Shown: in pieces, positions 1 to 64,000 of the stretch
Position numbering within the stretch: the first letter of the stretch is position 1
Layout of the letters: every line of letters begins with the position of its first letter
NCBI GenBank assembly: GCA_018902385.1
Contig: JABSSW010000014.1
Location: 620,001 to 684,000, forward strand
Reading direction: 5' to 3'
From: Physcia stellaris
Lineage: Eukaryota; Ascomycota; Lecanoromycetes; Caliciales; Physciaceae
DNA length: 64,000 nt
Made by a program: the position numbers and the translations under genes
Notes under the pieces: generated by a model
Database searches by the model: none
What the model was told of the DNA's origin: nothing
What the model saw: the letters and a program-made list of their open reading frames with translations, nothing else

Positions 1-74
1 AACCACCAACCTCCTGATGACAGTGAGGGGGATCACTAACAGTCAGACGCGCTAGCCAATTGCGCCACAGACTG
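1..74 (-). tRNA. tRNA-Asn (GTT), intron-containing, 3' end cut by window edge
   Basis: Read on the minus strand from 74, a 7-nt acceptor strand is followed by TG and a GCGC...GCGC D-arm (about 65-49). Then comes an anticodon arm TCTGA-CT-GTT-A, with anticodon GTT at 40-38. An 18-nt insertion (36-19) sits after position 37, the canonical nuclear tRNA intron site, and is followed by the 3' half of the anticodon stem. The variable loop and start of the T-arm (GGTTGGTGGTT) match eukaryotic tRNA-Asn, but the T-loop and 3' acceptor lie outside the window. The first acceptor base is C rather than the usual G, so the exact 5' end is slightly uncertain. Confidence 0.8.
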
Positions 75-664
75 GGAATTTGTAAGCTAACTTCAAAGTT
101 GGAGAGCGCAGAGTGCTTACGGAAATTGGGCCTCGATTACGAGAAGATGCAGGAAAAGCTCTTATTGTACAATATTCAATTTTTTGATCAACATCAAGCA
201 CTAAAAGTAAAAACGTCTTTCTTTTTTCCCTTTGTCGTTTCTTTTTGGTCGTCTCTTTTTCAATGCTCTGTAAATTTCATGATTTATCGTCGTATTCACA
301 ATGTACATGACGGTACAACTCTTGAAAACTGTACAACTTCACAGTTCCGCTCAATGTATTCTACAAGTTGATACATTCAAGTTTTTTATCGTAACAAAAC
401 GTGGAGAGGCACTTCGAATTCGGGCGGCAGCACTCATGCTTGATTAGGTAAAGCTGTAGGCTTCCTGTAAGGGACTTTCAAGGTTATCCAGGTAGGGATC
501 TCGCTGTCTCAGATAGAGAACAGCATTTCTCTGCCTAGACTACAGCCTTTATCTATTTGAGGGGAGTGTGTCTACCACGAGATGTGAGTTCCGGCTATTT
601 GAGAATTATATGAGATCTAATCCTTCCCAGATTCTTTTCTGGCTAACCATTAAATGACTATACC
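75..664. other. Intergenic, no gene seen
   Basis: This stretch lies between the tRNA and an F-box gene. An open frame of about 100 codons begins with TTG inside the tRNA and has no recognisable composition. I see no supported feature here. Confidence 0.5.
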
Positions 665-2130
665 ATGTCATCCTTGCTAACTCTCCCCAACGAGCTTGTG
701 TCTCGTGTCTCTCACTTCGTCCGTGCTGCTGACCTGCTGCAATTCGCGTTAACGAGCAAATTGGTCTTCGCCTTGACTCAAGACGCTCTCAACCGGCACC
801 GTGAGCTCAGCAAACGATATGCGCTTCTGGAGGTCGGCTCCTTTGGATCACCGAGCAACGCCATAGATGGTCTGAAGGGCGATGACACTCATCATGCTCT
901 GTTGCTACTGGCCACAATCTTGCAGGATCCTGATGTGGCGTATCATACGAAGGGCATGCACATTGGTGATTGTGGCTCCGATGATTCCGAAGATCCGTAT
1001 GAGAACACACGCCAGGATATTCTCGAGTCAAGGCAGTCAGTCGTTGCTGATCACTCCGCTCAGCTACAGCAATTGGTGGACAAATGTCCGTTCGTCTCGC
1101 CCGACTCGAAGGAAAGTCTAAAGGATCTTCTCCTTCAGCCAGGCAGTGATCATGGGGCAGTGTGTTTACTTCTCACTCTTCTTCCTAATTTGAAGCTTGT
1201 GCATCTGGAAAATTGGTACCGTTGTTCGGATACATTTCGTCATATCGTCGGGCAGATTGCAGAAGCCAACCAGGACCCAGCTTCTCCAAATCATGGTAAG
1301 GCTTTGAGCCGCCTTGTGGAATGCTCAATGAGCCATGAAGATGGCGAGATGGGCGTTTTGTTTGACGATTACGATATCTTTGCCATGCTGCCGTCCCTCC
1401 GTACTCTACGTGGCAGGCAAATCAGTGGCTATCATCATTTGTGTTGGTCGACCGAGCTGCGTCCTTGTTCGTCAAACATTACAGAAATCGATTTCACACA
1501 AAGTGCCATTGGTGCGCAAAATTTTCGGGGTCTTCTTGAAGCCACTCACTGTCTCAAGAGGTTCACTTACCATTTCCCTGGTCCAGTCGTTGGCGATGCC
1601 TATTACACGCCGTTTACAATCATCGATGTATTGCGCAAGACTGCTGCTCAAACTCTGGAGCTGCTGGATATGGCAGGGATACCCAAGAGTTCAGAAGAAG
1701 AGAATCTAATCTTTGAAGAAGGAGATAGCAGGTCAATTGGATCACTACACATGTTCAGGGCACTGAAGAAAATCCGGCTGGAGGATACCTTATTTCAACT
1801 GCCAAAAGAATCCGAGGATATGAAGGAAAGTCCAGAGGCTCTGCTAGAGGGCAGGCTGCAATGCTAATTACTATTGCACAGGGGTTCGCACCTATCTACG
1901 AACGGGTCGTCGATATCTTTCCGCCATCGGTCAGACGGTTCACGTTGATCCAGTATGAAGAGCCCAAAGAATCACAAGAGATTTTTTATGGGTTGGCGGA
2001 TCTAAAGGCCGAAAAGCTGCCTAACCTCAAAAGACTCAAGTTCGAGCACCCGGACCCACTCAATGAGAAGCTGAAGACTTCGTTGAAATCAGCTGGGATC
2101 GGTCTGTGGAGTTGGAAGGATCCCATGTAG
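665..2130 (+). CDS. F-box-like / leucine-rich protein with a one-base frame break
   Basis: An ATG at 665 opens an N-terminal F-box-like motif (LPNELVSRVSHFV followed by a leucine/alanine-rich helix, residues about 6-45). The rest is a leucine-patterned body of the kind seen in fungal F-box/LRR proteins, which usually present substrates to SCF ubiquitin ligases. The first frame stops at 1867. The natural C-terminus continues in another frame to 2130 without a gap (about 488 aa in total). I found no GT-AG intron with the right length. Adding one G to the GGG run at 1849-1851 restores a smooth join, and the same type of break recurs elsewhere in the window. It could be an assembly error or a recent pseudogene. 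The substrate is unknown. Confidence 0.7.
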
Positions 2131-3276
2131 AGCGTAAAGTCATTGACCGACGAGATCTCTTGCTCAAGGAAGATAGCGCTGGAACATTGCACAAGACTAG
2201 AGCGGCTTTCATCCAATACACAACGGTATGGATACCTGTACTTCTCAGTAAGTCATGCAAGTGTCACATAGCAGAGATCAAGACATTCTTGAAACTGCCA
2301 TAATCGCTCATTGCGCTAGCTCAAAAAAGCAAAAATGGCTTCGGCGACATTGATATTATAGTTATGTCTTCGGTTCTTACATACTCTGATAATGTTTACT
2401 GAAAAGCTAAACCTCCTCGACACAACCCCATTAGTCGTTCCCATAGCCGCTCATGGCAGTGGTAGGCGCTCGCTGCTGATAGAGAACCATCAATAATGAA
2501 GATACAAGTAAACCAGCTTCCTAAGAGACATCAAAAGTTATTGACTTTAGTAAATGAATGTCTCAATCTCTATCGTCCCCGACCATGCTACTCACACCCG
2601 TTTCTTTCCACGCTGGTATATCTTTAATAAAAAGCAAAAGCTAAGAAGAATAAGAGACCTGCTCCAACTCGAAAAGGTTCATTCACCCCATGCTAGCAAC
2701 TCCAAACCACGAAAAGGCGAACTCCGCCATCCTGATTCTCATTCATGAATCCCTACACTTAGATCCTAAGCTAACAGTTTTCGACGGAACAACAACCACA
2801 ATGCTGTCCTTACTCTTACGGCACACTCACTGCGGGTGATGATCGTTGGGGCGGAGTTTGAAGCTGAGTAATGCTTGCTCTGACCTTTGACGCGTACAGG
2901 AAGTCGTGGTAAAGTCATCTTGCAGTACAGGTTGTCAAACTTTCCCATCCAAGATTTTTGGCCCAATTGTTTTCTTCTTCCGCTCTTTTCCCCCCAGATC
3001 TATCTCAGAATGTCGAGACATGTTGGGATTTCATGCAGTGCGAGGTAGCTACTGATGGTCAGTGTCGGCGTGTATATGGACTTCCATAATGTTAGAAGCT
3101 AGATAGTATGTAAAGAGCATGAGCGATCACAAGTGACACATACTTTAAAACCTGAAAGTGGCGGGTGAGTTGACCGCTGAGCGTTGGGTCTAATAAGCTT
3201 GAGAAATCAATACTGAGCCAACTGTAAACTTCATCGCTTTATCGCCGTATCTACATTCTACATTACTGTACACGCC
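2131..3276. other. Intergenic, no gene seen
   Basis: About 1.1 kb between the F-box gene and the 3' end of the protease gene. Only short open frames of random composition are present. I see no repeats or RNA genes. Confidence 0.5.
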
Positions 3277-4240
3277 TTAGAAAGTATACAACTCTATAGG
3301 CTCCACCCTCCCCTCCCTAACCCTCGGACTCCCCTTCCAGTCCTGCCACCGCACCCACCCCGCTTTCTCCCACGGCCAGTACACAGCTTTGACTTTGCCT
3401 ACCAGCAGCGCGATTGGGATCTATTTCCTTCGTTAGCGTATCATACCTCATCTCTCAGTAAAACTCGGAGCAACCAACCGGGCCATAGGTATTACTATCC
3501 AAACTCCACCTCGCCCCCTCGGGATGCTCTCCCTCCACCCAAACATGTCCAACCGGCACCCTCACCTCCTGCCCCACCCCGCTCCCCCCAATCCCCAGCC
3601 CATCCCGCATCTCCACCACATCCCCCTCTAACGCTACCACCCGCTTCACAGCCATATGCTCCGGATTCCCGGGGCTCCAGAACACGACCACGTCGCCCCT
3701 GTGCAAGTCTCCATACGGATTGCGCAGCGAGACCCAGACTCTGTCCTCAATTGCCGCGAGGGAAGGGAAGGAGGAGGAAGGCGTGGAGTCGGTGTTCAGG
3801 AAGGGATACATGCTGATTCCGGTGACGCGCATGGGCCGCCCTATGTGGTTTACCGTGAAGGCGAGGATGGGGAGGTAGGTTAGGAGGGAGAGGAAGGTCC
3901 AGAGGAGGTTGCGGGGGAAGAGGTGGAGGAAGCGTCGGCGCGTGGGGGAGGGGCTCGGTGGGAGAGGAGGCGGAGGGGGTTTGGTGGTGGTGTGGGGAGG
4001 GGAGGGTGGCTTGGAGGGTCGGAGCGGGCGGGTGGAGAGGTTGCGGAGGGTTGGAAGTGGTTTGAGGGGGTATGGCAGGCTGCGGAGAGAGCAGGGTGCT
4101 TTGGCGGAGTGGGCTGAGAGGTTGCGGAAGGTTGGGATGGGGTGCGGAGGGTGGAGGAGGCAGCGGAGAGTCGGGGGTAGGCGGAGGAGGTTGTGGAGAT
4201 GCGTCGGTGTCATTGGGAGAAAGGTGCTATTGAAAGCCAT
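3277..4240 (-). CDS. IMP2: Mitochondrial inner membrane protease subunit 2 (IMP2-type signal peptidase)
   Basis: Two exons (4240-3479 and 3420-3277; 58-nt intron with GCTAAC branch site) encode 301 aa. The protein is an S26-family signal peptidase of the inner mitochondrial membrane, which trims sorting signals from intermembrane-space proteins. The catalytic serine lies in GISMYPFL (Ser143) and the lysine in AVKRVVALEGD (Lys199). The substrate-binding block VWVEGEHPEGARWSLDSN and the YGPI-P-LLVGK block both match IMP2. A hydrophobic segment (about 112-130) anchors it. The first 110 residues are unusually long and rich in Pro, Leu, Ser and Arg, fitting a long presequence. An in-frame ATG at 4543 exists, but 4240 gives a more natural start. 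The gene is divergent from the dehydrogenase starting at 4618. Confidence 0.88.
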
Positions 4241-4617
4241 TGCAATAACACTATACACATCCAATCGGAGCGGTGACTGAAGGAGTTGAGGTTTAGCGGC
4301 TGTGAGGAAGATGTCGCGGTCAATGATCGGCAGACAGGGATCATTTCCGCGACACGGGCATTTTCCACATTCAACTCCCTTCGTCCAGTAAAAAGACAGC
4401 GACGCTATCGAAGGATTTCTGGTCGTTCGTCTTTTCAAGTTAGAAAAAGTGCCGTGATCCTCGTTTGGCGTCCACTTAGCGGACATTGACGATATCGACG
4501 TCATGGAGGGGCATCCATTGTACGCCAGCAGAGTCTCGACCACTACAGTTGCGACACGCAGTCAAATAGTCATCAAGATGGCTCAACCTTCAAATAACGA
4601 GCTTCTACGCAATTGCC
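4241..4617. promoter_or_regulatory. Shared divergent promoter region
   Basis: This 377-bp spacer separates the start codons of the IMP2-like gene (minus) and the dehydrogenase (plus), so both promoters must lie here. I see no clear TATA box, and the region is otherwise unremarkable. Confidence 0.5.
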
Positions 4618-5901
4618 ATGTCCCCGAGTCACATTCACGACGTTCGGCGCATCTACAACATCGCATCCATCCCAGCAGACGGCATAGGTCCAGAAGTCAT
4701 CAGCGCTGGTATTGAAGTACTTGAAAAGCTTGCAGTCACTCTCGGCAACTTTGAGTTCCGCTTTGATCACTTCGAATGGGGCAGTGACTACTACAAGAAG
4801 CATGGCACTTACATTCCAGAAGGCGGTCTGGAAGAGCTGAAGAAGTACAACGCTATTCTGTTTGGGTCAGTTGGCGCGCCGGATGTACCTGACCATATCT
4901 CGCTTTGGGGTTTACGTCTTGCGAGTAATGATGTCCTCACTGGGATCGAGTCGTTCTAGAACTTGCGACTGACACTGTGCTTAGTTTGCCAGCCCCTGCA
5001 ACAGTACGCGAACGTTCGCCCTACCAAGATCCTACGCGGCATCTCCTCACCGTTGAAGAATTGCCAACCGGGTGACCTTGACTGGGTTATCGTACGAGAG
5101 AATAGTGAGGGGGAGTATGCTGGTCAGGGTGGGCGCTCCCATATCGGTCAACCATGGGAGGTGGCTACCGAAGTCTCGATCTTCACACGGCATGGCGTAG
5201 AGCGTCTCCTCCGCTTCGCATTCGAGACAGCGCAAAGGAGAAAGAGGAAGAAAATCACTGTGGTCACAAAGTCGAATGCACAACGAAACGGACTGGTACT
5301 CTGGGACGAAGTCGCCGACATCGTGAAGAAGGATTTTGAGGATGTCGAATGCGACAAGATGCTCGTCGATGCGATGACTGCGCGGATGGTGCTACATCCC
5401 GATACTTTGGATACCATTGTCGCAACGAATCTGCATGCAGACATACTTAGTGATCTCGCGGCGAGCTTGGCGGGAAGTATCGGCATTGCGCCTACGAGTA
5501 ATCTGGATCCTACCAGGCAGAATCCGAGTATGTTCGAGCCCATTCATGGGAGCGCCTTCGATATTGTGGGTAAGGGTGTCGCGAATCCGGTAGCCACTTT
5601 CTGGACTGCCGCTGAGATGGTCCGTTGGCTTGGGCATGAAGAGGCAGCCGAAGCCTTACTGGACTGCATCGAGAACGTGTGCGAAGCTGGCATAACGACG
5701 AAAGATCTTGGTGGGACCGCTACGACAAGAGAGGTCACTGACGCGGTGCTTGACGAGATTGAGCATTCTCTGGGGTATGATATTGATCTGTCGAATTTGC
5801 AGAAAAGGCAGTCGCTAAGGATGGGCACAGAACGAAAGAGAGGGAATAAACTTCAAGAGAACGGGGTTAAAAGGCAGTCTGTAAAGCTTGGGTTCGATTG
5901 A
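4618..5901 (+). CDS. Tartrate dehydrogenase / isopropylmalate-dehydrogenase-family oxidoreductase
   Basis: Two exons (4618-4924 and 4985-5901; 60-nt intron, GTAATG donor, CTGAC branch site, TTAG acceptor) encode 407 aa. The fold is the beta-decarboxylating, NAD-dependent dehydrogenase family. ASIPADGIGPEV lies at the N-terminus, ISLWGLRLAICQPLQQYANVR spans the splice, VRENSEGEYAGQGG follows, and the C-terminal part has DILSDLAASLAGSIG and FEPIHGSAFDIVGKG. The ADGIGPEV and SLWGLRL wording points to the tartrate/malate dehydrogenase subgroup rather than Leu2. No mitochondrial presequence is visible, so it is probably cytosolic. The C-terminus carries a basic extension of about 40 residues beyond the usual family length. 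Confidence 0.9.
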
Positions 5902-6209
5902 GGGTTTGTATGAGTTCTCGTTGTCGCCTGACCTCTGGGTATCTGTTCATTGAGATACCCACAATAGATGCTAATATCTGTTCTCTCAAATTTTCATGCC
6001 TTCATCCTTCTCCCATATATATAAACTGCTATGCTCATGTTCTCGGCTATCGTCCGGCCATACCGCTACCCAAAGTACAACCTCGAGAAGAAATGGATAT
6101 ATTTCCCCTTCCAAATCAACGCTTGATGCTTCAAATGCTCCGAAACCGACCTATCTTTCTTCTGAACCTTACACCACATACTAAGCGGCTGTGGAACTGT
6201 GTATCGCTA
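5902..6209. other. 3' flank of dehydrogenase gene, nothing else seen
   Basis: This stretch lies between the dehydrogenase stop and the small membrane ORF. Overlapping short open frames here look random. A TATATAA string at about 6017 has no gene start that I can assign to it. Confidence 0.4.
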
Positions 6210-6402
6210 TCAGTCGGCTCTGTCATCATCACCTACAAAACTGATCAGCTGTGAAAGATCATGGTGTGGATTTAAGGGTCTATATCTCACCTGATTTGCC
6301 ACCAGCATACTTGTGGACTTGCCATAGAGCCGCCAGCATGAGGACGACGTTTAGGCTGCCGAAGATGATGCCAACAATCGCGTCTGCTGGAAGGGTGTCC
6401 AT
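6210..6402 (-). CDS. Small single-pass membrane peptide (44 aa)
   Basis: An ATG at 6402 starts a 44-residue peptide made of two exons (6402-6291 and 6232-6210) with a 58-nt intron (GTGAGA donor, GTAG acceptor). It begins MDTLPADAIVG and has one hydrophobic helix of about 20 residues (IVGIIFGSLNVVLMLAALW). A short basic stretch and an acidic end (GDDDRAD) follow. Small fungal proteins with a Leu-Pro-x-Asp-Ala-Ile-Val-Gly start before one helix occur in ascomycetes, but I know of no function. The composition and clean splice support it. The size keeps confidence low. Confidence 0.42.
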
Positions 6403-6632
6403 TGCGGAACGATCAAGGTAGACTGCGTTCTGCAATATAGACGGCAAGTTGTGAGCTGCTATGTCAACGACCACAAGACAAGGATTAGAGCACCGATGAC
6501 CTACTGTTTTGTACTCCAAGTCTTAAAGCCGGAGAGGGTCAAGGTGTTACCTTCTGGTCTTCGCGAAAGTAGGGGGAATGATCCGGACAAGAGCCATACT
6601 ACAAAGATTTATGGCATCTATGGCATTTTGTA

Positions 6633-6863
6633 AAGTGCAAAAACTCTGGAGAGATGCATAAAGTACAACTGAATTCAGCCAATGATAGTCAGCAAGTTGT
6701 GGAGGGCATGCAAGTCTAAGGCAGCCGTAGCCGTGTACACGTTGTGCTTCCAGGAGTGCAAAAAGTCTGGCGAAATGCAAAAGTCCAGCTGAGGTCAGCC
6801 AATATTTGTCAGGTTTCGGAGGGCATATTAGTCTCAGGCAAGGGTAGCCGTTCATGGTTCCAG
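6633..6863. repeat. Diverged tandem direct duplication (about 110-120 bp units)
   Basis: Two adjacent units (about 6633-6753 and 6755-6863) share the order GTGCAAAAA-CTCTGG, a CAGCCAAT block, GTCAG, GGAGGGCAT, AGTCT-AGGCA, GTAGCCGT and a final GTTCCAG/CTTCCAG. The overall identity is moderate, which suggests an old duplication. The unit start is the same AAGTGCAAAAA-TC motif that recurs at 7016-7119. Confidence 0.65.
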
Positions 6864-7485
6864 GGCCAATGACGGGATAGAAGTGAGAGCGCTAAAGATA
6901 CATCTGCAAACGGACCCTGTCTGCTTTTGCATATTCACGGGTTGATCCTATCATCGGAATCTTTAACGTCCCAGGTCAGAAAGTTCAGTTGTGGTACTGG
7001 ATAAGGCTGTACAGCAAGTGCAAAAAGTCCTCAACATGGTTAGCGTTTAATGCAGCCAGGTGGTTATGTCCACCAATCGTGGCATTCTCGACTTTTTGCA
7101 CTTGAGACTTTTTGCACTTTCAGCCTCAAGCGGCATCAGCATACGTCACGTCATCTTTGCACACTGTATACAAAAGCGCACCCATTACCATTCTTCTTCC
7201 AGGATCCACAGTACACTCACGAGCTTTTCTTCCCACTACCTTTTCAAATTGTGCTCACTCACTCACGCACGGCTTAGCAGTGTCACTTTTAAAAATCTTC
7301 AGCCGTTTTATCCGGACTGGACAAATTCCATCGACACTATTCTTTACGCAGAGCCTAACAAGTTCTCCATTCAAGAAGAGTCACTGAGGCTAAAACAAAT
7401 GCTTGACCACCTTAACATTCAATCGCCAACTTAGTCTATTCCCCACCAATTGACCAGTTCGATGCAAAATTGATAACACTCAACC
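6864..7485. other. Intergenic upstream of the Clr5-ankyrin gene
   Basis: Apart from the repeats described separately, this stretch has only overlapping open frames of up to 124 codons with no recognisable features. It presumably holds the promoter of the gene starting at 7486. Confidence 0.4.
7016..7119. repeat. Perfect 14-bp inverted repeat plus a second direct copy
   Basis: AAGTGCAAAAAGTC at 7016-7029 is the exact reverse complement of GACTTTTTGCACTT at 7090-7103. That second sequence is repeated directly at 7106-7119. A 13-bp copy in the first orientation lies at 6755-6767 and a one-mismatch copy at 6633-6646. The arrangement resembles worn ends of a small mobile element or a multi-site binding array, but no transposase frame is present. 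Confidence 0.65.
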
Positions 7486-9900
7486 ATGGACTCACAAACC
7501 GAAAGCACTACGCCGAGACTTTTGGCTCCACATACCCCTGCTAGGGCTCCACAAGACCTCGTCAAGCTTGGAAAGGTCCAAAAAGTGAAAAGAACCCGAA
7601 TGAACAAGGCGAAGCAAGGCCGACCCCAACATTTATCAGTTTCCCAGAAGCGGAAGCTCGTCAGATTATACATTTATACCAATCTATCACTGGATGCGAT
7701 TCGCCAATTGATCGAGCATTTTGGCACTAGAAAAATCCAGTAAGAAGCTGGAGCTCCGTGTCGGTAATGTTGCTAATTGAGACCTTAGGAAGCGTGCGCT
7801 TCAAAACCATTTGAAAGATTTATTTATTGACCGTTACAACATGCTGCGTCCTGGAGGTGCGGAAGCTAGCCATGAACGCATATTCCAGGTTCGACTTTGC
7901 AAAACTTCAAAAAATCGTCGTCACAGCATCCAGGAATCGTTCGAACTAGAATCCCCCAGCCCATATCCTGTAATCAACTTTCCTGGTAGCATTCCTGGTC
8001 AGAGTGTCATGGATGTGAATAGCAGGCCTTGCGAGGAGCTAAAAGAAATATGGACAACAGAGAACTCATCAGAAACTCGGACTTCTGTCAATCACATGGA
8101 GAGCAGCCTCGACACCAGCCACAGCTCCCTAGATTGGGGCCTTGCAAGCGCATCAAGTACACTGACGGCTGAACATAGCTATGTCTGGACGCCGCACGAC
8201 GTTCAAGAACTTCCCTCGAGTTCTGGCCAGCTTCTCGCTCCGGTCGAAACTGTTCTCCTCACGTTTGATGACCCTTTTATGGGAGTAACTGACAACGAGA
8301 GTCTAGATCATCTGCTCTCTAGACGACAGGAGATGGAAGCAGGAAACACAATGGAAACAGCCACAGAGCTGTCTCTCGCCAATGATGACGATGCGTCGGC
8401 TATTAAGCTGTCACTCGGTCGTGAAATAGGATCTCATTCTGGGACCAATAACACCGATTGTAGTGCCTTTAATTCCCTAGGGACAGAGCCTCACGAAATA
8501 TCATCCAATACTTTGCCCTCAAGACCGTTTCCCAAGCGCATTCAGTCAGACAAAGGGAATAAAAACACGAATACTTTCAAAAGCAACCAGATCAAGGTCT
8601 ACGATTCAGGCTCGAAGAAGTCCGATTTGAAAGCTTTGATATTCTCCAACACAAAGTCCTTCAGTGAAGAGAGAGATTACATTGAGGAAATCATAACGAC
8701 TTTCTCGATCTCAACCGGGTCTAATCCAGGTTCTTCAGGAAGATCTATCTCAGGTTTGCCAACCGGTCGTGTTTTGGATCAACCAACAAGCTCCAATGTC
8801 TCACATCGCCAGCGATACCTACAACCACGCGCGTCTGTTCTAAGTCAATTAACAAGGTCGTACTTATTCGACGACGACGACGATTACCCATCAATTGTGT
8901 TGCCAGGTGACTATGACCACGTCCAAGGCTACGCATCAATAGGTTATAGGCCTACCCGCGAGGAGAAGCAATGGATGCCTCAATCATTGCATTGTGAAGA
9001 TTGTGTTCCGTTTTTTTCTCAGCCTATGTTCGGCATGTTTCAACTTTTTTTGTATAATCAGGACGTCGGATGGTCGGACAAGTATGGTATACGTCCCTCC
9101 ATGCTGCTGCCGCTTTAGGTGCCTGTTATAATGTCCTGTTATACATTATACGCTCTGGCGTGGATGTTAATCGGATCAACGCAGCGGGACAAACTTTCCT
9201 GCATGTCCTCAGGCGACATGATCTATATGAGTGGGATAATTTGGTGACGAAAGTGCGTGAGCGAAGGAACGGTGAAGCTTTTCTATATGCTCTTAGTCAA
9301 CATGGTTTGAATGAGTGGAGTAAGCTGGTGAGGGAGCTAGAAGAGAGAGGTTACGACTTTAATCATCGTGATGTTATAGGTCGAACGGTTTGGTATTTAG
9401 TTCCTCTGAGCTACAGGAATGAGCTGTCGGTTATTCTCCAAAACTTTGGGATTACCCCGGACTTTGAGTATGTCAAAACGCAAGTGATCAGTCACATTCG
9501 CTCATCATTAACTAAGGACACAATTGAGGACCTACTCCGCGGAGGGGCCAACATCAATGAACGAGACGAGGGAGGTCAGACACCGCTACATGTCTCCATT
9601 ACATCAGGAAAACCCGATATAACCGGAGTCCTCCTCAGCCATAAACCTAACCTGCATGCAAGGGACGTTCAGGGCAAGGGCGTGCTCGCAGCAGGCCAGG
9701 ATGCTCTTCGTAGAGCAAAATCCAATGCTAGCATGTACGCAAAGATCACCGCATGCATGACGTTAGCTATCGATGCTGGTGCGATTGCAGAGCCAACCTC
9801 CCTCCATGAATGGGGGCTTCCGAACTACAAGTATTGGCCGGGGGACCCTACTCAGCCTCGAGAAACCATGCATGGGAGCTGGCCAAATATACAGAATTAG
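7486..9900 (+). CDS. Clr5-domain / ankyrin-repeat protein with a one-base frame break
   Basis: Exon 1 (7486-7739) and a 49-nt intron (GTAAGA donor, GCTAAT branch site) lead into a long exon ending at 9900. Residues about 55-105 form a Clr5 domain, a helical putative DNA-binding module of fungal regulators named after Clr5. It has KRKLVRLYIYTNLSL, then the conserved HFG...IQKRALQNHLK. The middle is low-complexity and Ser/Asp rich. The C-terminal third has ankyrin-like repeats (TSLHAAAALGA, INAAGQTFLHVL, EGGQTPLHVSI). The frame changes at 9086-9090, inside one ankyrin repeat: DKYG ends one frame and TSLHAAA continues in the next. One extra base, for example a third G at 9086-9087, restores about 788 aa. 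The intact consensus on both sides argues against an intron there. Confidence 0.75.
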
Positions 9901-10981
9901 ATTATCTTGTCATATCTGTTAACTACAATAAATGAGAGCAGTCACTCGCTGATAACCTCCAGCACGCCATTAACTCGGTGGAGGAGTTAGATATCTAAGC
10001 GAAACTCCTTTATCGAAGATAGTCGGGCATAAACTGAGAAACCAACCCTCTTTCGCTTCATTTTATCTTCACTACAACAAGATATGGTCGGAAAGAGGAC
10101 GAACGTTGAAGAGGAGCTTCTTCATGGTTAAGAAAACGTACTAGTCAAGTCTCTCTGGTCTGGGTAATTTATTAGAATCTGCGTTGAAGATACTTTTTCA
10201 CTACTATGCTCCCTAGAAATTTTCCACGCTACCAGGTCCTACAAAAACCTTGTGAGTATGTTCGATTAGCTCCAGCAAACAACAGGAACCCAGCGCTTTG
10301 GTCGAAAGATAGCAAATAGATCAAGGATTATACCTGCGCTTTCAATATACACCTCTCTATCTTGGTTCTTTATCATAACCGCTCCGACGGAAGGACCATC
10401 TAGCGTTTTCGGGCAATGAGCAAGATTTCGAGCTCATTGCCATATGGGACTGTTTTTGAACTTGCGACAATGTCATAATGTTTGATATACTCCAAGGCCA
10501 TTCGTACCTTTCATTGAGAACGCGCTTCTCCCGCCGCATTAAGATCAGCTAATTGCAAGAATCAAGTTACCACCTCCCCTCAGCTCCTCCCCATTGAGCC
10601 ACTAAATTCTCGAACCGGCATTAATTTCTAGAAGGCTGGCAACGACTGTTATCGAAGCCGCAAGTTTGTTATTCGGATATGAACGTTTCCGAAAGGAGGG
10701 TCGATCTAGCTGATTGATGTGTCGTGCAAGGTAAGCTGGGAGTCTATATTCCATCCCTTGGCGGCGGGGTCTGACGACGGGGGCAACAGGCTCAAAGTTG
10801 TAGTTGTAAGCCGCAGGTCTTCAGACTACGAAATTTGAGCGTTGGGGCCAATAAAATGCATCACGAAGTCTTAGTCAGGTATTTGTCTTCAAGCACCACC
10901 CAAAACCAGCAAATATTAGCTAACAAATACCTCAAGAGAAATGTACGCTACAACCAGATCGCTACCAATGAAGGATGTTCC
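9901..10981. other. Intergenic, no gene seen
   Basis: About 1.1 kb between two convergent genes. Only short random open frames are visible. Confidence 0.5.
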
Positions 10982-12103
10982 CTAATACACCCTCCGTATT
11001 GGCTTCCTCCCAACAGTAACATAAAGAATCCGATACAGATCCTTCATCTCCTCCCCACCTTCCTCACAGCACCTCCTCGCCTCCTCCATATACTCATTGA
11101 TCTGCCTTCTCTCCCACGACCTACACCCGGTCCTCAAAAGCAGCGGCAGCACCTGCCGGTAAACCATCCACTGCCACCTCATCATATGCCGACCTATCCT
11201 CCTCGCCTCTGGATGGCCCCTGTCGGCATACCCTTCATGAAGCGGCATGATATACTCGCAGGGCTCAACATCCACAAGGCCGGCCGTGAACATCATCGTC
11301 CGCTCCGCATGATCACCACACTCGGGATCCAGCCCTAGCTGCTTCGCACCGTTAATCGCAACATCCATAAACTTCCACCCACGCGACACCTCCACGTGGC
11401 CGAGCTCCGCATGCTCTTTATACACCGAGAACCCGGTATCCTGGACCTCGAACCAGCCATCCGTGTTCAGCAAGCAGGTAACATCGCAAATGAAGCGCTC
11501 CCACCGCGCCATGCGGAATATCAACAGCCGGCAGAACACGAAGTCGAAGGTGCCGTCCCTTAGCCTCTCGTCGGTCCGGTACACCTCGTCGAAGCTGCCT
11601 TGAATGAAGGTCACGTTGCTCGGCGTGGAATCCGCGTACGCGAAGGGGGCGCGCGTCTCGTCGATGCCGTACACCGTCGAGAAGGGGAACATGCGGCCCA
11701 GTTCCCGCGTTATGATCCCGGTGCCGCAGTCGATGTCGAGGATGAGGTTCGGGTGCGTCAGAGGCGCGTGGAATATGCGGCCGTGCATCAGTTCTCGCAG
11801 CGCGGCGGCTTGGTCTTCGAGGCGGATGTGGTGGTCTAGCTTTGGGAGCATTGGGGAGGGCGCGGAAGCGGGGGGTTGTTGGCTGTTTTCGGGCGCTTCG
11901 GCCATTTCGGTGATGGTGGGTAGTTGGGGCGTGTATCTTGAGAGGTTTGGGGAAGGGGGTCCGCGGGCGCGCTTGGGGAGGGTTTTGGGCTTGGTGCTGC
12001 GGGAATGGGGAGATGACATTTTGATACCTTTTAGGGATGCTGTGTGAACGATTGTGAGACTTGGTGACACTGCTATGGACACTGTATAAAGAATTTGTGA
12101 CAT
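10982..12103 (-). CDS. LaeA-like SAM-dependent methyltransferase
   Basis: A single-exon frame encodes 373 aa. The class I methyltransferase core begins at about residue 95. Motif I is LILDIDCGTGIITRELG (about 120-136), followed by a motif II acidic position (GIDE). The post-I block is DFVFCRLLIF, and a GWFEVQDTG strand occupies the usual LaeA-like position. The C-terminal helical part (MMRWQWMVYRQVLPLLL) is typical of the fungal LaeA/TAM-like family. Members include global regulators of secondary metabolism, but many paralogues have unknown substrates. The first about 85 residues are basic and proline rich. A TATAAATA at 12180-12173 supports the ATG at 12103. An internal ATG at 12019 is the alternative start. 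Confidence 0.82.
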   Translation of the reverse strand: MSQILYTVSIAVSPSLTIVHTASLKGIKMSSPHSRSTKPKTLPKRARGPPSPNLSRYTPQLPTITEMAEAPENSQQPPASAPSPMLPKLDHHIRLEDQAAALRELMHGRIFHAPLTHPNLILDIDCGTGIITRELGRMFPFSTVYGIDETRAPFAYADSTPSNVTFIQGSFDEVYRTDERLRDGTFDFVFCRLLIFRMARWERFICDVTCLLNTDGWFEVQDTGFSVYKEHAELGHVEVSRGWKFMDVAINGAKQLGLDPECGDHAERTMMFTAGLVDVEPCEYIMPLHEGYADRGHPEARRIGRHMMRWQWMVYRQVLPLLLRTGCRSWERRQINEYMEEARRCCEEGGEEMKDLYRILYVTVGRKPIRRVY

Positions 12104-12172
12104 GGAACGATGGAAAGAGTGATGGTTGATAAGTGATGAGCAGTCTCGATCTGATGTCTGTGTTACCTGTCA

Positions 12173-12180
12173 TATTTATA
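12173..12180 (-). promoter_or_regulatory. TATA-like box of the methyltransferase gene
   Basis: TATAAATA on the minus strand lies about 70 nt upstream of the ATG at 12103. No other ATG lies between the expected transcription start and 12103, so this supports the longer start. Confidence 0.45.
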
Positions 12181-14052
12181 GTGAGTCTTAGGAGCGGGTT
12201 GAGGAAGTGTGGGGAGATTGTGGAGAAAAACAATTAGCCGTTGAGTGCGTCTTGAGATTCCCAACAGTCATTTTGTTAATCAGTCTGGTCAGAGAGTGGA
12301 GACATTATGTGGACCGTTGAACTTGTCTTGGCGCATATAGTCCCAACAGATATATTTTTATCGAAATCTTCTACTCGGCTGAGTCATACTCCTCCGTGCA
12401 TGCCTGAGGCTGTTCAGCCTTGCGGTTTATACTTTTCGCATATTGGGGTTCGCTTAGCCTGAGTTTTTGGCTTCGATGCTGATTTCCACTACCTGGAGTG
12501 ATTTCTCCTTACTCATTCCAAAAGGAACAAACTGTCACTACCGCCTCCTCGGTTGGTGATAAGGCTTGAGGTCATCAATCGCTGAATCGAGCCACAGTTG
12601 CTAACTTTTCCTTATCACCACGCCAGAGTTCTCCTCGTGCGGTTCCAATCTATCGAGCTCTTGAAGTCACGTCCTTAAGTGGTTATCAGTAAGCATTATC
12701 ACAGAGAACATGTCATGTGGCCATATAAAACAACTTTTTTGATCAAGACTTCGTAACGATTAGATACTTAGGAGAGAATCTAGCTGTCACTTTAGAGTGA
12801 TCTGCTTTCAATCTTGTTTGTCGAAGAGGAATTCCCTACCGCCGTACAAGCAGGCTACATAGAACAATCTTTCACTAAGGTACCTACTGGTAATTTGTGT
12901 ATGAAGTTGGTTACTTGGTAGAAATACTCATCACTCTATTACTAGTGCGTGGATCCGGGGCTTATATGCTGTGTGCTGAGTAATTGGTAGACTTCCGGAA
13001 TTAAGGGAAGTTTTATTGGTTTTTAATAGGGTGGCTAGAGTTTCGCGTCTTCACATGTATAGTTTCTTATTATGGAGGGTGGTTAGTGTTGATGAATTTA
13101 TTCTGATTTCAAGAAGTAGGTAAGCTTCACAAAAATTATCCTGCTGTACAGAAATTTCTCAGGGAGTCACTGCGAAAGCTAATCACCCCTGTGCCAATAT
13201 AAGCGACATTACGGTGCAATTCCGGGGTGCTGCCAGACGGGCGAGGTAAGGGATAGTAGCGGACTATAAGTTCACCTAAACAAACATCCATTATAAATCT
13301 AATGTTTGGACCAGGAACGTCGGATGACCTCCGGGTGCAGCTCCGGGGGCTCCTCCGAGGGAGTGCACCCATCGCGGGGCGTCTGTTTACCAAGGTGAGT
13401 TCCGTATCCATTTATTCGTCGTTTAAGCAGCATCCCCCAAGGTCTAATGATACATACCCTAACCCTACCCGCAAATTATACATTAATTAGACAAGGAGGG
13501 GTGCTGCTTGAACGACGAACAAAGGGATACTGCTTGTCTTCATCAACATTTGTGAACATGCATATGCAAAACCCAGTCATGCTCGTTGATTTCTCGTGGT
13601 CAGTCGCCGTTTACGAGAAAGGATCTAACAACGAATTGCAGGAGAAGACATCCCACGATCGAGTCTCAAGCGCGTCGTGGATAATAGTCCAGAAATCGAA
13701 GCTTTGCTCTTGTCTATGCTACAGTCACGATAGATCAACCTTGATCAAGTGACAGGCAGCTTTCTCGACATATGATTTTATGATCCAAAAATAAATATGC
13801 GAGACGTTCTATCATGACAAACTTGTTTCGGAAACTTGCCGTGCGCTGCGGCTATGGTGTGCCGTGAGTGGAACAAGCCATTTACAGGATATCCGACGGA
13901 AAGCGTCAAACAAGGAACAAATGAGATTCTCGTGAGAGCAGATCATATAAGTAAGAACATGGGAACTCCCAATTTGACTCGCAGGTACTGGTTTGGACTG
14001 CAGGAGTTGCAATCGAACCCGGTTTCTCACTGCCCTCTTCCGCAATCCAGAA
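12181..14052. other. Intergenic, no gene seen
   Basis: About 1.9 kb. A short CCCTAACCCTA string at about 13455 resembles two telomere units but is too short to mean more. The open frames at 13136-13752 are short and of random composition. Confidence 0.5.
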
Positions 14053-14909
14053 ATGAGACCCTCACGCAAGAGAAAGCCGCTATCCACCCTCCCACTTCAT
14101 CTCCTCCTCTTCTTGTCCCTCATCCCCACCCTCCACGCCGTCGACGTAACCATACTCTACATAGATGACAACCGGCCCGGGCTCGTGCACGTGACCTGCA
14201 CCAATCTCCCTCCCGGAGTCTGCTGCAGCGTGCCCACCATCCAGCAACGGAATCCCACCACCGACAGACTAGAAACCAAGACCGCCCCAGCCAAGTCTCT
14301 ACTGTTCGAACACTTGATCGTAGGCGACATCGCAGCAGCATGGAAGCGCCGGGAACCCGGACCAGAGGACCCGCCTACCGCTGTGCAGACGGAGCTCAAC
14401 GGCTGTTCGTCCCGCATACTCAATACGGGCCATGGGCCCGGTATGTGGTGGCAGAATTACCTTCCCATAGCTCCGATCCCTAGGATCCCGGCGTATACCC
14501 GTCCTGATTGGTTGGCAGGACCGCGCGGGGATAAGGATCTAGGGGGCGGGAGCTATATCCGGGTGCCCACGATTGCGCAGCCGCCGGATGGGAAGATGGC
14601 GAATATACTCACGATGGAGGGGTGCTTGGGCTGGTGTATGGTGGGAGCCAGTGGTTTGCGAGTGCTGCTGCGGCTAGGGTCGTGGCGCGGGCTCAGGGCG
14701 GGCTTGCTACATTTCCGAAGAAGGCGAAAAGAGGAATCAGGAGTGAGTTGAAGGGGACGGTGTACGCGCAGGGGCCTTCAAAGTGGGTTTATCCTGATAA
14801 GGTGCAGGTTAATGGGACTGAGTATTTTGGTGGGGGAACGAACTTGGTCTATGAGAGTAAAGATGGGCGGCTGCTGAACCTGACTTCCGCGAGCGAGAGC
14901 GGTGGCTAG
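14053..14909 (+). CDS. Secreted protein of unknown function with a one-base frame break
   Basis: The ATG at 14053 starts a signal peptide: basic n-region, then STLPLHLLLFLSLIPTLHA, with cleavage near residue 25. The mature part has several cysteines (VTCTNLPPGVCCSVP, then NGCSSRIL), fitting an extracellular disulphide-bonded protein. The frame from 14053 runs to 14751, but its last about 45 codons look random. The natural end (LGLVYGGSQWFASAAAARV... to VNGTEYFGGGTNLVYES) is in the next frame up to 14909. The switch falls in the four-G run at 14619-14622, and one more G gives about 285 aa. A GTATGT donor at 14441 could pair with the AG at 14580, but that would delete a conserved-looking Tyr-Ile-Arg-Val-Pro segment. 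I prefer the frameshift. Confidence 0.62.
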
Positions 14910-15699
14910 TTTGCTGTGATAGCCTTTAGTGATGAGTTAGGATTTTAAATGTCTCTTGGTCTTGGTTTTTCTCACGCGTTTCTTGTCGTAAGATTCGGGA
15001 AGAGCTATCGTTTTAACCATACTATCAGAAGGACCTACCTGACTAGATCTTGTAATTACAATCAAATCCCCCATGGCAATCAACCCCGGAAACACTTCAG
15101 AAATATTATCGAATCGGCAATCTCATATCAACGTTTACATCGACCTGACAGATCATCACAATTCCGAACCTTTTCAACATCAGTACTTTATAATCATAGC
15201 AATACATTTTACTTCCAATAACTCTCTTACGACAGCAAATAATTTCACTCAACTTCTGCTTCATAGCTCTTTCTCGGACTCATGATCATCTCATTGAGCT
15301 GGCCAGTAAGCAAGGTGAAAAGACTGCTTATCGTCCATGCTGATATCCAGGAAAACCCGATGGGAATGCACATCTTAAAGACCGTGCGATCTTGCCCCGT
15401 AAGTAAGCGCAGCTTGGTGAGGATCAAATGGATAACAAAAGAGGAGGGATACCTCACAGATCGTCAAGATTCCAGCCTATGCTGACTCAATCTATCATGA
15501 TGCCCCTGGATCCGCGAATGTTCGGCCGCTTGTGTGGGCACGCACATCAATAGAGTATGGTAACGGTTCTTCTTCTTACGCAAAGGTGCTCTCCTTATGA
15601 TTCGATGACGATATGACAACATAGCGCCAAGAGTATATATTCCGAGTCTCCCTGGTTCATAGGTCTGCCCAAGCAAGACCATCAAAAAGTACTCAAGAA
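14910..15699. other. Intergenic, no gene seen
   Basis: About 0.8 kb separates two convergent genes. Open frames near 15073-15485 on both strands overlap each other and show no features I can support. Confidence 0.45.
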
Positions 15700-16175
15700 T
15701 CAGACAAAATTCCAAGTCCCCTGCAGCACCCCCGTCGCCGTATTGCCAATCTTCTTGAAAGCCGTCTCGGAGAGATCGATATGCGTCGCACTCTGTCCGA
15801 AGAAACCCTTCAGTCAGCCTCCCATTCCCCCAGCTAACATCTCAACATCGCCAAAAGCATCACATGAAAGGGGATCTTCAAAAAGAAAGCGGGGAAGGAG
15901 AAACGTACACAACCAGCACACTTATCGCCAACCTTAACCGTCACGCTCTTCCCGTTCGCCGAATTGGTCACTTTGAGGCTCTTCCCACACTTCGAGGCGC
16001 TGAAAGCGGAGGGCCCTAGAGCAACGACGAGCTTGCCCCCGTTATTGGCTCCGCATGCGCTGATGCCGGCGCTGGCATCGTAATAGGTGATCTGGCCGGT
16101 TGTTCGCTTCTCCAATGGGGAAGCGAAGGCCAGGGAAAAAGTAGCTAAGATGGCGAGTGGAGTGGTGAAGTGCAT
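15700..16175 (-). CDS. Small secreted double-psi beta-barrel (RlpA/barwin/expansin-like) protein
   Basis: Two exons (16175-15909 and 15792-15700; 116-nt intron, GTACGT donor, ACAG acceptor) encode 119 aa. A signal peptide (MHFTTPLAILATFSLAFASP, then a Lys-Arg site) is followed by a compact barrel. It has ITYYDASAGISACGANN with the Thr-Tyr-Tyr-Asp start, a CGKSLKVTNSANGKSVTVKV strand pair, DKCAGCSATHIDLS, and the C-terminal ETAFKKIGN...GTWNF. Cys and the DKCAGC-HIDLS block are typical of single-domain fungal DPBB proteins. Some of these bind wall polysaccharide or inhibit proteases, and none of these roles can be assigned here. The intron is longer than its neighbours. The length is normal for the family. 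Confidence 0.88.
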
Positions 16176-17029
16176 TTTCGCGACGAGTTTGGGATAGCTG
16201 GATTGCTGGTGATGGGGGAGGTGGTAGGATTGAGTTTTGAAGTTTAAGTGGTGATGAATGTCTTGGGAGACGAAAGGGAATTGCTCGCTACTTATATTCG
16301 GTGAGTGCGTTGCTTCGGTACTGCTGACGGTCATTGAAATTCTGCTTTTCGAGACTGGCCGCGGCTGATACCTCTGAGGCTGGAGATCTTGTTGGTGTTC
16401 CATCAACAATAATTCGGAGATCATCAAAGGATCCAGACCATCGTCGACGACCTATCAATCGCATCGATACTCGGCCGCAACATCCTTGTCGTAGGGTATC
16501 ATAAAAATTACTATCTTTGTCTGCGCGTCGAATGATGGTCCGATTACGCAAGACGCAACGTTAGCAGCCAATTGTCTCCTTCTCCGCGTAAATCAGCCTC
16601 AGTGTGCAGTCATTCAGCGTTACATGACTCGAAACGATTTGTTCCTGGATGTCGAAAAGCCACACCAACGCGCTTCGTCATCAGCGCCAGCCAACCAAAG
16701 TGGGGAAGATCGCGGAGATATCATCTAGATGTTCTCGGACGTGTTGGAACAATCCTCCAGATGCTCACATCCAATTGCTACATTAACAGGGCTAACGTGA
16801 TTCGACACGATCAGCCGCGTGTTCTGCTCGCTTCGGTTAACCGGGTACTACCTTTCTGAAACTTAGGATTTCATTATTCTAGATTCCTCTACGCCTGCCC
16901 GAAATTAAATTTTTTAACATTGTGTGCAAGCTCCAGCGTTGGTCATTCAGTGTGTTCTCATGGTTCGGGGCACATATTTCGCCCTCAGTTTTAGGCATGA
17001 CAAATCCCCCATTGAAACAAAAGGATCTC
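16176..17029. other. Intergenic, no gene seen
   Basis: This holds the promoter side of the DPBB gene and about 700 bp with only short random open frames. Confidence 0.45.
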
Positions 17030-17228
17030 TTCAGCAATAGCCAGTATTGCGACGCACTGGGAGATTCAACTACAGTCCTACTCTTAGTGCTTATCCCTTC
17101 AGAAATAGCCAGTATCGCGACGCACTGGAAAATCAACAACGGTCTTACTTTTAGTGCTTATCTTTTCAGCAATAGTCAGTATTGCGACGCACTGGGAGAT
17201 TAACTACGGTCTTACTCTTAGTGCTTAC
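17030..17228. repeat. Minisatellite, three tandem copies of a 67-68 bp unit
   Basis: Units start TTCAG at 17030, 17098 and 17165. Each contains AATAG-CAGTAT-GCGACGCACTGG, then a TCAACA/TAACTA block and CTTA-T-TTAGTGCTTA. Copies 1 and 3 are closest, and copy 2 differs at several positions. The array ends with GTGCTTAC at about 17228. Confidence 0.8.
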
Positions 17229-19068
17229 AAGGATGTTCCAGCTGAAACTCGACGTCATTCCTGACAACATAGAAATTAAAGAAGATCACCGGGACCGACC
17301 TTTAATTCCCACCGAAACAGTTCCCTTTCGTCAATATTCTCCCATTTGTCACTTCCGTGGAAAACTATCAAAAGAGTGTGCACTCAAACTATTCGCTACT
17401 TTCGACGCGTAAGCCTCCACGGCTGAGATCGAGCTGAAACGTGTTGGCGAAGAATGAAATTGCAGGAAGTGGTGGCACAGCTCAATTGAAGTTTCAAACA
17501 TCGACGAGACGAAACTTCAAGCACCTGCCGCATGACATGAGATGATGACGGATTACGTCATCAAGTTCTATCTTCGCTCGGGCCAGCATTTAATACTGAT
17601 GTCTCATTTCGCATTCCGTTCACACATTGAGAACATGTCCTACCTTCCTGTTACTTTTGGGCCGCTTTCCCTATAGTTGTTGTAAGGATAATGAGAACTC
17701 TCATGACCTTTTTCCACCTTCCATGGACATGACAGCTTTGCTTGCGATTTCATCTCCGCAGAGAAGGTATCAAATATTTTCTTGTAATGTCCCGTCAACA
17801 TCAGTATCGTAATCACTGACCTGCGCGACCAATTGGGCATGCTTCTGTGTATTCGGTATCATCCCTTTTCTCATGTCAGACGATGTTGATGCACGCAGTA
17901 CCCTATCCGGATCACAATATTGCATGCCTTATGAACTGGTAGGGGTTCGTCGTGATGTGCAAACGAGAACAAGGCGCACGAGATAGAAGAAGTTGTGAAG
18001 CTGCACCGATTTCGAAGGGTAAAAACCATCCACAAGAAGGTTTGCTGGTCCTATTGTATGAGCTTTAGTTGAGCCTGGCAAAGGACCATCATTCTTCAAG
18101 CCTATGTGTAGGTATCCACCCCACTCTGGGCTCTGAGAACCTGCGATACTGGAAACGCACTGAATTTCGCTTGGCGGAGTGCATGTCACGTCGAAGCCAT
18201 ATCTCCTTATCTCGACGCTGTTGCCTGCAGCGGATTCGAACCGAACTCTAGTTTGTCGCTTGATAGATTAATCAATGTAGTAGTCATAAACCTTCTGGAG
18301 ATGATTGATTCGGTTGTTTTAAGCCCCATAAGATTCGAGTGCTTAATGAAATAATAAATCGATCGATCAATTTCCCGAAATCATCGGTATTCTATGATCA
18401 CCTTCGCATAGCAGTACGTCCTGCCTCGTCTCCACCCATCGTCTTTGCTTCAGTGAGCATCAAGGACATCAACCTCCTCCTTTATACCCCTATTGTCTCT
18501 GGTGTAAACCTCGTTTCGCCACCGTGAAGGTACCAGCGCTGCATGAGATGCAAAGGCGGTCTCCGAGGTCTGTTTTGAGGGTCTCAGAAAAGATAGACAG
18601 CCATCAAAGCCGCCAGACGCTGCAAATGCGTCACCGAGGTCCCTACATCGAGTGACTCAACGATGCTAAATTATACGTTTATCGCCGGTGTGGTCGTTGA
18701 TGGAGTGGCCCTATGCCTTCTCGTAAGGCCAGGGACTCAGATAGAAGGAAGTTTCCGGGGATTAGTCGCTCTAAGTGTTCCGTATATCCAGGAAATTTCG
18801 CTCGCAGAGCGATGTACCTCCGGTTCATCCAATTTGTCGCTCTGTCTAGCAAGCTATGTCAGACTTGTATGAGCAGTGTTAGCAGTCTGTGAGTTGCCAG
18901 CGGATGATCGCAATACTCTTCTGTGTCGTTGACAGCTGTAGCCCCCTTCAAAGCTAGATTCGACCCATTGTTTGATAAAGCAGTTCAGAGGCAGATATCA
19001 AATCATAATCCGCGGCGCAGCATGGATCAATATTGTGAGTATAGAAGTGTTATAAACCTAAGACCTTC
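17229..19068. other. Intergenic, no gene seen
   Basis: About 1.8 kb with no coding frame over about 90 codons, no recognisable domain and no RNA gene that I can identify. Confidence 0.5.
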
Positions 19069-20196
19069 TCATGCAGTAGCTATACTCCCATTTGCAGCCA
19101 GCGGACGAAAACTAATCATCTTGAGTACCCCTCGTGCCTGCAACATAAGCCCCGGTTTAAGTATCTCCTGCTCAACAGCAAAATCCATTTCTGCCACTTT
19201 CGAATTCGACCACCAGTTCGGTATGGTCCACAAGTAGAATTCAGCAAGCATAAGCAATGATGAGCTGACGAGACCCATTTCGGGATTCTGAGGAGCCACG
19301 GCCCTCAGGTCCAGCTCGAAAGTCTTGATTAGGCCAGAAGCGTCCCTCTTCCCCGTACCTCTGGCTGTCAATTTATCGAATAGAACATAGTTACCGTCAT
19401 AGGCTAGGATTATCATAGCTTCCATTATACAACCGAAAACCTTAAAAACAGTGTCTTTCTCTTCATCCTTATAATACCTATATTGTAAGCTTAGACCCCA
19501 GAATCGTGGATCAGTGAACTGTCCTGTCGCAGGATCGCTAAGAGTAGATGTTTGGTTTCCCACAGAACCGTGCGTCGAGAGTTGCGTAGTATTGTCTGAA
19601 GGGGCACTCCCAATCCTTGAATAAGTTTTAGTTCGAGTGATCGAAACCGTGCCAACCGGTCTCCCAAATAGCGTGACCTCGACTTTTACTGCAATTAAGG
19701 GAGTCCCATCAAGACGCCCAGTCCGTTCCATGGAATGAACTCCGTACTGAAGAGCAAGCATAACATGACCGTTTGTCATGGGTGGCGTGCGGAAGTCTGG
19801 TTTGGAAACAACGATTGCGATCATTACAGGTGTTTGAAACCGCCCATGGTACCGCCGTTCAACGTTTTGGGTATGGTCGTTCCAGTTTAAGGATTTACCC
19901 AGTTCCATGAAGGTAATGACAGCCATATGAGCATCGTATGGGTTCAGCTGGAGACCTTTGATGGACTGCGTAGTCAATGCGAAACCGGGAGGAAGAGGGG
20001 GCGAGACGCCTCTCTCGAGACTATGATTTGTCAGTATACTCCTTGCAATAGGCATTCTCGGAAATTACCTTGTTACATTATCGGACGTGGATGGGCTGAG
20101 TGCTATAGGTGCTGCAGCATTTAGGGGTCGAGGGCTAGCAATTGCGATTTGAGCAAGGTACAGAAGCTGTATGCAAAGGGTGGTAAGCTCCATCAT
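19069..20196 (-). CDS. Secreted protein of unknown function (359 aa)
   Basis: Exon 1 (20196-20069) encodes a signal peptide (MMELTTLCIQLLYLAQIAIA, cleavage near residue 21). A 47-nt intron (GTAATT donor, ACTGAC branch site, CATAG acceptor) joins it to exon 2 (20020-19069). The mature protein has no domain I recognise. Visible blocks are LNPYDAHMAVITFMELG near the N-terminus, a hydrophobic MLALQYGVHSM, a Ser/Thr-rich loop around residues 165-200, and a hydrophobic LLMLAEFYLWTIPNWW near the C-terminus. Cysteines are scarce, which is unusual for an effector-like protein. The smooth splice to a signal peptide makes the gene credible. The open frame without exon 1 would lack any targeting signal. 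Confidence 0.7.
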
Positions 20197-20437
20197 GGAC
20201 GTATGCAGGGAAGTGTGAGGAACAAAAGGATGAGCAATAACGCCTCGAAAGATAACTTATAAATATTGTCGAAGGCACGGGTAAGATGGATAGTCTGCCT
20301 AGCGTGTAACGGCTTGCGGCTCTGTCATAGAGCCGCAATGTACTTACAGAAGTGGTGAAATCTTTCGCGCCAGCCTGTGCCACCTCATTTTCTTGCGAAT
20401 GGGGAAGAATATGCTGTTGCATCTTGGATCATTCGTA

Positions 20438-20890
20438 TCATGACATCGGACATATTGAAGGCTCTGTAACATCAGTCAAAAAACTGATATCTGACAACGA
20501 CGCCATCAGAAGAAGGCGGGACAGCAAGCGAAAAGTGGTCGCATATTCGGGTAGGCGGCGGTAATCGCTATGTCGCTTGCGAGTCTGTTTGGTCCATCTT
20601 TGCAGATGCTGCACATTTGCTGATAAGGTTTCCATAATTATCCATCCGAGGTGAATTGGTAATATACGGTAGAATGTGAACTTGTACGAAGAGGTTGTTG
20701 TGGTCAGAGTTAATAGACTTCTAGTCATGACCTGGTACGAAAAATTCTTCGCCGTCAGGGTCTTTCCCGGTTCCTTGGAAAGCACTCCCAGACTGCTGGG
20801 CTCACGAGGTCGCACTGGCATATCAAGAAATTTTCGATCGCCCAATAAACACTCCGCTTCGTCACTGTAGGCCTGCTCCTCAATCCTCAT
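20438..20890 (-). CDS. Doubtful open frame of 150 codons
   Basis: An ATG at 20890 opens a 150-codon frame. Its first 50 residues (acidic, then Pro/Arg/Lys rich) look more protein-like than the rest. There is no membrane helix, signal peptide or motif that I recognise. It may be the first exon of an undetected spliced gene or may be random. I list it so that it is not lost. Confidence 0.2.
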   Translation of the reverse strand: MRIEEQAYSDEAECLLGDRKFLDMPVRPREPSSLGVLSKEPGKTLTAKNFSYQVMTRSLLTLTTTTSSYKFTFYRILPIHLGWIIMETLSANVQHLQRWTKQTRKRHSDYRRLPEYATTFRLLSRLLLMASLSDISFLTDVTEPSICPMS

Positions 20891-21685
20891 CCGGCAGCCT
20901 CAGCGTGAATTGACTAGGAAAGAGGGTCTTGGAGCATGGTCCTTTAGAAGCGCGAGGCTGAGTTGCAAGGCAATCAGTCTGGCGAGCTGCGAAATAGTAG
21001 CGTGTTTCTTCGGCCGGAGGTTAATTGGAGCTCCGCGATTCGTTACAGTTAGGATGATTTTGCTGGCTTGCCGTATCTGTGAAGGGAAGGTAAGCTAGCT
21101 TAGTCCTCGCCGCTTGACCGTTAATGGACGCCACCTAGCCCCTTTGCTCTAAGGAGATCTTTTAGCTGACTCGCTACCACTTAGCTCAGGCTGGATGCCG
21201 CCGACCAAAAACAGTAGGTCGGCTGTAAATCTCCCTACTGACTTGCTGGATGCCACCTGGCTTTCCTGCAGTCTCGAACATATCGACTCGCATACACAAT
21301 GTTAATCTTATCAATCAAAGATTCGGTCGCGAATCTTACCTGCATGGCTCCCGCCACGATTTCAATTCCCATTCAGTTCTCGTGTTACGAAAACCCAGCA
21401 GGCAACTCAGCCCGCACTCCAATTGTGAGTCAAGTCAGTAAAAATATTAATACCTCCGGCTTCAACCCATTTTTTTCTTCGAATCATGTTCTGTGCTGGT
21501 GATTCGTTGTCCTGATTACACAAGAGTTGGGGTCGAAAAGCCACCGGCGCCTAGCACAGTCTAGAACTTCTCTTTTGAGCATCTCAGATTAGATTCAGCC
21601 TTGGACAGGGCATACTTAGATTCTTTCATTTCCCCTCAATTTTTATCGTCATTATCCCATCTTCGAGAACTTTGGATCTTGAGCC
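20891..21685. other. Intergenic, no gene seen
   Basis: About 0.8 kb. Two weak local repeats (TAGCTGACTCGCTACCACTT and TCCCTACTGACTTGCTGGAT with shared GCTGGATGCC blocks, 21170-21260) are visible. I see no coding frame of interest. Confidence 0.4.
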
Positions 21686-22571
21686 ATGGGTTTGAACCGT
21701 GGCTTAGTCGCAGCATCAATCACCAGCGGTTCTTCGACAACAACAGCAGCTCGTGACCTGCCTGCCGCAAGTATTTGTGGGCACTGGACTGATGGTTCCG
21801 GAAAAAGTGCGCTCGTTCTCCCTGCCTCGCCAAACGCCGTATTGATCAGCTGAACAGCTAGCACGATCTCGTGCGACAACGGTGTCCCATGCCAGCAAGC
21901 GAGCACGCTGACCTTTGCTTATTCGAATCTGCTTTACTGCTCGAACAAATACGACACTCCTATAACGACCGTATATGATTATGGTTATGGACCTCCGCAC
22001 GGATGTGGGAGTGGCGAGTTATGTTGGTAAGCTTTTCGTGCGAGGTGCCGGCTTGGTAATAATGACTAGCTGACCGTGCCTCGATACTTCCAGTCCCAAA
22101 GCTCTTCCGTCCTTCATCCAGTATAATTTCAACAGTGGGCTCACAGTTCAGTGGGGATGTGTGACCGCGGGCGACATCACAGTGTCTGCGCACGCTGCCC
22201 GAGAAAGCTTTCCGGGCCGGCAGGTCGTGATCAGCTCCGCGCCAGCCTCGACAACGAGAGGTACATCAAATAGCGCAAATTCTGCTACGTTGACGGCTGA
22301 TCCAAAACCCTCTGCCTCGTCCTCGGGTCCAACTGCAGCGGCAACTACGACTACGCAAAAGGCCTCCCACGGAAATGGACTTAACACAGCGTCTGAAATC
22401 GGATCCGTTCTAGGAGCAATATTCGCCGCACTGGCGGTTGGAGTGGCTATCTACTTCGGGGTGAGAGAAGTCAAGAAACGGCGAGTGCATAATACTCTAC
22501 CAGTCAAACCTATCTCAAATCCAGCAACCCAAGCCCCACCAAGCCGCATGAGAAGGGCGCCGACAATTTGA
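21686..22571 (+). CDS. Single-pass membrane glycoprotein-like protein
   Basis: A tentative three-exon model (21686-21770, 21858-22026, 22094-22571) gives 243 aa. The second intron (67 nt, GTAAGC donor, CTGAC branch site, TTCCAG) is convincing. The first (87 nt) is less so and removes an in-frame TGA at about 21851. The ectodomain has paired cysteines (SCDNGVPCQQ, LYCSNKY, HGCGSGELCCPK), then a Ser/Thr/Ala-rich stalk, one transmembrane helix (SVLGAIFAALAVGVAIYFGV) and a basic cytoplasmic tail (REVKKRR). The layout resembles fungal wall-sensor or WSC-like membrane proteins, but no family can be named. There is no clear signal peptide in this model, so the N-terminus may be wrong. Confidence 0.6.
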
Positions 22572-23057
22572 AAGATGATTTGGCGGTACGGCTGTCAAGC
22601 TGCATAGATACTACTATCTCGGTAAAACTACCTATCCCATGCACCGGCGTAGAGTGGCACATTCTCTTTAGGTGCCCTTCCCACGCTACCTGCGGGTACA
22701 GTGCTGGAGGGCAACAGGCTCTTGCCTACCTACACAAAATCGTGCCACGTCCAGGCATGGGGACACCCTGGTAGGATTTGTTGGTGTATGGCATTTTAAA
22801 GCGAAGGAGGTGATGAAGAGGGAACCCTGCTTAGTAGTGGCCGTCATGACTGCAAGTGCGAATCAGCGCGCTCGCGCTTTATGAAGATGAGCCGCTGAAG
22901 CTGGTACCACCAGGTTCTCCTCGCCTTCGGGGCCGCACTTTCTGCAGGGTGGCATGCTCCCGATGGTGTGCGCAGTCACATGGTCAAAGGCTTGATTAGT
23001 CTCTTATTCGTGCCGACATAGAACCAGTATCAGCAGAGAATTATAGTTAAGATGAGT
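22572..23057. other. Intergenic, no gene seen
   Basis: About 0.5 kb between convergent 3' ends. I see nothing supported here. Confidence 0.45.
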
Positions 23058-25231
23058 TCAATAACCCCAGCCACCAAGCCATCTACTGGGTGATTTTATC
23101 TTGTATCCGCCCTTAAGGGGGGAAGGCGCATCGTCTCTCTCCATTCTCCGTATCTTGATTGGGAATGTGACCTCGGTATTCTGGCGTCTATCGTATCTCT
23201 CAATACGTGTAAAACACACTTCTAGATTCCTTAAACGAGCAAATGGGTCTTTCCTGAAAAAGCCTTTGAAAAGTTCTTTAGTAACCTTTTCACCCAGCTT
23301 TCTGTCGAATTTTGGTGTATCTACCCCCCAGCCAATATCTCTTTCAGTTGCAACCCCAAAATCGGAGGCTCTGTTGTCAAGCTCGACAACAACTCTAAGC
23401 TTGTCGAGTCGGCTAAAGCAAGCGAGAGTGGAGGCGTAATCACATGGCTTAATGCACTGTCAAAGAACATCATCAAGAACTTATGGGTTGAATACATACC
23501 CACTTTCCGCCGTCAAGAGGGAAATCAACTTCCATTTGCGAAAGCTTTAGATTTTGCCGGTAGAGCCAGCGAATTTCTTGCGTCGTCCACACGCGATTTG
23601 AGATGGTGTTCCGTGGGCGGTGGCGGTACAGTGACGACAGATAGGAAAATTTCCGTAATGAATTCTGCGAGCGTAAAATGGCTGGGGCGATTGTTCTGAC
23701 GGATGCGTTAAGGTCCGTGAGGTTCAGCTCGTGCAATCCTGGCACGGCCTCGATGAACGCAGCCGCCTGATCGAGCGAGTCGCAGGTCAAGGGTCCAACC
23801 TTCCAATTCCTGTAAAGTCGTCCGCCCGTTCGGATTCCCATGGTGAGAGACCGCAGACCTGACAGTTGACACCCGACTTCTGCAAACAGATGCTGTGGGC
23901 AATTGAGGCCTAGATCGAGGCGACGGAGTTGACTCCAATCCATGCATTGACGTAGCAACTTGCAGTGCTCAATGTCAAATTCATACGTCTCCTCAGGACC
24001 TGAAAAGCTCAAAGATTGTAGTGGTGGTATCTTATCTCCAGGTTCGAGAGGTAGATTCAGAACATGAGGGCTTCCCGTTGCCCCTCCAGAACTAATCCGA
24101 TTGATTTCAAATTTGACATCGAGTTCCTTCAGACTGGTCGTTCGAACCAGTATGGCTTTAAGCTCCGTAAACATAGAGTATTGAGCCAACTGGTTTGTTG
24201 CTACCACTGTTGCGGTGTGGTTCAGGACACCGAAGCTCAAGGTTGTCATCAGAGGAGAGTACAATAATCGAGCATCGACGACTCGTCTTTTGTGTTTATT
24301 AACATGGAGCTTGACGTTGGGCCATTGTCGCTCTAGCAGGAAGAGAAAGGCTTCTGGTATTCGAAGGTTGGTATCCCAGCTAAATCAACGTCAGTCGACG
24401 TTGTGCTATCTCGCCATTACGGAAGGTTAGAGTTGGACAGCTGGCCGACTGTTCGCATTCAAGCTATTGGCGGTGAGCCGTTGGTCTTTAGTGCGCCAAT
24501 ACTGAATCTTTTGAATTTTCATGGCCAGCCATGAGCCTTGATGCCACTATGAGGTGGCACGGAACTGTTGGCGTACTTCACGTCTGGATTATTTTGACGA
24601 CAAGCAGCCAGGCCGTTCCACTAGAGAGCAGTAGACCACCAGTTCCGTGCCATCCTTGGCCACACTGTCGCGGTATACTGGCCAGCGTGCAATATCCCTC
24701 GACCAGCAACAAACGAAATACTGCAGAACTTACGTGAACGTGTGAAGCCTAGCCAGAGCTGCAACTGCGTTTTCAAGCTTGTCGGCAAGAGAGGGGGTAA
24801 GGCTTTCTTCAAAGTCAACAACACTCAGATGCCTTATGTAGCCAGAGATGGTGTCATCTGGATTCTGTATACGATCAAGTAACTGCGTCGACAATGCTAG
24901 CTGCTTCTCAGGCTGGCCTTTGATTTCGACACGACGATACAAAATCGGATCGACAAGGTTTTTACAGGCTCTCGACACAAGGACGAGCTCTGCTAGAGAA
25001 CTTGGATAACTTTGGTCGAGCTAATCGAACGATTGTTAGACCCTTTAGTCTATCTCGAGATTGTGGATGTTCTGTTGAGGCTGGTAGCCTTGAGCTTACG
25101 AAGTCGATAACAATCGTCAGAATGTCTTCCCCGAGGGCGGTGAAGGTGAGTTGGTCGGTCATGCTTGCAATCGGCTCGACTACTGGCGTGCGCATTGGGT
25201 AGAACTTCTTGGTCATTGGGTAGAACGTCAT
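23058..25231 (-). CDS. F-box-like protein (574 aa, four exons)
   Basis: The exons are 25231-25042, 24989-24734, 24379-23500 and 23456-23058; all phases agree. The N-terminal part has LGEDILTIVIDFV followed, across intron 1, by RLKELVLVSRACKNLVDPILY, a typical fungal F-box-like helix pair. The body carries leucine-rich lines (VNDWDTNLR-type junction after intron 2: FTWDTNLRIPEAFLFLLE, then WPNVKLHV) and ends with a basic stretch. It probably acts as a substrate adaptor. Intron 2 is 354 nt, several times longer than any other in the window, and holds a 13-bp inverted repeat. Intron 3 is only 43 nt (GTATGT...GACAG). Just inside the start, two copies of FYPM are encoded by a short tandem repeat. 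An alternative ATG is 25162. Confidence 0.75.
24555..24652. repeat. 13-bp perfect inverted repeat inside a long intron
   Basis: TGGCACGGAACTG (24555-24567) and CAGTTCCGTGCCA (24640-24652) are exact reverse complements, 72 nt apart. They lie within the 354-nt second intron of the F-box gene. This could be a hairpin or a remnant of a small inverted-repeat element. Confidence 0.6.
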
Positions 25232-25858
25232 GGTCAATTGATTATCTCGCCTTCTTCTAGGTATTGCTATACAGTGTCAAGTGCGGGCTTGCAACGTGCC
25301 AAGTCTCGCTTAATTTAGGTCAGGACCCCTCCTGCGCTAACATAAGCACGCTCTCATTTCATTGGTCCGTTTGTCATTTTCGTGTTACTTCCATCCAACA
25401 TGCCTCTCATCTGCTCCCTATTGGGATTCTGCAAATACATTATGGCTGCATTGGATTTGTTTTGAGTGATGTAGGACCCGGAACACTCCTGCATCCGTAC
25501 GCATTCGCGCCATCCTAATTTCCGCAGCACTCACAAGTTTGTCTGGAATCAGCCCCCATGCCCGTCGCGTCACTTCAACCTCCGCTCTCTTCATCACAAT
25601 CTCTCGCCCCAAACTACGAGTACTACACTCGCTATCTGTCAGAAAGATACGCTAAGCCTGAATAGAAGGTCTAAGCGGGGCTTGGCATGTTGCCAGGTTC
25701 CACATGTGAATATCACTCCTACTTCGTACATGTAGTCAAATCTCCCACTGATCATTGCCTGGTCAAACTCTGCTTGCTCTCTAATCATTGCCTGATCAAC
25801 GTTCGCTCGCTCTTAGACATAAACCACGCTACCATCAAATCAACCAAAGGGATCCCAG
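25232..25858. other. Divergent intergenic region
   Basis: About 0.6 kb between the F-box gene (minus) and the membrane protein gene (plus). It presumably holds both promoters. A repeated TGATCATTGCCTG / TAATCATTGCCTGATCAA pair lies at 25750-25800. Confidence 0.4.
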
Positions 25859-26513
25859 ATGGCCGTCTCCACCAACCGCTGGCCTGGCCGCCTCCGCTAT
25901 GTCCCTTTGCTCAACATCGGCATCCTCATCGCTTCAATCGTCACCTTTGGCCTCGCAGTCTCCTACGCTCGAGAGTCCATTAAGACGCCCATATGGAAGC
26001 AAACCCTTATCTACATGCGTCCACGTCCCTCCAACGGGTAAGTTATTCCCATCTAACCCTCCCTCCCCAAACATCATGAGCCAAATCTCACTGACATACA
26101 TCATCACTTTTAGCAAAATCATCATCTACGCCGCCTTCATGCCATTCTTCAGCATCCTCCATTCCACCCTCGACTTGACTCTCCACTTCCTCATTGCTCT
26201 GAACCCTCTCTACAGCCTCGCCGTCGGCAGCATCTACTTCATCGGCTGGCTCGTCCAGTGGAGCCTCTGGATGCACTGCGAAATCAGCGGCATCGGCTTC
26301 GACAACGCCGGCAAGGGCGAAACATGCTTCCAGGTCAACCTGGACCATGCCAAAGGTAGCATGATTCCGATGCGCAGCTCGAAGGGTGTTGTCAATGGGA
26401 GAGTCGGAGTTGGCTTTATTGTCGTGGTGCTGTATGCTGTGTACGCGGTTGCGGCGGCGTTGGCTGTGGCGCGGAATAGGCGTACTGGGGGCAAGACGAT
26501 GGAGATGAAATGA
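25859..26513 (+). CDS. Four-pass membrane protein, MARVEL-like topology
   Basis: Two exons (25859-26037 and 26114-26513; 76-nt intron with GTAAGT donor and TTTTAG acceptor) encode 192 aa. Four hydrophobic helices are visible: VPLLNIGILIASIVTFGLAV, IIIYAAFMPFFSILHS, LAVGSIYFIGWLVQWSLWMH and GVGFIVVVLYAVYAVAAALA. A loop containing CEISGIGFDNAGKGETCF lies between helices 3 and 4, and the tail is short and basic. Length and topology match fungal MARVEL-type or similar tetraspan plasma membrane proteins. No catalytic residues are seen. The ATG follows ATCCCAG directly. Confidence 0.75.
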
Positions 26514-27033
26514 GGCTCCACTTCTTGCTGCTTTGATTTGTTTGCACTTCATGGATGGATGGATAGGATGGGTGTTGCAAGCATGTTGTCTCTGTGGTTC
26601 GATGGCAAGGCTGTAGTGGCAGTTCGCGCGCGGATACTCTCCCCCTTGACGAGCTTCGACGATGTCCATAGCTTGCTCGAATTTAGACATGCTCTTTAGA
26701 GAGAATTCATGGATTCCAGTGTTCCTCCTTCCTACGCCTCTCTCACTAGACCATTTGGACTGCAGCAGACAACACGGGCATGTGGACACGGATGATCGCA
26801 TTTTGACAACATTGTCGAACGATGTAGGTTTCAATATGTGTAATTAATGGGTATTGTTTGAGCGAGCTATTGAGTGATACTGCACACCACACAGCTTATA
26901 GAGAGTTGATAACGATGTTCGAGTCTTTAAGGTACTTGACGCCATCGTATTGGACAGCAAGAATATAGCGATAATCGTAAGGTCGCAGCAAATGTACTCT
27001 CAATACTGTGTGGTCCTGGATCGCCCCATGACA
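26514..27033. other. Intergenic, no gene seen
   Basis: About 0.5 kb between convergent genes. Open frames here are antisense shadows of the membrane protein gene. Confidence 0.45.
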
Positions 27034-28155
27034 TCAATACCAGCTTATCTCTTGATGTTCAGGCCTGCTTATAAAGTCGACAAAACCGTCCCATTCCGCG
27101 CAGCTGTCTGCAGTGGGCATAGTATCAGTACTCTTGAACGCTTTCTGTCGTGACCATTGCTCTTTCTTCTCGGCTTCAGGTGGTCTCAAAATGCTAAAAC
27201 GAAGTCTGTCTAGGCCACAGGCAGGTAAGTACTCCCCTGCAGGGTTCCACGTAGAAATAATGACAGGGAGGTAGACCGGCACACGGTTGTCTGGCTTTAA
27301 GTTGGACTGCGTCCAATTGAATTCGATTTCTTTCAGGTCTTTAAAAAGGCTTTCCCATCTCACTGGGTTTAGCAGATCCTTGGAGAACCCTCTCAGGCTT
27401 CTTATTCCGACTAGTGCATCTCCTCTACAGGACGCTTCAAGTTTCTTCAACCGATCTTTTCGATGATCCCAGCAGATACGGAGGAGGCCTTCGGCGTGTT
27501 TAAACTTATCAGGCGAAGCCGAAATTGAGACCCTATATTCTGCTCCGGAGGTCCAAACCGGAACAGAGATCATCAGACATGTTGGTACACCAGGCCAGTA
27601 TCGTTCAGGGGTTCCATGTCCCAAGCTCTTGAATTCAAGTTCCCTCAGGTAATCGGGAAATGCACCTAGCCTACCCCAATTCTGTTCTTTTGGTTGTTGT
27701 TCCCGAGAAAAGGGTATTTTCCTCTTTTCGATAGCCAAGTACAGGAGGTGGACAAGAGGGCTTTCGTGGCTCATATTGTTCGCTGAAACCTCTCCTGGAG
27801 TCGCTGTTCTCTGCTGCAGAGCGGAAATTTCATCAAGACAAGTTCTTCTGTGGTCGCTTCTGATTAGTGGTGACGATTTAACAAAGCTTTGGAGTGCCGG
27901 AATGTATCTTTTAGACAAGGTGGAAGTTAGGTTTAGCGTGTGTTGGCTTTTGTGAGGTTCGTCCAAGGGGTCCAGCCTCTCGACCCACTTGATTATGGTC
28001 TTGTAGTTTTCGATGATAGCCTTGACCTCTTCGACAATCTGAACACCTTTTTGGGCTGGAGGCATGTCAACCGTAACTGAAGTACAGAGTAGATGGGTCT
28101 CCGGTCTTGACTGACTTGTCCGAAGCCTTGTAGACACTGATTGCGGTTGAATCAT
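27034..28155 (-). CDS. Hypothetical protein (373 aa), intronless
   Basis: An ATG at 28155 opens a continuous 373-codon frame; a second ATG at 28065 (MPPAQKG) is an alternative start. I recognise no domain. The first 140 residues look helical (VEEVKAIIENYKTIIKWVE, then ALQSFVKSS). The middle is tryptophan and proline containing (PERYWPGVPTCLMISVPVWT), and the end is charged. There is no signal peptide or membrane helix, so it is probably cytosolic or nuclear. It is divergent from the unknown gene at 28524 with a 368-bp spacer, so the two may be co-regulated. Confidence 0.6.
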   Translation of the reverse strand: MIQPQSVSTRLRTSQSRPETHLLCTSVTVDMPPAQKGVQIVEEVKAIIENYKTIIKWVERLDPLDEPHKSQHTLNLTSTLSKRYIPALQSFVKSSPLIRSDHRRTCLDEISALQQRTATPGEVSANNMSHESPLVHLLYLAIEKRKIPFSREQQPKEQNWGRLGAFPDYLRELEFKSLGHGTPERYWPGVPTCLMISVPVWTSGAEYRVSISASPDKFKHAEGLLRICWDHRKDRLKKLEASCRGDALVGIRSLRGFSKDLLNPVRWESLFKDLKEIEFNWTQSNLKPDNRVPVYLPVIISTWNPAGEYLPACGLDRLRFSILRPPEAEKKEQWSRQKAFKSTDTMPTADSCAEWDGFVDFISRPEHQEISWY

Positions 28156-28523
28156 CTGACAGCATTACCCCGCACCATTTCTATCACGTGCTCCAAGCAT
28201 TCTGCTAAGGTAGGCACAGCCTTTCACTTCTATGTGTTAATGCTCTTTCAGCAAATCTATCAATGTTCAAAACAATCATGTTGCACACAGCATTTGAGGT
28301 ATACCCATTCTCAATGACGATTCAAATGACAATCTAAGGTGTTATAAATACGTCATGGTTCAAAGGTTGAGAATTGAGAAATAAACTCTCCGTCTCAGCA
28401 AATACCCATTACTCAACAACAGCCATTAAGTTGATACATAAGCCACCTAATTCTGCACAGCCTTTCACAGAGCTTCCTACTGAACACCTCACTCAATTCA
28501 CTTACGGAAGTTTTAAGTACGCA
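28156..28523. promoter_or_regulatory. Divergent spacer between two unknown genes
   Basis: This 368-bp AT-rich region separates two head-to-head start codons. No defined promoter element can be assigned, although TTATAAATA occurs at about 28341. Confidence 0.4.
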
Positions 28524-29908
28524 ATGGAGAAGTTATCTACGCCACCAGAAGCTCTCTTGAGGGACCATGAAATAGATGATCTGAAAGCCCGATTGGACGA
28601 CCTTCGAGGTATGCATCGAGAAGCTACATATAAGGAAATCGGATTCTAACCCTAGAAGCTCGTTCTACCAAAGACGAATTCATCAAGTCTGATACATTGG
28701 ATAATTTGAAAGCTCGATTGGACGAACTTCGAGGTATGCATCCGAAAGCTACATATGAAATACCCTCCCCCTAACTCAGGATAGTTTCAGATCGGCAGCA
28801 AGAAAGTAAATCGGACCAATTGGAAGCGGAATCGCCGGTTGACTCTGAGTTTGAAAGATATAAAAACACCGCTGAATTTGCTGCCGACATCGCAGCGACT
28901 CATGAAAACAATGAAGAGTTGAGGGGCAGAGTTGCCGTAAAGGAATTCTTTGAGAAGGTGAAGAGTATGGATAGCGTCATGGACGATGAGCAGCGTGAAT
29001 GGATTGGGTCACTGCCAAGCACAATGGCCACAGATCCAATTCCTCTATTTACGGACCACGATACCAAAACCGATTACCAATTACACTTTTCCTACACTTG
29101 GATGACTGGACTTCATACTTACACAAAACCAGCTTTGGACGACAATTCAGATAGTGAGAGCAGCGCAATAGCCGACTATTATGTTCACAGTCTGTTACAC
29201 GTTCGAAAAGGCCATGCACCGAGATCGATATCCTACCCAAACCTCATAATTCCTCTTGGAAAACTCTTCGTCAACGAATCTGGCCACTCAGAGTGGACAG
29301 GCTACGAGGTTTTCGTGAGCATTGACCTGGAGCTGTGGATAATTTATATTCTTGACGAAAGCGGGGTTCAAGAATGGCATCCCAAGGAATGTAGGCTTTT
29401 GACACGGATTCAGAGGAATTACCAAAAGATTACCCAATTGTGGAGTTCGCTACACACTCTTGAGACTGCTAGCTTTCTGGACGCGTCGCGGGCCCTTTAC
29501 TATCAAAATTTGTTTGCGCGTCGAGCGTCAGAAATGTCTTCATTGGAAGATTACATAGGTTCTCTTTATCTTCTCGAGATCTCGATGCACGAGGTCTCAG
29601 AAGCTGTCTCTTTGCCACAAAAATTCCTTCACAAGATGCTTGTAACCAGAAAACTCAGAATCAATGCGAAAAGCTCTGCTGGTCGGGAATTACTAGAGTT
29701 GGCTGTTGAGAACCCGGAGTCGACCATTGTCAAGCTGGAATTTGTGAACGGATATGGACATGTGGATCATAGCGATACACTTGAACACTTGGCGACCGCA
29801 GCTGATGATCGGGATATACTCGAATTGTTGAAAAGAAAGGACTCGCAGAGGATATTACAAGAAGTGGAGTCTTATCTCAAGTCGCATGAGGAAAGGGCGG
29901 TTAGTTAG
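28524..29908 (+). CDS. Hypothetical protein with duplicated coiled-coil exon (426 aa)
   Basis: The three exons are 28524-28608, 28656-28733 and 28791-29908, with introns of 47 and 57 nt; the phases agree and sum to 427 codons. The N-terminus is a charged helix. The end of exon 1 (EIDDLKARLDDLR) is repeated by the end of exon 2 (TLDNLKARLDELR), and the following intron starts are also near-identical, so exon and intron were duplicated together. The main body (exon 3) is acidic and has no domain I recognise. It has a tryptophan-containing region (SGHSEWTGYEVFVSIDLELW) that could be a beta-rich fold, then a helical end. There is no signal peptide. Exon 2 is exactly 26 codons, so skipping it would keep the frame. 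Confidence 0.68.
28576..28763 (+). repeat. Tandem duplication covering an exon end and the start of an intron
   Basis: About 62 bp at 28576-28639 are repeated at 28700-28763 (offset about 124 bp), crossing both GTATGCATC donors. The coding and intronic parts have similar identity. This indicates a fairly recent duplication of DNA rather than convergent exons. Confidence 0.75.
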
Positions 29909-30059
29909 CGGCTGCATAGGAAGACATAATGTCGATGATAGATTTGAGATAGGCTGTTACGATTCGAGATTAGCGCTTCGTTAACTGAAGCTCCTCAAAG
30001 ACAAGCATATACCCCCTCCATACAAGGAGCCTCTTTCATTTCCAACACAAAAGGAGAAA

Positions 30060-31611
30060 CTAGCTCAAAACCCACTTCTGCTGCCCCTGCCCGTTCCACC
30101 CAAACTGAATCAAACTCGCCCCATTCCCCGTACCACTCGCCCCATCCAAAACCTTCCCACTAGCCTGATTCGTAATCCGATACGTCCCATCTCCCTGCTT
30201 ATCAATCATCCACCTCTGATTCCCACTCCTGCTAGGCTGCCCCTGCACCATCGCCGCCCCATCATCAGTGGTCCCCCAGGACACTCCAGCGCCTGCCAAG
30301 TCGCCACATTGACGATATTCCACGAGGAGTCGGAGTTCTGCGTGAGCTGCCAGCGTTGATTGAGGCCGCGGTTCGAACCCCACTGCACGACCCCCTGCCC
30401 ATTCCCGAATTTCCCCAGGCTGTCGATCGCGAGCCCCGTTTTTGGTTGCTGATGATGCGGATGCCGCCCACATCGTTAGGTTGCGTCGGCGGCGTGAATT
30501 GCAACCAGGCCAGCGCGCTGACGAATTTATTCGTTGTGTAGGTGTCGTTTAGGGGCGTCGGGGTGTCCCATGCGTTCCACGTGATCCCCTTATCTGTGCG
30601 CCGGTTTTTGAGGATGGAGGCCGCGTTGGAGGACATCCAGGCGTAGTAAGTGCCCCAGAGGCGGTTGTCACGCACGAAATGCCCGATGCCGCGCGCCATT
30701 TCGTCGGCCCAGGTGTTTAGGTAGTCTGCTGAGTTGCTGAAGATACCGTTTTTGGTTAGGGAAGGGTCGGTGCGGGCGAAAGCGGCGGCTTTTTGCGCGA
30801 TGGTGTAGATGGTGCCGTTGCCGGTTATTGTGTAGAGGAGGTTGGAATAATCCAGGAAGGTGCCTTGGTTGTAGGCTGCGGCTCCGGTGTCGATTTTTCC
30901 GCTCTGGTCGACGCCGGTGTCGATCTGGCCGGTTTGGGCGTTGTAGATGTGGCCTAAGACCCAATTGTAGATTTGCTGGCATTTGTCTAGATAATTTTGG
31001 TCGTGTGTGCTTTGGTAGATCATGCATGCGACTTTCCCTAGGCTGTCGTTTGATAGGGCCTCTTTGGTAGCTTCCCGGGGAGGATTCTCTTTGGCGGTGG
31101 CATCTGGTTGCTCTTCCCAGATTCCGCCCTCGTTGTGTGCTGTTTCCCAGCCGCGTCTAGAGGCGTAGTCGAATCCGTTTTTCGCTGCGTTGAGAAATTG
31201 TTGGGTGCCTGTGATTTGGTAGCCTCGGATGAGCGCCAGCGTGAACCAACCAATGTCGTCGTTCCAGCCGTCCCAGCTCCATGGTGTAGAGCTGGCTTGC
31301 TCGGGGTTATACTTCAGCCATGTCGTTAATAGGTTGTTTACCAGAGTCTTCTTGTCGGGGTCGCCGGTTCGCTCGTAAGCATCCTCTGCTCCCAGGATGT
31401 CGAGTGAAGCCGCCCATGTTCCATCTCGAGTTGGGTCATTGATTTTAGACTTGTAGTAAACATCGCTGCCAGAGGTAATCAGAAACTCCTTATTGAAGGC
31501 ATTGTAATAAGCCTCTGCGGCGTCATTCTGTCCAAGAGCAACTGCGCTGACTGGGTTCGCGATGACAAGTCTCAATAGGAATCCTGACACTAGAATCGTT
31601 GAGAGCTGCAT
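30060..31611 (-). CDS. GH76 alpha-1,6-mannanase with C-terminal ricin-type lectin module; two one-base frame breaks
   Basis: The ATG at 31611 starts a signal peptide (MQLSTILVSGFLLRLVIANP). A GH76 catalytic domain follows (about residues 30-380) with the paired catalytic aspartates in WDGWNDDIGWF (Asp118-Asp119). GH76 enzymes cleave alpha-1,6-mannan; fungal members help attach or remodel wall glycoproteins or digest mannan. The last about 130 residues form a beta-trefoil, ricin/CBM13-like module with QxW repeats (NQRWQLTQ, NQRWMIDKQ, GQQKWVLS). The frame breaks twice in this module: at the five-T run 30439-30443 and the five-C run 30273-30277 (plus strand). One extra base at each run restores about 517 aa without loss. 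No GPI signal is seen, so the enzyme is probably secreted. Confidence 0.85.
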
Positions 31612-33031
31612 GACGGCTACTTTCCTCCTCACTTGGTGACTGGCACTCGTATACTATTGAAACATCGGATTGTACAATCAAGAGACCGACACACCAAAGA
31701 AAATTTAACGGTAGAGAAGCGACAATTAAAGGAGAAAAACTCGGAGTATCGCGAGGTACTCAGGTAATGACTGTGGGTTAAGTATGAAGCATGGCGCAGT
31801 GAAGGGTTTGAACGAGCGATTGCAGACTAATAATGAAATGAGAAGGATGAGGGAGTGAAGCGATTCGCAGGATGACGAACTGCGGCCTCCGCTAAATCCT
31901 TCGCGGCGATCCTGTCCTGACCTAAAATGAGGCACAAAACTAGATGAAACAAGTCAAATCCCTTTCCGGCTAGATTTCGCAAGCACTTCCTCGTTGACTT
32001 TCTCCATCGCAATTACAATACTCCCACAGGACTGCGCAAATCCGACAATACATGAATGGAAGCCCACAGCGATGCGAATGGGCCAATCAGTATCTCCTTT
32101 TCAGGTTGAATTGATTGGTTGGAATATTTCATTAAGCACTGTTGACCGTTATGTGGCTAAATATAAGCGAGCCAATCACTTCTGAGAGGTCACTGGCCGC
32201 CTAGCCGGCATGATCCAAGGCCTCGCATAGTCGATTTTGCCAGGTTTATTCAATGTGGGGATTATCAGGTCAAGTATGTTCTTTCGAGTCTTTGTGATAG
32301 TCATCACCTGTTTCGAATTTATTATTTCACACAAGTAGGCCCGGAAGTTTTTTTAAAAAAAACTTTGTCGAGAACTCGTAGGGTTAAGGCCAAATCTGAT
32401 AAAATTGCAGAATTCGAAGCGGGCACAATTTTGGCAACGACGTAGTTTTCGAAGTCTCAAAACTATTGCGATAATGAATCGATGTTCGTTATTTTTGATG
32501 CATTGAAATGCGTTTAATCTGCTCTATAATTTGGCTGCAATAAGTCAAATTTGAATGAGATTGTTGTCTGATGTGCAAAATGCAAAGCAATTGTATGAGC
32601 TCGAGTCGTTTTGATGTTCGTGCTAATCTCAAAGTGCAATGATATATTTTCTGATTGAAAATCTGAATTAAATATTGATGAAAATATCGAATTTAACAAA
32701 AAAATCTTGATTTGCGAAGCAGACTCAACGAACTCGAAAATCTTTTTACTTTCAAATCTCATAACAAACTCAGTATTGCTCGAATTAATGCGATTGTTGA
32801 TGCGTTGAAATGCGCTCAATTAGCTCTACAATTTGATAGTTTCATGAGTCTGTGTGCACGCGAGATGGCTGTAGATGAAAATGCGATGAAACTTGATGTT
32901 TCTGTTTCGAGAGGATTGACTTCCTGATTCGGCAAAAAAGCCAAATAAGGGTAACCAAGTACTTTTTTTTATAGGTTGTGTACTATACTGATCCAAGGCT
33001 GGCGCTAATGAACGTTGAAGGCCATACGTGA
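31612..33031. other. AT-rich intergenic region
   Basis: About 1.4 kb. Between about 32340 and 32840 the sequence is AT rich and contains a diverged 36-bp repeat pair described separately. No coding frame is supported. Confidence 0.5.
32497..32834. repeat. Diverged 36-bp direct repeat pair in AT-rich DNA
   Basis: GATGC(A/G)TTGAAATGCG and the following 20 bases occur at 32497-32532 and 32799-32834. The copies differ at six positions, five of them transitions, with the first copy the more A/T-rich. The similarity fades gradually into the flanks. This could be an old repeat altered by repeat-induced point mutation. Confidence 0.5.
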
Positions 33032-34806
33032 CTATGGCCATGACCGCGTCGCAATCGCCACTCTGCAAGGAAAACCATCAGCCGGACGAGTAGTGCCTTT
33101 CAGGACCTGATATGCTCTCTCCCCATTTACAGCTCTTGCTCCCTTTCTCTTCTGATCTTGATCGCACACATCATAACTAGCCTCGATGCTAAAGTCTCTC
33201 AAGGTCATCACCATGACTAGCTTGAGCTCTAACAATGCGAGCTCTTGGCCGACGCAGTTGCGCGGCCCAAATTCAAAGGGTCGCCACGCTCCTTTTACGG
33301 GATGTAGAGGATCATCCTCAGAGACAAGCCAACGTTCAGGTATGAATGAATCCTGCTGCGGCCAGTACATTCCCTCCCTGTGCATTGCTTGGTGCGTACA
33401 CCAGACGGTGAACCCTTCGGTCGGATACATGTGGCCATCCTGCGCCAAAAAAATCCTGGTTCGCCATCACGTGTGGTGGAAGCAGCTGGGAATAGTCTCA
33501 GGGTTTCCTTAATGACAGCGAGTGTAAATGGCAACCGATTAAGCAAATGTGGATTTGCTGAGATTATATCGTTCGTTTGTGTGAGGTCAAGCCCGAAAAC
33601 CTTGTCGTGCTCCGCTTGCACACGTTCGAGAGCCGAGGGATTGCAGGATAACAGGTAAAAGACATAACAAAGCGTCGAACTAGTCGTGTCGTGCCCAGCA
33701 AGAATGAATACCTTCATCTGGCTTATAGCAAAGCTCTTGAATTGTGCGTCCATGTCACGGGCAGTGTGGGTTGGTGACTGTTCCTCGACATATTTATTGA
33801 GAGCAAGATCAACGACCGTTTGATACCGACAGTCTTCTTTTGCCGCTGGACGGCCGGAACCTTGGTGGGCCTTGAAGCAGATCTCAAGTTGGCGGTCTAT
33901 GTAACGATCCATGGCTCGGACATAGTACCACTGAAAGAGAGGGCGAAAAGGGTTCCACCGGACAAAAGGATTCATTTCCGTGCCGTACAAGTTCCACGGT
34001 ATTTGCGCGCGGAGTGCAGAGACGAATTCGTTCCTTGAACTTTGCGAGTTGAAATGGGTTCCCCTGTACAATTAGTAATTGGAGACGACACATGGTCGAT
34101 GACTTACAACACAATTCTTCCTATGATATCCATAGTCAAGTTCACGGTGACTTCTTCCAGCGGAAGGATGACCTCTGGTTGCGCACGTTGCTTTAAGATG
34201 TCGCGGAAGACCGAGACTTCCTCTAATATCTCAGGCACCAGATGTATAAGGTGGCTTGCACTGAACCCAGGATTGTAAATGTTACGCCAGTGCTTCCAAC
34301 TATGACCTTCCAGGCTCACGAGATCCCGATTGTTAGCCAAAGGCTTCATCCACCGGTGAACTTCGGGCGATTTGCACAGTGAATGCTCCTGAATGAATTG
34401 GTTTGCTACAGATGGTGAGGACACGATAAGCATAGGACGATTGAATGGCCACATGTCGAGGTAGAAGACTTGGCCGACATCGGGGATGGCTTGTCTTATT
34501 AGCCCAGGCAAGTAGGAGGGATGTGCATCTTGAGGAAGCTTGGATAGAAGGTCATTAGCCAAAAGTAGATGTCCAAAGAGTGGATGATGAGGTGGCATTG
34601 ACTATGATCAATCAGTGCGTTGCTCAGTCGTGCACCATAGCAAGATCGAAAAGGCAAATCCTCACCAAGCCTCGCCTCTTCAGCCTGGTGAAACGGACGC
34701 GTGCGCTGTAGAGCTTGAGCACAAAAATGGCCGAAAGAGTTAAGCACGCAATGAGCAGTCCTTGCTCAAGATGCTGAACGATTCCTGGTCCAATTTCGAG
34801 GTGCAT
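33032..34806 (-). CDS. Cytochrome P450 monooxygenase, one-base frame break
   Basis: Exons are 34806-34666, 34601-34108 and 34063-33032; introns are 64 and 44 nt. About 555 aa after adding one base. An N-terminal membrane anchor (LLIACLTLSAIFVLKLY) is followed by a basic stretch and PPHHPLFGH. The I-helix AGHDTT (about 334-339), the KETLR of the ExxR motif (about 397) and the PERW motif precede the heme loop FEFGPRNCVG with the cysteine ligand near 482. The pattern is that of microsomal fungal P450s acting on lipids or secondary metabolites; the substrate is unknown. The frame changes at the seven-A run 33447-33453 (plus strand), between the ExxR and PERW regions. One additional base makes all three exons sum to a multiple of three. 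No cluster partners are adjacent. Confidence 0.88.
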
Positions 34807-35682
34807 ATTGGCATCTGCAATAGAGATGCAATAGAGAAACCTTCAAAAATTAGCCTGGGAATCACAGAACCAGTGAAAGGAGATGACATGATAATTACCG
34901 TCAAGCCAAGGACGTAATGGTGGTGGAAGGTGAGTAGAGCGCATTCAAGGTTTCTCCACTGTATCTTATTGAGCAACAAGATAATACTAGTATCTGTATG
35001 GTGATCCGTTACAAAGCTGGAGTTTTTCGCGATAGCCGTACTCAGTCAACACCCAAGGTAGATCGCAGTCGTTAAAATAGCTTCGTAACTAAATGAGAGT
35101 CGCTAGAAGTGAAAGGCAAGTCCGTTGCTATTATCGTCTAATGAATCGTATCATCTGTTTCGCTTGAAGTACTCCAGGCAGCAGCCGATTGCGGAAAGTG
35201 TCCGCATTGGCTCGAGCCTTCTTCTTTCTTCTGTCCCGTCACTAAAATACCCCAACCATAGGTCTCTTGAAGACTATCAACTCTACACGAGCGTACACGC
35301 TTCTCCTTCTATTTGGGTGCCGAAATCCTTCTTCCATAGGTAGACGAGCCGCCCCAGCTACTGTTCCATTTCTTCTCCAAGACCGAATCCGACGACCCAC
35401 AAATAATTCAGGCCAGCGACCGCGAATACTAATCCTGAAGCAACCCCTTCTTGTTCTAGATGCGTTGAAGTTCGATAGCTCCTCGACACTGTATCCTTTG
35501 ATTGCTCACTGGGACTGTACTTGCTACGAAAATTTACAGAACAGTCTGCGTTCTGCCGAATATACGCAATTACATTAATATGACTACCTTTCAATAGGAT
35601 GGCCCACTGCTGTTGGTTTTGACACTGCTGTGGTCCCAAGCTCAGTGTCCTCACAGCGCGCGACTGTGACTTTCGCTACAAG
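34807..35682. other. Intergenic between divergent P450 and HET genes
   Basis: About 0.9 kb. Short frames upstream of the P450 start show no supported upstream exon. I see nothing else. Confidence 0.45.
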
Positions 35683-36856
35683 ATGCGTCTAATCCACACC
35701 TCAACCCTGAGCTTCCATGAATTCCTTGGAGATCACAATGTTCCACTCTATGCAATTCTGTCCCACGTCTGGGAAGAAGAAGAAGTCTCGTATCATGACT
35801 TCGCAACAGCAGAGTCACGTAAGATGAAGGGGTATGAAAAGATTAGACGCTGCTGTGAGCTGGTAGCGTCTGAGGGCTTCGAGTACGTCTGGATCGATAC
35901 CTTCTGCATTGACAAAAAGAGTAGCGCCGAGCTATCTGAAGCTATTAATTCTATGTATAAATGGTATAAAGATGCTGGAATTTGTTATATCTATGTGGCT
36001 GACATACCATTCATCCGATAGTAGTTCCCAAAAGGATATGTGCTCGCTGGGGATGCACGTTTCCGATGATAGTTCTCAAGAAGATATGTGCCTTTCACCA
36101 TTGCTCTCAGATGCTTTGCCTAGCCGCCAAGGAGCAATCGAGCACAAGAAAATCATAGAAAGTCGATGGTTTAGCAGAGATTGGATGTTACAGGAGCTTC
36201 TAGCTCCGCAAGCTCTTCAATTCTTCAATCAAAAGTCCAGAACTGGCTGAAAATTGGAATCCGGAAAAGCCTTGCGGACCATATCTCCACAGCTGCTGGG
36301 TTCGCTTTTCCTCCAATAGCTACAAGTGTTGACGCAAAAATGTCCTGGGCACCTAAGCGAGAGACTACAAGGCCCGAAGACATAGCCTACTGCCTTCTCG
36401 GGCTTTTTGATGTTAACATGCCTCTTCTATATGGTGAGGGTGATAAAGCTTTCCTCAGGTTACAGCAAGAGATCATCAAGTCCTCGAACGACCAATTTAT
36501 CTTTGCATGGACGAGGGAGGACTCGTTATTCAACGGCATAATAGCATACTCCCCAGCCGACTTCAAAGATTCAACGGATGTCATGCCCTGCGAGATGCCT
36601 GGGTTACCGCAATCACCATACTCCATCATGAACTTAGGGATTCGAGATTGAACTCGCTCATACCCGGGAGGACAAATTAAAGTCACAGCTCTACTGGCCC
36701 GTAATTCTTTCCTGTGTAAAGAGTCCGCTACTTGAAGGCGGTGACGTGGTTACGCTCCAACTTGCCAGGAAAGGAGGCGACTGTCGTTACATGAGTAGGG
36801 TGTTCCCGAATCGCTTGAAGTTGATTTCCAAAGCCATGTACAGTAGTAGTAGATAA
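35683..36856 (+). pseudogene. HET-domain (heterokaryon incompatibility) protein gene with three frame changes
   Basis: The ATG at 35683 opens the classic start MRLIHTSTLSFHEF. It is followed by the HET hallmarks PLYAILSHVW, a CCELVASEGFEYVWIDTFCID block, and then RWFSRDWMLQELLAPQ and RPEDIAYCLLGLFDVNMPLLYGEG. HET domains act in fungal non-self recognition and regulated cell death. The frame must be changed three times to follow this homology: one base too many at about 36010-36011, one too few at about 36245-36246, and one too many near 36646. The last stop is at 36856. The mixed signs and low-run context make decay more likely here than a sequencing artefact. Two short Asp/Ser-rich segments around residues 112-140 repeat each other (SSQKDMCSLG and SSQEDMCLSP), inside the HET region. 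Confidence 0.75.
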
Positions 36857-37710
36857 TAATAGCAACGCAACGTTTATATATCAGCACGGAAGTCGTCTCG
36901 TAAAGTCTCAGGGCAACGCCGCAGTAGAAGCAAATCGAGCAGCTCTCATGCGAACCATTCTCTCTGTCTAAGCGATCGAGTACGAAATTGAGAAAACGAG
37001 ATGGAAATAACCCTGCGAGAGGAGAAGAGTAACATGTGAGAAAATCCGTCAGCTAGATTATGCGATAGCGATTCAACATCGAAATCTCTTGATATCGTTT
37101 CTCGCTTATTGCATTTGCATCTTTGTCACGCATGACGACAACCTCCGTAAGCTTGCTATTGCGAAAGCCTTCTACTTCGTCCGGTAGCGTCTGTTTTGTG
37201 CAAACATTGAGTCCCTAATCAACGCGCGATCTGAACATCAGTCTCTTGAGGCGAGAAAGAAGGTAAGATGTACCAGTCGCCAGGCCAGTTTCGGAACACA
37301 GTCTGTCTCCCTTAAGCCTGCATTGCGATTGGGGCTAGTCTACTATCGGACGCAGTAAGGTATGCTCTACGGCGTAAGCTCTTGGGATAAACGTTTTGGG
37401 AAATGTAACAGGCACAATGAGCGCTGTGGGAGATGTACTAGGCATGATAATTTCGCGGCTACCTATCGTATCTGTTCTATATGGAAAAAGCACACTTCTG
37501 ACGACAAATCATAATATCAAGCCAAATAATCCATTGCAAGTAAACGAGTGGTACCTATCGTATTCAGATTTGTGGAAAAAGAATAAATCTGACGCAGGCA
37601 ACAATATCAAGTAGAAAAATCATGTGCAGGTAAGCGAGTGGATTGCAACTTTCACGAAAAGCATGTTCAGCCCAGCTGCAGTTGTCACAGCTTTTGCTAA
37701 AAAGGCTGAA
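36857..37710. other. Intergenic with a diverged tandem repeat
   Basis: About 0.85 kb between the HET relic and the 3' end of the first helical protein gene. No coding sequence is seen. It carries the 37460-37641 repeat. Confidence 0.45.
37460..37641. repeat. Diverged tandem direct repeat, two units of about 90-92 bp
   Basis: ACCTATCGTAT starts units at 37461 and 37553. Both continue with TATGGAAAAAG/TGTGGAAAAAG, AATATCAAG and end in TAA(A/G)CGAGTGG. Units are about 75 percent alike by eye. A smaller about 30-bp repeat lies just upstream (GGGAAATGTAACAGGCA and GGGAGATGTACTAGGCA). Confidence 0.65.
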
Positions 37711-39025
37711 TCACTTTGTGCCAGCCGCGGTGATTTCATCGGGGTTCTTCTGAGCCTGTTCTGCTAAGAAGCGCTGGACTTCTGCCAGATTGGGGTCATC
37801 ACCATGGTAGACGCCAGCGGTGAGCCTATCGTAAGTGGCGCACTCCTCCCAAACGACGGCGTCAGTAATACTGGCCAAATTCTGCGATTAGATTAGCAAC
37901 CTGTCCGGTTTGCGATGAGTCTTGGTCGTCCTACCTTTTCGTGGTCATTCATGTAGGTTTGGCCCTGCTTGTTTAGAATTTTTGCCTTTTGCTCCGGGGT
38001 CAAGCCAATGTTGTCATCGTCATCGGAATTCACAGTGTCATACGAGGATGCCATCGCATACCATGCAGTGTACAGCGCCTCCGTCTGTTTAAACTGGTCA
38101 AACTGCATCTGGACGCTGAAACGGTCGCAGAAGAAATCGTGGATGGCCCTGGTTGCAATTAGTACGGTTTCAATCGTCGTAGCTTCGAATGGCTTGCTTT
38201 ATCATCTGCTCCCTCTGCGCAACTTCAACAGTAAACTGTGTGAAGACTACTGCAATATCCAGAACGAACGCCCATTTGGCAACGAACTCAAGGACCGTGT
38301 TGAAAATGCGAAGAACCCGGACTGCTCGGGCGGTCTTCGATGTAAGCTCACCTAGAAATTGATAATGCTGCCGAGCCCAGCGGGCCACGCCTCGCATTAC
38401 GCGGGTGCCCTCCTGGAGTTGGCCTATGCTTATGTTAATATATTGTAGATGTCGGTACCGGGAGAGGAGGAGTCACCTGTAGCGAACAGTTTGAAGCCCC
38501 GAGCGAATTCTGCTCGGAAAATTCCCTCCCCACACACCGAGATAACCAGCCTCGCTGTGCGATTCGAGTCAGCTGGAGTTGACTCAAGTAGTAGAGGGCA
38601 GGGCACTCACCATTACCAGTGAAGAAACGAAGGCCACCAGCTATACCCAGCACGCACGTAAGGACGGACGATGCGTTGCCGAGGAAAACGTCGGTGTCTT
38701 GAAGCGCCTTCATCAAATTGAGATACTGGTCGCGTTCACTATCTGGCAGAGTGGCTGCAATGGAGTCTGAAAGCTCCTGGATGGTCTTGAACCCGCTCTT
38801 TTTCATCATTTTGTCGCGGATTTCATCGATATGCCCCGCTTGTGTTGAGATGCGGGTATAGGACTGGGCACACAGGCCTTTGACAGTACCTATGTTGTTA
38901 CTTAACTGCTGAACGCGGTCGTAGCGGCCCCGATTATCTGTGGAGAATCGTCAGATGATGCTATTTCGAAGGGGATAGGAGATCTCTGATGTTTACAAAC
39001 CTGGGAAGAATAGATTTGAACTCAT
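37711..39025 (-). CDS. Helical protein with two hydrophobic segments; paralogue of the gene at 42388; one frame change
   Basis: The five exons are 39025-39001, 38937-38611, 38554-38477, 38423-37935 and 37881-37711; all four introns (53-63 nt) have good donors and acceptors, for example CTGAC or CTAAT branch sites. About 362 aa. The first exon is only 25 nt. The protein is alpha-helical: a long helical N-terminal part, a hydrophobic stretch at about residues 97-116 (VLTCVLGIAGGLRFF), further helices, and a second one at about 192-212 (WAFVLDIAVVFTQF). A charged helical C-terminus follows. The N-terminal part aligns by eye with the gene at 42388 (both begin with a Phe-Pro-Asp-Asn motif). One extra base near 38184-38185 is needed to stay in frame. 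I know no family name. The layout resembles membrane-inserting helical bundles, as in alpha-pore-forming proteins, but that is only a structural analogy. Confidence 0.65.
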
Positions 39026-42000
39026 TCTGAGGAGTGGAGAGGCTCAAAGCGTCCTGTAATCTGTTGAAATGTTTCCGAATAAGGATGACAGATTTGAGTC
39101 GAGTTTGATGTTTGCACAGCGAGCTTAGAGACCAGAAACTTCGTATGGAAGCGGCGTTGGGTAAATAGAATTGTATCACTTGAAGGATCAACTACAGATC
39201 TGCTAAAAGGTATATATACAAGCCCATTCTGGCTTATTAATCAGGGGACCAGCTCAGAACACGAGGACGAAATACTTGGTGTTCTGGGGCCCACCTTACT
39301 TCGTACCAGAATCTCGTATCCATAGGCTTTCTATTGGGGCGCCTGCAATGATGTTACCTGGCCTGGTGGGCAGGATGATCCTTGACGTTTCCAGTCGGAA
39401 GAAATACTCAACCTTCCACACCCTTGAAGGATTGCCCGGCATTTGAAGAGGTATAACGAACAATCTAGAACGCCTAAGTGAACACCGTAGTCCCTTAATG
39501 ATGGCTCGCTACGCGGCCGTCTCTACTTTCCATAAATTGAGACGCTTGTTGTGCAACGATGGATTGGCCAGTGATGTGCCACCAAGGTCTAGATCCAATT
39601 TTGGAGCACGAAGTTCGTCCTATTTGAGCATATCACAGATAGTGGACGGCATGGTGTCGCATCCCAAACTCGTACTTGAAGAGTGATTCCCAATTGAGAA
39701 TCGGCGTGCACACCAGCTCGTGTACCATTCAGAACAATATGCGTATCGGGTCGCGTATCAAGCTGGACACAGCTACAGACTGATGTAGCATGATGGAGGT
39801 GCATGAAGACTTGCATTTCATTTGCTTGCACACGGCAGTTCGCATTCTCTAGTTCCCCGATTTACCGTTAGACGAATGCGGGGATACAGCCTACCTGCAT
39901 TGCCCAATTGCAACGTTCAAGGTCAATGAGAGTTATTAGTGCTGCTTTCATCACCGACTTGTTCTTGCAGGTACAAGAGAAGCAGACAGCGATGCACAGC
40001 TATCTGCCCCCTACGTCTCCGTCAATACAACCTTCGTCACGCGTACCATAGGTCCATAACAGGCCGAACGCAAGCTTATAATTGAATGGAGGCTTGAGAT
40101 GAGAAGAATTCACGTGATTACGATACATTAGAAAGGGAAGATCCGTGAGGAAGACGGCACGAAAGGAGAGTGACAAGAAGTTGACTTATGCACTGGTTGT
40201 AAGGAAGGTAGATAGCGGTGGTGATTGGTCCCGGTGCGACTCGGCGTCAGCGCACGCAGGTCCAACCGGCAAGAAGATCATCGCGCGACCGATGTACGAA
40301 GTAGATGTTGAGGTTAATAGTTTGATGAAGCTGCCAAGATACAGTAAAATACATTTCCCGGCCAGTAGTAGTGAAACGCGGTTCCGGGAGTCCGGCACGG
40401 CTCGGCTACTCTAAACGGCTTACCGATCCCCCGATGGCGGTCCGCGGCTAGGGTACTTAGAGTTAAGGTAGCAATGCCAATTCGTACTACTTACCTGTCG
40501 GAAAATAAATGCATTAATACTACACTACCTCCGTACTTGAGCTGTTCTGCTTCATCCCGCATGCTGACTGCTGGAACGAAGTCAGCCTTGACACACTGCA
40601 ATGCACCCTCCATGCTACTTCGTATCACAATCCCGCATACGTAGAACCTTTAGCCTGCATGCAATCCGTCTTCCTCTCACAAGCGGCTTGCTCGCAGTCT
40701 AGATTAGTGTGGCGTACTCCTCAACAGCTCGCTTCGATGGCATTCAATGATTTACCTACACATGATTGAAATTTATATTACGATTCCACACTCAATCATC
40801 CGCCAAGAGCAAGCTGCATACGATACGCTGATGACTATCGAGTCACTTCTCGACTCTTCACCGTTCTTATCATTGATCATTGGTGCGCAAGGCACATGTA
40901 CCCAAGCCCCCGCGAGGCTTGCCCACCCTCCGGTGACGCTGGGTGCAGTGGTGTGAAGGTGGCCTCGTATTCCCGTCTGATCTGCAGCATCATGCAACGC
41001 CTTCTTGCATATCTAGATCGGGTGAATAGTAGTGAGTGGTTGGCCGGCTGTATGCGCTGGCTAACACCCCTCTTCCTCCCCTCTTCAGAACTCTGCATTT
41101 ACGAGACTTACTGCAGTCATGAAGCTCAAAAAGCGCGCTAAAACGTGTCAGAAATACGCTTTCAGAGACCAGAGCATCGATCATCTGCTTTCGCGAGTAG
41201 AAAAGAGACGTACGTGGTAAGATAATCAATGAAGGGATGATGAAATCGAGGTCGAGGAGATCGAGAGCGGCACGAGGCGCGGAATCGACTTTCGCCTCCT
41301 CCTTCTCTTCGATTCATTCTCAACACGAAGATGCATCGTTTACATGCAACGGCGACGATGACTAGCTTCTCACTCCTCGGCGACTAGGTTTATGGCGTAT
41401 GGTACTTCGTAGAAGGAAAATCCAAGGTTGTCTTGTCGAGCTTGCAGACGCCATGAAAGGATTCTGAGATTCACGATTTTCGTTTCAATTTGCTCACCCA
41501 ATTTGTATGCGCAGAAAGCAAAATCATTCAATGATTTCATCAATCATCTATTATTGAGTCTGAATGCCGTGCTGATCTTAGCATGTATTGAAAGTCCATT
41601 GGCAATGTCATCTTCAGTCGTCTATTTCTTTTTGTGCTTGGTTGATGGAGGCTCGATACAACTTACTATGGTAGAGCCATCGGAGCTGATGGAAGGACTT
41701 CAGAATGAGCAGACGCTACGACTCTAGTCTGGCTCCCAAATCAAAAAACAGTCTGCCTCCTACGGATTACCGTGATGTAGCGTCATCAGCGTGCAGCTCG
41801 TGGATCACGTTGGATGGTGTGTTCACAGGCGTGGGATATGGCTCACTCATGTGGCTTACGCGCCGGTGATAAGGGTAATAGTCACCGTGCATAGTCCCGA
41901 TGCGACTTGTATTTGCAAAAGGACATTTGGACCGAATGGGCCATCATCTTGAATCATGCAACACGATCATCCGGTCCTCGGATGACTCACCGTTCAAGAG

Positions 42001-42387
42001 GCATCGCGATTTGGTCGCTTCGGCATCTCAGGCATTATGTGCAGATCACGATTAAACGCTAGAGCTAGATCTCAGCTGAACCTGGGCTCAGTGGCTTGGA
42101 CCTCGTACGCGATCAACACTCGTATTCTCTGCAGCTCGTGGGGGTTAGCTGATCCCACGGGCTAACACGTACCTTATGACCGTACTTCGATGTCTAGCGC
42201 CTTGACGTCCAACACCAATACCTTCTGCTACCGCAGTTGCGAGAACTTGGTGTCCTGGATCTTGCTCGCCCACTTGTGTCTTCTGGCTTAGAGATTTTGG
42301 CCCTCCGCCGTGTGTATATATTGGCGACACTTATCGTGGTACGTTAGATCAAAGACCAAGTCGACGTCCTATGTGAAAACCTCGACA
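39026..42387. other. 3.4 kb head-to-head spacer, no gene seen
   Basis: This stretch lies between two divergent helical-protein paralogues. Open frames are short and overlap on both strands. I see no transposase, no RNA gene and no recognisable relic. It is too long to be a simple shared promoter. Confidence 0.5.
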
Positions 42388-43503
42388 ATGGCAAACGCCA
42401 TCGGAGACCTTGCCTTTCCCGACAATGTCAATCGACGAAAACGTGCAGGCGAGCTCCACGATGATATCGTCACATTTGGTGCCAATTTTCAAAAGCTATT
42501 GAATGAAAGGTATGTCTGCAAATGCCCAGTCCTTATTCTATATCGCGATTGACTCGCTGCCTCAAAAGGGCGCAAATCAGCGCACGTCTGAGGCCCAAGG
42601 TGAAGGCATTGCTACACAAATTCCACATTGCAACGCCCTCGGAGCTTGAACAGCGCGTGAACAAAAGCCTTAATTCCGACCAGATGCAGGAATACCGTCA
42701 GCTGAAGTCGTCGTAAGCCATTTTCCTGCTGCCGCTACTGCTGTGCGGCTGAAGACTGCCAAATGCTAATCATCTTTCCAGGCTTGATAAAAACGACGAT
42801 TTCCAAAACATGCTCTCGTCTCTTATCGACGTTGGCGCAGTAGCCAGCGGTGTAGTGATCGGAGCACTCGCTATTGGTGGTGTCATTACGGCTGGAGCAG
42901 CCTTTGCTGCTGCTGGAGACATACTTGCAATACTGGCCGCAGTCGTCGTCATCGTTGGCCTCTTTGAGGCATCAGAGGAAAGGGAGGTAAGCATAGGCAC
43001 AGCAAAATGGACAACTCCAAATGTTTATCACATGAATAGGAGCTAAGGAAAGCAATTCGAGACCTGTGGCCTAAGCGGCAGCAAGTCAGACAGGCGCTGG
43101 GACAGATGAACGTCATTATGGACTGGCTTAAGACTATTGGTAAGTCATGGCGACTCTCTTCCATACTCTTTGTGTTTACTCCTAGTGCAGAAATCTGGGT
43201 TGAAAACCTTGAGCATGCGTCGTCAAAGCTCGTGGATGTCCTAGTCAAGAAGACCGTGAAGCAAGATTACGCCGAGTGGACGTTGGAACATACGGCTCAG
43301 GTGGGTCCTTATTTGGGGGACGACTGTCCGAGCAATAACTGACCCTAATGTAGGTCCTCCTCGAGCTAGACCAATCTCGGGCATCATGGATAAATGAGGA
43401 CCCAGGTCATGATATACCTGATGATGTTGGTTCGTTTTTACCCAAGATCGATCCATTCAAGTCGACTGGTGGAGTTCTGGACTTGATTGGACATATATTT
43501 TGA
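42388..43503 (+). CDS. Helical protein with central hydrophobic hairpin (276 aa); paralogue of the gene at 37711
   Basis: The six exons are 42388-42509, 42569-42712, 42782-42986, 43040-43139, 43191-43300 and 43354-43503; introns are 59, 69, 53, 51 and 53 nt. Phases agree and total 277 codons, with no frame break. Residues 1-100 are amphipathic helix. Residues about 104-150 are a long hydrophobic, Gly/Ala-rich region (starting VGAVASGVVIGALAIGG and ending in AILAAVVVIVGLF), long enough for two transmembrane helices. Then a charged helix (REELRKAIRDLWPKRQQV) and a helical C-terminus follow. There is no signal peptide. Similarity to the other gene covers the N-terminal helix and the post-hairpin helix (REELRKAIRDL against REQMIKQAIR). 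I cannot name the family. Confidence 0.75.
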
Positions 43504-44566
43504 GGCAATATAGGCGTCCTAGGGTCAACATTTAGCGATCATTCCTTGGCCAGGAAGGGTGGACGAAATCCAAACTTTTGAACGCTCCTACATGAGATTC
43601 AAATGCAGGGTTGAAACATCGACATCGCTATATGAGTGTAAGCAAAGGGAGCAGCGATCATCGCCGTACTTCGAGGCCTGCCTAAGCCACTACGCCATCG
43701 CCGTAAATATTTCTTCTCTCTTCAGACTTACTGCCCTTTGCCACACTCGTCCAATTCAAATTATCGTACAGCATACGTCACCAATGTCCGGAAAGTGTTC
43801 CAAACCAAAGTGAGCAAACAGTTGTACACTAGAGGGAATGCCGCTATCGCCCGCACTAGACTTGTAGATTCCAAGTTCCCAGCCCCTCCCGCAGTAATGA
43901 AAATCTGCTTAAGACTCTTATATCGCGCCATCACACGAAGAGACGGATGGGTTTTCTCAGCCTCTCATCACCGTCTCAGACCCTCAGTGTACCTTGGTAA
44001 CATTGTCATCAATGATGACAGAGAGTAGTGCTAAAGTGGCACGAGCTTCTACGCGTAGACACCCATTGCCTCGCGACGACACATTGTCCAACAAGTAAGA
44101 GATTTTCTTATTGAAAACTCTCTACGAGTGGCTTCGACCCTTGTATTACTATCCCGAATGACCGACTGTAGGAGACCGAGAATCCTAATCGAGTAACAGG
44201 TGATCAATACATAAATACACCACGAATCTTGGGCATTGAGCAAGATTCGAAAAGCCATCATAAATCGAGATATGCAAAGTTGACGACTCATTCTGGGATT
44301 GAACAAAGCGTGCTCGGTCGAGTCTCCATTCATCAGCTGCCTATTGGTATTCTCTTCATCGGGGTCACGGAGCGGTCGCCCACATAGACATACTCCAAGC
44401 AAAATCGCATCCATTGCTCACATACAATTGAGTTCAGGGCTTTCCCTGTCTCTTGGCTCGCAGGCAAGATAATCACACTCTCGATAATTGCGAGTGATGC
44501 TTTCGGGGACACCCCTTTCGCGCGCCGAACCTGTGTTTTGGGCTATATGGACATTTTCACCTCCTG
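43504..44566. other. Intergenic, no gene seen
   Basis: About 1.1 kb. An 84- and a 96-codon frame here look random. I see nothing supported. Confidence 0.45.
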
Positions 44567-45067
44567 CCGTTATCAAGGATCTCCTTGACGCTGGATATGG
44601 CCGTAGAGAAAACATTTGCAGCTTCCTGGTTTCTACGATAGTACAAATCAACGGATCTGATTTCATCGCAGCAGTGAAATGGCGACGTCATTTATTACCT
44701 ATGCTGCTGAGCTACAGCCTACGGACAGGCATTAGAGTGCGAAGTTTGCTTCGGCTTTACAGCATTACTACATGCCCTCGACGGCCGAGAGCAGTTACAC
44801 GTAACGGCCAAAGCCTTGATCTAGGCTGGGGATAATGTGACGAGAAGAACCAAAAGTGGGCTTACACCGCTAGAAATGGTTGAGAGGAGCATTGGCCTCA
44901 AACACCCAAGATGGCCGATGGCTTCGAGAACGCCAGAGAATGATGGGACAGAAGGAGAAGTTGACAAACACAGATATGATTCGGTGACGCTCGACGAGGA
45001 TCTACTTGCCTCTGACCAGCTCAGGAGTGCATTAAGGCAGCAAGGAGCTGTCTCAACGAGAAGCTGA
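44567..45067 (+). pseudogene. Decayed ankyrin-repeat gene fragment
   Basis: Short ankyrin-like blocks occur in order but in different frames: VIKDLLDAGYG near 44570, FGFTALLHALDGREQLHV near 44755-44800, AGDNVTRRTKSGLTPLEMVE from about 44825, and a terminal LRQQGA near 45045. In the third frame a TAG at 44822-44824 stands where a Gln codon (CAG) would fit, a C-to-T type change. Another stop lies upstream, before the FGFTALLHAL block. There is no start codon or complete repeat array. It is most likely a relic of an ankyrin gene of the kind often found near HET genes. Confidence 0.5.
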
Positions 45068-46650
45068 TTACAAGGTACCCATTCTGTCCCGCCCCTTTCC
45101 GATTCGATTTGCGTGTTATTATTCAGATATGTGTGGCCAATCTTTAGTGAAGCTTCTTTGCTTACGAATTGCGACCAGGTTTGTGAACGCGATGTGAGCG
45201 CTTCAAGTTCAGGACTTTTCACTACTGGATCTCGATTCCACCTCGAAGATTACAAAGTCAATCTCTGACAAGCTTTCTCATAGCCACGGTGGGCTCAATA
45301 TTAGTAATCCGTGTGCTTGTATTAATCAAGATATAGGAAAGTCTCTGGAGAAGGCCGAACGCCACAATTTCGATCATACTCCTGGTGCCAATCTTAATTG
45401 CATTGATTCTACTTATCGCATGAGTAGAGACGCTACTTTGAAAATTACTTTCTAAATTGATTCCTGGAACCATCAGGACTATTCTCAATCGAATATAGAA
45501 AGGTTACAATGAAACAAACCGCCCTTTACGGTGGTCACACCGTTCATTTGGGTTTCGAAAACCGTTCAACGGTGCAGTGGGAAAATCTGGCAAATAAGCA
45601 CCAACACAACTACAAATAAACCTCTTAACCACCTCACGGAACACGGTATCTACTATTCACTATACATTTTAGTTTCCATCGTTCTACGGTATCGAAAAGG
45701 AATCAACCGCGAGAACATGCGTCGAATACGAGTAGATCGATTACTATGTTGAGATGCCGGAAGGCGTTGATGGATCCTGATTATTGGAAAAATGAACCGG
45801 TCGTCTATTCCAAGGAAGGGTAGTCGGTTATACCCAAAAAAGGCGTTAATCTTTCTGTGCCATGTGGCATTGGGCGGCCTTAAGATCAGGAGACATAGAT
45901 CTTCCCAAATTGAAGAATCGAAATTCGGTATCAATCCGGTAAATGTGCAGTTCGATTCAAGATGGTAGGTGAGCAAGATGTAGACAGGTACGAACAGGTA
46001 TGACCCTAAGAGAACCCCGATACACCACTTTATTACCCTTGGTTACAGAACAGGAATTTACATTAGATTCATGGTAGGTCTACCACGACTTTATTTCTTT
46101 TTCGATTGAATGCCATTATTGATCGTTCTAGATCCCGCTGGTATATCATACGAACTTGTCAAACAGCCGTTGTGAAATTGGCATCTCGAGCTGACAGCAA
46201 TGGAAATGCAAACAAAGAATGTGTGGTTCCTCAGACGGTACAACTTCGCCGTGGGCGTGGCCAAGAGGCAAGGGTCGAAGAAGTATGGGTTGAAGGTCAC
46301 TTGGCATGGCTTTATGCCGTGGTGCACAATACCTATCTCGTTTTCTAGGGCAATGATCGAGGCAGAAGCTCTGTTTTGTGTGGCACCATTGTCAAAGACC
46401 CCAAATTGCCAGATGATTGAGGTCGGTCTGGTCGGTTCCGCGCCTAATGATTCCAGAGGCGCTTCAGTACTATCGTAATCCGTTGGTTTTCAGAAGACAC
46501 ATTATTAGCAAGCGACTATGCGAGTAGCAGTGTATTGTCATGCGACAGCCGCTTAGCCCTTCGATAACCGGCACGGCCGCCAATCATTATATATTCGGTA
46601 GACAAGTCTACATGATACTTTGCCTGAAAACAACCTCACAAATCTTCAGA
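45068..46650. other. Intergenic, no gene seen
   Basis: About 1.6 kb. The best open frames (46106-46478) overlap each other and show no recognisable features. A TATATA string near 46590 may serve the downstream gene. Confidence 0.45.
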
Positions 46651-47634
46651 ATGCAGCCATTTAGCATCGTTTTCCTAGCGCTATCGTTCCTCAGCTCTAC
46701 TTTCTGCCGAGTACTACTGCCACCTTCGAGCAATTCTTCCGTCGTTTCAGTCGATCCTCTCGACGTACCAGTAAGACCGGCCCAAGCTCTCGCCAACATC
46801 AATGTAGAATTTAGAAACGAGCTCTCAGACGGTTCATTCGATCCCGCTCAACTGTATTACAACATCCACGCATTTCTGGTGTCCTTCTGGAGAACCCCGC
46901 ATATACAACCAATCACGCAGGCACAAACGTGGAAATCCTTTCCTAGCCTCGTTACACAGATTGTCCCAGCGTTAGGCAGCAATCTATTTACTACCGCAGT
47001 AGTTGCCGCCGTGTTGTCAGATTTCCTGGTGGAGATCCCAGAGCTTGACTGGCGTCCACGTCACCTGGCGGCTAGGTTGACGACTCGTACAGCACCGCCC
47101 CGAGAAATCGGGAGGATCAGCAGCGGTTGCTTCCCAGAGCGAAGGCTCGACGCTAGCACGAACTCTACCTCTAGCCCCGAATCAAGGATATGCAAAGACA
47201 AGTGGGTTGCCGTGTCTCGAGAGGTCCGGTTGCGTCTCGAATTCGATGGCAACCCTGAGCAGCCTCCCATAGATTGGGCCGTATGGCTCGAACAACTGAC
47301 AGGTATCTCAAGCCAAATATTCGCCAACCATTCTCCTCAAGAGGAACTGCGCTTGCCACTACCCCTCACGAAGATATTCAATTATCGTCAGACTATCGGG
47401 TGGAAGAGAGATTCGTGGACCCTTGAGTCAGAAGTCGATGTCACGCGGGTACCGCAGGGGAAAGAGCCTTTGAGTGTAGATGAGCTGGTACAAGCGTTGA
47501 CGGAGATGCTTAAGGCGGTTGCTAACGGGCGTTGCTACACGCAATTGCGTGCTGTTATTGTGAAGGAGGACCAGGTGGCTGCAACCTATAAGCTGTCTTA
47601 TACGGCGGACCCACGGAATATTGATACCGCTTGA
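46651..47634 (+). CDS. Secreted protein of unknown function (327 aa)
   Basis: The frame is open from an ATG at 46540, but the ATG at 46651 places a clean signal peptide at the N-terminus (MQPFSIVFLALSFLSSTFC, cleavage near residue 20). A TATATA at about 46590 suits this start. There is no domain I recognise. The mature protein has a helical region with AQLYYNIHAFLVSFW, a Ser/Thr-rich loop with two cysteines (residues about 155-180), and a charged C-terminal third that includes VDELVQALTEMLKAV. It is intronless. Similar fungal secreted proteins of about 300 residues are often annotated only as hypothetical. Confidence 0.65.
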   Translation: MQPFSIVFLALSFLSSTFCRVLLPPSSNSSVVSVDPLDVPVRPAQALANINVEFRNELSDGSFDPAQLYYNIHAFLVSFWRTPHIQPITQAQTWKSFPSLVTQIVPALGSNLFTTAVVAAVLSDFLVEIPELDWRPRHLAARLTTRTAPPREIGRISSGCFPERRLDASTNSTSSPESRICKDKWVAVSREVRLRLEFDGNPEQPPIDWAVWLEQLTGISSQIFANHSPQEELRLPLPLTKIFNYRQTIGWKRDSWTLESEVDVTRVPQGKEPLSVDELVQALTEMLKAVANGRCYTQLRAVIVKEDQVAATYKLSYTADPRNIDTA

Positions 47635-48681
47635 TGCTTCTTGCGTACGACTGTTTTGTGTTGGGAGGTCTATGGGGATTATTGAGCAATTAGCTGCACA
47701 ATATTATTCCTCGAGACTGGGAGAGTGACCATGAGCAATAGGCATTCTTCTTCGGGCTTCGCGAAACGCTCCCGACATCGACGTGCTGGAGCGCTCGCGA
47801 TAGAGGGTATGTGCTCATTCATCCTACAAAGAATCACCGCGCTGTCAGATTCCGGTGTACTGTATAGGCAGGCTGAAAACAAATACATCTTGGTGCTCTA
47901 GTCAGATTTGACAACCAGCGCACCGAAAGTAAGCCCGACACCTAGTTCAGATACAGCAACACTACTGAATCCTACAATTCCGATCAGACCCTCAAGTTGA
48001 CTTGCCATGCATCCTCACGCGAGGGTTGAAAACCTGCCATTACGTGTTTGCGATGTCCCTCCAGCTAATGCATCCTGGGTCTGAGTATTGCGCAGGAAAT
48101 CCCTGGCTATTTCACGCCGAAAGCTAATCCTCAACACGCAATATTGCCGCAGCCGATTAGAAATGCTATTTTGTGTTAGATGAGGTACGTCATGTTCGCT
48201 GTCTTTCATAGCGGTGACCACTGCCAGAACACCTGCGCAATCAGTCAGCATTCGGGATCTAATGATCTCACACTGAGAGATCAGTGATCAAGGATCCTGG
48301 AGTTGCTGTTCTTACAAGTTTTTTGTCTGCAAGTGGCCGTCGAACGCTATTATCATCCCAAATAGAGGCAATAGCTAGAATTTATCGTACGAGAATTAGA
48401 AGCTCGCTGCTCGTCGATAGCGCTCCTCATTCTCGTTCAGTCGATGTCACATGTGCTGACAGAGTTGAATCATTCGGCTTGATAGTCTCTGTAATCTCTC
48501 CTTGAGCACCTCGATATCTTCTTCGTTCCATATTCAGGAAGCTTCTCAACGCAGAACTCACCCACAGGAACGCTTCCAAATCAAGAAAAGCCCTGGAAAT
48601 CAGGCAGGTGATGCTGCTTCACTAGGGAACAGACTCGTTAATCATGAATGCAGGAATGTTGTTCAGGTTGTCTTGTGTACC
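47635..48681. other. Intergenic, no gene seen
   Basis: About 1 kb between convergent genes with no coding frame that I can support. Confidence 0.45.
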
Positions 48682-49566
48682 TCACTGGTTATCTTCAGGT
48701 CGTCCTTGACTACTTCTTTCGACTAGAAGAGATGACGGTGTCCGGAATACCGACGTCGACGAAGGCATGGCGTGCATGGCTATGTCCTGAGTCCGTGGCT
48801 GCTGACTACGCTCATCGTGCCTTTGTCGTCTAATCCGGCTGACAGACCGGCGTATCCAGGGAACCAGATTGAAGTAACCACCACATAACATGATCCCAAT
48901 CCACAAAGCCAATTCGGTCCCATATATAACCATACCCAGGATATCGACTTCAGCCTGGAATACTAGTAGCAAGGCAGAAAACATTAGATAGGCAATAAAT
49001 CCTGACTGGTTGCAGCCTTACTTACCGAGCGACAACAACGAAAACAAATCCCCCGCCGCATCCAGCGCCACAAAAACGAAACTGATACCTCTAACAGTGC
49101 GATGCGTCCAAATATCCCAATAATGCCTCAGCACGCCCGCAGCCAACAACACCGCCGCCAGAACCGCCATACCCGTACCCGGCCACTCCACGCCCCTCCT
49201 CCTCGCAATCCTCACCGCAACCACCAGCGCCGCCTCCACTGCCCCCATACCCACCCCCATGCACCCCACCACCCCAACGCATTTCCCAACCGTCCAATGC
49301 CTGCCATAGTAAGCGCACTGCGCCCACGTGACCAAGCTCAGAACGGTGAGGATCTGCGCCTGGATGCGCAGCGCGAGGTTAAATTCTAGGACGATGTTGT
49401 AGACGCCCAGGGGCACGCCGGCGGAGGCCCAGAGGAGCATCATTGAGGGTTGCAGGCCTGTGGTGTGGTGGCGGTGGTGGTTGATTATGATTTGCGGGAG
49501 GAGCTGGATGGACCAGCAGACTGCGCCGAGGGTGCCGAGTGCGTTGGCTGCGGGGGGGATGTTCAT
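48682..49566 (-). CDS. PQ-loop repeat membrane protein (273 aa)
   Basis: Two exons (49566-49026 and 48962-48682; 63-nt intron, GTAAGT donor, TACTAG acceptor). The ATG at 49566 (MNIPPAANALGTLG) is used; an upstream start at 49665 would add a basic stretch. The two PQ-loop motifs are WSIQLLPQIIINHHRHHTTG in helix 1-2 and, in the second half, the THRTVRGISFVFVALDAAGDLFSLLS region. About seven hydrophobic helices are seen, as in cystinosin/Ypq-type lysosomal or vacuolar transporters of amino acids or cations. The last exon contributes a helix (GTELALWIGIMLCGGYFNL) and a basic, serine-rich cytoplasmic tail. The N-terminal PQ and the Asp-rich second motif fit fungal PQ-loop proteins. The substrate is unknown. 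Confidence 0.82.
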
Positions 49567-50565
49567 TGTTTCTGGATGGGTTGAGGCTGCGGTGGGCTTG
49601 TGGTTGAGTTGGCTATTTCTTCTTTTTTTGGTAGCTGAGGGGTCTGGGTGCTTGCCTTTCTGCAAGGATTAGCGGTTAGCGCTGGCGGCACCCAGGCTAC
49701 CTTGACGCTTTGAGGGGCCAAGAAGATTGACTTTGCCCCGGCGATAGGGGAAGCACCTGCGAGAGTTGTGTCAATAGTCTTGTATATCTAAATCCATTGT
49801 CGAGAGTTGTCAAGGTACGATGTAGCTTCCAAAATTATATGTCTCTATCGCTGTTGGAGGTCAGATGATTAGGGACATTTGAGTGATCTAGAAGTGTTTA
49901 AAATGTACAATAGAAACTACCGTGACAATAACTACTTTGCGAAACAGTATCCCAATGTTCGAAGAATCGCATTTGGACAAAACGGGATCAAACCTAAAGG
50001 CAGACCATTAAATTGAAGAGAAGGATATCATGCATCCAACACCAGTGCCCCAACTCAAGGCCAATGAGAGCGTAGCGAAACTCGAATGGAAATGTCATTG
50101 GACAACGTCAAACGAGGTGTTCAAATTGAAAAGATGGGTTGTTCGGGACTCGTAGATTCGAATGTGACGACGATGATGATGACGGAGAAAATGAAATTGA
50201 GACAAAAGGATGCCTACAACATGAGAACAAGCAAAGTCTTTGTTGAATTAAGATATCTTGACATTTGTGTAACAAGACGTAGATAGACATACCATCGCAA
50301 CCAAGAGGGTTGTGCTTGATGTGCATACACCAGGTGATCCAGCCAAGTCAACCAATCGGTCTTATTTTCCCTAGGCCAGAAAAACACTTGGTGGAGTTCT
50401 CCCAAGCCCACCTTGTGCGGAGGCAATATCCAAATGTAGCCGCCTACTCCAAGAATGTCGACAAAAGAATATATCCCACAAAGCCTGCCAACAACGCCAA
50501 AGAAAGCGATCCAAAAACGCAGATTACCTCTCACACCTCATCCCATCGTCTGGCTTCCCCAACGA
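49567..50565. other. Intergenic, no gene seen
   Basis: About 1 kb between the start of the PQ-loop gene and the 3' end of the next minus-strand gene. A CTTCATC-type, GATGATG-rich patch at about 50165-50185 is a simple repeat. Confidence 0.45.
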
Positions 50566-51681
50566 CTACCTCTTACCCAAAACATCCCAAAAGCTGATCA
50601 AGGCTCCTACGCCCGCACCGACCATTATCCCCGTGACGCCCCCAGGAACACCTTCTTCAACCACAGCCCTACTTTCGCCCCCATATCCCTTCTTCACATA
50701 CACGATCCACGCCATCAGCGCCTTCACCACGTGGAAGCTCATGGGGTCATAGCTCCTCGCGCTACCGAAATTGAAGAACCAAGCCCCAGCCAAGGGCAAG
50801 AACAGCGACGTCAGCAGCCACAAGCCCACCGGTCCCCAAAATGCCATCGTCAGAAGCGCGAATAGGTCGGGGATTTTGACCGCCGTTTCGCCGCTGATTC
50901 CAAGGGCGGGTGTCGGTGGGAGTGTGGTCAGATAGCGCAGGGGCATGACCTGGGAGCGAAGACCGTATGCTTCGATGAAGAGCGTGAGTAGCTCGACGCT
51001 GGTGACTGAGGAGAGCGACGAGCGGAGGGAGTAGAGTAGGGACGGGACGGGGGAGTCGGACACAAAGTTCGTGAGCGAGGCGCGGAGGGAGCTGGTCGAA
51101 GCATCGATTCTGTCGGCAAGGACTGCCGGGGAAGGAGGAAGCGGGAGGTTGCGCGCAAAGGACAGAGATGTACGCGGTGTGCGTGGTGCAAGCGCTGTCG
51201 AATCCGCTGTTTGAGCGTCGGAATCCGAGCTGTGTGTCGCATTAGTATTAAGTAGCAGAGGAAACGCGTCCTCCATGGGTCTATTGACTTACGGGGCGTC
51301 GGTATCCTCTCGAGCACCCCGCGTCTGCCGGCGCGCTCGTTGTGGCCTTTTGGTCTCATCACCGCTGGTGATCAGCGTGGAGCCTGTCTCACGCTTCACC
51401 GGCGAGAGCACAGCTTGTCGGCGGTAGTAAGGCTCGAGCCTTGGGTCTTGAGAGTACTTCGTGGCGTTGGCGCGGAGGAACTCCTCGAGGGCAACCTCCA
51501 GGTCGGTTTTTAGGAGGTTGTCATAGCTGGGCAGAGAATACCCCGGTCAGCTTTCCGTGGCTCTCACAAGTAGAAGACGCAATCGACCAGGCAGTACGTA
51601 CTTTTTCATGCCCACATATTTAGCGAGGTCCATGAGCTCGCCTTTGCGCTGCTTCTGCAGCCAGTAGGTGACACCGGACAT
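50566..51681 (-). CDS. Membrane protein with SAP-like helical N-terminus (325 aa)
   Basis: The three exons are 51681-51602, 51526-51293 and 51229-50566; introns are 75 and 63 nt with GTACGT/GTAAGT donors. The N-terminal about 60 residues (YWLQKQRKGELMDLAK, then LLKTDLEVALEEFL) form two helices with the spacing of a SAP-like or similar fungal module. A serine/threonine-rich, basic linker follows (RPQRARRQTRGA). The C-terminal half has hydrophobic helices (ALLTMAFWGPVGLWLLTSLF with FLPLAGAWFF, and VTGIMVGAGVGALISF). The layout is conserved in ascomycetes as uncharacterised, probably organelle-membrane proteins. No catalytic motif is visible. Confidence 0.7.
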
Positions 51682-52254
51682 TGTCGGGTTCTTGGGATTC
51701 TGTGTCGCGAGGATACAGCGACTCGAATGGCGAGGTTCGAGGCGAGAAGACCGTAAAGGATGCTTGGGCGCAATACCGGTGGCTGGAAGGGAGGTTGAGA
51801 TGTTTACAGTGAGCGGTGGGGGATGTTTACACTTTAGTATGGAATCTCGCGTTGGCGCTAAGGGCATGCTAAGACTGGCTTACAGCCAATCATGAAAGGC
51901 CCTTACCAGCCACTTTTTTGCTCATCTTCACTCAGATCAATACTTGTTTGCATCATTCAAACACGTCTCCAGGCTTCTTGTGGGCTGCAGCTATCACTGA
52001 CTCATCGCTATGGTAGATGGAGGCATTTACCCGACAATCTCTTGGCATACCTGCCCTAGAGTCTAATCTAGTAATCCAAGTTTTTGGATCGATCTCTATC
52101 TAGGGTTCCTACTAATGTTTACACAATGAGGTTCGATGATATGTATGAGATGAGGGACCAACAAAAGACCTTCTTAAGTACGAGCCGGTAGAACGTAAGT
52201 ATGCTTTCAAGCCCTCCTCAAGACATTCTGCTTGAGCTGATGCGAGTGTAGCTT
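51682..52254. other. Intergenic, no gene seen
   Basis: About 0.6 kb between two minus-strand genes with no supported feature. Confidence 0.45.
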
Positions 52255-53847
52255 TCAACTCGGGGAGTGCCTGAAGAAGATCTCACCAGCTGGCACATCT
52301 GGGTCGTGTTTCCAGATGAGTTGATCCGTATACCCTGCATCATTGACCTTCCGAAACATTATGATATAGAAATCTAGGTTGACAACGGGAAACCTTCCCA
52401 TGAGCACATCCTCATTGCGTGTCAAAAGCCATGAGAAATCGTCGTATCGGACATGGTCCAGCGAGTAAGACTTGTCTCTTTGCCCCTGAAAGCACATCCT
52501 CAAGCCTCCTTCATCATAGACATCAATGCACCAATCGCCAACATAGTTGTAATACTTTCCAACATAAGCGATCAGAGGCTTGTGTGGTGTACTGGGCTCT
52601 CGCCGTGCCTCCAGCTCTCTCGCCAGCTGTGGCCACAACGCCACGGAAGTTGCTGCACTCTCTTTTGCTATAGCCACGTAATCATTCTTGTCAGGATTGT
52701 CGAGCACAGCCTCTAATAGCAGCTGCCCAAGCCAATCTGCTGCATCGTTGTTTGCCATGGAGTTTGTGAGAACAACAATTGCTGTATTTGTGTCCGGCAG
52801 CAGATATGCGGAAGAAAGATACGTTATGATACTTCCTTGGTGATATATACAGAGCTGCGGTGTTTCGAGGCCCCTGCCAACAATTGGCATTTCACTGACA
52901 TACATGGGGTTCAGGCCGATGATTCCAAGCGACCTAGGAAGCTCTGTCCGTACCATACCCAAACCGTAGGACCGTTCCAAGCGCCCGGGTTCTGGATCAA
53001 GGGCAATGTGTGAACTCATAATGGTCGCAATCTCTTTCAAAGGTGTAAAATCTTGCTCGCCATGTTTCTGCTCCTGCTCCGCGATCATAAGGTTCTTGTA
53101 GAAGGTCAAAAGATCTCTGACGTTGCTTTGTATACCAGCTGCTCCTTCGCCAAGCTTCCCGTTCCCCTGCTCCGGTCGTGGTAAATGATGTGGCGTCCCA
53201 TCGGACAATGCCATGTAAGCTTTTGCGACATTTTCCGAATCTGGATTGACTACGGTCGTTGTTCCATACATACCCAGCGGGCCGAAGATCCTCTCCCACA
53301 AAAACCTACCCCAGGTCTTGCCCGATACCTTCTCCATTACCTCGTCCGCAAGTCCGTATCCCCAGTTGTTGTAGACCCAGCGCTCTTGAAAGGGGTGAAC
53401 TACTTCAAGGTACGAGCTAAATCTCATAGTCTCTTGTCGCTCAAGGGACGGGCGTCCAAACTCTAAGTACCACATTTGAGTCTTACTTGCAAGACCACTT
53501 CTGTGCGAGAGATAATCCACGACTGCCGATTTCTTCTTTATTGTCTCGTTCGGATGGTCAAATTCAGGAAGGATACTGGCCACTGGCGTATTCCAATCGA
53601 GCTTCTTCTCGTCGACTAGAATACCTATCCCTGCCGCTGTGAATACTTTGCTGAGTGAGGCAATGAAGTACAAGGTATCCTGGTCCGGAGCTATTTTTCC
53701 CTCGACATCCCGGTAACCATAATTTTCGATATGGATCACCTTATTCTTATGCAACACTCCCAACGACACCCCAGGGGTGCCCGAGACTCTGCATATTTTA
53801 GCTATGGTGGGTCCGAGTGACTTCAAGCGGTCGGCTACCGAGTCCAT
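52255..53847 (-). CDS. Serine beta-lactamase / penicillin-binding-protein-like hydrolase (530 aa)
   Basis: The ATG at 53847 is used because the longer frame starts with TTG. The catalytic SxxK motif is SLSK (Ser65 to Lys68), the second motif is YNN in WVYNNWGYG (Tyr159), and a HQG-type third motif lies in YHQGSIITY. The DPDQDTLYFIASLSK spacing matches class C/EstB-like beta-lactamase-fold proteins. In fungi these include esterases and transesterases such as LovD, so the substrate need not be a beta-lactam. No signal peptide is seen, so it is probably cytosolic. The C-terminal about 110 residues form an extra beta-rich domain (YYNYVGDWCIDVYDEGGL), common in fungal members. It is intronless. 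Confidence 0.87.
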   Translation of the reverse strand: MDSVADRLKSLGPTIAKICRVSGTPGVSLGVLHKNKVIHIENYGYRDVEGKIAPDQDTLYFIASLSKVFTAAGIGILVDEKKLDWNTPVASILPEFDHPNETIKKKSAVVDYLSHRSGLASKTQMWYLEFGRPSLERQETMRFSSYLEVVHPFQERWVYNNWGYGLADEVMEKVSGKTWGRFLWERIFGPLGMYGTTTVVNPDSENVAKAYMALSDGTPHHLPRPEQGNGKLGEGAAGIQSNVRDLLTFYKNLMIAEQEQKHGEQDFTPLKEIATIMSSHIALDPEPGRLERSYGLGMVRTELPRSLGIIGLNPMYVSEMPIVGRGLETPQLCIYHQGSIITYLSSAYLLPDTNTAIVVLTNSMANNDAADWLGQLLLEAVLDNPDKNDYVAIAKESAATSVALWPQLARELEARREPSTPHKPLIAYVGKYYNYVGDWCIDVYDEGGLRMCFQGQRDKSYSLDHVRYDDFSWLLTRNEDVLMGRFPVVNLDFYIIMFRKVNDAGYTDQLIWKHDPDVPAGEIFFRHSPS

Positions 53848-56171
53848 GTTGTATGAAATAATAGGCTCATTAAATTTCAACGTTGATAGACTGCGAAGAT
53901 TGCGAGACTATCAAGTGAGGTTCGTCAACGTCCATACGACAAATATACGTCCAGTAGTAGTACTCGTGACTTATAATACCGTATGTTTTATAACAAGCGG
54001 CAAGTTCCGTTATTCACCGTTTTACTAATTTAATCACAGTCGAACACTGTCTTTACATCTTAAATCGGCCTTTTTTCAAGGAACTTTAATCTTATGGCCC
54101 CATCAAAATTCTAGTATAGAGCGGATATAATTTCGATCAGCAGCTTCTGTAGGCTGCCACTGTACACAACTTGGCCGACTACTGCAAGACGAGGCCGGAC
54201 ACAAAAGAATAGCATAATGGGATCTGGTAGCATTTAAAAGGTCATCTTTCAAGATACAAGATCACACAGGTGCTATTACCAAGTCCTGCACAGCTGGATT
54301 ACTTCTGGACTCTGAATGAAAAGCATTGAAGAAGAGGTAAAACAGGGGAACTCGTCGTTGCTCAATCCTTGGTCCGACAAAAAATCTTCGGCGAGATGAT
54401 TCAAATCTGATCAAGGGAGTATTCACGGAGGCGCTGAATAATATCGTAACGCCGCCTGTACTTCCATAATCCTCCTGGTGTTTCCCCCAACCTCGGTAAT
54501 GACAATCCTAGGAATCGTAGCATTTTCTTAGCCACAAACGTACTAAAGACTCTGCAACGGGAGCATCACTATCGTTCCGAGTGGCTTGCGCCCTGCAATA
54601 CCAATATTGAAGGAGAGCGAGAGGATATTTGATGGCTCTACTAAACACATATTATCAGATTGGTTGTCTTTCCAATTTCGAGCCTTGTCAAGCAGCATCG
54701 GTATATGCCGGAAGAAGAATGTCAAAGTGCGAGCGGTTGAAACAATGTTGGCATAATCTAACAGCGATGCAGGAGGACTTCAGTATTTCTGTAACTCTGA
54801 TGTAGATTTTGCGGGATTTCCTATACGGTATTGCAAACTACTCTAGATCTTGCTGAAGGCTGACGAGATGTGATGCTCAAGCTACGCAGTCGTTGTCTTC
54901 GCCTCTTGATGCCAAGCTCAACCTGGCTTCACCCTAGAAGGTTTGGTGATGACGGCGACGACGAGTAGGCAAAAGCCACATCTGAGATGCACAGACGTTC
55001 ACCGTGCCCCCATTTTTCTATTCCATGAGCGTGAAGACTAGGGGGTGTTTGCAGTCCTAATATGATTACTTGCAGGGACTGAGTTACATTCGCGCGGACC
55101 TGCCTTAATTGGTGTTTCGTTCATAGATTTGTCCAACGATGGGAAACGTGATTTGACTTCTTGCTCGATTCAGTAGGAAATATAAACAGGCCTGCGTTAA
55201 GTTAATGCAAGCCTATTTATACTTCTGTCCCGATCGGGTCAGAGCTCATGATATCAGGAAGATCTTCAGCTATGAACAGGCCTATACTCCGCAAACAGGG
55301 CTGCAAAACCTCCCTAGTGAGGAAGCTAATTGCTCGCCAACAACGACCCCATGCTTCCATTCTAGAACGATCAACCGATCGCGGGCTCCGGGCCGGACCC
55401 GGGCTGAGTGGGCCAAATCACCTCGCTCTAATTTTTATCGCCCATCTCTCAGCAGCTTCCGTACGATCAGCGATGATGAAACCACTCTGTCTAGATTATA
55501 CAACATGTATTTGGATGGGCTATACTCAGAGGGTGGCAGAAGCTCAAACCATAAACACTGTCCATCAATTTGCTTGCTCTCAAGGTGCTCCATACTTAAC
55601 GAACATCCCTTGTCGGCTACTTGTGCACATCATTCGTCACAGGATGTAGCCAATGCATTCCTGGAAATTTGCAGGGTCATCATATGTGGACGCGCTCCTG
55701 TCTGCCTTTACGTACTTGGACCCTTTCTGGACCCTTTCGTTAATTTCAAACGTGTTGGACGAAGCTCAAGCACGCGGCTGCCGGGACTAGGGGCTCTTAC
55801 TGCGAGATCTTCAACGAGACCGGAGGGTACCCCGGATGTTCGCAAGCGTCTACGCGGGTATGGGCCGCAAGAAAGGAGAAGATCGGACGCCGCAGAAGGG
55901 TCTCATGGCAGCCCGGTCTGACAGCACGCGCTTGTCGCGAATCATAGTTTCGGGACACGCACAGGCCAACAATCTCGATGAGACAACGTACTAGTATGAG
56001 CATCAGACCCTGAGACCCTGAGACCCTGAGAGCGAAGAAATGTGGACGTCGGTGATGGTATTCACCTTACGTAAATCGCGCCAGGGACGTATATAACGAG
56101 AGATTTAATGGGCACAGGTTCGTCCTTCTCCCCTTGTCTCCCCTTCACTCTATCTTGCAGTACTAGCTGAT
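53848..56171. other. 2.3 kb intergenic region
   Basis: No gene is supported. An open frame of 238 codons at 55205-55921 lacks any recognisable feature. A short 8-bp tandem repeat (AGACCCTG, three copies, 56005-56028) and a TATATAA at 56090-56096 lie just before the next gene. Confidence 0.45.
56090..56096 (+). promoter_or_regulatory. TATA box of the secreted-protein gene
   Basis: TATATAA lies about 75 nt before the ATG at 56172, a suitable distance for a core promoter. A short upstream reading frame (56108-56170) lies between the TATA box and the ATG and ends one base before it. Confidence 0.5.
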
Positions 56172-56849
56172 ATGAAGATTCCCACCCTGAGACTAAGTAT
56201 TTTCATTTGTTGCCTGCTTTTCGGCAGTATCAGCTTTTCCGCAATCACGTCCTTCCAGCAAAGGAAGCAATGCATCTACCAAGCTTTCGCTCACCCCTAT
56301 CAAAAACATCTCTTTGCCACTGCACATCACAAACTCATCCCTTTTCTCGTAAGTATAACCTTCAACGCTAAACCCTGTACCGACAATGCCATCTACAGAG
56401 TCGAGCAATGGCCGCCCTTCCCCTACCGGTACAACATCCCTGGGACGGGGAACACGAAATGGCTGCGCTTCACCTTCTCGACCGCTGAGCACTATGGCCC
56501 CGTAGCCCGTCTACTACTCATGAACATATGCGACCAGATGCTGGATTGGCTGCGGGACCGGCAACGTGACTCCGACATTGACGCCTGGCATTTCGTCCAG
56601 AACTCCGCGCCTGCAAGTAAAGGCATATCTCACAGCATGCTGCTGGCCCTGCGCCCCGCTGCGCCGGGTCGGCGTCAGTACATGTCGACCTCCCTGGCGC
56701 TGGACGCTATCAGGACATTTCGAGGGCTTGTGGCGCGCTATGGGGCTTTGCATGGCGGCTTTCAGATCTGGGAGGATGGGTACTGCAAGGGGGATTCGCA
56801 CGTCTCTATTATTGAATGGCCGCCCGTGCGGGCTGTGGCGGAGCAATAG
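56172..56849 (+). CDS. Small secreted protein of unknown function (225 aa)
   Basis: The ATG at 56172 begins a signal peptide (LSIFICCLLFGSISFSAIT). The mature protein is basic and rich in aromatic residues. Blocks include EQWPPFPYRYNIPGTGN and WLRFTFSTAEHYGPVARLL, then a helical ARLLLMNICDQMLDWLRD with a Cys and a C-terminal YCKGDSHVSIIEW. Few cysteines are present (about five in the mature part). A GTAAGT at about 56349 would allow an intron, but every nearby acceptor shifts the frame and the uninterrupted frame looks natural. It may be an effector-like or wall protein; there is no family I recognise. Confidence 0.65.
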   Translation: MKIPTLRLSIFICCLLFGSISFSAITSFQQRKQCIYQAFAHPYQKHLFATAHHKLIPFLVSITFNAKPCTDNAIYRVEQWPPFPYRYNIPGTGNTKWLRFTFSTAEHYGPVARLLLMNICDQMLDWLRDRQRDSDIDAWHFVQNSAPASKGISHSMLLALRPAAPGRRQYMSTSLALDAIRTFRGLVARYGALHGGFQIWEDGYCKGDSHVSIIEWPPVRAVAEQ

Positions 56850-59401
56850 TAGTGGCAATTACTCCTGGATCAAGATGAATTGCACCTAAGCTGCCGCTCT
56901 CACCGCCAGGTGCTGATTATTCAGGTACACCGCCAGCTCATAGCATGATCGAACATGACGAGAGACCACGCAGTGCTAATGTGATAGGCTCCTCACAGTC
57001 AGCGAATGAGAGATTCGTAGTTCAAATCCGTGAAGGTTTCCAACCGACCTCCATCATTTATCAAAATTAGCGCTCCGAGCCACCGGAGACATATTACCAA
57101 CCATCGTATTTGGTGTTTTAATACAATGCCTTCAGGGCTTCCGTGCAGCAACAATCTGCAACATCTAACCTACTATTTTGACATCATATCCTTCCCTTCC
57201 GCACCTTCCAACACGCCCTCCCTTCCCTTCCACCCATCCCATCCACTCCTCCCCTCCCCCAAAACCCAATCAATCATCCAGAGCTAGCCAAAGTCGCAAA
57301 CGCACACATATCGAAAAAGAAAACTTCAAAAGCCCGACCTCCCAACCAAACAGAAAATAAATGCCCCTATCCCTCCAATTTCCCATCTTTCATCTCTTCT
57401 TCCTGCCTCGCTTATCCTCTTCTGTGTCGACCTCCTTATGAGGCTTTGTTTATGCATTTCGCTCCATAACCAAACGCAGAGAGAGACAGAGACGGAGTAA
57501 GTAGCCAGGCTCTGAAAACTGCCGTGACGCTCATGCAGGAGGCCAGGTCTAAACCACCGGGGGTCAGTACATGGCATTGAAGGCATCTCTTCATCCCTGG
57601 AGACGACTGCTCCTGACCAGGCAATCCGTCGTGGAGAGTAGCCGCGGTCCACGGCAGACTTCGAACTCTACACCCAAAGATCGGATCTAATCGAATGCAC
57701 GTATCCTGTACAAAGGTCTCGCCCCAGCTGCTCCAGCTGCGCTGACTTGAGAATTCACTACACAGTACACGGTATTTATTCGAGTGGGCATGATCCATGC
57801 CAAAAATCCCAGATAGTGCAATATAAGGCGATATTCTTGTCATATCAGCTAGCGTTCTCACCCAACCGTGCAAGAGATCTGGAAGGGAACGGAGGACTGG
57901 ATAGAGAGTATGGAAACGATGGAAAGGGTTTTTCGACCTATATAGCCGACCCGAACCCCCCCCCCCAAAAAACCATCGTCGACGGTGCATATAGCTCGTT
58001 TTCACGTACCGGAACATCTGCAAGCTCACCATCTGGCTCGATTGACAATTTCTAGGATCCCTATCATTAAGTCTGAATCACAAATATGCGGCCCCTTCCC
58101 CCCCAAACCTCACTTTCTCTGCATCGAATTCTCCCAACCCTGTAACCAAGACGAAGTATCAGTATACGCACCTTCCCCGCCCCTCGAAAGCATACCCAGA
58201 AGCGCGCCCGACCTACATCTCCTCTCAATGCTTCGATCCGGCCATCCAAAGCCGATTTTTCGGTTGCAAATACCCCTTCCATTTCAAAATTCCATGACAG
58301 TGCCCAAAGACGTTTGCAGAGCAAAAACCATGATATGAATTCCCAAAAAGATGCATTCTCGATGAAAAATCATCTCTGGTATCTCATACTGATATATTTG
58401 CTGCTCTCCCGCCTGCCTTCTGCATGAGACCTGGCTGGGCCTTCAGGCTCAAGTGGGGCCAAAAATCTAGGACTCCCGGAGTATGATATGACCGAGGGTG
58501 AAACGAGGCTCGGAGATGGATCGGATCGAAGCAGACATTTCCTAAACTCCAAAAGGAATCGCTCGAAACAGGAAAGAGAAGGACTCGTGGTGATTGCCGA
58601 CTTTCTACACAGAAACCTTCAACGGCATCTTGCAGAGTTTTGGGGATAGCCAGGGGGGCGGGCACATACTGGTAGCCATACAGAGAAGACAATTTGGGTC
58701 CCTTCAAGCCGCACAAACAGGGATACAAACGTTCGTACATCGGACTTTCTACGTACCTGTTCATGGTGATATGGGTCTTGACATCCGTTGATCTTTAGTG
58801 CACTTAAGGATCTGGACGTCGAATGAGCGTCACACGAGCCACAAGCATGTTCTCTTCGCAGCGATGTGTTGCATTTGGCGGCGATGTGGACAAAGCTCTA
58901 ATACCATATCGGGAAACCAGCTAACTGTGGAGCACAAACGAGAACAGTAGAGCAATGAATGGAATCTTGCACTGCTCGTGCTAGGTTCCAAAGTTCTGTG
59001 CCCGATCTATAGGTCGATTCGGTAAATTTTGAAAACGCGCCAGGGAGCCAAACACCTAGTTTGCGAGCTCAAGGCAACGGATGTGTGCGCCCATGAGGAC
59101 TCCGTGGCTCGTGGATAGACCGAACGCTGGAGCTGGGATCTGAAAAGACGTCTGGAAAGCTGACCGGACCAGCGTCGGGCACTTGTCGGTTCGATACGGC
59201 ATTTTCTTAATCAATTAGACAGACGATGTCTGTTGAAGTACTCTCGGACTCTGACGTTGCATTCACTGTTGAAGATCATTTGGTGTGACCACACACCAAA
59301 GAAAAGCAAAAGCTCTCGTTATCAGCCAAGATAATGGAGACAAGCGCGTGAATCCAACGGTTACGACCAACGGCCTGACACCTGTCGAACGATAATGTCG
59401 C
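56850..59401. other. 2.6 kb intergenic region
   Basis: No gene is supported. The region is CT-rich near 57180-57260 and has an 11-C run at 57956-57966. Open frames on both strands (57436-58764) overlap each other and look random. Confidence 0.5.
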
Positions 59402-60796
59402 TCAATCCCCATCCTCATCCCCATCCCCAGCTTCGTCTTCATCCCCATCTTCGTCTTCATCCCCATCTTCGTCTTCATCCTCATCTGTCCCCCATTCTTT
59501 CTCAATGATAGACCATGCATACTCGCACATTCGACACCAAGGGTTGATATCGGTCTTCCTCAACAGGAAATCATAGAGTGGCTGAGGCTCCATTATGAGT
59601 TTCCCCGCTCCATCTGTCTCCCTGGTCAAAGCATGGAACATACGGGGACGATCGTAAAAGCGTAGGTATCCAAGGTTGACCTTTCGGAGACTTGCGATTT
59701 CACGAAGTGCATCCAGTATCCCATTCCAAGAACCATCGACTACCTTGGCGTTGTGCAAGGAGAAACTCCTCAAATCCCAGCAGGATTCTGTGAGGAATTC
59801 GATGAAATTGGTTTCATTCAATATGGCACCACCAATCACCACACTTTCCAGGCTGCGGGCCCTCTTCGTACAGATGACGTCTTTCCAGAGGGCAAACCTT
59901 CTCGAGGATTCGTCAACATCTGGCAGCAGCACGTAGAGATGTTTAAGGTTGGTAGCTGCCGTCATGATGGACGATAAAGAGGTTGATTCTGGCGTGAATG
60001 GTGCTATGAATAGATTGCGCATATCGACTTCAAGTCTTTCCAAGCGTGCAAAGGCCGTCGAAACCCATATCTCGTCGGATCGCTCAAGGGGTGCGAAAAG
60101 GCCGCCGTTCTCTGACTCGAGATCGAAAGCATCTAGATATAGTTCCTTGATAGATATATTGGCGCAAGTCAACGCCTGAATCATAGTACTCAACTGTCGA
60201 GACCCGCGGGATAATCGACAGGCTGGATGCCAGACTGATAGCATGTGCCGTCTCAGGTTAGGCTCCTGTCGGAGCAGCCTAGTCCCATGTTTACGATCAC
60301 AATCCTGAGGATTATAGCCAGTGATCTCAACCGAGACCAGATTGGTGAGACGTCGGAGTGCTTTAGCCATCATCTTGTTGCCTTGCCCCGAAGAATCAAG
60401 GATCCGTTGCTTCCTCGCATACAAGCGATAAGCTTTCCAGGCAGCCTTTTGGTCGTCTTTGTCAACCGCGGGCCTCTCGCCACGATTCCAAGGAGGATAT
60501 ATGCCGGCTTTGAAGACTTCGAATGTCACATGGTGAAATTGCTCCATTCCACAAGACAGGTGCTGGACAAGTGGGGCAAGTTGTTTTTGCTGCGCAATGT
60601 TGACAACATTCTGCAGACTTGCTTGTTCCAACCAAACAGTAATATATTCAAATGCCCTTGGTGTTGCGTATGCGCTTAGAGCCTTGCACGAAAGTCTTAC
60701 TTGTAGAAGCGAATTCTGTTCAAGTCGATCGAGTACTAGGGACGTCAATTCAGGAGGTAGCGTCGTCAAATGGCATGGCCGTAGTGATATCGCCAT
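59402..60796 (-). CDS. F-box protein with acidic repeat tail (464 aa)
   Basis: The ATG at 60796 begins MAISLRPCHLTTLPPELTSL, with the F-box (LPPELTSLVLDRLEQNSLLQVRLSCKAL split over residues 13-40). The middle holds leucine-rich lines (LTNLVSVEITGY, FARLERLEVDMRNLFI, TNLKHLYVLLPDVD), as in fungal F-box/LRR substrate adaptors. A cysteine pair near the end lies in WCRMCEYAW. The last 27 residues are almost only Asp, Glu and Gly, encoded by a GA-rich microsatellite (described separately). It is intronless. The likely role is SCF-type substrate recognition; the target is unknown. Confidence 0.78.
   Translation of the reverse strand: MAISLRPCHLTTLPPELTSLVLDRLEQNSLLQVRLSCKALSAYATPRAFEYITVWLEQASLQNVVNIAQQKQLAPLVQHLSCGMEQFHHVTFEVFKAGIYPPWNRGERPAVDKDDQKAAWKAYRLYARKQRILDSSGQGNKMMAKALRRLTNLVSVEITGYNPQDCDRKHGTRLLRQEPNLRRHMLSVWHPACRLSRGSRQLSTMIQALTCANISIKELYLDAFDLESENGGLFAPLERSDEIWVSTAFARLERLEVDMRNLFIAPFTPESTSLSSIMTAATNLKHLYVLLPDVDESSRRFALWKDVICTKRARSLESVVIGGAILNETNFIEFLTESCWDLRSFSLHNAKVVDGSWNGILDALREIASLRKVNLGYLRFYDRPRMFHALTRETDGAGKLIMEPQPLYDFLLRKTDINPWCRMCEYAWSIIEKEWGTDEDEDEDGDEDEDGDEDEAGDGDEDGD
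59405..59490. repeat. 18-bp coding minisatellite giving the acidic tail
   Basis: An 18-bp unit (CCCCATCTTCGTCTTCAT on the plus strand) is tandemly repeated at 59443-59460 and 59461-59478, with partial copies on both sides. On the coding strand it yields Asp-Glu-Asp-Glu-Asp-Gly units at the C-terminus. Copy number is likely to vary between strains. Confidence 0.8.
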
Positions 60797-61893
60797 ACCA
60801 AGAGCAGGAAATGAAGGTATTTCTGCACAGCAGCGCTCGCGCTTTCAAGGATGATGAGGAACTGCAGAATTACCAAATAACGTGCAGTACCTGGATCAAC
60901 GATAGCTATCCGATCTAGGCGAACAATCAACTTGACAATCTGATCGATAGCAGGTTCGTGTGGTTTTCTACTGCATTTGAGTTCCTAGTATTGCAAGCGC
61001 TGGTGTAGCAATGCAGAAGCTGTCGAGTCAACGCGTCGCGTGAACGACGTTTCGCCTCTCAATCCAAATCACGTGTTATGTCCGAAACTTCCATAACCTC
61101 GAGCAGCTAGATACAATAGGTATTCATTACGTCGCATTGCGCTCAAAAGATCATGTGCACAATCTTCGTCAAGATCAATCGTATTATTTTCCTCCTTGAT
61201 CATGTGATTAACTTAGATTAGGGCTCAGATACCAAGAGTAAATGCTTGTCGTTCAGACACGTTAGAGCGAGCGGAATGACCGCAGGCGGACGATAATGTT
61301 TGATTCTCACACATAACCCGAATTCACAACCACACTCAGCATGGTTTGCCACGGCTTAGATTGGCGGTGGCCGTCGTGTGAGCTCGGACCTCCGACTTGC
61401 GGTCTTGAGGTCGGTGCGGAGTTCGAGTTCGGTCTGACAAGTATGGAATTCACATTCGCTAGGGATTGACAGGCGCTGTGTTGCATGTTTAGTGGTGTGG
61501 GAGGTTGAAGTCGGCTGAGGATGGGTCGTAATTGGGCGGATCTGGAATTCTGTGGTAAGGGAGATGGCTCCGGGGCAAGGGTGGCGGCGAGAACAAATTT
61601 GATTTCAGTACTACTGATGATTTTTAAACCGATATGGAAAGCGAAGAAAGCGATCTATGAGATTCGTGACGTGCAACAGCTCGCTCGAGAAGTACAATCT
61701 TAGACTCTAGACATGGAGGGTCCGCCACGATTGAATATTATTCGCTCTATGCTGTGATAAGTTCCCCCTTCCAACTCTTGGTGGCTAATGTTCTTGATAA
61801 AGCCTTGCTGCTTGTTGTCACCACCAGTATCTCCCCGTGCAAAGCCATTCCCGACTTGAATCTGCTACTTGTCTCTGACTCTGAGACCAGTAC
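60797..61893. other. Intergenic, no gene seen
   Basis: About 1.1 kb upstream of the F-box gene and downstream of the NRPS stop. Short random frames only. Confidence 0.45.
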
Positions 61894-64000
61894 TCAGGCC
61901 TCGACCGACACGTAGGATGACACCGGCTCTTCCGGGCGCCAGACTGCAGATGCGCAGCCGTTGATGAAGTCGGAACAGAGGCCATCCTGTCCATTGGAGA
62001 GGTGCGACACCGCCGCACAAAAGTCACCTGCGACTTCTTCCAATTCCCGCTGACCCATGATCTTAGTAGGCGCCTGGATTTCGACCTCGAGCTTATTGCC
62101 GGCCAGCGATGTGTTTAGGTACAGTTCTTCCAGCTCCCACCCTGCAAAGTGGCAGGTGACTGGATGCTCACGGCCCTGCATTTTGACGCTTGTCACCCAC
62201 TCGTCGCTACCATGGTTCCAAATAGTGCCTAAATTCTGGTCCATAGTCGGCGGCCAGTCGGTGCAATTGAGAACCAGGTCTTTAAGCTGTATGTTTTCGA
62301 AGGGCATGCTTTCGACGTCCTGATTGTGTATGAACTGAAAGAGATCTAGCGGTCTCCAATGGGGCTGGACCGTCACTCGGACTGGAAAGAAAGCGAGACA
62401 GGGACCAATGACATCCTCATGACTCCCCTGACCTGGTCGACGACCACTTGTGACCTGCAACATGATTATATCCATGGTCGCTATCCTCTTAGCCAGAGTC
62501 AGTGCCCACGAGGCTTTAATGAAAGTGGCCATGGTGCATATTTCTGGCAAAGAGTCTAGAGCAATGACCCTTGTCGTCTCTACTGTTCGCTCCTCCGGGC
62601 AAAGAGAGCCATTACTACAAGTTGCTCGAAAGCACGTTGGGACTGAGCCGGCAAGAAGATTTCGCCAGTAATCATAACTTCCATTCCGACCGGCATTGGC
62701 TGTGGCGTAGAAATATTTGCGGAACTGTCCTCTCTCAGTGATCATCGACCCCGCAAAAGCAGTCTCCCAATCCTTCCAGATTTCTGAAATGCTCCATCCG
62801 TCGTAAATAGCGTGAGATATCCGCAGGGTCCAGGTTGTGTGTTCCTTGGTCTTCACAACCAGGATATGGAGCGGTGATGTTCCTGGTGCCGGTAGGTCTG
62901 CCTTGGTATTCTCCTCAATCAAAGCCTGGCACATCTCCTCTGTAGAGTGGATTTCCAGACCATACGCCGGCTTTCTGAGAACGACTTGCAGGTCACCGCC
63001 GTCGTGTGGTATGAGAACGGTGCGCAGTATCTCGTGCTTTTCCACCACCTGATCCCAACTCTTCAAGAGCCGGTCAAGATCAACTCCGTTCTCAAACTCA
63101 AATACCATAACTGGACTGCTCCCTTGAATTTCCCAGGTTTGATGCTGAGTGGCAGGAAGCACGTCTACAATGTCGTCTATGTTAATCTGAAAAGGCTTAC
63201 AAATATGCTCTGTCAAGAAAGCGGACGTGTTCGAAACATTCAACAGAGAGAAGGGTGACCACGCCTGCTCATGTTCTTCATTTTCAGTAAGCGGCGTCCA
63301 TTCTTGGGTGAGATCAGACAATACTGGTAGTTTGAAGATCATTTGGACTGTCAGAAGTCTGTGCTTAGAGCGTGCTGCACTCACAAGTCGCATTGCAACT
63401 ACTGAATCACCTCCTAGATGGAAGAAGTTGGAGTTAGAGCCGATGGTGTGGAGGGAAACTCTGAGAACTTCTGCCCACAAATTACTCATTAGATGCTCCT
63501 CGGAGGTTTTTGGAGTCTGCGGCTCCATAAGGTCTTGGCCTGAGTATGCCATCAGATCTTGGATTGTCAGCTCTCCTGCGGCCTGCCGAAGCAGTTTTCT
63601 GTCCGTTTTATCGCTTGCACTTTTTGGCAGGTAACGCACTGGAAGTAGTGCTGATGGTATCATATATGTTGGGAGAATGTTGGCAAGCTCTTGCAACACA
63701 ACCGGAGCCCGTTTCAAACGATATTCTGGTGGTAATATCAAGCCTTCGCTGCCGATGTCAAGCCCAGGATCAGTGCTCACGAAGGCGATGAGGCGAGCAT
63801 CGTCGCCGGCTTTGATGTGTACAACTTCGGCAGCAACTGCCGCTTGATCAAACTGTTTCGAAAGTTGGTACTCAACTTCGCCGAGTTCGACTCGACATCC
63901 CCGCAACTTTACTTGAGTGTCCTTACGGCCTACATAGACGAAAGAACCATCCGGATTGTACTTGACAAGATCACCTGTTCTGAAAAACCTGCACTTGGCG
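61894..64000 (-). CDS. Nonribosomal peptide synthetase, C-terminal part (A end - T - terminal C), cut by window edge
   Basis: The gene runs off the right edge, so this is only the last about 702 residues. Visible order: the end of an adenylation domain (FRTGDLVKYNPDG, the A7 motif, then GRKDTQVKLRGCRVELGE, A8), the carrier domain (FFHLGGDSVVAMRL, phosphopantetheine serine near 63405), and a condensation-type domain (about residues 230-650) with the active site SHAIYDGWS at about 62800-62817. A domain of this type at the very C-terminus, with Ser instead of the first His of HHxxxD, matches fungal terminal condensation (CT) domains that release or cyclise the peptide. No thioesterase or reductase follows. 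The true N-terminus, number of modules and cluster partners lie to the right. Confidence 0.92.
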   Translation of the reverse strand, partial: AKCRFFRTGDLVKYNPDGSFVYVGRKDTQVKLRGCRVELGEVEYQLSKQFDQAAVAAEVVHIKAGDDARLIAFVSTDPGLDIGSEGLILPPEYRLKRAPVVLQELANILPTYMIPSALLPVRYLPKSASDKTDRKLLRQAAGELTIQDLMAYSGQDLMEPQTPKTSEEHLMSNLWAEVLRVSLHTIGSNSNFFHLGGDSVVAMRLVSAARSKHRLLTVQMIFKLPVLSDLTQEWTPLTENEEHEQAWSPFSLLNVSNTSAFLTEHICKPFQINIDDIVDVLPATQHQTWEIQGSSPVMVFEFENGVDLDRLLKSWDQVVEKHEILRTVLIPHDGGDLQVVLRKPAYGLEIHSTEEMCQALIEENTKADLPAPGTSPLHILVVKTKEHTTWTLRISHAIYDGWSISEIWKDWETAFAGSMITERGQFRKYFYATANAGRNGSYDYWRNLLAGSVPTCFRATCSNGSLCPEERTVETTRVIALDSLPEICTMATFIKASWALTLAKRIATMDIIMLQVTSGRRPGQGSHEDVIGPCLAFFPVRVTVQPHWRPLDLFQFIHNQDVESMPFENIQLKDLVLNCTDWPPTMDQNLGTIWNHGSDEWVTSVKMQGREHPVTCHFAGWELEELYLNTSLAGNKLEVEIQAPTKIMGQRELEEVAGDFCAAVSHLSNGQDGLCSDFINGCASAVWRPEEPVSSYVSVEA

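Follow-up and report, generated by a model that had tools for sequence, protein, structure and literature searches.

A decayed HET gene and two intact, spliced genes, probably encoding all-helical proteins, lie close together in Physcia stellaris (Physciaceae), whose genes are those of a filamentous fungus, within the window (the whole 64,000-nucleotide stretch of DNA that was analysed). The surrounding genome assembly comprises 44 Mb in 147 contigs. The features, in window positions, are:

35683..36018, + strand: HET pseudogene piece 1, covering positions 1-87 of the HET profile, with an in-frame stop at its end; coding score 0.119 in its own frame
36002..36247, + strand: HET pseudogene piece 2, in a different frame, covering profile positions 95-146 and holding a direct repeat
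36250..36648, + strand: HET pseudogene piece 3, in the first frame again, without a stop; coding score 0.095
36638..36853, + strand: possible HET piece 4, in a further frame; HET-like tail by eye only
37711..39025, - strand: helical gene 1 (346 aa), open spliced frame, coding score 0.142; exons 39025-39001, 38937-38611, 38554-38477, 38423-38198, 38148-37935 and 37881-37711
39138..39396, - strand: dispersed promoter-like element, its near edge 112 bp upstream of gene 1
42388..43503, + strand: helical gene 2 (276 aa), open spliced frame, coding score 0.164; exons 42388-42509, 42569-42712, 42782-42986, 43040-43139, 43191-43300 and 43354-43503
42782..42986, + strand: gene 2 exon with the hydrophobic stretch (residues 99-155), from hydropathy; predicted single helix
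44711..45064, + strand: candidate ankyrin relic of the original prediction, not supported

Genes 1 and 2 have six exons and five introns apiece and stand head to head, 3.4 kb apart. All five introns of gene 2 are GT-AG, as are four of those in gene 1, the remaining one (38197-38149) being GC-AG. Codon scores were referenced to six frames of the window, each rescored with itself held out, and the model frames scored 0.142 (gene 1) and 0.164 (gene 2) against 0.060-0.109 for the held-out frames; the intergenic stretch 39450-42300 reached at most 0.081 (300-base stretches, six frames). Antisense frames of the two helical genes scored 0.107 and 0.115, and those of the held-out frames up to 0.092. 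Thus, the score favours coding but cannot alone fix the strand, which is fixed by the open spliced frame.

The N-terminal ~107 residues of the two proteins are 26% identical (E 6e-5), with a local score of 72 against 33.6 +/- 5.0 for shuffled sequences, and none of 1,000 shuffles scored as well. Downstream of these paralogous N-termini lies a further collinear match, REELRKAIRDLW against REQMIKAIHDFF, whose level was reached by 49 of 2,000 and 70 of 2,000 shuffles when wider C-terminal parts were used, and by 8 of 2,000 in a region narrowed after the match was seen; paralogy may extend beyond the N-terminal part, but the indication is weak. The original prediction of two divergent helical paralogues is thereby confirmed and improved, both members being intact spliced genes with significant paralogy.

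Gene 2 contains a long hydrophobic stretch (residues 99-155; 19-residue Kyte-Doolittle up to 2.6), and gene 1 a weaker one (1.81) together with a strongly amphipathic segment around residues 146-168. The strong hydrophobic segments first proposed for the pair are therefore a property of gene 2, gene 1 being only moderate in this respect. Because the two are strongly unlike in the hydrophobic part, a shared mechanism is uncertain. Both N-termini are hydrophilic, with a top 19-residue hydropathy within the first 30 residues of -0.75 and -0.73. Single-sequence structure models, which cover one exon per gene and are too weak or too short for a fold search, gave one helix without a hairpin turn for the gene 2 exon 42782-42986 (mean pLDDT 79.9) and helices only, at low confidence, for one exon of gene 1 (pLDDT 52.8). 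These one-exon models are in line with both proteins being probably all-helical. The long hydrophobic stretch also fits an ordinary integral membrane protein.

Neither gene had a significant match in Pfam, NCBIfam or PDB. At E <= 5, Pfam returned nothing for gene 1 and six weak families for gene 2, and the PDB sequence search returned nothing for gene 1 and eight chance-level rows for gene 2 (E 0.62 or worse). No HeLo or HeLo-like profile was among these Pfam matches at E <= 5. Elsewhere in this genome PF17111 has 32 matches, 26 of them above the cut-off; it is named PigL_N in the Pfam copy used and formerly carried a HeLo-like name. No relative was confirmed among prokaryote genome contigs, viral contigs (where gene 1 was not a lone query) or plasmids (searched with gene 2 only).

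Within the genome itself, protein searches at E <= 10 found nothing outside the locus with gene 1 and two weak matches with gene 2, on contigs C4 (E 0.012) and C46 (E 9.3). We considered the C4 match as a third family member and take it to be chance, because it involves the hydrophobic part only and a longer open frame occupies the opposite strand there (judged by eye among frames of 60 aa or more). The gene 1 query missed gene 2, so these protein searches would overlook members equally diverged. A profile and single-sequence scan covered the window and 40 of 54 loci, the others (L009-L020, L024 and L030) lying in or overlapping the locus except for L014 and L015, which are the two weak matches. 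It gave no match beyond the inclusion threshold outside the locus; the best outside match, at locus L050, had E 0.13 and the next E 1.8 or worse.

The HET gene is interrupted in at least two places, and both helical genes are intact. PF06985 (HET) matches the open stretch 35623-36018 over profile positions 1-87 (E 5.6e-12), passing the curated cut-off (46.7 bits against 22.5), and positions 95-146 match the open stretch 35867-36247 at E 0.015, below the cut-off. These two parts of the profile lie in separate frames with stops between them, and an intact open HET domain is absent. The frame of piece 2 scores 0.126 for coding (36003-36239), and the piece holds a 30-nt imperfect direct repeat (36014-36043 and 36062-36091, spacing 48, 83%). 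Piece 3 (open stretch 36175-36648) had no match in the Pfam search and, among eight HET loci set against it, matched one over 15 residues (E 0.85); the possible piece 4 matched neither Pfam nor any of those eight loci. The HET gene had been described from the outset as frame-broken, and the PF06985 pieces in two frames and the frame-switching coding bias agree with that description. Introns as the cause of the breaks were rejected by eye, because conserved HET residues would be lost or an intron of ~27 bases required. The gene is frame-broken in this assembly, and sequencing or assembly error may be the cause of the breaks.

An ankyrin relic had also been proposed downstream of gene 2, and this did not hold up: the likeness is by eye only, and the pieces 44488-44832, 44711-44821 and 44825-45064 had no Pfam match at E <= 1, nor did the latter two when joined with X at the stop. 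Codon scores are low, 0.040 for 44711-44821, yet the highest of its three frames, and 0.044 for 44825-45064, where two other frames are higher (0.108 and 0.111). The region 43510-46500 has no second match elsewhere in the genome, and ARAGORN found no tRNAs. The promoter-like element upstream of gene 1 holds TATATATA (TATA), ending 185 bp before the gene 1 ATG. Further copies, 72-79% identical, lie on contigs C68, C36 and C49, and the element also precedes a gene for Spherulin4 and one that is NRPS-like.

We tentatively favour a reading of genes 1 and 2 as an orphan pair that would insert into membranes conditionally, with the HET gene a decayed neighbour, probably incidental and not needed for their function. 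The directly observed properties are the spliced open frames, coding bias, N-terminal paralogy, hydropathy and lack of a hydrophobic N-terminus, and from these we infer the membrane steps. Both genes would encode cytosolic proteins in which the hydrophobic stretch is buried within a helical bundle, and a trigger or oligomerisation would free this stretch into a cell membrane from the cytosolic side. Gene 2, with its long hydrophobic stretch, may be the main inserting partner and the amphipathic gene 1 a diverged accessory partner. Membrane damage or remodelling would be the likely outcome of insertion.

It is possible, if somewhat short of probable, that the two are instead lineage-specific orphan membrane-associated genes with no role in cell death or pore formation, in a stretch with few genes and a turnover of accessory ones, of which the HET pseudogene would be another. 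The lack of any relative in the searched libraries is consistent with this, and a promoter-like element shared with Spherulin4 and NRPS-like genes is what accessory regions might show. However, two diverged paralogues have been kept intact with five introns each, which argues for a selected function.

The original prediction went further and placed the genes in a partly decayed module for non-self recognition, in which HET would supply the sensor or signal and the helical pair would carry out cell death, and this we consider unlikely. The HET remains lie ~1 kb from gene 1, and ~1.2% of random points in this genome have a HET locus no more than 5 kb away; such closeness is uncommon, though it was singled out after the fact, and this is the sole HET gene on which the proposed module rests. 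Known loci do have adjacent partners, such as het-S beside the NLR gene NWD2, as described in PMC4344463. A possible lead towards a HET link comes from contig C38, where L050:4757-4822, separated by 13 bp from a truncated HET match downstream of it, is identical to gene 1 residues 119-140 at 11 of 22 positions (50%; E 0.13, sub-threshold). Among 40 shuffled gene 1 queries one scored as high (best 11.7 bits against 10.8), and four queries or profiles were tried, so the match is not significant; it is a lead and not evidence, although it would favour such a link if real. Co-occurrence with HET genes had been suggested as a check, and no significant relative was found at the 19 other HET loci searched (of 53). 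An unnamed helical membrane-type pair does adjoin a decayed HET gene, but a functional allorecognition module is unsupported: of the proposed members only the helical genes are intact, HET being interrupted and the ankyrin relic unconfirmed, and those 19 loci gave no significant relative. As a separate observation to which we give no weight as evidence, contig C14 holds 5 HET loci against 0.97 expected (Poisson P 0.003, uncorrected for 147 contigs).

A further unlikely reading is that the two genes form a eukaryotic counterpart of the two-component alpha-helical pore formers YaxAB/XaxAB or of other ClyA-type toxins, acting in the producer's cytosol or released by lysis. As in YaxAB/XaxAB, where YaxA and YaxB are given as only 22% identical (PMC5935710), two diverged, apparently helical partners are encoded by neighbouring genes and carry hydrophobic or amphipathic segments in their interior; here one is long-hydrophobic and one amphipathic, and neither has a signal-like N-terminus. 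The fungal genes are spliced, however, and divergently transcribed across a gap of 3.4 kb, they have no significant sequence match to solved structures, and the likeness is one of topology only. Sequence comparison with PDB found no relationship to ClyA-type members, and no fungal ClyA-like homologue was recognised among the literature matches listed. There is equally little likelihood that the genes represent an undescribed family of fungal two-component alpha-helical pore-forming pairs, placed beside a HET gene for regulated cell death or conflict.

Described systems resemble the locus in part. In Neurospora crassa, lineage-specific genes are reported to cluster with HET-domain genes (PMC10684091), and here too orphan genes without recognised domains adjoin a HET gene, although an interrupted one. 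Four telomere repeats, searched for by exact match, are absent from contig C14, on which the locus lies, so a subtelomeric placement is unsupported in this comparison. The het-S/NWD2 (PMC4344463) and het-B (PMC10890737) loci are described as pairs of unlike genes that act together at a single recognition locus, one member being HET or NLR; the present locus would share this composition, except that its HET gene is broken and it is known from sequence. HET-S is reported to insert its N-terminal ~34 residues into the membrane (PMC3531502); genes 1 and 2 are predicted to share with HeLo and HeLo-like proteins a helical, soluble character and a membrane-inserting segment, but the proteins begin with hydrophilic residues and carry the hydrophobic stretch internally. 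A helical NLR effector domain (PMC9815663), over 500 aa and solenoid-like, can be set beside them by description only.

The gene models convert two suspected fragments into full-length, testable proteins. The fungal cell-death proteins named in one recent review belong to few families, namely HeLo-type bundles, gasdermins, HET or TIR-like domains and NLRs (PMC12881547). If the pair does not insert into membranes, it would represent one further pair of orphan accessory genes; if it does, these families would be joined by a helical one that lacks the N-terminal segment by which HET-S inserts.

The two helical genes at this locus are, on sequence grounds, real and intact. In exon-intron models built by hand, with splice sites checked by script, each gives a complete coding sequence after splicing, and their starts face each other across 3.4 kb:

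39025 to 37711, minus strand: gene 1, six exons, 346 amino acids
42388 to 43503, plus strand: gene 2, six exons, 276 amino acids, five GT-AG introns

Gene 1 has four GT-AG introns and one GC-AG intron (38197-38149), with a CTAAT-like branch sequence near the end of the latter. Codon scores in the model frames (0.142 for gene 1, 0.164 for gene 2) were matched by 0 of 1,000 letter shuffles for each gene, and the DNA between them reached at most 0.081; the six window frames used for training scored 0.089-0.171 when tested on themselves and 0.060-0.109 when held out. Antisense frames of the two helical genes were high too (0.115 and 0.107); those of held-out training frames went up to 0.092.

Judged by sequence comparison, the genes are paralogous in their N-terminal parts and may be so along their whole length, because an N-terminal alignment is joined by a weaker, collinear match downstream. 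The former shows 26% identity over about 107 residues (E 6.3e-5, single-pair blastp), with a local score of 72, where shuffles gave 33.6 +/- 5.0 and 0 of 1,000 did as well, and the common start includes the string FPDN. The latter is ungapped over 41 residues (REELRKAIRDLWPKRQQV / REQMIKAIHDFFCDRFSV); it was equalled by 49 and 70 of 2,000 shuffles in two wider tests, and by 8 of 2,000 in a region narrowed after the match was seen.

The original prediction of two helical paralogues holds for intact spliced genes with N-terminal paralogy, and its strong hydrophobic segments hold for gene 2 (two runs over residues 99-155, peaking at 2.25 and 2.6), the stretch in gene 1 being weaker (186-205, maximum 1.81). 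Around residues 146-168, gene 1 also carries a segment that contains arginine and is strongly amphipathic (moment 0.76). AlphaFold2 models of single exons, informative for secondary structure only, contained helix alone (108 residues of gene 1, pLDDT 52.8; 68 residues of gene 2, pLDDT 79.9). Both N-termini are hydrophilic, unlike HET-S, whose N-terminal segment is inserted (PMC3531502). Conditional membrane insertion is our tentative reading of the pair; that they are unremarkable orphan membrane proteins is only slightly less likely.

All Pfam and NCBIfam matches fell far under curated cut-offs (best BLOC1_2, E 0.0072, 17.1 bits versus 33.4). The best matches in PHROGs, which has no cut-offs, were tape-measure proteins (E 0.0031 for gene 2, 0.081 for gene 1), and the gene 2 match may be of the kind that hydrophobic helical proteins give. 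Among PDB sequences gene 2 matched nothing under E 0.62 and gene 1 nothing; no relatives were confirmed in prokaryote and viral collections or, for gene 2, plasmids. Searching the whole genome with either protein turned up no convincing third member, at limited sensitivity, since gene 2 was not recovered when gene 1 was the query.

Upstream of gene 1 lies one copy of a non-coding element that has a TATA-like core and is dispersed in the genome, the other copies being 72-79% identical to this one:

39138-39396, minus strand: window copy
L021:3958-4194: second copy
L022:3915-4132: third copy
L023:3897-4009: fourth copy

Three of the four precede a same-orientation open frame, 112 bp from gene 1, about 117 bp from the first ATG (our own reading) of an AMP-binding/NRPS-like gene and about 106 bp from the conserved region of a Spherulin4 gene. 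The remaining copy is in the same locus as a TRI5-type terpene synthase gene but does not directly precede it. A duplicated promoter is one possible reading of the element; when the three remaining copies served as queries, the window copy was the only instance of the element recovered. On the far side of the L021 copy, some 85 bp (L021:4211-4296) recur at nine more places (L031-L039) with 76-85% identity.

The neighbouring HET gene at 35683 is frame-broken in the present assembly, as originally proposed: positions 1-87 of the profile fall in one frame and 95-146 in another, and coding bias changes frame, then returns. Compared with eight other HET loci of this genome, its first and second pieces gave weak matches, with best E values of 1e-5 and 4e-4. 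An imperfect direct repeat (30 nt, 48-nt spacing) lies inside it at 36014-36091, near the first break. An ankyrin relic claimed at 44711-45064 was not supported; a true ankyrin-repeat open frame occurs elsewhere in the window (9058-9897, Ank E 6.6e-10). Upstream, P450 pieces at 33295-34601 may belong to a spliced gene and not a relic, because two frames match Pfam p450 (E 8.9e-17 and 2.3e-6) and a heme-type motif at 33277 lies in another; the alternative is a frame-broken gene.

The genome (43,974,083 bases, 147 contigs; window C14:620001-684000) has 55 HET and at least 179 ankyrin matches, which together with the spliced genes suggest a filamentous ascomycete. Merging leaves 54 HET loci (1.23 per Mb), and a random point falls within 5 kb of one with a chance of about 1.2%. 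Contig C14 (788 kb) carries five, versus 0.97 expected (P 0.003, uncorrected). Passages of a Neurospora study describe orphan lineage-specific genes adjoining HET genes (PMC10684091). An allorecognition module of HET gene and helical pair, as first suggested, is improbable: the adjoining HET gene is broken, and profiles and single sequences gave no match past the inclusion threshold at 19 of 53 other HET loci (about 5 kb per side for 11 of them, 1.5 kb for 8) or in 40 kb flanking the window. In its favour, the best match outside the locus, gene 1 residues 119-140 against 22 half-identical residues on contig C38 (L050:4757-4822), sits 13 bp upstream of a HET match lacking the first 47 profile positions. 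We rank this as a lead only, because it has an E of 0.13 and 1 of the 40 shuffled queries did as well. What ties the pair to allorecognition is that it lies close to a single broken gene, together with this one sub-threshold lead. A two-component pore is also improbable; extracts on YaxAB describe pore formation divided between two diverged helical partners (PMC5935710).

Fungal cell-death families named in sections of a review comprise HeLo-type, gasdermin, NLR and HET/TIR (PMC12881547). Genes 1 and 2 probably make up an orphan family whose proteins contain a part that inserts into membranes.
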